A program made the translations under genes and the position numbers. From positions 303 through 34,800 of IMG/VR virus record IMGVR_UViG_3300028496_000004: DNA of 34,498 bases; one strand, given 5' to 3'. A model generated the notes under the pieces. It saw nothing but the letters and a program-made list of their open reading frames with translations, was not told where the DNA came from and did no database searches. Shown one piece after another: positions 1 through 34,498 of the stretch. Positions within the stretch are counted from its first letter, which is position 1; each line of letters starts with the position of its first letter. This DNA comes from a virus.

Positions 1-38
1 TTGGGGCGGGCCAGCCCACCATCGAAGGAGAGTCATGA
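1..38 (+). CDS. 3' end of an upstream early gene (partial)
   Basis: The frame starting at base 3 reads GAGQPTIEGES and then stops at 36-38. Its stop overlaps an ATG at 35 in the ATGA arrangement used throughout this operon, so it is probably the last codons of a plus-strand gene that begins left of the window. The final residues PT-I-EGES closely match the PT-T-EGES end of the replication initiator at 1620, and the DNA match continues through the ribosome-binding site. Too little is present to assign a function. Confidence 0.45.
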   Translation, partial: GAGQPTIEGES

Positions 39-69
39 GATGCCCACCATCGAAGGAGAGTCATGAGAT
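14..69 (+). repeat. Tandem 28-bp duplication of a translation start
   Basis: Bases 14-41 and 42-69 are identical 28-bp tandem copies. Each contains AAGGAGAG and ATGAGATG, that is a Shine-Dalgarno and a start codon. Because 28 is not a multiple of three, the first ATG (35) opens a 17-codon dead-end frame, while the second (63) opens the 100-residue gene. Bases 1596-1621 repeat 26 of these bases with one mismatch, again at a gene junction. Confidence 0.9.
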
Positions 70-365
70 GCCCACTATGTCAACGTGACATCGGCCCGAC
101 GGTTGCCGATGAGATCACCCATCGCCGCATCGGATCGAACCCGGAGGCAAGGCAGGAGCAGCGATACCTGTGCGGCTACACGAGCAAGCCGTTCCTGCTG
201 CTGGACGCCTTGCCCAGTACCATCCTTTCGTCTACGATCCGCCGTCTCTGGCGGGTCCTTGACGAGCACATCAAGGCGGAGGACACACCGGTTGAGGTCC
301 GAACCGAGCACGGCTGGTGTGACGTAGAGGACGTGATCGAGAAGGGATTGAGCGAGGACTCGTAA
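63..365 (+). CDS. Small zinc-finger-like protein of unknown function
   Basis: This 100-residue protein begins MRCPLCQRD, a C-x2-C knuckle, with a further Cys near residue 37 (YLCGY), which suggests a metal-binding or rubredoxin-like N-terminus. The rest is a charged helical segment. I do not recognise the family. The ATG at 63 is chosen because AAGGAGAG lies just upstream in the second copy of a 28-bp tandem duplication. Its TAA stop (363-365) lies inside a 15-bp palindrome repeated five more times in the window. It is followed by terminator-like hairpins, so it is probably the last gene of its transcript. Confidence 0.6.
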   Translation: MRCPLCQRDIGPTVADEITHRRIGSNPEARQEQRYLCGYTSKPFLLLDALPSTILSSTIRRLWRVLDEHIKAEDTPVEVRTEHGWCDVEDVIEKGLSEDS

Positions 366-376
366 CACTGTGTTAC
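362..376. promoter_or_regulatory. Palindromic operator-like site 1
   Basis: The sequence GTAACACTGTGTTAC is a perfect 7-1-7 palindrome. It matches five other sites in the window (3657, 4905, 7980, 22811, 31895). It overlaps the stop codon of the gene before it and lies five bases before a terminator-like hairpin. The repeated, border-located, symmetrical pattern suits binding of a dimeric repressor; the protein is not identified here. Confidence 0.7.
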
Positions 377-380
377 AGGT

Positions 381-410
381 CAGCCCCGGTGGATTCGGAC
401 ACCGGGGCTG
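381..410 (+). terminator. Terminator-like hairpin after the first gene
   Basis: Bases 381-390 (CAGCCCCGGT) pair perfectly with 401-410 (ACCGGGGCTG) around a 10-base loop. It begins five bases after the palindromic site and 16 bases after the stop codon. There is no T-run, so it would be a weak intrinsic terminator or a pause site. Confidence 0.5.
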
Positions 411-520
411 ACGGGTTCCCGGAGGAACCAAGCGGCTCACGAGGGGAGAGAGGACCAACCCCCGGCAGCAGCGCAGCATCATCGTAGGACACCATCCCGA
501 CACCCCCTGACAGGAGTAGG

Positions 521-694
521 GTGGCGAGACCAAAGAGAAACCCCGGCCCCTCGATCAGAAGGGGCCGGGGCCATGGAGCAGAAGGAGAGCCATCACCAAC
601 CTGCTACCAACGCACGAAGCGCGACAGTGCGATGGTAGCAGGTCCGGCTGACGGACCTCCCGAAGTTCCTCCATTGAGAGGAAAGATCGCATGA
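521..694 (+). CDS. Possible 57-codon leader ORF (doubtful)
   Basis: A GTG at 521 preceded by AGGAG opens a 57-codon frame whose TGA (692-694) overlaps the ATG of the replication initiator at 691, the ATGA coupling typical of this operon. Against it, the product is rich in Gly, Pro and Arg without recognisable domain, and the DNA holds three strong inverted repeats that suggest a structured leader. The stretch 366-690 otherwise holds no gene: it contains the palindromic site, a hairpin at 381-410, one at 541-570 and paired hairpins at 600-658. Confidence 0.2.
   Translation: MARPKRNPGPSIRRGRGHGAEGEPSPTCYQRTKRDSAMVAGPADGPPEVPPLRGKIA
541..570. terminator. Strong GC hairpin
   Basis: CCCCGGCCCC (541-550) pairs with GGGGCCGGGG (561-570) around a 10-base loop. 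No T-run follows on the plus strand, but the minus strand continues TTTCTCTTTG, so it may stop leftward transcription as well as attenuate the early transcript upstream of the replication initiator. Confidence 0.55.
600..658 (+). promoter_or_regulatory. Overlapping alternative hairpins upstream of the initiator gene
   Basis: CCTGCTACCA (600-609) pairs with TGGTAGCAGG (633-642), and AGGTCCG (640-646) pairs with CGGACCT (652-658). The two stems share bases 640-642, so at full length they compete. They lie 33 bases before the initiator start codon. This is an RNA leader that could switch between two folds, though no protein or ligand is indicated. Confidence 0.45.
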
Positions 695-1620
695 CCCAAG
701 AGTCTGACGCCCGCTTGATCGACGAACCGTTCGTCGCCTACCTGCCGTCGCTGGCAGTGCACCTCGGATCACCCTTGCGGGCCATCATCCTTCAGGCTCT
801 GTGGTTCGCCCGGAACAGGGTCACGGGCGAAACCCGGATGCCCTACGAGGAACTCACGCAGCGCACCGGGATCACAGACCGGACGCTACGTAGCCATGTG
901 AAGTGGCTCCGCGAGAACGGCCACCTGTCGTCCCGCAGGTCGTCCCGGATGGACGCCACACAGGTGTGGGAAGTGCACCTTGACGGGGAGGTGTCAGTCG
1001 AGGTGGCCGAATCTGCCACCTCGACTGACGATCCGCGTGAGTCGGACGATGACCATGTGGCCGAATCTGCCACATCTGATGTGGCCGAATCTGCCACCTC
1101 TAGTAGTAAGAATAAAGAACCTCTCATTGACTCACCTGATGCTGATGCCTCACCTTTCGTAGATGGTGAGGTGGCTGGCTTTGAGGGTGACCTCACCAGC
1201 AGCAGCGGTGGATCAAAGCCTGACGCGATGAAGGTGGAGCCAACGATCCCCCTGATGGCACCGCGCCCCTTCCCGCTGGCCGAGCAGGACAACCTCATCG
1301 CGTGGTTCAAGGTGACCAACGGTGACTCATGGGTGGCGGCGTGGAACTCCGCTGTCGCGTCACCGACCAACATCCACTACGACCCGCAGGTCCACCTCGC
1401 GGAGTACCTCATCAAGTGCAAGGATCAGAACCGTCAGCCACGGCCCGACCTGTGGCTGAAGTTCTTCATCGAGGACCGACAGACCTACGCCCAGCGACTC
1501 GTCGCCGAAGCGCAGAAGGTGCTCGACAGCAGCATCACCCCGCAAGAGCGGGAAGAACGCGACAACCGGAGCCTGCCCCCCGCCAACTGGGGCGTGCCCA
1601 CCACCGAAGGAGAGTCATGA
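691..1620 (+). CDS. Winged-helix replication initiator
   Basis: The 309-residue product has the layout of phage replisome organisers such as lambda O. Residues 1-100 form a winged-helix domain (MPYEELTQRTGITDRTLRSH is the helix-turn-helix) ending in a beta wing. Residues 100-190 are a low-complexity acidic linker with VAESATS three times. Residues 195-309 form a helical domain likely to contact the primase-helicase encoded downstream. The start is supported by GAGAGGAAAG six bases before the ATG. The gene is coupled by ATGA to the next. The linker codons form three identical iteron-like DNA repeats followed by an A+T-rich stretch, as in an origin nested in its initiator gene. The initiator role is inferred from the fold, linker and neighbours. 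Confidence 0.75.
   Translation: MTQESDARLIDEPFVAYLPSLAVHLGSPLRAIILQALWFARNRVTGETRMPYEELTQRTGITDRTLRSHVKWLRENGHLSSRRSSRMDATQVWEVHLDGEVSVEVAESATSTDDPRESDDDHVAESATSDVAESATSSSKNKEPLIDSPDADASPFVDGEVAGFEGDLTSSSGGSKPDAMKVEPTIPLMAPRPFPLAEQDNLIAWFKVTNGDSWVAAWNSAVASPTNIHYDPQVHLAEYLIKCKDQNRQPRPDLWLKFFIEDRQTYAQRLVAEAQKVLDSSITPQEREERDNRSLPPANWGVPTTEGES
1003..1130. other. Candidate replication origin with iterons
   Basis: Three identical 17-bp repeats, GTGGCCGAATCTGCCAC, lie at 1003-1019, 1057-1073 and 1081-1097. Each has GTGGC/GCCAC dyad symmetry around a 7-base centre. They are followed by the most A+T-rich stretch nearby, about 1099-1130, and then an inverted repeat of CCTCACC/GGTGAGG type around 1146-1175. 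All lie within the linker-coding part of the initiator gene. This matches the lambda ori layout: initiator-bound iterons beside an unwinding element inside gene O. Origin function is inferred. Confidence 0.6.
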
Positions 1621-1925
1621 GCATCATCTGTAGAGCAACCGTGAGCCTCGTCGTCGCTGACGACGGCACCACTGAGATGCAGGCGGCATACGGAGAGGGC
1701 AAGTTCCGTCCCTATACCGTGGTCGCTACCTACCTCGCGGAGGACGGTGAGGACTGGAGGCTCTACAACGTCAAGGTCAGCGGGCCGATGGTCCGCAAGA
1801 ACGGGTCACTCTCTGCGTTGATCAGCAAGCACAGGGTGTTCCGGTCATACCAAGACCCCATCGCCACACTCCCCTCCCACATCACCGCGCTCATCGAGCA
1901 GAACCAGCCGAGGGCCTTCGCATGA
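1617..1925 (+). CDS. Hypothetical early protein
   Basis: This 102-residue protein starts at the ATG overlapping the initiator stop codon (ATGA), with AAGGAGAG upstream, and itself overlaps the primase start by ATGA. It is predicted to be mostly beta-strand at first (CRATVSLVVADDGTTEMQAAY) and helical at the end. I see no catalytic or metal-binding motif and do not recognise the family. Its position between initiator and primase-helicase suggests an accessory replication role, but that rests on location only. Confidence 0.65.
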   Translation: MSIICRATVSLVVADDGTTEMQAAYGEGKFRPYTVVATYLAEDGEDWRLYNVKVSGPMVRKNGSLSALISKHRVFRSYQDPIATLPSHITALIEQNQPRAFA

Positions 1926-3544
1926 GCCGCATCGCGCCAGACGTAGCGACAGCGGTGTCTTGGGCGCGTGCTGGTCAGGAGTCGATGGTCGTCTGCCCGG
2001 CGCACGACGACAACAACCCTTCGCTCAGCGTCGGGCCCGGCAACGAGGGACAGCCGGTGGTGTTCAAGTGCCACGCGAACTGCGAGTCACGCGACATCAT
2101 CACGGCGGCAGGTCTCTCATGGGGTGACGTGTGCGGTGGGGAACTCGACCCCAACCGCGTCGAGGGTGAGGTGTGGACGCCGCGAGGCAACGCCTCTCAC
2201 GTCTACCAGTACGTCGACGAGTACGGTCGCGTGCTGTTCGAGGCGCTGCGAGTCACCCTCCCCGAAGGTGGCAAGACCTTCTTCCAGCGCCAGCCCGACA
2301 GCAGCGCCCAGAGTGGCTATGCATGGAACCTCCAAGGTGTGCGCCGGGTGCTCTACCGCCTGCCGCAGGTGATCGCCGCCGTCAATGACGGCAAGGACAT
2401 CTGGGTGGTCGAGGGCGAGAAGGACGCCGACCGGGCCTGCGCTGACGGCAAGGTCGCAACGTGCGCACCGATGGGTGCCGGGAAGTGGAACACCGACTAC
2501 GGCCAGTTCCTCACAGGCGCTCGGGTCACCATCGTCGCGGACGCCGACGAGCCGGGACGCAAGCACGCGATGGAGGTGTACGACGACCTCGTCTCCAACC
2601 ATGGGTGTGAGGCACGGATCGTCGAGTCGCCGCTGCACAACTGCAAGGACTACTCGGACCACCGCCAGCACGGCGGCACCGACGAGTCGTTCATCACCAC
2701 GCACCAGTCATGGACGGACGAGACCGACCTCGGCGGGTTGGGCATCCAAGACTTCTTGGAGACCGACTTCCCGCAGGGCCGCGTCATCATCCCCGGCCTG
2801 TTGGCGCAGGCCAATGTGATGGTGCTGGTCGGGCCGGAGGGTCACGGCAAGTCGCTGGCGATGAGGCAGATCGCGGTGCAGTGCGCTGCTGGGATCGTGC
2901 CCTTCACCGGGGCGAGGATGGCCCCGCTCAACGTCCTGTTCATCGACGCGGAGAACCCGGAGTTCCAGCAGAAGGAGGACTGGTCGCGGTTGGTAGGGTT
3001 GGCGGTGCGCCACACCCAACTGGAGATTCCGAACCAGAACCTCCAGATCATGAGCGAGTGGAGAGCCGAACCAGACCTCACCTCACCTGACGGTGCGGCG
3101 TGGCTGCTGGAGCGCATCAACCGGCTGAAGCCGGACCTCTGCCTGATGGGTCCGGTGCAGAACCTGTGTGGCCGTGACGTCAAGGACGACGAGGTGGTGC
3201 GCCGGTTCAAGCGGACCGTCAACACCGCTCGTGCGATCTGCGGGACGGCGTTCATCATCGAGCACCACGCACCTCACCGCTCACCCGGCGACAAGGTCAG
3301 GCAGATGCGCCCGTACGGGTCGAGCCTGTTCATGAAGTGGCCGGACCTCGGCTACGGCATGACGCCCACCGACGAGGAGGGCATCTACGACCTCTACCCG
3401 TTCCGGCGTCCTCGGGTGCGTAGCAGGGCGTGGCCTGAGCGCATCCGATGGGGCACCCCCAACACCATGGAGTTCCCATGGGAGGAGGCTCCACCGGAGG
3501 GTGGCAGCAACGTTGTCTCCGGGAACTTCGGAGGTCGGCGATGA
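1922..3544 (+). CDS. Bifunctional DNA primase-helicase
   Basis: The 540-residue protein has three modules. Residues 20-65 form a zinc-binding domain (VCPAHDDNNPSLSV then FKCHANC). Residues 155-225 form a TOPRIM domain, with the glutamate of VVEGEKDADRA and the acidic IVADADEPGRK motif. Residues 285-500 form a RecA-like ATPase related to the RepA/DnaB fold, with Walker A GPEGHGKS and a Walker B-like strand VLFIDAENP. Together these would make primers and unwind DNA at the phage fork, loaded by the upstream initiator. It begins at the ATG overlapping the previous stop. All key motif residues are present and it looks intact. The final residues are Gly/Arg-rich. Confidence 0.85.
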   Translation: MSRIAPDVATAVSWARAGQESMVVCPAHDDNNPSLSVGPGNEGQPVVFKCHANCESRDIITAAGLSWGDVCGGELDPNRVEGEVWTPRGNASHVYQYVDEYGRVLFEALRVTLPEGGKTFFQRQPDSSAQSGYAWNLQGVRRVLYRLPQVIAAVNDGKDIWVVEGEKDADRACADGKVATCAPMGAGKWNTDYGQFLTGARVTIVADADEPGRKHAMEVYDDLVSNHGCEARIVESPLHNCKDYSDHRQHGGTDESFITTHQSWTDETDLGGLGIQDFLETDFPQGRVIIPGLLAQANVMVLVGPEGHGKSLAMRQIAVQCAAGIVPFTGARMAPLNVLFIDAENPEFQQKEDWSRLVGLAVRHTQLEIPNQNLQIMSEWRAEPDLTSPDGAAWLLERINRLKPDLCLMGPVQNLCGRDVKDDEVVRRFKRTVNTARAICGTAFIIEHHAPHRSPGDKVRQMRPYGSSLFMKWPDLGYGMTPTDEEGIYDLYPFRRPRVRSRAWPERIRWGTPNTMEFPWEEAPPEGGSNVVSGNFGGRR

Positions 3545-3660
3545 TCAGCCCGGATGGCAGGGCACGCCGGGGCGCTCCCGCCCTCGCAGTCCTAGTGCGG
3601 GTCCTTGGCCCAGCGCGGACCCGAAAGCCCCGCAGATCGCGTTTTCGGAAAGGGGCGTAA
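3541..3660 (+). CDS. Short basic peptide (hypothetical)
   Basis: A 39-codon frame starts at an ATG overlapping the primase stop (ATGA). It encodes an Arg-rich peptide with about a dozen arginines. Its TAA stop (3658-3660) lies in the second palindromic site. The coupling pattern supports translation, but the composition is compatible with a chance frame in GC-rich DNA and no domain is recognisable. A longer frame from 3448 is rejected because it would run through the end of the primase. Confidence 0.4.
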   Translation: MISPDGRARRGAPALAVLVRVLGPARTRKPRRSRFRKGA

Positions 3661-3671
3661 CACAGTGTTAC
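3657..3671. promoter_or_regulatory. Palindromic operator-like site 2
   Basis: GTAACACAGTGTTAC, a perfect 7-1-7 palindrome. It contains the TAA stop of the preceding small frame at offset 1 and the GTG start of the next gene at offset 8. Binding here could block translation-coupled transcription of the HNH nuclease and downstream genes. Confidence 0.7.
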
Positions 3672-3826
3672 GGCTGGAGTGGTGCGAGGAATGCGACGAC
3701 TCATCGACCATCGTCGATGACCGAGAGGAACAGGTCGGCTTCGAGGAGCAGGCTCGTCGAGTCTGGGTCGAGACACTGTCCTGCGGCCATGACGTGGTGC
3801 TGAGGGAAGGGCCAGCCGGTGGCTGA
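3665..3826 (+). CDS. Small Cys/His protein, hypothetical
   Basis: This 53-residue product begins MLRLEWCEECDD and later has LSCGHDVV, giving C-x2-C and C-x-H pairs that could bind one zinc. The GTG at 3665 is chosen because GGAAAGGGG lies nine bases upstream; a TTG at 3605 is possible but lacks a clear ribosome-binding site. The start lies inside the palindromic site, as does the start of the gene at 4913, and both proteins begin MLR. Its stop overlaps the GTG start of the HNH nuclease. Function unknown. Confidence 0.6.
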   Translation: MLRLEWCEECDDSSTIVDDREEQVGFEEQARRVWVETLSCGHDVVLREGPAGG

Positions 3827-4145
3827 CCCGAACCGCAGCATCCCCACGAAGTCGCGGGAGATCGTCAGGAAGCGCGACCGTGGCACCTGTGTCCGGTGCG
3901 GGCTTCCCGGTCGGGAGTGGCACCACCGCCGCTCCCGCTCCGTACGTGGCGATCACCGGCACTGCCCCTGTAACGGGGTGACGCTGTGCCACGTAGACCA
4001 CAAGTGGGTCCACTCGAACCCCATCGAGGCGATGGCTCTCGGGCTGATCGTCAGCAGGTGGGTGGACAACCCGTCCAACGTGCCGGTCAGCACCGTCTAC
4101 GGTCTCGCCATGCAGGACTGTGAGGGCGAGCGCAAACCCGCCTGA
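3819..4145 (+). CDS. HNH endonuclease
   Basis: The 108-residue protein has the core of a small phage HNH nuclease: RDRGTCVRCGLPGREWHHRR supplies the C-x2-C and paired histidines, and GVTLCHVDHKWVHSNP supplies the second half with the final catalytic or metal-binding His. It begins at GTG 3819, overlapping the stop before it, with GAGGGAAGG upstream. In many phages this enzyme is beside the terminase; here it lies in the replication arm, between primase and annealing protein, which may point to a role in recombination or in nicking host DNA. Homing is also possible, although it does not interrupt another gene. Confidence 0.8.
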   Translation: MADPNRSIPTKSREIVRKRDRGTCVRCGLPGREWHHRRSRSVRGDHRHCPCNGVTLCHVDHKWVHSNPIEAMALGLIVSRWVDNPSNVPVSTVYGLAMQDCEGERKPA

Positions 4146-4172
4146 GCCCATGCCCAAGCCGTCCGATTCCGG

Positions 4173-4215
4173 TAGAATGGAACCCATCAGCAGGACCTGT
4201 CGGAGGGTCCTGCTG
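4173..4215 (+). promoter_or_regulatory. Possible promoter and 5' leader hairpin of the Rad52-like gene
   Basis: TAGAAT at 4173-4178 resembles a -10 box, although no good -35 is visible. Just downstream, CAGCAGGACC (4188-4197) pairs perfectly with GGTCCTGCTG (4206-4215) around an 8-base loop, 21 bases before the start codon. The hairpin could stabilise the transcript or limit read-through from the HNH gene. The gap 4146-4236 has no gene. Confidence 0.35.
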
Positions 4216-4236
4216 AATCACTGAGAGAGGAACACC

Positions 4237-4902
4237 ATGACCCAGTCATACGACGAGCCGCTGTCCGCAGAGTTGATCGGCGGACCCACGCAGACCCGTC
4301 TCAACAGCGAGCAGGTCGGGCTGCTGATGCGCGGCATCGACAGGCCCCGCATCGCCACCCGCTCACAGGGCGGGAAGCAACTCTCGTACGTCGAGGCGTA
4401 CGACATCAAGGCCACCCTCATCCGGCTGTTCGGCTTCGGCGGCTTCAGTGCACGGGTCACCGAGAGCAAGATCGTCAGCATCCGTGAGCACGCCTCCGGC
4501 ACGCTCGGGCACGTCGACAACCAAGGCAAGGCCAAGACGCCGCAAGTCATCGCCCAGTCGACGGTGGAACTCACGGTCTTCGGCATCGGCCCGCAGGGGC
4601 AGGACGCCGTCTACACAGAGACCGCCATCGGAGCGAACTCGGGATGGGACATCGGAGACGTGTGCGACAACGCCATCAAGACCGCGTCCTCGGACGCGCT
4701 GAAGCGGTGCGCGATCTACCTCGGTGACCAGTTCGGGCTGTCTCTCTACCGGGACGGCAGCACCGACCCAGTGGTGCGCTGGCTGTTCGACCCGGTGCAG
4801 AAGGACCTGCTCTCGGAGTACGTCCAGAAGCAGATCGAGAACCCACCCACGCCGGATGCGTCGACGCAGCAGGCGCTGAACCGCTCCACCGGCAACGCCT
4901 GA
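4237..4902 (+). CDS. Rad52/22-like single-strand annealing protein
   Basis: The 221-residue protein resembles the Rad52/Rad22-type annealing proteins of actinophages. Residues 45-75 carry the conserved start of the fold (SYVEAYDIKATLIRLFGFGG), and residues 130-165 carry GWDIGDVCDNAIKTASSDAL followed by KRCAIYLGDQFGLSLY. Such proteins coat single-stranded DNA in rings and anneal complementary strands. Here it probably works with the Cas4-like nuclease three genes downstream as a recombination pair. The C-terminus is a short, flexible Pro/Gln-rich tail. The start is supported by GAGAGAGGAACACC. It has its own leader hairpin. Confidence 0.8.
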   Translation: MTQSYDEPLSAELIGGPTQTRLNSEQVGLLMRGIDRPRIATRSQGGKQLSYVEAYDIKATLIRLFGFGGFSARVTESKIVSIREHASGTLGHVDNQGKAKTPQVIAQSTVELTVFGIGPQGQDAVYTETAIGANSGWDIGDVCDNAIKTASSDALKRCAIYLGDQFGLSLYRDGSTDPVVRWLFDPVQKDLLSEYVQKQIENPPTPDASTQQALNRSTGNA

Positions 4903-4904
4903 CG

Positions 4905-4919
4905 GTAACGCCGTGTTAC
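4905..4919. promoter_or_regulatory. Palindromic operator-like site 3 (one mismatch)
   Basis: GTAACGCCGTGTTAC differs from the consensus at one outer position (G for A), which breaks one base pair of the palindrome. It lies two bases after the Rad52-like stop codon and contains the GTG start of the next gene at offset 8, exactly as at 3657-3671. Confidence 0.6.
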
Positions 4920-5131
4920 GCGCCGACGACGAGAACGGTCGGTCGATCCACAACGGGCGACGCGACCACTGCGTATGCGAGCACTGCTGGGGCGAAGGCT
5001 TCCGCACGTTCGTACTGGAGACCGGGCGGCAGCACACCGACAGGTGTCCGGTCTGCCTCGGCACTGGCAAGGGCTACTGCCGTCACCGCGATAGCGAGCC
5101 GAGCAACAGAGAGAGGAACCCCAATGACTGA
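4913..5131 (+). CDS. DnaJ-type zinc-finger protein
   Basis: The 72-residue protein carries C-x2-C-x-G-x-G repeats: CEHCWGEGF near residue 24 and CPVCLGTGKGYC near residue 45, as in the Cys-rich zinc domain of DnaJ. No J domain is present. Such stand-alone domains in phages are of unknown role and may bind single-stranded DNA, RNA or unfolded protein. The GTG at 4913 is the only good start and lies in the palindromic site. The ribosome-binding site is weak, so expression may depend on coupling to the Rad52-like gene. It overlaps the next gene by eight bases. Confidence 0.65.
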   Translation: MLRADDENGRSIHNGRRDHCVCEHCWGEGFRTFVLETGRQHTDRCPVCLGTGKGYCRHRDSEPSNRERNPND

Positions 5132-5345
5132 CGTTGGGCACAAGGAGGACGAGAGGAACTACGCACCGTTCGTCGGCATCGACTGCACTCACTGCGGCGG
5201 CGGACCGATCTACCTGCACATGGTCTTCGAGGCGCAGGCACTCGGAACGTACAGCGTGGCCGGAGCGCAGATGAAGGCCGTTGGAAACTTCTGGCCCCAC
5301 GCAACATGCGAGGGCTGCGGACACATATCGAGAGGGAGGGCGTAG
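5124..5345 (+). CDS. Small putative zinc-ribbon protein
   Basis: This 73-residue protein has two knuckles, CTHCGGGP near residue 21 and CEGCGH near residue 63, spaced as in a zinc ribbon. Between them is a predicted helical and beta segment. GAGAGAGGAACCCCA precedes the ATG. Its stop lies two bases before the GTG of the Cas4-like nuclease, so the pair is probably translationally coupled. Family and function are not recognised; nucleic-acid binding is a guess from the motif. Confidence 0.6.
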   Translation: MTDVGHKEDERNYAPFVGIDCTHCGGGPIYLHMVFEAQALGTYSVAGAQMKAVGNFWPHATCEGCGHISRGRA

Positions 5346-5347
5346 CC

Positions 5348-6343
5348 GTGGTTGAGATGGTGCACGACTTCGACTCGCTGGCTGGGATCAAGGTCTCGGA
5401 GCGGGTGCGCAAGGCCATCGACCTGTCGATGAGCCAGTCCGAGCGCAGCATCTATGCGCAGGAGAACAAGATCGGTGTCTCGGACATCGGGACGTGCCGG
5501 GAGTACGTCCGGCGCACCATCGTTGGTGAGCCGTGGTCGGATGAACAGGAGAACTTCGCCGCTGCCTTCACCGGCACCGCAGTCGGTGCGCTTGCGGAGA
5601 TCGCAGCAGCGAAGCACATCCCCGGAGCGCAGACGCAGTTCCCGGTCATCGTCGAGTTGACGGTGCGAGGGTTCAGCCTCTCCCTCCCCGGCCACGTGGA
5701 CGTCTTCATCAACAATACCGACTACGACAGTGACGAGTCGGACGAGGTGTGGGACTTCAAGACGAAGGACGGGCTCGGTGTGGTCAAGCGCACCGGGCCT
5801 GACCTTCAGCAGTTGTTCCAAGTCACCCTCTACGCCAAGGCCCTCATCGACATGGGCAAGGTCCGGCGTGAAGGGCTGCTGCTGTCGCTGGTGTTCATCG
5901 ACCGCAGCGGAGCAGAGCCGGAGCCGTACACCTTCTCGTGGGCGTACGACGAAGCGGTCCTCCAGCAGGCCATCGACTGGCTCGACGACGTGATCTACGC
6001 CGTCGAGAACAAGGAGGAGGCCAGCAAGGACATGCCTCGCAACTGGTGCGAGATGTGCTGCCCCCGAGTCACTGCCTGCCGTGGTGGTGACACCGACGTC
6101 TCTGGTCTGATCGACGACCCCATCGTCAAGAAGGCGGTCGAGGTGCTGCTGGAGGCCAAGGCCGTGCAGAAGGCCGCGAAGAAGGACGAGGCGTCTGCCA
6201 AGTCCGTGCTCGAAGGTCTCGTCGGGTCCACCGGCGAGCACCTCATCCGGTGGACCACGGTGCCCGAGTCGGACATCCCTGCCACCACCCGCCGCGAGTA
6301 CAAGCGGCTCAACGTCACACCGATCAAGAAGGGCAAGTCATGA
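5348..6343 (+). CDS. Cas4-like PD-(D/E)XK exonuclease
   Basis: The 331-residue protein has the RecB/Cas4 nuclease layout. SDIGTCREYVRR near residue 48 supplies the first cysteine of a probable 4Fe-4S cluster. SLPGHVDVFI and then VWDFKTK near residues 115 and 135 supply the catalytic Asp and D-x-K motif. Residues LQQLFQVTLYAKAL form the QxxxY-type motif. CEMCCPRVTAC near residue 230 gives the remaining cysteines. It probably resects double-strand ends for the Rad52-like annealing protein. The GTG at 5348 is preferred over 5306 because GAGAGGGAGGG precedes it and it follows the previous stop by two bases. The C-terminus adds a Lys-rich helical region. Confidence 0.8.
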   Translation: MVEMVHDFDSLAGIKVSERVRKAIDLSMSQSERSIYAQENKIGVSDIGTCREYVRRTIVGEPWSDEQENFAAAFTGTAVGALAEIAAAKHIPGAQTQFPVIVELTVRGFSLSLPGHVDVFINNTDYDSDESDEVWDFKTKDGLGVVKRTGPDLQQLFQVTLYAKALIDMGKVRREGLLLSLVFIDRSGAEPEPYTFSWAYDEAVLQQAIDWLDDVIYAVENKEEASKDMPRNWCEMCCPRVTACRGGDTDVSGLIDDPIVKKAVEVLLEAKAVQKAAKKDEASAKSVLEGLVGSTGEHLIRWTTVPESDIPATTRREYKRLNVTPIKKGKS

Positions 6344-6756
6344 ACCGAGCCACCAAGGCCGTTGCTGTTGCCGCTGCCGCCTGCCTCACTCTCGTTGGAT
6401 GCTCCAGCGCCGCTGACAAGGCCAACGACAACCTCACCACCGCAGCCGAGAACTTCGAGGTGCCACGTCGCATCGTCGGCATCAACGGCATCACCGACAA
6501 GGTCCTGTTCAGCGTCGAGGGCTTCTGCTCGTACGAAACAAGCAAGGCCGAGAACGGCACGCAGACCTTCGAGGCGATCTGTCTCGTGGACCGGGCTTCC
6601 GGCGAGGTCGAGCGCACCACGCTGGGCCTCAGCGACAACGTCACGTTCGTCTCGACTCAGATCGGTGGCAAAAAGGTCGACCTGTTCCGGCCTCGCGTGA
6701 TCTTCCGGCCCGAGACCATCGTGCCGAACTTCGACCTCAGCACCAGTAATGGCTGA
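6340..6756 (+). CDS. Lipoprotein of a widespread actinophage family
   Basis: The 138-residue protein has a type II signal: basic MNRATK, a hydrophobic run and a lipobox LTLVGC with Cys near 18, so the mature protein would be a membrane-anchored lipoprotein on the cell surface. The rest contains RRIVGINGITDKVLFSVEG near residue 45, LGLSDNVTFVSTQ near 95 and a terminal region FRPRVIFRPETIVP. From memory this matches a small protein common in actinophages and of unknown function. The start overlaps the nuclease stop by ATGA. An anchored early lipoprotein could act in superinfection exclusion, but that is speculation. Confidence 0.7.
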   Translation: MNRATKAVAVAAAACLTLVGCSSAADKANDNLTTAAENFEVPRRIVGINGITDKVLFSVEGFCSYETSKAENGTQTFEAICLVDRASGEVERTTLGLSDNVTFVSTQIGGKKVDLFRPRVIFRPETIVPNFDLSTSNG

Positions 6757-6901
6757 CGACCGGCCACGCAGAGTGGAGGATGTCGAGGGTCCGCCAGCAG
6801 CACTACTCACACTGGTCGAGCACCTCTGCATTGACGGCACCATCAAGGACGGCACCAGAGAGAAGTGCTGTCTCGCCGAATGGAAGGCGGCGGGCGCATG
6901 A
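6749..6901 (+). CDS. Small hypothetical protein
   Basis: A 50-codon frame starts at an ATG that overlaps the lipoprotein stop by eight bases and ends in TGA at 6899-6901. The product is mostly helical, with a C-terminal Cys pair (REKCCLAEW). It fits the dense packing of the operon and fills what would otherwise be a gap. A further 11-codon frame at 6898-6933 (MKQIILCPECR) overlaps its stop and looks like a remnant of a zinc-finger gene. Neither is recognised. Confidence 0.5.
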   Translation: MADDRPRRVEDVEGPPAALLTLVEHLCIDGTIKDGTREKCCLAEWKAAGA

Positions 6902-6945
6902 AGCAGATCATCCTGTGCCCTGAGTGCCGGTGAGGGTGACCGAAG

Positions 6946-7209
6946 GTGGATGAGTGGACGCAGGAGGAGATGTTTCCGGTGCCGAAGGCGTATCGACCCA
7001 AGAGGAAGGATGCCGACCCCAACGTCGTGCGCTGGACGAAGTTCACCGGTAGGAGGATGTCCTGCGACATCTGCATCCTCAACATCTACAACGGCGTGCG
7101 AGAGTTCGGCCTCTCGCACGCCACCAAGGTGGCCACCAAGGGTGACCGCAAGTGGCACCTGTGCTCGCGGCACGCGATTCAGGTCAAACAGGGAGAGAGG
7201 AAGATATGA
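6946..7209 (+). CDS. Small zinc-finger-like protein
   Basis: This 87-residue basic protein has a CDIC knuckle near residue 59 and HLCSRH near residue 79, which could coordinate one zinc. It resembles short phage zinc-finger proteins but has no HNH core. It starts at GTG 6946 with GAGGG upstream and ends in the ATGA overlap with the next gene. Its basic, Lys/Arg-rich composition would suit DNA or RNA binding. Function unknown. Confidence 0.6.
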   Translation: MDEWTQEEMFPVPKAYRPKRKDADPNVVRWTKFTGRRMSCDICILNIYNGVREFGLSHATKVATKGDRKWHLCSRHAIQVKQGERKI

Positions 7210-7448
7210 ACGAACCACAGGAGTGCGGGACCACAGGGTGTAGCGCCGAGGCAGTCACGGCCATCATGACGACGACACCCAAGAGCAGGAGCGGGCTGAT
7301 CACCACCATCTACCAGTTCGAGGAGGACGCTCCCAAGAAGGCTGTGCGGTACTGCGGTCCCTGTGCGGTACGCCTTGCCGCTAGCCTGACCGCACTCACT
7401 GACGGAGACATCAAGGTCAGCGTCATCGCAGAGGTGGTCCCGCGATGA
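7206..7448 (+). CDS. Small Cys-containing protein, hypothetical
   Basis: The 80-residue product begins MNEPQECGTTGCSAEA and has CGPCAVRL near residue 54, so it carries two Cys pairs (C-x4-C and C-x2-C), a pattern of small treble-clef or ribbon folds. The ATG at 7206 is chosen over an in-frame upstream one because GGGAGAGAGGAAGAT precedes it and it overlaps the previous stop. It overlaps the following gene by ATGA. No function can be assigned. Confidence 0.6.
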   Translation: MNEPQECGTTGCSAEAVTAIMTTTPKSRSGLITTIYQFEEDAPKKAVRYCGPCAVRLAASLTALTDGDIKVSVIAEVVPR

Positions 7449-7714
7449 CGGAGGAGGAGAGGCCACGCCACCTGAGTGTGATCGGCACCCGGTTGAGGGG
7501 TGACCAGAACGAGATTCGCGAGCGTCTCGCTGAGGTGCCGCTGGTCTGGGACTTCACCAGCGACGAGGGTGAAGCACTCATGAGGTTCATGCACGAGCAG
7601 GTCCAGAAAGGCATCAGCGCCGAGATGCTGGCTCATGACGCCGGTCTCGACTCGCTGGCCCTCATCTACGAGCAGTGGGTGAGCGATCACACAGGAACGG
7701 AAGGTGAACGATGA
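7445..7714 (+). CDS. Hypothetical acidic helical protein
   Basis: This 89-residue protein is acidic and predicted to be largely alpha-helical, without cysteines or recognisable motifs. It begins and ends with four-base ATGA overlaps, so it belongs to the same coupled string of small early genes. The family is not recognised. Confidence 0.6.
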   Translation: MTEEERPRHLSVIGTRLRGDQNEIRERLAEVPLVWDFTSDEGEALMRFMHEQVQKGISAEMLAHDAGLDSLALIYEQWVSDHTGTEGER

Positions 7715-7902
7715 GCGTGACAGCGACAAGGGTTGGCGTCCATGTCAACAGTTTCGACTCCACCTACCGTAATCGGACGTGCATCCGGTGCGGCGTTGAA
7801 ACGGTGCTCCCCGAGCGGCAGGCCAACAAGGAACGGGCGCAGGGAGTCAACCGGCACGATTTCCGATGCGAGGACTGCAAGCCCGTGAGGTTCTTCGGGT
7901 AG
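7711..7902 (+). CDS. Small zinc-ribbon protein, last early gene
   Basis: The 63-residue protein has CIRCGVET near residue 24 and CEDCKP near residue 54, a simple C2-C2 zinc ribbon with a basic linker. It starts in an ATGA overlap and is the last plus-strand gene before the convergent terminator. Similar tiny ribbon proteins occur in many actinophages, with no known role. Confidence 0.65.
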   Translation: MSVTATRVGVHVNSFDSTYRNRTCIRCGVETVLPERQANKERAQGVNRHDFRCEDCKPVRFFG

Positions 7903-7932
7903 ACTCGCAGTCTCCTGTTGTTCTGCAAGCAA

Positions 7933-7978
7933 CACAAAAGCCCCCTTCCTACCTCACGGTGGGAAGGGGGCTTTTGTG
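7933..7978. terminator. Bidirectional terminator between early and late arms
   Basis: Bases 7933-7949 pair perfectly with 7962-7978, a 17-bp stem. A-rich CACAAAAG on the left and T-rich CTTTTGTG on the right place T-runs at the exit of the GC core in both directions. It lies between the last plus-strand gene and the end of the minus-strand endolysin, so it stops both converging transcripts. The sixth-nearest neighbour feature is a palindromic operator-like site starting two bases after it. Confidence 0.92.
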
Positions 7979-7979
7979 T

Positions 7980-7994
7980 GTAACACAGTGTTAC
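7980..7994. promoter_or_regulatory. Palindromic operator-like site 4
   Basis: GTAACACAGTGTTAC, a perfect copy. It lies against the convergent terminator and contains the endolysin stop codon (TTA on the plus strand, 7991-7993). No promoter is needed at this point, so the position suits a stoperator-like or structural role better than a classical operator. Confidence 0.7.
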
Positions 7995-8971
7995 GAGGCT
8001 GCCATGCGTGACCAAGTAGTTGGCCCAACCATGCCGTCCACCCTCATCCCATGCTTACGCTGATACGCCTTGACGGCCTCGCGGGTCTTGGGACCGTACG
8101 AGCCGTCCTGCTTCAGCCCCAGTTCCTCTTGGATCATCTTGATGTAGGGCCGGTCCGCCGCCCAGTACCCAGAGTGCAGAGTGGACTTCGTGGTGTACGA
8201 GTAGAAGTTGTGGGGGTACGGCAGGGGGAACTTGCCGACCACGCCGGTCTTTGGCTTCGCCGCTGCCACCACGACCTTGATGCGCTGCCCAACCTTAATC
8301 AGGTTCGGGTTGCTGATGCCGTTGGCCTTGGCCAGTGCCTCGACGGTGGTCTTGTTCTTCGTGGCGATCTTCGCGAGCGTGTCCCCGGACTTGACCACGT
8401 AGTAGGACGCCGAGGGAGCAACCGCTCCACCGACCCCAGCCAACTGCCGCGCACGGGCGATGACCACGTCCGTGGGGAAGTGGTACCCCACGTCCCAGTG
8501 GCCCACCCCGTTGTTGTGTACTGCGTTCACGGTGCGGTGATCGGTGAAGCCCGGCTTGCCAGCCTTCACCTCCGAAGCGGACAGCCACACGATGGGGATG
8601 CGCCGCACTGCCGACCGCCATGCGATCCACTTGGCGATGGACTCGATCATCTTCGGGTGCGCCAGCCACTGCTCTCGGGACCACTTCGCGAAGGCGCAAG
8701 TCTCCAGCGTGTCCGACTCTTGGTTGAGCGGAGGGTTGGTCCATGGGGTGTCGCCGTAACCGACGTAGGAGGCGTAGCCGCCGTCTTGCCCGATCCCAGC
8801 GTTGGACGAACCAGCCGTAGTGCTCTTGAAGTAGTTGCCCAGCGCGATCTCGTCGGTAGGCCCCTCGGCGGAATGGATCACGCCGAGGTTGACGGCGGGA
8901 CGCTCGCGGAAGTTCCGCCCCTTCGTGTAGCCACGGGCTTGGATGTGTGGGCCGCTCAGGGAGACTGCCAT
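7991..8971 (-). CDS. Endolysin: amidase with LysM and peptidoglycan-binding domains
   Basis: The 326-residue protein has three domains. Residues 1-175 form an Amidase_2-type N-acetylmuramoyl-L-alanine amidase with zinc ligands suggested by VIHSAEG (His33) and GHWDVGYHFP (His158). Residues 190-233 form a LysM domain (YYVVKSGDTLAKIA). Residues 273-323 form a PG_binding_1 domain (DGSYGPKTREAVKAYQ). It cuts the amide bond between MurNAc and the stem peptide at the end of infection. There is no signal peptide, so export would need a holin, which is not visible next to it. The ATG at 8971 has AAAGAGGAG four bases upstream; the in-frame extension to 9097 overlaps the previous gene and is rejected. 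It is the last late gene. Confidence 0.9.
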   Translation of the reverse strand: MAVSLSGPHIQARGYTKGRNFRERPAVNLGVIHSAEGPTDEIALGNYFKSTTAGSSNAGIGQDGGYASYVGYGDTPWTNPPLNQESDTLETCAFAKWSREQWLAHPKMIESIAKWIAWRSAVRRIPIVWLSASEVKAGKPGFTDHRTVNAVHNNGVGHWDVGYHFPTDVVIARARQLAGVGGAVAPSASYYVVKSGDTLAKIATKNKTTVEALAKANGISNPNLIKVGQRIKVVVAAAKPKTGVVGKFPLPYPHNFYSYTTKSTLHSGYWAADRPYIKMIQEELGLKQDGSYGPKTREAVKAYQRKHGMRVDGMVGPTTWSRMAAS

Positions 8972-8972
8972 G

Positions 8973-9179
8973 TCACTCCTCTTTCGCGTCCGGGCCGGGG
9001 TCGGGGACCATCTCGGCCTCACCCTGCGTCTCTGGGTCGATCTTTTCCAGCGTCTTGTCGTAGTTAGGGTCCTCAATGATGGGGTCCGGCTCAACATCGG
9101 CTGGGTTGATGAGGTCGAGGTCGATCTCCTCGACGGGAGTCGGCTGTTGCTTCATTGTCGTTGCCTTCTTCTGCGCCAT
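8973..9179 (-). CDS. Small acidic hypothetical protein
   Basis: A 68-residue protein with a short basic N-terminus (MAQKKATTMKQQ) followed by a strongly acidic, Pro-rich tail; no membrane segment or domain is visible. AGAGAGGCAATC precedes the ATG at 9179. Its stop sits one base before the endolysin start codon, so the two are probably translated together. It is not a recognisable holin. The longer frame to 9350 overlaps the tail tip gene and is rejected. Confidence 0.6.
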   Translation of the reverse strand: MAQKKATTMKQQPTPVEEIDLDLINPADVEPDPIIEDPNYDKTLEKIDPETQGEAEMVPDPGPDAKEE

Positions 9180-9195
9180 GATTGCCTCTCTGGTG

Positions 9196-10059
9196 CTATA
9201 GCGGTTCGGCTTCGTAGGTCCCACCCCACAGCAGCCATGAACCGGTGCTGAACCGAGATGGGCTGTTGTGAGAGAAGTAACTGTCCACTCCCAGCCTGCT
9301 GGATGGGGTGTAGGAGCGCAGGATGTACTGGTCCTTGACGACCGCACCACCAGTAACAGTGCCTACGCCTACGATCCCCATGACGAAGTTGATGGGCTGC
9401 CACAAGAAGGTGTCATCTGCCCTCGCAGGGTAAGGCAGTGTGACCATGAGTGGGCCTACGCCGCGCTTGAAAGTGCTCCCTGCGATCAGTTGCGTGCGGA
9501 AGGTGACGGTGTTTCCGAAGCGGGTGTAGCGCGCTATCACCTGTGAGTTCCCAATGGCGGGGGCTGCGCCACTGCCATCCGTGGCGAGCGTCGGTGTCCA
9601 CGTGGACCATTCGGCACCCTCGACTCGAACCCCGGTGGAGTCCTCGATCAGTCCCGAACCCACCGGCAACTTCACGGACAGGGGTGAGCCGGACGTGCCC
9701 TGACCTTCGAGGCCGTTGCCGACGACGATGGAACCGGGCGAGGCGGTCGACGGTGGCACTGGACGCCACTGCCCGTCGGGCTGCTTCGCGAGCACCTGAC
9801 CGGTGGCGGCGGAAGCGGATTCGACATCCGTGAGTTCGTCGAGACTGACCAGCGCATCAGCCTTCAGGCTGTAGGGGCTGGATGCCGAGCCCACCCCTTC
9901 GAGCGTGAGGTCGACCGTGGCCGAGTCGGACACGATGAGGGACCCGCCACCGTTGACGACGAAAGGGTTGGTGACTGAGCCTGAGCCGGTGACGCTGACC
10001 GATCCCGAGCCGGTGACCACACACGAGCAAGAGGCCCCGCTGCATCCGCACCGCGCCAT
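9196..10059 (-). CDS. Minor tail or tail-tip protein
   Basis: The 287-residue protein begins MARCGCSGASCSCVV, the Cys-rich start shared by many actinophage minor tail proteins. Residues 15-60 are a Gly/Ser/Val beta-repeat region (GSGSVSVTGSGSV). Residues 70-140 have a shaft-like pattern, and residues 150-287 are a beta-rich tip domain. It is probably a trimeric fibre or tip protein. It sits between the stand-alone deacetylase and the lysis genes. AGGAAGTAGGACAAC precedes the start. Receptor binding is inferred. Confidence 0.6.
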   Translation of the reverse strand: MARCGCSGASCSCVVTGSGSVSVTGSGSVTNPFVVNGGGSLIVSDSATVDLTLEGVGSASSPYSLKADALVSLDELTDVESASAATGQVLAKQPDGQWRPVPPSTASPGSIVVGNGLEGQGTSGSPLSVKLPVGSGLIEDSTGVRVEGAEWSTWTPTLATDGSGAAPAIGNSQVIARYTRFGNTVTFRTQLIAGSTFKRGVGPLMVTLPYPARADDTFLWQPINFVMGIVGVGTVTGGAVVKDQYILRSYTPSSRLGVDSYFSHNSPSRFSTGSWLLWGGTYEAEPL

Positions 10060-10150
10060 GTTGTCCTACTTCCTGCCGGTTCTCACGGCCTGTGGCTCCG
10101 CCCCTCCGGTGGGGGTGGTCGTCCTACTCCCAAACACAGTATCAGCGCCG

Positions 10151-10738
10151 TCAGGAGACGACGCGGTTCAGATACCCCGAGGCGCGCAGGTCGGCGAAGT
10201 AGGAGGCCACGGAGCGGTGTCCAAACGCGCTGTAGGCACTGTCGGCCTTTTCGACAGCGGTGACGTCGACGGGCATGTACTTCATGCCGTTGCCTGAGAA
10301 GCGGTTGGAGAACCGGGCAACACGCACATCAGCGGCCCGCAGACCCAGCGCGACTGCGTCGTGGTCGACACCCTGCGACTGGCCGTTGTTGCAGGCCGCG
10401 TAGTGCTCCACGTCCGGGCCGTACTGCGACTCGTAGAAGTTTGCCCGCGCAGTGATCTTCGCGGCGAGGTTCGGGTCCTTGCTGTCCACCGACCCGACGC
10501 GGGAGATGGTGCCACGTCCAGCGCTCAGCCAGTGCCATGCAGCGGTCTGTTCAGCGATGCGGATGGCTGCGAGGTCCTCGATGCGCCAGCCCTCCGGTCG
10601 CTCTCCCGAGGATTGCCCATCGGTAGCGGCGACAAGGATGAGGTTGTCACCCGCCTTGGCACGGTGTGTGACGTACGAGCCCAAGTAGAGGAACTCGTCG
10701 TCGGGGTGTGGAGCGTAGATGATGGTGGTGCGTGGCAT
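10151..10738 (-). CDS. Stand-alone PIG-L/LmbE-type N-acetylglucosaminyl deacetylase
   Basis: The 195-residue protein has the LmbE/PIG-L signature APHPDDE near residue 9. By analogy with MshB, His11 and Asp14 bind zinc, Asp13 is the general base, and VDHDAV supplies the distal ligand His126. The family removes acetyl groups from GlcNAc-containing substrates, for example in mycothiol and GPI synthesis. Its end (KYMPVDVTA...AFGHRSVASYFADLRASGY) is clearly similar to the end of the fused deacetylase at 16175-17989, so the two are paralogues. It lacks a signal peptide and lies among tail genes, so it is probably a virion part or tail-associated enzyme acting on host wall glycans. That placement is inferred. 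Confidence 0.8.
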   Translation of the reverse strand: MPRTTIIYAPHPDDEFLYLGSYVTHRAKAGDNLILVAATDGQSSGERPEGWRIEDLAAIRIAEQTAAWHWLSAGRGTISRVGSVDSKDPNLAAKITARANFYESQYGPDVEHYAACNNGQSQGVDHDAVALGLRAADVRVARFSNRFSGNGMKYMPVDVTAVEKADSAYSAFGHRSVASYFADLRASGYLNRVVS

Positions 10739-10761
10739 GACGACCTTTTCTCTGAGCCGTG

Positions 10762-13700
10762 CTACATCGCGACTGCGGTATAGTACGCCGTGCTGGATGA
10801 GGCGCTGGCGGGGGACCAGTTGTTGCAGTTCCAGTTGAAGCCGGTCACCGACACGCTACTGATAGCCATGTTGATGCGGCCACTTCCGGGGGTGACCGTC
10901 ACCGCAGGCGGGGAGGTGAAGGAGTTGACGGGGAAAGTCACTGAGCCTGAGGCTGAACCGTTCACGGCCACCGACCCGACGGTGAACGTTCCGCCTACTG
11001 CGGCCCGCAGCCTCCCCGAAGTGTGGACGAGGGTGCCGTTGAGTTCAATGCTTCCCGAACCCTCTACCGCCGCACCGGGGGTGATCTTGATTCGCCCGTC
11101 GACGGCACTGATGGTGATGTAGCCGGGGTACGCCTCACTGCCGACTTCCCTGTCGGCTTGGAGGCGGGCTTCCAGTGCACTGAGGTCGAGTGTCGAGTAG
11201 GGCGAATCGAGAGAGGTTGCCCTGCCGCTCTGGAGCCGGATCGAGGAAGACCACCTGTTGTTAACGTCCTGTCTCCCCGAGGAACTGACCGTGGCTGGGA
11301 AGGAGAACTGGTCGGCCTCCGCTTGGTAGAACTCGATGGAGTGCTTCGACACCCCGAGGACATCCCCGTCCGGTCGGACCACGATTCGGCCACCGGAGGT
11401 GGCTGTTGCGAACGTGCCCACGGCAACGACGTTCCCCGTGCTGGCATCCACAGAGAACGTCACGGAACCAGTGGAGGAGTACGCAGTCAGACCAGCGGTG
11501 TTGAACTTGATTCCTCGTGCAGCAGTGGCCTCAGTCTGGACGTAGGCGCCAGTGATGGTCTTGCCGTCGAGGGCGTCAGTAGAGATTTTCGCAGCGACAA
11601 CAGCACCGGCAGCGATGTTGTCGGCGGTCACGGCATTGGACGCGATCTTCCCGGCCTCGACGGACAGGGCCGCGATGGTCCCCGCTGTCACCGCGTTGGC
11701 TGCGATCTTTCCGGCTACCACGGAGTTCGCCGCGAGTTCGTCGGCCCCCACCGCGCCAGCAGCGATGGTGGTGGCCGTCACCGCGTCAGCGGCGATCCTC
11801 CCAGCAGTGACTGCCCCAGCGGCGATGGTCCCGGCAGTCACTGCGTCAGCAGCGATGGTCCCTGCCGTGACTGCGTTCGCTGCGATGTTCCCAGCCACCA
11901 CAGCACCCGCAGTGATGTCCCCGGCGACGACAGAGTTCGCCGCCAGTTCGTTCGCGGTGATCGCGTTGGTGGCGATCTCGTTCGCGGTGATGGTGTCGGC
12001 TGCGATCTTGGCTGCCGTCACTGCGTTCGCCGCAAGAGTGTTGGTGGTCACTGCGTCGGCGGCGATCTTGCCAGCGATAATCGCGTTGGCGGCGATCTTG
12101 TCGGCGGTCACGGCGAGCGCATCCAACTTCACCGTGGTGACAGCCCCAGCGAGAATCTCGCTGGCCGTGATGGCGTTGGCTGCGATCTGCAACGCCGTGA
12201 TGGAGTCTGCCGTGACCTTGCCGCCGTCGATGGTGACCTGTCCGGTGGTGCGCCATGACTGGGTGAGGGTGTTCGTCTCGTCGAGGTCCCTACGTGCCGG
12301 GGTGAAGATGGTGTCATAGCCGGTGGTGTCGGCGATGACCGCACCACTCCAGCCGTTGAGGAAGGAGTCTGGGGGAAGGACGTAGCCAACGTCGACCCGG
12401 TCGATGACAACCTTGGGGTACTGCCACACACCGCCAGCGATGTCGAGGATCAGCGACACCGTGCCAGTGGCGACCTTCCGTGCAAGCCGCACCGTCACTG
12501 GCGCGGAGCCGTTGTTGGTCTGCGAGGTCGACAGGAAGGAAGGGGTGGTGTAGGAGTAAAAGCCCACTGTGACGTCGATCTCGGTCGCGCCCGGGACGTA
12601 GTTGTACCCCTCCATGTGGATGCGAGTCATGTAGTTGGTCATCGTGATCGGAGTGTCGATGACGATGCTGCCGCTCAGGTTCGGGGTGTTGGTGGTGAAG
12701 ATGAATCCGGGGAAGAAGGTCTTGCTCGAACCCACGGTGATGATGCGTGGGACGCTGAGCGCTGCGACGGCAGCAGCGGCAGCGTAGGAGGACACCTTCG
12801 TGACGGCGGTGTAGGCGAACGTGCCGTTGCTGTAGACGATGCGCTCGGTGCGCCACAGGGCTGTGTCGGCGACGTACGCGGGCTCCGTGCTCACCCATGG
12901 GGCAGGCGGGGGGTTCGTCGTCGGGAGGGCCGGAGCGGCGGCAGCAACAGGGGTCTGCTGGTAGTACGGCGTGACAGAGGAGATGCTCACCCCAGCCGAT
13001 CCCGGATCGCCCTGAACGCCCTTGTAGGAGACCGACCACGCGATGGTCTTGGTGAACACCTTCCCATCGACGGTGATCGGGACGCTGAGAACGCCGTTGG
13101 GGGCGACCAGCGCGGTGGTCACGGTGATGGTGATGACCGGAGCGGTGGTGCCGTTGCTGGTGATCGCGGTCGTCAGGCCGGTGACCTGCCCGGTGATGGT
13201 CCCGACCGTGGCGCTCTGCTGCACGGTGCCTTTGTAGGCGATGACGGTGGAGGTGGTCGACCCGGCAAGGGCTGTCGTGGCCGAACCAGCAAAGACGTGG
13301 GCCTCGTTCGTGAGTAGCACCGTGTAGCCGTCTGCACCGGGCACTCCCGGAGTACCCGAGCCACCGGCTGCACCGTCGGCCACCTTCGCAACCGTGAGCG
13401 TATCGGCCACCCCTGCGGCGTCGGCCATCTTGACGGTGATCGTCTTGGCGGTCATCGTCGAGCCGGTGATCGTGACGACGTTGCCGGTGCGGCTGACTCC
13501 GGCAGGGACCGTGGCCGAGAAGGCTGCGCCGTCCACACTGTAGGTCCACGCCGTGATCGTGGTGTTGAGGGCGGTGCCCGTGACCGTGGACGTGGCTGGG
13601 TTGGTGGCCCCTCCGGCAGCCGGAGTGACGAGCACCTGTGTGGTTGCCGTCAGGCTCACCGTCGCAGCGGGGGCACCGGGGTTTCCGGGGTTGCCCTGCG

Positions 13701-16110
13701 GACCTTGGATCAGCGACCACTGGTAGTCGCTGGCGAGGGTGGACTCGGTCGCCGTGGTCTTGTTGAAGGCGAGACCGATGTAGGTCATCCCGACTGGGGA
13801 GTCGTTCAGGCCCGCGCCGGTCGCGCTCGTGCCGTACTTCACCCACGTGTAGGTGGTCGTCCCATCGGTGCCGGGGCTTCCGGGAACCCCGTCGGCACCC
13901 TTGATCAGCGACCATGAGTAGTCGCTGTAGACCACTGACTCAGTGGGGGACGTCTTGTTGTAGGCCAGACCCATGTAGGTCTTGCCGGTCGGGTCGTCCG
14001 ACATCCCGGTGGTGGGGGTGTCCGCGTACTTCAGCCATGTGTAGAGCGTCACCCCGTCAGTGCCGGGATTGCCGGGGATACCCTGTGAGCCGGTGCGCGC
14101 AACGGTCCACGCGAGAGTCTTGGTGAAGACCTTGCCGTCCACGGTCACGGGGATGGTCAGCGCGCCGCTCTGTTGCGTCAGTGCTGTCGTCACCGTCACC
14201 GTCACGACGGGCGCGGTGGTCCCGTTGCTCGTGATGGCTGTCGTCAACCCGGTGACCTGTCCGGTGATCGTGCCGATGGTGGCGCTCTGCTGTGTCGCGC
14301 CCTTGTAGGCGATGACCGATGAGGTGGTCGACCCCGCGAGCGCAGCAGTCGTGGACCCTGCGAAGGTGTGCGCCTCGTTGGTCAGCAGGACGGTGTAGCC
14401 GTCAGCGCCCGGAGCGCCCGGCGTGCCTGATCCTCCAGCAGCACCATCAGAGACCTTCGCCACGGTCAGGGTGTCGGAGACCCCGTTGGCGTCCGCCATC
14501 CGCACCGTGATCGTGCGCGCAGTCATGGTCACACCGGTGATGGTGACGACGTTCCCGGTGCGGCTCACACCCGTGGGCACGGTGGCCGAGAATGCAGCCC
14601 CGTCGACGCTGTAGGTCCATGCGCTGATCGTGGTGTTGGTGGCAGTGCCTGTCACCACCGATGTGGCGGGGGTGGTCGCGCCCCCAGTGGACGGGGCGGT
14701 GAGCACCTGCGTCGTGGCGATCAGGTTGACCACGGCAGCCGGGGTTCCCGGCGATCCGGGCGCGCCTGCCGCTCCAGTGTTGCCGGTCAGCAGCGCAGGC
14801 GAGGTCGTGGAGGTGGTCCCGTCGCCTCGCGTGACAGTGGTTCGGTACCAGATGAACGAGCCGGGCGTGCGGGCTGGAGTGGTGGTGGCCCAGCCGGTTG
14901 CCGGGGGGACTGCCTCAGATGAGTTGACGGCGTACTCCGTGGACACGCCGACCAGTGCGTCGTCGATGCCCTCGATGACGACGGGGTCAATGGCCTCGAC
15001 TCCGAGGACGTACGGCACCCACCCAGAGCCGTCCCAGCGGTTCGGCTTGTAGCCGTTGTCTGTGTCGAACCACGTGGACCCGACTACATGGTCGGTCCCC
15101 GGAGGCTCGTCCGGTGAGTAGTAGTTCGTCGTGCCGGATGAGCCGACACTCGCGGCAGCAGACAGCGGCTGCCACTGCGTGCCGTCCCAACGCCACCCCT
15201 TGTTCTCGTTGTCCGTGTCGTACCAGACCCGGTTGACCTCGGGGTCGACGGGCGCAGTGGGCGAGAAGGTGGTGCGGACTCCGCCTGCATCCACGATGTC
15301 GAACTCGCTGACGATCTGGTCGATGGCGTCCTGAGCGATCTTCTGGGCTGACACCGACCCATCCGCCAGCGCAGCGGTGTCGATGGTGCCGTCCATGAAC
15401 TTCGCGCCGGACAGCGACTTGTCGATGATGTCGGTGTCTACCAGCGGGTAGGTGACAACGGGGTCGGACACCGGCGAGGGATCGGAGGGGTTGCCCGAGT
15501 CGTCATAGGCGATGAACCTGTAGTACCAGATCGAGCCGTACTCCGTGCCGGTGACGATGACTGAGCCGCGAGCGTAGATGCGGTCATAGAAGGTCTCGTC
15601 GGTGAGGGAGAAGTCGAACGCACTCGCGGGGTCGGGCAGCGGGTCGAGGTCATCGCCCGCAATCGGCTGGAGGTTCTGAGAGCGATGCACCTCGATGTAC
15701 GAGAAGTCGAGGTCCATCGGCTGAGCGCCATCCGCGAGACCATCCCAGAAGACCTCGTGCGTGCCGAGCCGGGTCTTCGTGATCGGCTTGGATGGGGGCA
15801 GCGGTCCGACGATGTCGTACTCATAGGGCTCGCCCGTGTAGACGCTCGACTCCGAACCATCGGGTAGCGCGTCACCGTAGTTCGGGGCTTCAGGATTGTC
15901 GTCAGGGGAGTAGAGGTAGGCGTCTTCGTTGTCGGACGGTTGGCCGTTGAACTGACCCTGCCACTGCGATGCGTCGACCACTTCAAGGGCCGTGTTCTCG
16001 CCGAGGTAGGACGGGGAGCGTGTGCCGGAGTCACGCTCCTGCTCGCGCAGCCGCGTCTCCATCCAACGGAACCACTCCTCGCCCGTACGGGGCAGCCAGC
16101 CTCCAGCCAT
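10762..16110 (-). CDS. Giant modular tail fibre/minor tail protein
   Basis: This 1782-residue protein is the largest gene. Residues 1-30 are helical; residues 110-260 resemble a fibronectin-III-like or baseplate attachment domain. Residues 270-380 hold two WYDTDN...WRWDGTQW-type repeats. Residues 450-1040 include two 213-residue copies of a beta-rich module separated by two copies of an approximately 60-residue WSLI module, joined by short collagen-like GxP linkers. Residues 1300-1520 are 22 consecutive decapeptide repeats. The C-terminus (about 1700-1782) is a compact beta domain resembling H-type lectin-like tips. It probably forms a long trimeric side or central fibre. Its place between two deacetylase-bearing tail proteins suggests receptor binding. 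Confidence 0.7.
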   Translation of the reverse strand: MAGGWLPRTGEEWFRWMETRLREQERDSGTRSPSYLGENTALEVVDASQWQGQFNGQPSDNEDAYLYSPDDNPEAPNYGDALPDGSESSVYTGEPYEYDIVGPLPPSKPITKTRLGTHEVFWDGLADGAQPMDLDFSYIEVHRSQNLQPIAGDDLDPLPDPASAFDFSLTDETFYDRIYARGSVIVTGTEYGSIWYYRFIAYDDSGNPSDPSPVSDPVVTYPLVDTDIIDKSLSGAKFMDGTIDTAALADGSVSAQKIAQDAIDQIVSEFDIVDAGGVRTTFSPTAPVDPEVNRVWYDTDNENKGWRWDGTQWQPLSAAASVGSSGTTNYYSPDEPPGTDHVVGSTWFDTDNGYKPNRWDGSGWVPYVLGVEAIDPVVIEGIDDALVGVSTEYAVNSSEAVPPATGWATTTPARTPGSFIWYRTTVTRGDGTTSTTSPALLTGNTGAAGAPGSPGTPAAVVNLIATTQVLTAPSTGGATTPATSVVTGTATNTTISAWTYSVDGAAFSATVPTGVSRTGNVVTITGVTMTARTITVRMADANGVSDTLTVAKVSDGAAGGSGTPGAPGADGYTVLLTNEAHTFAGSTTAALAGSTTSSVIAYKGATQQSATIGTITGQVTGLTTAITSNGTTAPVVTVTVTTALTQQSGALTIPVTVDGKVFTKTLAWTVARTGSQGIPGNPGTDGVTLYTWLKYADTPTTGMSDDPTGKTYMGLAYNKTSPTESVVYSDYSWSLIKGADGVPGSPGTDGTTTYTWVKYGTSATGAGLNDSPVGMTYIGLAFNKTTATESTLASDYQWSLIQGPQGNPGNPGAPAATVSLTATTQVLVTPAAGGATNPATSTVTGTALNTTITAWTYSVDGAAFSATVPAGVSRTGNVVTITGSTMTAKTITVKMADAAGVADTLTVAKVADGAAGGSGTPGVPGADGYTVLLTNEAHVFAGSATTALAGSTTSTVIAYKGTVQQSATVGTITGQVTGLTTAITSNGTTAPVITITVTTALVAPNGVLSVPITVDGKVFTKTIAWSVSYKGVQGDPGSAGVSISSVTPYYQQTPVAAAAPALPTTNPPPAPWVSTEPAYVADTALWRTERIVYSNGTFAYTAVTKVSSYAAAAAVAALSVPRIITVGSSKTFFPGFIFTTNTPNLSGSIVIDTPITMTNYMTRIHMEGYNYVPGATEIDVTVGFYSYTTPSFLSTSQTNNGSAPVTVRLARKVATGTVSLILDIAGGVWQYPKVVIDRVDVGYVLPPDSFLNGWSGAVIADTTGYDTIFTPARRDLDETNTLTQSWRTTGQVTIDGGKVTADSITALQIAANAITASEILAGAVTTVKLDALAVTADKIAANAIIAGKIAADAVTTNTLAANAVTAAKIAADTITANEIATNAITANELAANSVVAGDITAGAVVAGNIAANAVTAGTIAADAVTAGTIAAGAVTAGRIAADAVTATTIAAGAVGADELAANSVVAGKIAANAVTAGTIAALSVEAGKIASNAVTADNIAAGAVVAAKISTDALDGKTITGAYVQTEATAARGIKFNTAGLTAYSSTGSVTFSVDASTGNVVAVGTFATATSGGRIVVRPDGDVLGVSKHSIEFYQAEADQFSFPATVSSSGRQDVNNRWSSSIRLQSGRATSLDSPYSTLDLSALEARLQADREVGSEAYPGYITISAVDGRIKITPGAAVEGSGSIELNGTLVHTSGRLRAAVGGTFTVGSVAVNGSASGSVTFPVNSFTSPPAVTVTPGSGRINMAISSVSVTGFNWNCNNWSPASASSSTAYYTAVAM
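11554..12213 (-). repeat. 22 decapeptide (30-bp) repeats in the giant tail protein
   Basis: Twenty-two consecutive units of ten residues fit AANAVTAGTI-like consensus: small residues at 1-2, V/I at 5 and I/L at 10. The corresponding DNA has a strict 30-bp period. Such decads are typical of beta-helical or trimeric shaft regions in tail fibres. Near-identical units favour unit gain or loss by slippage. Confidence 0.85.
13030..14739 (-). repeat. Internal duplication of a 213-residue module
   Basis: The 639-bp segments 14101-14739 and 13030-13668 encode closely similar modules of identical length (for example both contain AWTYSVDGAAFSATVP, GVSRTGNVVTITG and DGYTVLLTNEAH). Between them, 13669-14100 holds two copies of a shorter YTW-KY...SDY-WSLI module. 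Synonymous differences between the copies show that the duplication is not recent. Confidence 0.85.
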
Positions 16111-16174
16111 CAGACCTCATCTCCTATATCGCGCATGGTAGTCGTCAGCGGCTGAGCGCGCATGGACGCGGGGC

Positions 16175-17989
16175 TCAGGACGATCTGATTCGGGACCTGT
16201 AACCGGACGCCTTCAGCGCGTCGAAGGCGGACCTTACGGAGGTCCAACCGAATACCCGGTAGGCGTTGTATGCCTCCTGCGCATCCTCGGTGGAAGCGGG
16301 CATGTAGGTGGTTCCCGTGCCTGCGTCACGAGGGTCCAGTGAGTACCGCTTCACCTTGGCGGTGCATGCGGCTACTGCCGCCGACACAGCCTTGTGGTCA
16401 GCCGAGGCAGTTGAGTCGTTGAGCGGCTCCACGGTGTAGACCTCACACTTCGACGGTCCGCCAGCCGCACTGATCGCGGCGTTGATCGCGTTCTTGGTTG
16501 GAGTGGTCAGCGCCGAGCCTGCTCCATCCTCTAGACCGAGGTGAGTGATGGTGCCGGTGCCCTTGGTCAACGCAGACCATGCGGCCTTCTGCTCACTTCG
16601 ACGCACCTGCTCCAAGTACGCCTTCGACCAGCCCGCAGGCTTGGCCCCCGAGGCACCACCATCGGTGACGGCGATGAGCGTGCACTTCATCCCCATCGCC
16701 TTCGCATAGGAGATGTAGCCGGACAGGTACAGAGTCTCGTCATCGGGGTGCGGGGCGACGACGATGAGCGTCACGTTGCTTGGTGTGACGGGCTGGCTGG
16801 TACCCCCAGTGGGAGTGATCTCGCTCTCCACCTCTCCGATGTCGTCCCCGCTGGTCTCCATCTCGTCGTCCCATGCCACACTGCCCGGCGAGGGTGAAAG
16901 GACCACGGTGATCGTCTCCCCTTTTGAGTCCTGCGTCACGGTCAGTCGGTCCAGTTTCTGCTCCTGCTGAATCTCGACGCAAGGCAACTCAACTCGTAGG
17001 GGGACGCGCACACCGGCGACCAACTGGTCGATGGTGAGAGGGGCGCTGGGGTCGAGCGCAGAGTTGTCGGGGATGCGCACCACGACCGGCACCGGGTAGC
17101 GACCTGCCCGGTTGCGCTGAGCCTGCGACAGCATGGAAGAAGCCATCGCCTTCAACTCCTCCGCAGTGGGCTTCGTCGGGTCCGTAGGCCGGACACTCAC
17201 GTCATACAGGTTCGCCAGCAACTCGACCTCGCCGTAGAAGGGGTCGTTGCCCCCGGTCGCTGCCCAGTGGCCTTCTCCGTCGGTGACCGCAGTGCGAGTC
17301 GCGAGTTCCATTCCATACGTCGTCACGATCAGTTCGTCGACGAAGTGCGCTTGGCTCAGCAGCGGCGTGTAGCCGATGGGGTGATGCACGTCGTTGAGGA
17401 TGAGCCTGCGCCCCACCGTCGTGTAGTCCATGCCTGCTCGCCATGCGAGGGAGTCCATCTCCTCCCACACGGTGCGCTGGTAAGCGTGCGTGTAGCGCGA
17501 CGTCTTGGCACCCTTGCTGCTGTCGAGGACAGTCAGGTACGGAAGGATGTTCACAGGCGGGCTCAGGGCCTCCTTACGTGCCAACTCCCGCAGCAGGATA
17601 TTCGTCATGCGGGTGGTGACGAGTCCGACCTTCGATCCGTTCTTGGCGTATCGGTTGTCGTAGGCGCTGTGCATGATCGTGCGAGACAGGTAGTGGCAGA
17701 TGTCGTGGGCCACGATCTCGACACCGGTGGAGGTGTGTGTGGTGCGCGTGATCGGCCCCTCCCACACCCGGTCGCCATTGCGATAGATCACAAGTTCGTG
17801 CCGACCGACCGCGATGCTGTTCAGGGTCGTGCAGCAGTCACCGCTGGGGTTGATGACCTTGACCGTAGCCTCGGAGATGTCGTCTCGTCGGCGGTCCCAC
17901 TTGACCGACTCAGTGGGAGTGATCTGCGCGATCTTGTTCCTACCGCCACGGTCGAAGATGAAAGCGATGTTCTCTCCATTGCCGAGCAC
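16175..17989 (-). CDS. Baseplate minor tail protein fused to a PIG-L/LmbE deacetylase
   Basis: The 604-residue protein has two parts. Residues 1-390 are a minor tail protein of the Tal/baseplate-hub type that follows the Dit protein in actinophages (IFDRGGRNKIAQITPTESVK; VWEGPITRTTHTS; SRYTHAYQRTVWEEMDSLAW). Residues 406-604 are a complete PIG-L domain with APHPDDE (His414, Asp416, Asp417) and a distal SADHKAV (His532). It would place a GlcNAc deacetylase at the tail tip, able to act on wall glycans on contact. A Gly/Thr/Pro linker near residues 370-400 joins the parts. The GTG at 17989 is chosen because GGGAG precedes it and it follows the previous stop; the upstream frame is too His/Arg-rich. 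Confidence 0.8.
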   Translation of the reverse strand: MLGNGENIAFIFDRGGRNKIAQITPTESVKWDRRRDDISEATVKVINPSGDCCTTLNSIAVGRHELVIYRNGDRVWEGPITRTTHTSTGVEIVAHDICHYLSRTIMHSAYDNRYAKNGSKVGLVTTRMTNILLRELARKEALSPPVNILPYLTVLDSSKGAKTSRYTHAYQRTVWEEMDSLAWRAGMDYTTVGRRLILNDVHHPIGYTPLLSQAHFVDELIVTTYGMELATRTAVTDGEGHWAATGGNDPFYGEVELLANLYDVSVRPTDPTKPTAEELKAMASSMLSQAQRNRAGRYPVPVVVRIPDNSALDPSAPLTIDQLVAGVRVPLRVELPCVEIQQEQKLDRLTVTQDSKGETITVVLSPSPGSVAWDDEMETSGDDIGEVESEITPTGGTSQPVTPSNVTLIVVAPHPDDETLYLSGYISYAKAMGMKCTLIAVTDGGASGAKPAGWSKAYLEQVRRSEQKAAWSALTKGTGTITHLGLEDGAGSALTTPTKNAINAAISAAGGPSKCEVYTVEPLNDSTASADHKAVSAAVAACTAKVKRYSLDPRDAGTGTTYMPASTEDAQEAYNAYRVFGWTSVRSAFDALKASGYRSRIRSS

Positions 17990-17991
17990 GA

Positions 17992-19266
17992 CTACTCCCG
18001 GTTCGCTGTCGCCAGTGACACACGTGCAAACCGAGCGGCGGTGTCGGTGTCGATGATGACGTAGTAGCCGATGCCGCACGTCAGCAACGGCCACTGGAAC
18101 ATCTCAGTTCCAACGCCTGATACAAGGTGCTCGCCACTGACGGGATCGGCGTTGCCGACGGTGAAGGTCACCCGCTCCGTCATCCCGTCCAGTCTCACCG
18201 TGGTGTTGGCTGGGATGTAGTTGACCATGAAGGACCCACACGCGCTGTCCGGGTTAAGGTCCAGCGGCGTCTGGCCCGGAAGGGGACGGGGCAGCATCCT
18301 GACCCGTGCGAACCGGGTCGGCTTGGGGCCCGTTGTCATCTCCAGTTGGACAACGCCCTCACGCCACGACTGCACCGAAGTCTCAGGAATGTAGATCGCG
18401 TAGGAGTAGAAGGCGCTGGGCTGCGTGCCGCAGGCAGACGGCAGCGCTGGCGGCAGAGGGACGGGCGGGATGACGGGACAGTCCGGGTCGACCAGCGGCT
18501 TGGGTTTCGCCTTCGGTGCCGGAACTCCGATAGGGGTGATGGGGAAGATGCTCGCCCCGCTCTGGTGGACCAGCAACGAGGTGCCGCTCTGAGTCGCAAC
18601 GGTGACCGGCTCCGTGTAGACGTGTGGGGTAGCGGCGACGAAGGTGAACTCGACGCGGATGAAGTAGCCCCCACAGGACAGGTTCCGCTCCTGTGTGGGG
18701 ATCGGCCCTTCGACGGCTGTGACGTTTCGCAGGTGGCGCAGCACCGGCAGGACGGCAGCGTCGACGGCGGTGTCGGTGGTTGCGCCATCGAGGGTGGGGC
18801 AGTGGGCGAAGAAACAGATCGAGTCGCCCTCGCAGGTGCCACACTCGTTGCCACGCAGTACCGACTTCAGCCATGACATCCCGGCAACCGAACCAGCCTG
18901 CGACGTGCCGACCAGCAGGGCGTCCACAGTGATCTCTCGTGTCATCCTGCGGGGAGAGGAGACGAAGCCACCATCGCCGGTGCTCTCCCCCACGGTGGCT
19001 GAAGTCGTCGCGCCATCGAGTCCTCGCACCGAGACCGGGTAGAGACCGAGGAACTCAGCAGTCTCGGGCTGGTCGGGGTCGTACCATGGCGCAGCATCGG
19101 TCACGGGGTCCGTGTAGGGCGGGTCATCCAGTGCCACATTGAGGTCGTCACAGCCGTAGCAGTCACCGATGGACAAGGTTGGCATCAAGTTGGCGGAGTA
19201 CGTGACAGTGCGTGCGACGTTGATGATCTCCGTGCCCGCGAAAACCATCCATCCGGGAAACGACAT
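17992..19266 (-). CDS. Distal-tail (Dit-like) minor tail protein
   Basis: The 424-residue protein directly follows the tape measure, where Dit-type proteins lie. The N-terminus (MSFPGWMVFAGTEIINVART) and the Cys-rich block near residue 140 (CGTCEGDSICFFAHC) are typical of actinophage minor tail proteins of this position. A Pro-rich linker near residue 260 separates two beta-rich halves. It probably forms the ring joining tail tube to baseplate. Only eight bases separate it from the tape measure stop, and two bases from the next start. Confidence 0.7.
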   Translation of the reverse strand: MSFPGWMVFAGTEIINVARTVTYSANLMPTLSIGDCYGCDDLNVALDDPPYTDPVTDAAPWYDPDQPETAEFLGLYPVSVRGLDGATTSATVGESTGDGGFVSSPRRMTREITVDALLVGTSQAGSVAGMSWLKSVLRGNECGTCEGDSICFFAHCPTLDGATTDTAVDAAVLPVLRHLRNVTAVEGPIPTQERNLSCGGYFIRVEFTFVAATPHVYTEPVTVATQSGTSLLVHQSGASIFPITPIGVPAPKAKPKPLVDPDCPVIPPVPLPPALPSACGTQPSAFYSYAIYIPETSVQSWREGVVQLEMTTGPKPTRFARVRMLPRPLPGQTPLDLNPDSACGSFMVNYIPANTTVRLDGMTERVTFTVGNADPVSGEHLVSGVGTEMFQWPLLTCGIGYYVIIDTDTAARFARVSLATANRE

Positions 19267-19274
19267 CCCGCCTC

Positions 19275-22103
19275 CTACCGAACGTTCGCAACGAGTTGGT
19301 CAACGACCGACCCGGCGATGAGGTACGGGTCCGACCTGACGGTGCTGACCACGATAGCGCCCTTCTCAACAACGACCTGTCGACCACCGGCCACGCCCCC
19401 ACCAGCCATCGCCTTGCCTTGCGCGATGGCTGAGAGGGCGCGCACCGACGGGTCGACCTGCGAGAGCGGGCGGTTGAGCGGGACGACGGCTTCCGGTCCA
19501 GCCTCACCGATGAGTGCTCGGGTCGGCCCGTAGACCGTGCCACCTGTGGCGAACTGTCCGGCGTTCACCCTTGTGTTGCCGACCATGACGGTGCCAACGG
19601 TGAGCCTGATGTGCCGGTCCTTCAGGTTCTTCAGGTACGCACCAGCCGCCTGAAGTTCGCTCATGCCTTGGGTGAGGAACTGCGCGATGGTCACCTTGGA
19701 CACCGGGATCTTGTCAATCGCAGACTTGTAGTTGCGAGCCTTGCCACCAGTTCCGTCGAAGGAGTTACCGGTGGTGAGCAGGGAGGTTCGCGAGGCACCG
19801 AGCACAGCGTTGAGGCGCTCTTGGCTGATCTTGTTGCCGTCGATGGCGGTCTTCAGCCGGTCGACGTTGTACTTCGTACCTAGAGCGGTGGAACCGAACG
19901 CGGTGCTCTTTCCGCCCGCCTCCTTCAGTGCGGTGCCGAGGGAGTTGGTGTTGGTCTCGGCCACCCCCACACCGGTGGTGAAGTCGGCAATCTTGCCGAT
20001 GGCCACTGGTGGGAACAGCCAAGGCGCGATGTCACGCACATGGCCCATCGCGGTACCGACCGTGTCCAAGGCGTCAGCAAGGGTGTGGAGCGTCTCGGCG
20101 AAGGTCTGGAAGTCGTCGCGGGACTGCTGGGTGTCGATGTTCGCGAGACCCGTGGCGATCCCCTCGAAGGTGTCCTTGACGGTGACCATCAGTTCACGGA
20201 CATCGGTCCAGAAGTCCTGTATCGAGGTCTTCCCCTCGGCGGAGGACAGGAAGGTGTCGAAGCGGGTGGTGATCTCGTCGATGTAGGTGAGGAAGGACTG
20301 GCCACCGCCCTGCTCGGTACCGGAGCGGAATATCTTGCCGATGATGGAAGCGACGTTGCCGAGGATCGACCACAGCGAGTTGGCTGCTTGCCATGCCGTG
20401 TCCATCCAGTCCTTGATCTGACCCTGCCCCTCAGGGGACTTGGTGAAGTCGAGGAACCGCTTGGTCAGGTTCTCGAAGCCCTTGGCCATGGACTGACCTT
20501 GGGGCAGGACGGCAGCGAACAGCCCGAGAATCCCACCGAGCAGGTTGTTGAGCCCGATACCGAAGTTCTGGAAGATGCCGGGCAGGTCCTTGACGAACAA
20601 CTTCAGAAAGCCCTGAATCTCGGGGCTCTGCATCATCGTGCCGAAGTTCCGAGTGATGTTCCCTACGGCGACGAGCATCCCCTCCATCAGGGGGCCGATG
20701 AACTGCTTCATCAGCGGGATCAGCGCGTCCTCGAAGGCATGCGCCACCCCGTGCACGTCATCTCGTAGGCCGGTCATCGAGCCGCTCCACGCCTTCTTGA
20801 TCCGGTCCAGCGAGGCAGCCGAGGCGCTACCCTCCCGGCTCATCTCCTTGAACGCGATGACGACAGCACCCACCCCAGCAGCAAGCGCGAGAGCGATGGG
20901 CCCCATGGCGAGAAGCCCCCCGAGCAGCCCCATCGAGATGGCACCAACGACGGCGGTGATCGCACCAGCGAGCAGGAACACCCCGGACACCAGAGCAGGA
21001 AGGACGAACGAGACGCCGACGATGGCAGCAGCCACGGCAGCCAGACCCGTAATGAGGTTGGTCATCACGGGCTTGGCGGCGGTGAGCAGGGAGGAGAACA
21101 CGCCCGACCCGGCCATGCGCGCCAACTTGAAGTTCTGTACGACCATCCCGACGCCCTCGCCGAGCCGCCCCACCAACTCGATCACGCCCCGCAGTGGGAC
21201 AAACAGCGACGTAACAGCGGACCCGAAGAAGTTGAGGAAGTTGTTGCGCGACCCCTTGCCGAACAAGCCACCGATGATGCCGCCGACGTCGCGGACCTTG
21301 TCCCCCCCACGGTCCCATGCCTGCCCCCATCGCAGAATGCGGTTCTGCTGGAAGCCCAGTGAGCGCAGGGTGTCCCGGTCGTTGTTGTGAATGGCGGTCC
21401 GCAACTGACGGTAGTAGTCCAACTGCGCATCGCCGGACTCCTGAATCTGCTTCAGTCGGGCCTTGTGGGACACCTCCTCAACCCGGCGCAGGCGAGCGTC
21501 CTGACGAATGCGCTCACTCTCGATCTCGGACAGGTAGGTGGCGTACGCCTTGGCTGTCGCCACCCGCACCTTCCACGTCTCCGCATTGGAGCGCTTCTGC
21601 TCCTCCTCGTACTTCAGCAGTCCGGCGATCTGCTCCTGCTGGACTCGCTCGACGTTCCGCTTGTGCTCCTCCCAGTACTTCATCTGGGCTTGGTGGCCGA
21701 TCTCGCGGATGCGCTGGAGCCGCTGCTCCTCCGCCACGGCCTCCTCGGTGGAGATGGTCTCCTTCCGTGCCTTCGCCCACTTGTTGAGGTCGCGGGTCAT
21801 CTCGTCCAGCGACGTGAGGCCCCCGTTCGTCTGCATCCGCATCAACTCGCCGTTGATGTGGTTCATCGCGTTGTCGACGCCACCGAGTTGCTTCTCGAAG
21901 TGGCTGAAGTCGAGGTTGGCGAACCCCTTGGCGAGACGGTCGAAGTAGTCGTCGAGGGTCCGTTCGCTGTGGTGCTTGACCCGCTCGTCGAACTCCTTGC
22001 CGAAGCCGTCGCCAGACTCCTTGGCTGCCTCGCGGACCGCCCGGCGCATGCCGGTGGAGTCCACTGTGAGCCGGACGTAGGCGTCACCGACGAGTTCGGA
22101 CAC
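19275..22103 (-). CDS. Tape measure protein
   Basis: The 942-residue protein is long and helix-rich. Residues 1-290 are predicted coiled coil (many Arg/Glu/Gln residues), residues 343-421 hold several hydrophobic membrane-like segments (VLPALVSGVFLLAG, IALALAAGVGAVVIA), and the remainder is helical with a Gly-rich end. It measures the length of the tail tube and is ejected into the host membrane. It follows overlapping chaperone genes. The GTG start has AAGGAG four bases upstream. By the common rule of about 0.15 nm per residue this implies a tail near 140 nm. Confidence 0.9.
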   Translation of the reverse strand: MSELVGDAYVRLTVDSTGMRRAVREAAKESGDGFGKEFDERVKHHSERTLDDYFDRLAKGFANLDFSHFEKQLGGVDNAMNHINGELMRMQTNGGLTSLDEMTRDLNKWAKARKETISTEEAVAEEQRLQRIREIGHQAQMKYWEEHKRNVERVQQEQIAGLLKYEEEQKRSNAETWKVRVATAKAYATYLSEIESERIRQDARLRRVEEVSHKARLKQIQESGDAQLDYYRQLRTAIHNNDRDTLRSLGFQQNRILRWGQAWDRGGDKVRDVGGIIGGLFGKGSRNNFLNFFGSAVTSLFVPLRGVIELVGRLGEGVGMVVQNFKLARMAGSGVFSSLLTAAKPVMTNLITGLAAVAAAIVGVSFVLPALVSGVFLLAGAITAVVGAISMGLLGGLLAMGPIALALAAGVGAVVIAFKEMSREGSASAASLDRIKKAWSGSMTGLRDDVHGVAHAFEDALIPLMKQFIGPLMEGMLVAVGNITRNFGTMMQSPEIQGFLKLFVKDLPGIFQNFGIGLNNLLGGILGLFAAVLPQGQSMAKGFENLTKRFLDFTKSPEGQGQIKDWMDTAWQAANSLWSILGNVASIIGKIFRSGTEQGGGQSFLTYIDEITTRFDTFLSSAEGKTSIQDFWTDVRELMVTVKDTFEGIATGLANIDTQQSRDDFQTFAETLHTLADALDTVGTAMGHVRDIAPWLFPPVAIGKIADFTTGVGVAETNTNSLGTALKEAGGKSTAFGSTALGTKYNVDRLKTAIDGNKISQERLNAVLGASRTSLLTTGNSFDGTGGKARNYKSAIDKIPVSKVTIAQFLTQGMSELQAAGAYLKNLKDRHIRLTVGTVMVGNTRVNAGQFATGGTVYGPTRALIGEAGPEAVVPLNRPLSQVDPSVRALSAIAQGKAMAGGGVAGGRQVVVEKGAIVVSTVRSDPYLIAGSVVDQLVANVR

Positions 22104-22116
22104 GACGCTCCTTAGG

Positions 22117-22428
22117 TCATCCCTGCTTGGGTGCGGTTATCTGAGCATAGAACGCATCGAACGCTTCGCGCTCCTTCTCGACCGTCATCGGGCTGACGTC
22201 GGTCTTCTTCTCCCACGGCAGCGGCTCGACGAGTGAGAACTCCCAGTCCTCATGCTCCTCGGGTGGAATGCGGTTGATGACCCAGTAGTAGACGAAGTTG
22301 AGGAACCTGTTGAAGGGAAGATCGAAGGGGTCTAGGCCCCGACCTGCGAACTCGCCGTCGATGACTCCCCAGTACTCTGCTGCGTAGTGGACGAGTCGGA
22401 CGACGGCTTGGTAGGGCGGGCTCCCCAC
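22117..22428 (-). CDS. Tail assembly chaperone, frameshift extension (T-like)
   Basis: This frame overlaps the upstream chaperone by 97 bases in the -1 frame and codes DLPFNRFLNFVYYW, a region typical of the T part of G/GT chaperones. It is probably expressed as a -1 frameshift product: both frames share the run GTGGGGAGCC (about 22419-22428), where a slip would join EEWG to SPPYQAV. An independent GTG start at 22428 cannot be excluded. The frameshifted protein binds the tape measure and guides tail tube assembly. Confidence 0.65.
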   Translation of the reverse strand: MGSPPYQAVVRLVHYAAEYWGVIDGEFAGRGLDPFDLPFNRFLNFVYYWVINRIPPEEHEDWEFSLVEPLPWEKKTDVSPMTVEKEREAFDAFYAQITAPKQG

Positions 22429-22751
22429 TCCTCCAGCACGTAGATCACGACATCGGAGACGACTTCCTCGCCGAACTCGTCCTGCGGGTCGAACAGCCGA
22501 GACTTCAGGTAGGCCCGGTCGCTCTCCTGCTCGATGATCGAGAAGAAGAAGTTGATGATGGTGGCGATGCGGGCGGTCTCACCCTGTGCCTCCATGGCGA
22601 TCATCGCCAGCATCTGGCCGGAGGACACGCCCCCGAAGGCGACCTTGCGCCCGTCGATCTCCACCTCGATGGTGCGGCCAAAGCCCTCTGTGACCTTGGG
22701 CCGCTCGGCGCGGTCCCGCGCAGCAGTGGTGAACTGCTTCATCTGACTCAT
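22332..22751 (-). CDS. Tail assembly chaperone (G-like)
   Basis: The 139-residue protein lies just upstream of the tape measure and overlaps a second frame, the standard arrangement for G/GT chaperones. Residues 25-95 are an alpha/beta domain; the C-terminal 30 residues are Ser/Thr-rich. The ATG at 22751 is preferred because AGAGAGGA lies six bases upstream. An in-frame GTG at 22817 inside the palindromic site would add 22 residues but has no ribosome-binding site. The gap 22752-22829 holds that site and otherwise nothing visible. Confidence 0.75.
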   Translation of the reverse strand: MSQMKQFTTAARDRAERPKVTEGFGRTIEVEIDGRKVAFGGVSSGQMLAMIAMEAQGETARIATIINFFFSIIEQESDRAYLKSRLFDPQDEFGEEVVSDVVIYVLEEWGARPTKPSSDSSTTQQSTGESSTASSQVGA

Positions 22752-22810
22752 GTGCATTCCTCTCTGCATGGTGCACGTGAGCACAGCGTAGTCCGACGTC
22801 ACGACATCTT

Positions 22811-22825
22811 GTAACACTGTGTTAC
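22811..22825. promoter_or_regulatory. Palindromic operator-like site 5
   Basis: GTAACACTGTGTTAC, a perfect copy between the gp10-like gene and the chaperone genes. On the minus strand it reads GTAACACAGTGTTAC, and its GTG is in frame with the chaperone. It lies inside the late operon, where a classical operator for a main promoter is unlikely. Confidence 0.7.
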
Positions 22826-22829
22826 GGAA

Positions 22830-23285
22830 TCAGCCGAACGGGTTGGAGTCCCCGAACATCCGACGACCCAGTGGCGTCTGGATCGACTCGCGCAGCGCAT
22901 CCTCCAAGAAGGGGTTGGCTGCCTGCCCGTTCACCCATGCCCGCTTGACCTTTCGAGCCGACCCCTTGCGGGCTGGGACCAGCAGGTACGAGGCGCTCTC
23001 CGGGTAGATCGGGCCAGTGGTCCCCTCGTGCACCCACGCCGCGTAGTACATGCCTGCGCGGACGCGGCCAACGATCATGCCTCGGGCCAGAGGTCGCACG
23101 TCGCCACGGATGCTGCCAGCCAGCCGACCGGTGCGGGACTTCACATTCCCCTTGGCGCGGATGGTGGTCTGACGGACCTTGCGCTCGGTGTACCGGTAGA
23201 TGTCCCCGCCCGGCATCGACATGGCGTTGATGCGGCTGTCGTAGACGACTACCCGAACGTTGCCTGTGGAGCCGATGGACGCCAC
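22830..23285 (-). CDS. HK97 gp10-like head-tail joining/tail completion protein
   Basis: The 151-residue protein is basic and has the pattern of the HK97 gp10 family: GRLAGSIRGDV, MYYAAWVHEGT near residue 85, and ANPFLEDALRE near the end. Such proteins join the head connector to the tail. The GTG at 23285, one base after the tail terminator stop, is chosen; the longer frame to 23567 only antisenses the upstream gene and is Ser/Arg-rich noise. Confidence 0.65.
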   Translation of the reverse strand: MASIGSTGNVRVVVYDSRINAMSMPGGDIYRYTERKVRQTTIRAKGNVKSRTGRLAGSIRGDVRPLARGMIVGRVRAGMYYAAWVHEGTTGPIYPESASYLLVPARKGSARKVKRAWVNGQAANPFLEDALRESIQTPLGRRMFGDSNPFG

Positions 23286-23286
23286 G

Positions 23287-23781
23287 TCAGGACACCCGCC
23301 ACGTAGCCGTCCATGCGCCGCCGAGTGCGCCGCCTTCCGGGCCCACCGGGGTGTACTCACCGATGGCCGCGTTGGAGCCGATGCCGGTCTTGCAGCAGGC
23401 GATGACCTTGTGGATGATGCCCATGTCGACCGTCTGCTGACGGAATGCCTCGAACTGCTCCTCGACAGTGGGGAACTCTCCCGAGTCTGACAGCATGGGC
23501 GCGCAGCGCAGGACCCCCAGCGAGACCGTGACGTCGTACTCGACGCCGCAGGCACGCCCCCCGGCATCCAGTACCGGCATCGGCGCGATGAGCGCGGTGC
23601 GCACCCACGCCATCCCGCCGTCGGAGTAGTCGAAGGGGACCTGCTCTCCGGGAAGGATGCCGCAGAAGCAGAGGGCGGTCGAAGGGTCCTCCTCGGCGAG
23701 AGCGGTGAACTGCTCGCACATGCAGGCCGACAGCGCAGTGAGGAGGGTGAAGACCCGGTTCTCCATCGTGGTCTTGAACAT
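23287..23781 (-). CDS. Tail terminator protein
   Basis: The 164-residue protein matches, from memory, the actinophage tail terminator pattern: a helical N-terminus with CMCEQF, CFCGILPG near residue 38, GVLRCAP near 110, a helix with EEQFEAFRQQTVDM, an IACC pair, and the ending PVGPEGGALGGAWTATW. Its role is to cap the tail tube and fix its length. Its start overlaps the stop of the membrane protein before it by one base. Confidence 0.7.
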   Translation of the reverse strand: MFKTTMENRVFTLLTALSACMCEQFTALAEEDPSTALCFCGILPGEQVPFDYSDGGMAWVRTALIAPMPVLDAGGRACGVEYDVTVSLGVLRCAPMLSDSGEFPTVEEQFEAFRQQTVDMGIIHKVIACCKTGIGSNAAIGEYTPVGPEGGALGGAWTATWRVS

Positions 23782-24110
23782 CAGTCCATGTCCTCATCCA
23801 CGTCGTACCTCAACGGTTGTGGCTCCTCCTCGGGGGGGACCGCGATCCCATTGACCCTCAGTGCATGCTCCAGCGTGCCAGAACGCTTGCACCAGTACTG
23901 ACCCATGGCACGCTCCCAGCGGAGTTGAGAGCGGCAGTCTCTCTCGAACCGTTCGAGTCGCTCGATAGCCTTGTCTTCACGCCCCTCTGCTGAGTCGCGA
24001 ATCGCGAGATAGGCGCGGACCAGCGTCCAGATGAGCGTGGCTCCACCGGCGCCTATCAGGGCAACGATCAGGGTGCGAGCGATTCCTGCCCAGTTCTCAC
24101 TCATAGTCAT
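23781..24110 (-). CDS. Single-span membrane protein
   Basis: The 109-residue protein has one transmembrane segment near residues 10-32 (LIVALIGAGGATLIWTLV), then a charged helical region likely to form a coiled coil and an acidic tail. The start is uncertain: ATGs at 24110 and 24104 and a GTG at 24113 all overlap the preceding gene, and none has a strong ribosome-binding site. It forms a pair with the four-span protein just upstream. No holin lies near the endolysin, so a holin role is possible; other actinophages also carry unassigned membrane proteins here. Confidence 0.6.
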   Translation of the reverse strand: MTMSENWAGIARTLIVALIGAGGATLIWTLVRAYLAIRDSAEGREDKAIERLERFERDCRSQLRWERAMGQYWCKRSGTLEHALRVNGIAVPPEEEPQPLRYDVDEDMD

Positions 24111-24564
24111 CACCGACGCTCTGTTGCTTCATGCGCCTCTCCATCAGCGCCGCCTCATGGACGAACTGATAGATGTGGCAGACCCTCCACCATCGCAGCG
24201 TGATCAGAGCAGAGAGCGCGAGAAGGAAGCAGAAGTCCGCACCGGACAGGAGTGGGTAGCGTGCATAGTTGAGCATCAGTGTCTCGATGCCGAGGATTGC
24301 GAAAGCGAACGCCAGCAGGGGGGCACCAATGAACTCCCCCACCCAGTAGCCGCTACTTGCGCCAGTGAGGGACAGCATTCCGCCGACGATCAGGAACCAC
24401 GTCATCCACACCCCTGAGTCGGAGTAGACGGCGGTCAGTTCCGGCGAAAGTATGAGGAGAATCCCGCCAACGGTGAACAGAAAATAGGCGATGCTCGACC
24501 CGACCCGCAGGTACTTGGACTGCCTATGCGATCCGTCGGGCTGGATGACTGAGTGCATGTTCAT
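24097..24564 (-). CDS. Four-span membrane protein
   Basis: This 155-residue protein has about four transmembrane segments between residues 20 and 125 (for example SIAYFLFTVGGILLIL and GAPLLAFAFAILGIETLML), with a short polar N-terminus and a charged C-terminal helix (EAALMERRMKQQ). It is coupled by ATGA to the head-to-tail adaptor and overlaps the next membrane protein. It may be a holin or an envelope factor; no family is recognised. Membrane proteins among connector genes are uncommon outside certain actinophage groups. Confidence 0.65.
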   Translation of the reverse strand: MNMHSVIQPDGSHRQSKYLRVGSSIAYFLFTVGGILLILSPELTAVYSDSGVWMTWFLIVGGMLSLTGASSGYWVGEFIGAPLLAFAFAILGIETLMLNYARYPLLSGADFCFLLALSALITLRWWRVCHIYQFVHEAALMERRMKQQSVGDDYE

Positions 24565-25358
24565 GCTCCCGACTCGACTGTGGTGACCCGGTAGTTGGGT
24601 TGGTCGAGAGAGAAGATGGCTGGGCCCTGCTTCAGACGGTGCGGGTTGTGTGTCAGGACATAGGCGTCGACCACCGGGATGTTGGTCAGGCCGTCAGGGA
24701 ACGCACCCGGCGTCATGGTCATCGTGATGCCCTGCCGAGTCACTTGCGTGACCGACTTCGGCAGGACGCACCTCTTGTCGCCCGAGCATGCCTTCGCGAA
24801 CTCGCAGGCGAGATAGCCTGCGGCAATGGCTCCGAGGCGGTCGACGGCCTTGGCCGGGAGGTATCGCACGACGAACGACCCCTCCTCGGATGGCAGGGCG
24901 TTCATGTCCTGACAGGCAGGCCACCGCTCGCCATCGAGGCGCACCAGCCGGTTCCCGTTGTCCACCCGGTATGCCGTGGGAGGAAGGGTCGCTCCGTCGA
25001 TGGAGACGGACTCGATGCTGCCGACATGGCCGGGCAGCACGATCTCCTCCACCACCGTGCAGGAGCAGCCGGTCGGCCCGCACGGACACGAGTTCACCCA
25101 CGAGCCGAGGGCGTTGATGTGCGGGGTGAAGATTCCCGCGCTGTAGGACCAGTCGATGAAGCCGTCCATGCAGCGGCGGGAGCAGGGGCGCAGTTCCACG
25201 GGGCAGCCGCCGACGGTATAGCCGGTGAGCATCCGCATGGTCTGCTGCGCGAGCAGGTCGGCCTGTGCTTGGATTTCCGGCGGGTGTGACCCCCAGTCGG
25301 AGCAGCAGTCGTGGTCGACAGGCCAGCACTGTGCGGGCATCTCGTGCATCTCAGGCAT
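24561..25358 (-). CDS. Head-to-tail adaptor
   Basis: The 265-residue protein starts with the Cys-rich pattern of actinophage head-to-tail adaptors (CWPVDHDCCSDWGSHPPE), followed by a helix (ADLLAQQTMRMLTGY), CPVELRPCSRRC near residue 52 and a Cys cluster CPCGPTGCSC near residue 92. The C-terminal half holds the helices that would contact the portal (LGAIAAGYLACEFAKAC). It connects the portal to the stopper and tail. AAGGAGAGAGG precedes the start. The preceding gap 25359-25409 holds nothing clear. Confidence 0.75.
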   Translation of the reverse strand: MPEMHEMPAQCWPVDHDCCSDWGSHPPEIQAQADLLAQQTMRMLTGYTVGGCPVELRPCSRRCMDGFIDWSYSAGIFTPHINALGSWVNSCPCGPTGCSCTVVEEIVLPGHVGSIESVSIDGATLPPTAYRVDNGNRLVRLDGERWPACQDMNALPSEEGSFVVRYLPAKAVDRLGAIAAGYLACEFAKACSGDKRCVLPKSVTQVTRQGITMTMTPGAFPDGLTNIPVVDAYVLTHNPHRLKQGPAIFSLDQPNYRVTTVESGA

Positions 25359-25409
25359 CGGGGCCTCTCTCCTTAGTCGTTGTCAGTGTAAGGGCGCGGA
25401 CCCTCACGC

Positions 25410-26945
25410 TCAGGTGTTCCACCACGACACGGGTGCCACGAGATGGCTCGCCGACACCTGCACACCGCTCGCACCCTTCGACACTCCCATGTCGTAGGCA
25501 CTTTGGGTGGGGGCGATGTGTGCGATGACCTTCCGACTGCCAGCAGCAGCGAGGACGGTGTCCCAGTAGGACTGCGCCACGCTGTACTCCATGCCGAGAA
25601 TGTCCCACACACCCTGATCCTCAGCGAAGGACCCGTCGTCGACCCCGGTTGCGTAGAAGAAACCCCACGTCAGGAAGCCGTGAGCCCGAGCCGCAACAGC
25701 GAACTCAGGACCCCCGCCGAAGTACTTGATGACCGCCCTGTCGGTGCCGACCGATCCCGACAGGTACGAGAACATCGCTTCCCGGCTCGCCACGCTCAGA
25801 TGCTTGGGGTCAAACATCGTGACATGGGTGCTTCCGTAGGCCGCGACATAGTCGTCCAGCCGCATGTAGGGGGCCGGTGAACCCTGAGCGCCGAGGGTAT
25901 TGCTGTACGCCTGCACCTGCGCCCACGTCATGCCCGACACGGGCGCGTTGGGCGCGGTCGGGGAGGTGCGGATCAGCGTCTCGTCGTGCAAGCCGAAGAA
26001 CACCCCGTCGGAGGTGCGGGCCACCGACACCTCCATGACGCCGTAGCCCCGCACAGCCGTCTGGGTGTAGGCGTGCAGCGACATCTCCGGGTAGCGGGTG
26101 CTGTTGCCCCGGTGCCCCATCGTGAACCCCTCCGTGGCGAGCATCTGGTCGACGTCGCGGAAGCCGAGCGGAATCTGCTGAAGACGGTTCGGGGTGCGGG
26201 GCTGCCCGGCAGGGTTGGTGTACCAGACCCGGACCGGGCTGCCGTCGCCCTTGACTGCGTTGTCGGGGACCAGTCCGTCCCCGCTCGGGTCCGCCTCCAC
26301 CGCCTCGGGGATGACGATGTGCATGGCCCAGCCGTTGTTGGCCTGCACGTTCGGGTACGTGAACGTGGCAGCGGTGACAGGGCTGCCCGCAGCAACCTCC
26401 TTGGTGCCAACACAGATCGTCTCGATCTGTGTGCCGTTCAACTGTGGCGAGAAGAACAACTTGGTGGTGCCTGCCACGGAGGTGACGTCAGCCTCCGTGG
26501 CTGTAGTGCGCTCCGTGGAGACAGAGACGGCGAGGCAGTTGTCGGCTTGGGCGGTGATCGCCGGGGCCACGTTCGTGTTGTTCGTCCCGGTCGCGGCGCG
26601 GCTCTGCTGCGCCGTAACCCAGTCCGCTTTCGGCTTCCCTCCGGTGCCGAAGATGACCGCCCAGCGCCCCCACCCGGAGACGGTGGACGTGAAGACGTAC
26701 GTGCCGTCGCCTGCCCCGCGCACCCCCGCCCACACAGACGACGCGAGAGTCCCGACGATGGTGGTGGTGCCCAACTGGGTCCACGACCCAGTTGCGGGCG
26801 CACTGTGGACAGCACCGGCGGTGTTCCATGACAGGACGACGATCATCCAGTCCCCGGTCTGGATGCTCCCACCGGGGTCCACGGTCGCCGTGCTACTGCC
26901 AGCGGTCGGCCCGCTGGCGTAAGAACGGACCAGTGCAGAAGCCAT
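25410..26945 (-). CDS. Structural protein with glycerophosphodiester phosphodiesterase domain
   Basis: The 511-residue protein has an N-terminal beta-sandwich region (1-215), probably an attachment or fibre domain, and a C-terminal GDPD domain (about 270-511). GDPD motifs are visible: GHRGNSTRYPE with His278, MEVSVARTSDG with Glu305, GLHDETLIRTS with His320 and Asp321, and MFDPKHL. The usual ExD metal motif reads E-V-S, so one metal-binding Asp is replaced by Ser307; activity is not certain. GDPD enzymes such as GlpQ cut glycerophosphodiesters, including teichoic acids. Its position after a His-rich fibre suggests a virion-bound depolymerase. Its ATG abuts the fibre stop codon. Confidence 0.75.
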   Translation of the reverse strand: MASALVRSYASGPTAGSSTATVDPGGSIQTGDWMIVVLSWNTAGAVHSAPATGSWTQLGTTTIVGTLASSVWAGVRGAGDGTYVFTSTVSGWGRWAVIFGTGGKPKADWVTAQQSRAATGTNNTNVAPAITAQADNCLAVSVSTERTTATEADVTSVAGTTKLFFSPQLNGTQIETICVGTKEVAAGSPVTAATFTYPNVQANNGWAMHIVIPEAVEADPSGDGLVPDNAVKGDGSPVRVWYTNPAGQPRTPNRLQQIPLGFRDVDQMLATEGFTMGHRGNSTRYPEMSLHAYTQTAVRGYGVMEVSVARTSDGVFFGLHDETLIRTSPTAPNAPVSGMTWAQVQAYSNTLGAQGSPAPYMRLDDYVAAYGSTHVTMFDPKHLSVASREAMFSYLSGSVGTDRAVIKYFGGGPEFAVAARAHGFLTWGFFYATGVDDGSFAEDQGVWDILGMEYSVAQSYWDTVLAAAGSRKVIAHIAPTQSAYDMGVSKGASGVQVSASHLVAPVSWWNT

Positions 26946-28646
26946 CTAGTACAGCACCACCAGTGTGTTCGCCGGGGTTCCCGGGGGGATGTCCTCAGCG
27001 GTGGTGCCGGGGGCGAAGACGACGTCGCTGACGCCGGGTGCGCCGGGTGCGCCGACAGGCCCGGTCTCCCATGTCCCGTCGCCGCGCAGGAACGTCGTCG
27101 CGTCCCTCACGCCGGTGGCGGTCAGATCGGTGATCGGGTGGCTGTGTGTGGCAGCGGCTTTGCCGGTCAGGGCGGCGTCGAGGCCGGTGACCTGTCCCGT
27201 TGTGTGGGTGTGCGACGTGGCGGCGTAGGAACCTGCGGCCTGCTTGCCGTCGAGCGCGCCCTGTAGGCCAGTCGTGTCGGCGATGACGTGACCGTGGGAC
27301 GTGTCCGCCTTGCCGGTGAGTGCCGACGTCACCTCACCCTCGGTGAGGTAGCGGTCGTCGTGGGTGTGTGCCGTGGGGGTGCGGGAGTCCGACAAGCGCG
27401 GGTCGTCGCCCTGCACCGCCGTGTCAGCGACCGCTCCTTGTGCGGCGGTCGCGTACGCGGTGGCGTCGGTGGCTGCAGCGGTGCCCAGCGCCGGTGCGCC
27501 GGTGAGGGAACCGTAGGCACCGTCGAAGTCGGAGGTGCCCTTGCTGTCGAGGGCGTCCTGCAACCCGGCGACGGTGGCGATGCCCTGCACCCCGGTGTGG
27601 GTGCTCCTGTCCCGCAGCAACGCATCGGTCGAGTTCGCGGTCGCGGTCGTGGAGATGGTGATGGTGTCGAGGGCGTCGTTGACGGTGACCGTGACCAAGC
27701 CGGACCCGATCAGCGCTACCCCGATGGCGTCCCGTACCGCTTCTGCGTCCAGACCCCCGGTGCCGCCCCCGGTGATCGTGAGGGTGTTCGCGGCGTCGTC
27801 GTAGGTCAGGCTGACCCCGGATGCTCCAGCCAGCAGCGCCGCAACAGCGTCCTGTGCGGCCTCCGCGAAGTCGATGACCTGAGCGGAGGTGTGGGTGTGT
27901 GTCACCGGGGTGCGCGGGTCGGCCAATCGGGGGTCCCCAGTCAGGACCAGTGCCGCCGTGTCGGCTATGCCGTGGATGTCGATGGTGTCGGCGGCGTGAG
28001 CGGTCAGGTCGGCGGCAGTGACGTCCGGTCCCGGCGCAGCCTCCAAGGCGTCGACCCGCCCACTGAGTGCGGCACCTGCTGCCGTCAGGGTGCTGTCGGA
28101 AGAACCTCGCGTCGTCACCTCTGTCATCAGCGCGTCGGTCAGGGCATCGACAGCAGCAGCGGGAGCGAAGTTGCCTCGGCTGCCGTCGGCGAGGGCGTAC
28201 TGCGGGTGATCGTCGTCGCCTCGCCCGGTCAGTGAGCCGTGGTCGGTGACGCCGCCGCCGCCCTCGCCGATGCTGAGGTACGCGATGGCCGCATAACCGG
28301 GGGTAGGGTCCTCGTTGACGATGTCCCGCAGGTTGACGGCCCAGTCTGCGGGGAACTCGACGCCGGTGCTCGGGTCGGCCCCGTCTGGGGTGTACGCCGC
28401 GAACGTGATCGGGTTGAAATGCCCGCCACTGCTGGTCCGCACCGAGTACCACAGCCCCGGGATGGAGACCAGCGTTTGGGTGAATACCCCGTCCGCGTCG
28501 GTGACGGCACGCTCCGGGTCGTTGGAGTGGACAGAGGTATCGCCAACCTTCACTCGGGGCATGGCGAAGATCAGGACTTCGACGCCGCCTCGCGGCTCAT
28601 CGGCGAAGTCGGCGAGGTTGCCGGTCAGAGTGAACGTGGTAGTCAT
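26946..28646 (-). CDS. His-rich fibre protein
   Basis: The 566-residue protein has an N-terminal beta domain (1-110) and a long fibre region with repeats of RLSDSRTPTAHTHDDRYLTE type and HTHT, HSHP, HGHV motifs. H-x-H repeats in phage tail needles and fibres coordinate iron along a trimer axis. A collagen-like GAPGAPG stretch lies near residue 535. The ATG at 28646 is preferred to an upstream one because GGAGGAA lies four bases before it. Between the probable major tail protein and connector genes this is an odd place for a tail fibre; a head fibre is possible. Confidence 0.65.
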   Translation of the reverse strand: MTTTFTLTGNLADFADEPRGGVEVLIFAMPRVKVGDTSVHSNDPERAVTDADGVFTQTLVSIPGLWYSVRTSSGGHFNPITFAAYTPDGADPSTGVEFPADWAVNLRDIVNEDPTPGYAAIAYLSIGEGGGGVTDHGSLTGRGDDDHPQYALADGSRGNFAPAAAVDALTDALMTEVTTRGSSDSTLTAAGAALSGRVDALEAAPGPDVTAADLTAHAADTIDIHGIADTAALVLTGDPRLADPRTPVTHTHTSAQVIDFAEAAQDAVAALLAGASGVSLTYDDAANTLTITGGGTGGLDAEAVRDAIGVALIGSGLVTVTVNDALDTITISTTATANSTDALLRDRSTHTGVQGIATVAGLQDALDSKGTSDFDGAYGSLTGAPALGTAAATDATAYATAAQGAVADTAVQGDDPRLSDSRTPTAHTHDDRYLTEGEVTSALTGKADTSHGHVIADTTGLQGALDGKQAAGSYAATSHTHTTGQVTGLDAALTGKAAATHSHPITDLTATGVRDATTFLRGDGTWETGPVGAPGAPGVSDVVFAPGTTAEDIPPGTPANTLVVLY

Positions 28647-28662
28647 GCTGTTCCTCCATCCC

Positions 28663-28696
28663 ACGAGGGCACGGACCGCATGGCCCGTGCCCTCGT
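28663..28696 (-). terminator. Hairpin between major tail and fibre genes
   Basis: Bases 28663-28674 pair perfectly with 28685-28696, a 12-bp GC-rich stem. It lies 23 bases after the stop of the probable major tail protein and just before the fibre ribosome-binding site. No T-run follows, so it probably attenuates read-through or protects the upstream message, keeping fibre below tail-protein level. Confidence 0.55.
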
Positions 28697-28719
28697 CACG
28701 TCAGTGTCCATCTACGTGG

Positions 28720-29616
28720 TCAGGCGTCTCCGGCCGCCCACGCAGTGCCCGTCCAGTGGGCCTTGGAGTCGTCGCCCAGCAGGATGTACTGGCCAGCGGT
28801 CCACGCCGTGGTGGGGGAGGCCACAACGGCGGGAGTGGCGTTCTGGAGGTCCGTGAGGGTCTCCAGAGCATAGGAGTCGACAGGCGTCCACGTGCCCGGA
28901 GTGCCAGCCGTTGCGCCAGTGGGCTCTGCACCGCTAGGGATGCAGTCACAGCCGGGCTCAGGCGGGGCAATCGTCGTGTACTGCACGTGGAGGTGGTCCT
29001 TGGCGTCGATGGGCTGGAGCAACTTGCTCGCAGCACCGGCGACACCGGGGACCACGTCGTAGGGGCCGGTGCCCCATCCACTGCCGTCCTTGGTGGTGGC
29101 GTTCTGGAGGGTGAAGGAGACTGCACCGTTCTCGATGGTGAAGTCGCCCAGCACGCCGCCAGAGATGAACGGCAGGAGCACGTACCCGAAGGAACCTGCC
29201 GCATTGGGGTCGTCACACGCCACGCCCGGAACGCCGGACCAGACCTCCAGCCCAAAGCCCGCGCCAGCAGTGTCCACGCCGGAGTTCATGCGGAAACCGA
29301 CCGCCACGCCCTCCGAGTCGAACACCACGTTCTGGTTGGTGAGCATCGCATAGAGTTCCGGGTTCACGTCACAGAACGTGATCTGGAGTCCGTAGCCGTT
29401 GAACGTCGCCGACTGCTGGTCGCGCACACAGTTGCGACCATTGAAGTTGACGACGGTGACTTCCTCACCTTCGGTGATGTTGGCCGTGAGGGCGACCGAG
29501 ACGATGCCGTCGGTGACGATGGCGGAGCATGCTCCGGGGTCCACCCGCCCACAGGCATCGAGCCGGGTGGCCCGCATGACGCGGCCCCGGACGAGGGGGA
29601 AGCACTTCCCAGCCAT
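28720..29616 (-). CDS. Probable major tail protein
   Basis: The 298-residue protein begins MAGKCFPLVRGRVMRATRLD, followed by a region recalled from actinophage major tail proteins (ITEGEEVTVVNFNGRNCVRD; PELYAMLTNQNVVFD; GSFGYVLLPFISGGVLGDF). Residues 240-298 add a small surface domain ending AHWTGTAWAAG. It would build the tail tube. No other gene between terminator and chaperone fits this role, which supports the call, although the gene sits nearer the capsid gene than usual. Hairpins follow it, as they follow the capsid gene, consistent with high expression. Confidence 0.6.
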   Translation of the reverse strand: MAGKCFPLVRGRVMRATRLDACGRVDPGACSAIVTDGIVSVALTANITEGEEVTVVNFNGRNCVRDQQSATFNGYGLQITFCDVNPELYAMLTNQNVVFDSEGVAVGFRMNSGVDTAGAGFGLEVWSGVPGVACDDPNAAGSFGYVLLPFISGGVLGDFTIENGAVSFTLQNATTKDGSGWGTGPYDVVPGVAGAASKLLQPIDAKDHLHVQYTTIAPPEPGCDCIPSGAEPTGATAGTPGTWTPVDSYALETLTDLQNATPAVVASPTTAWTAGQYILLGDDSKAHWTGTAWAAGDA

Positions 29617-29619
29617 CGG

Positions 29620-29991
29620 TCACTCCTTCTCGGCAGCGGCCTTGCGGGACGCTGCCTTCTTGGCGGTACCGGCCTTGCGACCGGTGGACTGCGCACGCTG
29701 CTCGGACTGTCCGTCCACAGCAGCCTTGACGTTCTCGGAGCCGGAGGTGTCCGGACCCTCGGTGCCATGGTCGTCTTCGACCTCGCGCTCGGGGACGACC
29801 TCGGACTCCGTCTGGAGTTCGTCTTCCTCGAACTTGACACCGGCCTTCTTGGCGACGTCCTTGGGGGCAAGGAAGTAGCCGTCGGACTGGGTCTGAACGA
29901 CGTTGGCGGGCTGGTCCAACTCCTCGGCTGCGGCGAGGAGGAGGGTGGCGTTCTCGGCGGTGAGGCCGTTCACTCGAACCTTGTCAGTCAT
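29620..29991 (-). CDS. Small charged head-region protein
   Basis: The 123-residue protein has a compact N-terminal part (residues 1-55), an acidic middle (ESEVVPEREVEDDHG) and a Lys/Ala-rich C-terminus (GRKAGTAKKAASRKAAAEKE) like a histone tail. It lies between capsid and major tail genes. It could bind DNA or decorate the head, but no family is recognised. CGAAGGAGAG lies before the ATG at 29991; the longer frame to 30099 would run into the hairpin after the capsid gene. Confidence 0.55.
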   Translation of the reverse strand: MTDKVRVNGLTAENATLLLAAAEELDQPANVVQTQSDGYFLAPKDVAKKAGVKFEEDELQTESEVVPEREVEDDHGTEGPDTSGSENVKAAVDGQSEQRAQSTGRKAGTAKKAASRKAAAEKE

Positions 29992-30021
29992 GGTGTTTCT
30001 CTCCTTCGAGGTGAATGAGGT

Positions 30022-30053
30022 CCGAGGGGGGTGGCTGTCGTCACCCCCCTCGG
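30022..30053 (-). terminator. Hairpin after the major capsid gene
   Basis: CCGAGGGGGGTG (30022-30033) pairs perfectly with CACCCCCCTCGG (30042-30053), a 12-bp stem with an 8-base loop, five bases after the capsid stop. It lacks a T-run and so is probably an attenuator or 3' end stabiliser rather than a full terminator. Confidence 0.6.
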
Positions 30054-30058
30054 GTTGC

Positions 30059-31750
30059 TCAGGCTCCGACCGTGTTGCAGTCGACGATGTTCGCAGCACC
30101 GGTGCGACCGGCGTTGCAGACGGGCACGGTCAGCAACTTCGATGGGAGGCAGTTCTTGACGACGAGGTTGCCCTGCTCGGTGAACAGGCCGGTGTACTCG
30201 TTGGCCGAGATGCTGGCGGCGTCGTAGACGTTCTCCAGCGTGATGACGTCGGCGGTGCCACGGACGAACGCACCAGCGGGGTACACCAGCATGTCGAAGG
30301 TTGCCGGGTACTCCAGCGCGTTGTCCGGCAGCGGCTGCCAGTTGTAGACGTACTGCACCCGGCCACCGCGAGCGGCGAAGTGGCGAGCGAGAACTGCGTC
30401 GGTGATCTCGTCGTTCTGCACCCCGGTGCGCAGCGAGTAGTCAGCACGGAGGGCGGCGCGGACCCAGTGCGGGACCACGACCTCCAACGTCTGGCCGAGG
30501 CCGAGACGGTACAGACCACGCTGCGACTCGATGATGAGTTCGAGCGAGGAGAGCGTGTTGTACGCCGTGGAGCCGATGGCCGGGACCGCGATGGCCGCAC
30601 CGGAGAGGCCGACCATGCGACCGAGGGTGTCGGCAGACATGCGGTGCTCGTGAGCAATGAGCGCACGCTGCACGACGTTCTTGGTCAGTTCGGGGTACGC
30701 GGCGTTCTGGAGGAAGCCGAACTTCAGGCAGAGGTAGATCGCGTCGAGGCGCACCTCGGTGAAGGGCGGGCAGGTGACCGTGTAGCAGGTCTTGGTGGTG
30801 CCTGCAATGGCCTGCACCTCGGTCTGGATGCCGGTCGCGTTGTAGAGGCCGGTGAAGTCGGGACCGGAGGTGTAGCGCATGCCGCCACGCTTGACCCCAA
30901 TCGTCGGGAGGTCGATGAGACCGTCCGTCGTCTCGATGTCACAGAGGTCGTAGTTGATCTCCGACGGGGCGCACCAGCCGCCAGCGGCGATGAGGCTGCC
31001 ACCGTCGAGGTTCTTCTCCGAACCAGCGGACGCGATGATCGAGAACACCTTGTCCTCGTGGTCCTCCATGGAGACCGTGTCAGCGAAGTCGGTGCGCACG
31101 ATCTGCGCGACACCGAAACGCTGGAGCGGTGCACCCTCGACCGCGACAGCCGGGGGCTGCGACGGCAGGCTCTTGGCGCGGGCCATTACGGCTGCGGTCA
31201 GAGCGTCGATGTCGGGGATGTCGGAGCCTGCGGCGATGCCGGAGACGTCAGCAGCAGCGACGATGGCGTAGGTCTTCTCGCGCTCCTCCTCGGTCTCCTT
31301 GACGACGGGGCGAGGGGTCTTCTTCGCCAGCCGCTTGCGAGTGCTGGTCGTGGATGCCGTCACGGCACCTCCTTCGGTGTCGTCCTCGTCCTCCTCGGAC
31401 TCGGAGTCGGTGTCGTCGGCAGCGTCTTCGCTGTCGTTCTCGTCCTCGTCCTCGTCGTCGGACTCGGCGTCACGCGCCTCGTCGTCCTCGTCGGTCTCGG
31501 GGTTCTGGTTGGCTGCGGTGGCGCGGGCCTCGCGCAGTGCGGCCATGCGCTCGGTAGCGCTGCTGCGCTCCGTCTGCTCGGCGGCGATGCGGGTGAGGGC
31601 GGCGTCGAGGCTCTCGGCCTCGGCAACCTCGGCAGGCGTGGCTGCGTCGAGTGCGAGGAGCACGTCAAGACGCTCATTGGCCTGCGCGGCAAGTGCGGTC
31701 AGTTCGTCGATGCTGTACGACGTCATGTCGTCGTTGAGGTTGAACTCCAC
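30059..31750 (-). CDS. Major capsid protein with acidic scaffold-like N-terminus
   Basis: The 563-residue protein has two parts. Residues 1-75 are helical and coiled-coil (SIDELTALAAQANERLDVLLA), then about 40 residues are almost all Asp, Glu and Ser. Residues 150-563 resemble the HK97-fold capsid protein of actinophages (GWCAPSEINYDLCDIETTDGL; a long C-terminal domain ending in TVPVCNAGRTGAANIVDCNTVGA). The N-terminal part would serve as a scaffolding delta domain removed by the protease encoded upstream. The GTG at 31750 is chosen because AGGAG lies eight bases before it; the TTG at 31798 lacks this. Confidence 0.85.
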   Translation of the reverse strand: MEFNLNDDMTSYSIDELTALAAQANERLDVLLALDAATPAEVAEAESLDAALTRIAAEQTERSSATERMAALREARATAANQNPETDEDDEARDAESDDEDEDENDSEDAADDTDSESEEDEDDTEGGAVTASTTSTRKRLAKKTPRPVVKETEEEREKTYAIVAAADVSGIAAGSDIPDIDALTAAVMARAKSLPSQPPAVAVEGAPLQRFGVAQIVRTDFADTVSMEDHEDKVFSIIASAGSEKNLDGGSLIAAGGWCAPSEINYDLCDIETTDGLIDLPTIGVKRGGMRYTSGPDFTGLYNATGIQTEVQAIAGTTKTCYTVTCPPFTEVRLDAIYLCLKFGFLQNAAYPELTKNVVQRALIAHEHRMSADTLGRMVGLSGAAIAVPAIGSTAYNTLSSLELIIESQRGLYRLGLGQTLEVVVPHWVRAALRADYSLRTGVQNDEITDAVLARHFAARGGRVQYVYNWQPLPDNALEYPATFDMLVYPAGAFVRGTADVITLENVYDAASISANEYTGLFTEQGNLVVKNCLPSKLLTVPVCNAGRTGAANIVDCNTVGA

Positions 31751-31884
31751 GGGTTCGTCTCCTATGGACTCGGAAGGGAAGTCCACCGTGCTACGCAACG
31801 GGCGGCGCTTGGCACGGGACTATGTCCATGGAGACGTGCCGACTTTCTGAGACGGACACTAGCACCACTTTTGAGCAAACAGGA

Positions 31885-31919
31885 AGCCCCTTGCGTAACA
31901 CGGTGTTACGCAAGGGGCT
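31885..31919 (-). terminator. 35-nt perfect palindrome with embedded operator-like site 6
   Basis: Bases 31885-31901 pair with 31903-31919, 17 perfect base pairs around one central G. The inner 15 bases (31895-31909, GTAACACGGTGTTAC) are the sixth copy of the palindromic site. On the minus strand the stem is followed by a T-rich TTCCTGTTTGCTC, as for a terminator, 12 bases after the small Cys-rich gene. The gap 31751-31930 also contains the capsid ribosome-binding site; a promoter may lie here, but no convincing -35/-10 pair is visible. Confidence 0.75.
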
Positions 31920-31930
31920 CGGAGGATGAA

Positions 31931-32092
31931 CTAGCGAGGAACTGAGGTGACAGTGCCGAGGTTGCCTGCCCTGACCTTGGCAGCCATGGCCTCGATCTCG
32001 GTGCGGTAGGTCACCTGCTCCCCACTGGGCTTGACGTACACCCACGTGACGGCCCTTTGTCCACTCCCCCCCGAACATGCACACGGAGCCAT
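31931..32092 (-). CDS. Small Cys-rich head-region protein
   Basis: This 53-residue protein begins MAPCACSGGSGQRAVTWVYV and continues with KPSGEQVTYRTEIEAMAAKV, a pattern recalled from a short actinophage protein near the capsid genes (C-x-C start, a strand with the aromatic pair, then a helix). Its function is unknown. It starts three bases after the protease-region stop and ends just before the perfect palindrome. Confidence 0.65.
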   Translation of the reverse strand: MAPCACSGGSGQRAVTWVYVKPSGEQVTYRTEIEAMAAKVRAGNLGTVTSVPR

Positions 32093-32095
32093 CTG

Positions 32096-34498
32096 TCAGC
32101 CTTTCATCTCGGCGCGTCGAGCGCGTAGGCGCTCCATGCGTGCAGTGGTGTACTTGCGCCGGAGTGCAGCCATCTGCTGCTGCGCCTCGCGGCTCTCGAT
32201 GGTCTCGATGACCACGCTCTTAATCTGGTCCACGGTCATTCCGATGTGGCGCGGCGGGACGATCCCGGCAGCCACCAGCGACGTCTGCTCGCCTGCTGAT
32301 GCGGCGAGCGCCACACGCGGGATCGGGAAGCCGGGGACGTTGACGGCCAGTGCCGCGATCATCTCCAGTGAGCCACCGATCTCGCGCCAGTCGCCGGAGA
32401 GTGCAGCGGTGCGCAGCGCGTAGACCTGCTCCTCACTGGCGTAGGGGTTGACCGCACCAGCGATCCAGATGCCGTACTTGTCCTCGCCCGCCGAGACGTT
32501 CGCGGCGTTCGTGCCGGTGTTGTCGTAGTGCGCGAGTGCAGCCTTGGCCTTGGCCTTGATGTCGGCGTGGCCGGTACCCACGGTGAGCGCACCGGTGGGG
32601 ACGGTCCCGCCACCCTCGACCGGCGTGGCCCCGGTGCGGAAGTAGGCGTACGCCGTGGGACTCGACGGCGGGGTGACGCACTTGTCCGCGAAGCCGATGT
32701 GGCAGGTACCCCACGTCGCGACGTGACCGAAGACCCGACCGTCCTCGGTGATGGTCACTGGGGTGGGTCCGTCAAGTTCCGGGTCGAGGAACCACTCGGC
32801 GGGTGGCGGCTTGACCTTCCCACCTGAGGCGGTGATGAAGGTGATGGCAGGACGCATGGCCTCTCCCTCGGGGGCGCTCGCGGTGATGGTGTCGCCCGAG
32901 ACGGGACGTCCCGGCCAGAAGCCGAGCGCGTCGTAGTGACGGTTGGCGCAGTAGCCAGACAGGTGCTGCGGCTTGACGTACTCCGCGAGCAGAGTGCGAC
33001 AGCGGTTGAAGTCGCCGGGCACGCCCCAGTTGATCTTTGCAGCGCCGGGTCCACGGACCCAGTAGTCGCGCAGGCGGTCGGTGTCGACCGGGTGCGTGAG
33101 CCAGCCCGGCCCGTCCTCGGTCTTGACGAACGCAGCAGCGGACAGCGGCTCGGCCTCCTCGGAGACCTCCTGCTCCGCGATGGACTCCACCACGAGGTCT
33201 TCACCGTCCTGCGGAGCGAACTCCTCGGGGACGTCACCCACCTCCACGAACGCTTGGTGGAAGGCGGGGATGTGGCAGCAGGTCGCACCGCTGATGCGAG
33301 CCGACTCGAACACGGTGATCATGTCCTCGTCGGGCCCGTTGAACAGCATGTCGAGCATGTCGCCCTCGTCCTCCATGCCCTCCTCGGCCTCGGCCATGAC
33401 GTCCTCCATCGACCTGCCGTCGCGGGTCTGCATGGAGATGACACCGCTGTCGTCGGCGTCGACAGAGACACCGATGCGGCCACCGGCCTCGACCATGAGG
33501 CCGAGCAGTTCGTCGACCTCGGGTACGACGGTAGAGAAGTGGCCTGAGGCGTAGGCCATGCCGTTCTTGCGCCACGTCCGCTCGATGTTGCCGACCTTGA
33601 CGCTGGAGTCATGGCCCTCCTCGTTCACGCGCTGGAAGGCCAGTGGCAACGGCAGTGGGCGCGAGCGCAGGGAGTCGGTGGCGAACAGGCGTCGGTCGCC
33701 GGACTCGACGTTCTCGGGGGCAAGCACACCCCAGAACGGGACAGCAGCGTCCGTCTCCAGCCGGGCGTCCGGGGGCAGGGGGGGTGGAGCCTGCTCCTCG
33801 TCGTCCTGCACGACCTCAGTGGTGCCGTCGTCTGCCATCTCTGCTCCCATTGGGTAGATGTTGCTGTGGTCGTCTCCGACCCATAGTGCCAGCCTGTCGA
33901 ATCGGACGACAGTAGGAACCTCACCGTCGGCGGCGGGCTCCTCGGGGTAGCCGAGCGTGACGTGAGGCGTCCAGTTCGGGAACTGCTCGACCGCATTCAT
34001 GGCATCGGCTATGACCTGCTCCTCGATGAGCATGTCGCGCAGCGGGATCAGCGGCTCACTGTCGAGGAACAGGACATCGGCCTCATCGTCTCCGAGGGTG
34101 CCGCGCTCCTTGACCCCAGCCTCGACCGGCTGGAGCGTGGGCGCGATCCTCTCCAGCGCGGCGCTGATCGCGTCGATGTCAGCCACGGACTCGTCGCCAC
34201 TACCGAACCACACCGTGGTGATGTGCGCGTCGTCCTCGCTGCTGATCTCGTGGATGCCGCTGATCTCCTCCGGGAGCATCACGATGAGTGCACCGTCGTG
34301 AGCCATGTCCGCAGCAGCGACCATGGCCTTCTGTGCGGACAGCGCGACGATGCAGCGGCAGTTGTGTACTATCAGACCATTGGCCGCATAAGCGCCGGTC
34401 TCCGTCGAAAGGTTGTAGACGTGCCCCTCCCAAGTTTCGTCCCTAACGACCCGGACTACTGGGTCCGCCACGTCCGCGGCGCCGTGCGGTTCGCCGAC
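32096..34498 (-). CDS. Head morphogenesis fusion: MuF-like/2H phosphoesterase/capsid maturation protease (5' partial)
   Basis: The frame is open to the window edge, so the N-terminus is missing. Counting from GTG 34471, residues 1-37 end an intein (GHVYNLSTE...GLIVHN). C-R-C at 38-40 looks like the NCRC end of a MuF-type domain. Residues 58-185 carry two H-x-T motifs (HITTVWFG at 83 and HVTLGYP at 170), the signature of 2H/LigT phosphoesterases. Residues 225-400 resemble a prohead maturation protease (LPLAFQRVNEEGHDSSV; GRIGVSVDADD). Residues 480-791 form the large C-terminal domain seen in actinophage capsid proteases. It processes the head shell. The enzyme domain inside is unusual. Confidence 0.7.
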   Translation of the reverse strand, partial: VGEPHGAADVADPVVRVVRDETWEGHVYNLSTETGAYAANGLIVHNCRCIVALSAQKAMVAAADMAHDGALIVMLPEEISGIHEISSEDDAHITTVWFGSGDESVADIDAISAALERIAPTLQPVEAGVKERGTLGDDEADVLFLDSEPLIPLRDMLIEEQVIADAMNAVEQFPNWTPHVTLGYPEEPAADGEVPTVVRFDRLALWVGDDHSNIYPMGAEMADDGTTEVVQDDEEQAPPPLPPDARLETDAAVPFWGVLAPENVESGDRRLFATDSLRSRPLPLPLAFQRVNEEGHDSSVKVGNIERTWRKNGMAYASGHFSTVVPEVDELLGLMVEAGGRIGVSVDADDSGVISMQTRDGRSMEDVMAEAEEGMEDEGDMLDMLFNGPDEDMITVFESARISGATCCHIPAFHQAFVEVGDVPEEFAPQDGEDLVVESIAEQEVSEEAEPLSAAAFVKTEDGPGWLTHPVDTDRLRDYWVRGPGAAKINWGVPGDFNRCRTLLAEYVKPQHLSGYCANRHYDALGFWPGRPVSGDTITASAPEGEAMRPAITFITASGGKVKPPPAEWFLDPELDGPTPVTITEDGRVFGHVATWGTCHIGFADKCVTPPSSPTAYAYFRTGATPVEGGGTVPTGALTVGTGHADIKAKAKAALAHYDNTGTNAANVSAGEDKYGIWIAGAVNPYASEEQVYALRTAALSGDWREIGGSLEMIAALAVNVPGFPIPRVALAASAGEQTSLVAAGIVPPRHIGMTVDQIKSVVIETIESREAQQQMAALRRKYTTARMERLRARRAEMKG
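34361..34498 (-). other. C-terminal end of an intein
   Basis: The last 46 intein residues in the window end in VHN followed by Cys, the splice block of Hint-type inteins (penultimate His, terminal Asn, Cys as +1 extein). The strand VYNLSTE and the ANGLIVHN end are typical. The rest lies off the window, so an associated homing nuclease cannot be judged. Splicing would fall immediately before the C-R-C of the MuF-like region. Confidence 0.8.

Follow-up and report, generated by a model that had tools for sequence, protein, structure and literature searches.

The head polyprotein gene and its neighbourhood

The viral DNA analysed here (the window; 34,498 nucleotides), which comes from an actinobacterial phage, corresponds to positions 303-34800 of a 43,165-base IMG/VR virus record and carries, on the minus strand at its end, the rear part of a gene for a head polyprotein. 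The reading frame (34498-32096) is open at the window edge, and its 800 codons in the window encode the end of an intein, the end of a MuF domain, a 2H phosphoesterase domain, a protease domain, a small domain, a C-terminal domain, and a coiled coil. The product matches PHROG families of head and packaging proteins, and its relatives are annotated as "capsid maturation protease and MuF-like fusion protein". The major capsid gene (31798-30059, minus; phrog_777) lies downstream; portal-like and terminase genes are located upstream, outside the window. The features are listed here in the direction of the gene; the broad and narrow versions of the putative processing motif are defined further below.

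32096-34498, minus: head polyprotein gene, rear part
34352-34423, minus: C-terminal block of the intein, HVYNL...LIVHN, ahead of the conserved MuF motif CRC (TIGR01443, 18.5 bits; cut-off 15.6)
34310-34324, minus: putative site MVAAA, directly before the 2H domain in a low-pLDDT stretch; fits the broad motif, not the narrow one
33851-34294, minus: structured core of the 2H phosphoesterase domain (residues 69-216 of the protein; from PF13563, AlphaFold, and fold matches)
34217-34225, minus: catalytic motif 1, H92-I-T94; H and T kept in 78/78 relatives
33956-33964, minus: catalytic motif 2, H179-V-T181; H kept in 78/78 and T in 77/78 relatives
33209-33778, minus: prohead (capsid maturation) protease domain; Ser345 invariant (29/29)
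33131-33145, minus: putative site LSAAA, between protease and small domain, in a low-pLDDT linker
32894-33094, minus: small mobile domain, phrog_6439 (YWVRGPGAAKINWGVPGDFNRC...), present also in other positions and proteins
32873-32887, minus: putative site ITASA, in a low-pLDDT linker
32822-32836, minus: putative site ITASG, before the C-terminal domain, in a low-pLDDT linker
32309-32818, minus: C-terminal head domain, common to protease proteins without a 2H domain
32264-32308, minus: two putative sites, LAASA and LVAAG, in a low-pLDDT linker that leads to the C-terminal coiled coil
30980-30994, minus: LIAAG (in LIAAGGWCAPSE), at the boundary of delta-domain and N-arm of the major capsid protein; conserved in 13/13 capsid proteins

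The original prediction had placed the 2H domain between the MuF-like end and the protease region, and this order is correct: the MuF domain lies just past the window edge (PF04233, E 1.6e-6; 29.2 bits, slightly under the cut-off of 29.6), and a gp21-like protease follows the 2H domain. A scaffold gap of ten Ns separates the window from the MuF domain, which is also interrupted by the intein. In this genome, both intein and gap stand between MuF and 2H, whereas relatives such as L001 and Squash gp25 encode an uninterrupted MuF and 2H in one frame. The gap (L007:2502-2511), at which the window stops, has the same 19 bases on either side (cgacccggactactgggtc) and probably hides a small overlap.

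The MuF intein sits exactly at the conserved INCRC motif, which is uninterrupted in relatives, and its N-terminal half extends from L007 3223 downward (minus). Just outside the window, an endonuclease-like ORF (L007:2624-3163, plus) lies antisense within this intein; it matches PF18741 with an E-value of 3.7e-7, below the curated cut-off, and has tblastn relatives in 126 phage records from Actinobacteria and Proteobacteria. In the three cases inspected (Gordonia Vivi2, Idiomarinaceae 1N2-2, and Pseudomonas BR313c), the ORF again runs antisense inside an insert that resembles an intein and occupies this site in MuF. Both strands of the pair are conserved, and the antisense ORF possibly encodes a homing endonuclease. 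The gene of the terminase large subunit (L007:5915-8071, minus) likewise contains an intein, with an HNH endonuclease ORF (6882-7340, minus) in a different frame on the same strand. Elsewhere in the window, a tail-region protein (26945-25410, minus) matches the phage "phosphodiesterase" family phrog_17803 (E 1.8e-69); it possibly serves to cleave cell-surface polymers.

The 2H phosphoesterase and prohead protease domains

The two H-x-T motifs reported 87 residues apart are indeed present, as H-I-T (34225-34217, minus) and H-V-T (33964-33956, minus). The domain matches PF13563 (2_5_RNA_ligase2) with 42.4 bits (E 9.5e-11), and the whole ORF does so with 38 bits, against a curated cut-off of 27; relatives are encoded in 222 phage records (E<0.01). 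An alignment of 20 relatives from phage and IMG/VR records, which aligned cleanly, was enlarged by 57 non-redundant IMG/VR domains for a conservation count over 78 sequences, in which both motifs are complete in 77 relatives at identities down to about 21%. The family score, the number of phage records, and the retention of the motif residues together argue that the motifs are not due to chance.

The 2H fold, which a structural model could have contradicted by lacking it, was borne out by an AlphaFold (AF2) model of the domain (mean pLDDT 91; input 58 sequences) that matches LigT, CPDase, VP3 PDE, Usb1, and Acb1 with Z-scores of 8-13. The region proposed for the domain (33900-34320) was the right one, although its limits are slightly shifted relative to the structured core (34294-33851). 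The closest solved structure is the Arabidopsis CPDase 1jh6 (Z 12.9; 2.6 A over 135 residues), followed by YjcG (11.7), rotavirus VP3 PDE (11.5), human Usb1 (about 11), and LigT (10.7); the lowest values quoted are those of penguinpox cGAMP PDE (8.9) and Acb1 (8.4). In a sequence-profile search of the PDB, penguinpox cGAMP PDE is the top match (E 3.5e-5), with motif 2 aligned. A specific tie to the anti-CBASS protein Acb1, which had been mentioned among the enzymes of this fold, was not supported: the score with PF23474 is 13.5 bits (24 residues aligned) against a cut-off of 27, and the Z-score of Acb1 is below those of CPDase, YjcG, and VP3 PDE. Membership in the LigT/ThpR family was likewise rejected (TIGR02258, 19.6 bits; cut-off 65.7). 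By its modelled fold and invariant residues, the domain is predicted to be an intact, catalytically competent phosphodiesterase; fold and catalytic set are sound, yet likeness of fold names no substrate. Several actinophage 2H proteins (L021, L009, L013, L014, and others) are labelled "RNA ligase" in genomes that have no matches to the Pfam families RNA_ligase and RtcB; these labels are apparently wrong and seem to go back to what the 2H family used to be called.

The protease domain (model residues 202-364) matches the prohead protease gp21 of phage T4 (5jbl; Z 9.8, 2.6 A over 120 residues) and the assemblins of herpesviruses (Z 8-9). In the protease alignment, no histidine passed the conservation filter, though the consensus has GH in the expected region. 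That phage prohead proteases have fold and mechanism in common with the herpesvirus protease is established (PMC7411985).

Fused and solo forms, putative processing sites, and a tag

Searches with each domain revealed that the usual order of the fused form is MuF, 2H, protease, small domain, and C-terminal domain. The same order, in the same neighbourhood with a portal gene before and a major capsid gene after it, is found in Squash gp25 and Hyperion gp22 (Microbacterium cluster EG) and in Wilde gp18 (Arthrobacter Tankvirus), whose 2H domains are 34-48% identical to that of the window; unlike the window protein, these proteins have no intein in MuF, and their annotations leave the 2H domain unnamed. 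Variant orders are MuF-protease-2H-small-C-terminal domain (L058 and L059), C-terminal domain-small-2H (Gordonia phage Ali17 gp16), and MuF-small-2H-protease-C-terminal domain (Streptomyces phage Abt2graduatex2 gp11). CloverMinnie gp11 and JAMaL gp9 consist of MuF, protease, and C-terminal domain without 2H, and related head proteins of Fireman and Paschalis also lack it. In phages of Streptomyces, Rhodococcus, and Gordonia, a separate protein encoded beside the terminase gene has the 2H domain at its N-terminus or close to it. Mycobacterium phage QBert and Gordonia phage Schomber have an independent 2H gene in the vicinity of the portal, and in Schomber an ADP-ribosyltransferase follows it. 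The tree forces at least three switches between the fused and the solo state, and judging from these sequences the 2H domain appears to be a modular unit of head proteins. The small domain (phrog_6439) moves among actinophage proteins; it occurs, for example, at the C-terminus of Racecar gp80 and Mareelih gp81, and also in genes distant from the head cluster. When bacterial genome contigs were scanned with a single peptide pattern, which is a loose test, no encoded relative turned up, so that there is no prophage context to draw on.

Proteins of this kind are not new. Fusions of 2H domains to MuF or portal proteins, with proposed roles as RNases or against signals, were reported by Iyer et al. 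in 2017 (PMC5512222), and their packaging and injection was restated as an idea in 2022 (PMC9503650); a MuF-protease fusion has been described for Microbacterium cluster EG, with the 2H domain unmentioned in the accessible parts of that paper (PMC7302621). The window protein therefore belongs to a known kind, and like the fusions of Iyer et al. it carries its 2H domain in a head protein for which packaging and injection have been proposed. That idea has been published before; what is added here is the processing motif and the tag: the accessible parts of the survey by Iyer et al. describe neither an embedded protease with a common processing motif nor a tagged solo form.

The broad version of the motif, [LIMF][TVAIS]A[SAG][AGSDE], was chosen post hoc after inspection of the sequences; the narrow version, [LI][TVI]A[AS], was derived from capsid proteins alone and provides the cleaner test. 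Among linkers from related proteins, which are not independent, the broad motif is present in 20/30 between MuF and 2H (2.0 expected by shuffling), 9/36 between 2H and protease (1.7 expected), 16/25 between protease and small domain (2.7 expected), 24/26 between small and C-terminal domain (2.1 expected), and 17/17 between protease and C-terminal domain (1.5 expected). The narrow motif, again counted in related sequences, occurs in 16/27 linkers between MuF and 2H (1.2 expected), 7/33 between 2H and protease (0.5 expected), 20/24 between small and C-terminal domain (0.7 expected), and 10/10 between protease and C-terminal domain (0.5 expected). Where the motif precedes the C-terminal domain, it may owe its conservation to that domain. 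Each of the six broad-motif sites of the window protein falls at pLDDT<50, where 0.26 are expected and six were reached in none of 2000 composition-matched shuffles.

The motif also recurs at the capsid maturation boundary, where it is found in 13/13 capsid proteins, mostly as L[VTI]AAGGW. Its recurrence both there and in disordered linkers suggests a self-processing of the polyprotein. Herpesvirus proteases favour (V/L/I)-x-A before S; their cleavage consensus was sought in PMC4498786 and is not printed in the accessible part of that paper. N-terminal sequencing of the LittleE capsid protein placed processing a few residues before GGYAVP, near the position of the motif but not identical to it (PMC3706429). 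No cleavage site is given in the Rosebush capsid paper, and the PDB, searched for a mature N-terminus, contains no sequence relative of the capsid protein. The window protein has no motif between 2H and protease, so a release of the 2H domain alone is not predicted for this phage.

The solo form is distinguished by a tag, HYGVKGMKWGVR, which resembles HYG[VI]KGMKWGVR (Pfam DUF7211, PF23847) and is present in 32/40 distinct solo 2H ORFs but in 0/44 fused ones (Fisher 5e-16, on related sequences). Among the eight untagged solo ORFs, two are truncated where their contigs stop, and a third bears the tag in a variant spelling. Four tagged phages that were searched carry 2-8 copies per genome, mostly near gene starts and close to terminase and portal, compared with none in nine phages with the fused form. 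The tag is common to several small genes near terminase and portal (L009, L010, L011, L015, and L060-L104); L082 encodes a GNAT acetyltransferase between two copies, and the tag-bearing family phrog_35934 is annotated as a virion structural protein. A search of the available papers for GMKWGVR or DUF7211 in a phage context found neither. In phage T4, Alt and the internal proteins are loaded via a short targeting peptide, trimmed by the gp21 prohead protease, and injected (PMC7411985); with this precedent, a loading tag is the natural reading of the DUF7211 sequence. The analogy suggests that the tag is a candidate head-loading signal, and the distribution of the two forms suggests that fusion and tag could represent two routes for loading one enzyme.

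Possible functions of a head-borne 2H domain

We give roughly even chances to the reading that the 2H phosphodiesterase is cargo of the phage head, borne by a polyprotein, cut by its protease, and delivered with the DNA to cleave a phosphodiester before the phage is expressed. The enzyme would be made within the polyprotein of MuF, 2H, prohead protease, and C-terminal domain, whose MuF and protease parts would carry it into the procapsid. There, the built-in protease of the herpesvirus/T4 type would most likely cut the polyprotein within its disordered linkers, at sites of the form [LI]-x-A-[SA], alongside the capsid protein; in the phage of the window, these cuts would separate the 2H domain from MuF, while its link to the protease would remain. 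The enzyme would stay in the head, enter the cell with the DNA, and use its two-histidine site to cleave a phosphodiester before phage genes are expressed. The target would most likely be a nucleotide alarm with a cyclic or 2'-5' linkage, and otherwise RNA. The domain, its fold, the invariant catalytic residues, the architecture, and the motif statistics are direct observations; cutting by the protease, presence in the virion, ejection, and the substrate are steps that we infer from them.

Packaging and injection of the domain are plausible. Alt and the internal proteins of T4 follow a similar route: they are taken into the prohead, trimmed there by a protease homologous to that of the window, and injected (PMC7411985); they differ in that Alt is a different enzyme with an N-terminal targeting peptide, the place of which would be taken here by the fusion to MuF or, in the solo relatives, by a different tag. 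A nucleotide alarm, cyclic or 2'-5'-linked, is in our judgement somewhat favoured over host RNA as the target, since it is on such signals that other viral 2H enzymes with a tested function act; the pigeonpox homologue of penguinpox PDE degrades 2',3'- and 3',3'-cGAMP (PMC11410667). Acb1 and the cGAMP PDE of avipoxviruses are viral and have a 2H fold, as the domain of the window has, but the poxvirus PDE is a separate protein, whereas the 2H domain described here is part of a head polyprotein. CPDase, YjcG, and LigT provide the closest solved folds but are cellular enzymes. Acb1, too, is a separate protein and not part of a head polyprotein.

If the enzyme is indeed packaged and injected, it might act on host RNA instead of a nucleotide alarm, as an RNase or an RNA end-processing enzyme of the Usb1/Mpn1 type. 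The model matches Usb1 structures with Z-scores near 11, and Iyer et al. suggest that 2H domains fused to MuF could act as RNases, on the grounds that other MuF fusions carry RNases (PMC5512222). Since CPDase, YjcG, and VP3 PDE match equally well or better, and the sequence does not discriminate between the two classes of substrate, we consider this reading unlikely. A removal of 2',3'-cyclic phosphates that allows tRNAs cut by anticodon nucleases of the host to be rejoined would correspond to the classical 2H reaction, and some homologues are annotated as "RNA ligase". However, matches to RNA_ligase (PF09414) or RtcB (PF01139) are present in 0/15 phages with the 2H domain, RNA_ligase is absent also from the window's own partial record, and the window contains no tRNA genes. 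A full repair of cut RNA is therefore unlikely, which weakens the original suggestion of a defence against tRNA-cleaving systems insofar as it involves repair, and we regard RNA repair as very improbable.

The position of the 2H domain midway in a head assembly protein, and the purely morphogenetic annotation of many related MuF-protease proteins, would also fit a domain that acts in assembly only, with a structural or regulatory task in the procapsid, and never reaches the cell. Such a role is doubtful in view of the invariant active-site residues, the related head proteins that do without the domain (CloverMinnie gp11, JAMaL gp9, Fireman, and Paschalis), and its occurrence as a separate gene. 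The domain might also be catalytically dead and serve only to bind nucleotides or RNA; head proteins do contain inactive enzyme domains, such as the inactive PBECR domain reported from MuF of phage Mu (PMC5512222), but the double H-x-T is retained in 77/78 relatives down to about 21% identity, and we give this reading hardly any credence.

Returning to the delivery of an active phosphodiesterase by the head, a more general scheme can be put forward, tentatively and with somewhat less than even chances: lytic phages of Actinobacteria would have two interchangeable ways of getting one anti-defence 2H phosphodiesterase into their heads, either embedded in a polyprotein of MuF and protease, which would process itself at [LI]-x-A/[SA] sites that are herpesvirus-like and serve in capsid maturation too, or as the product of a separate gene with a general head-loading tag that is common to other predicted cargo, such as the GNAT acetyltransferase. 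If the enzyme is delivered by the head, it would act before phage expression, when a rapid defence by nucleotide signals would otherwise have the lead. Motif and tag would make injected cargo other than DNA predictable from sequence, with each tagged or site-flanked protein being a candidate, and might serve to load chosen proteins into the heads of actinophages.
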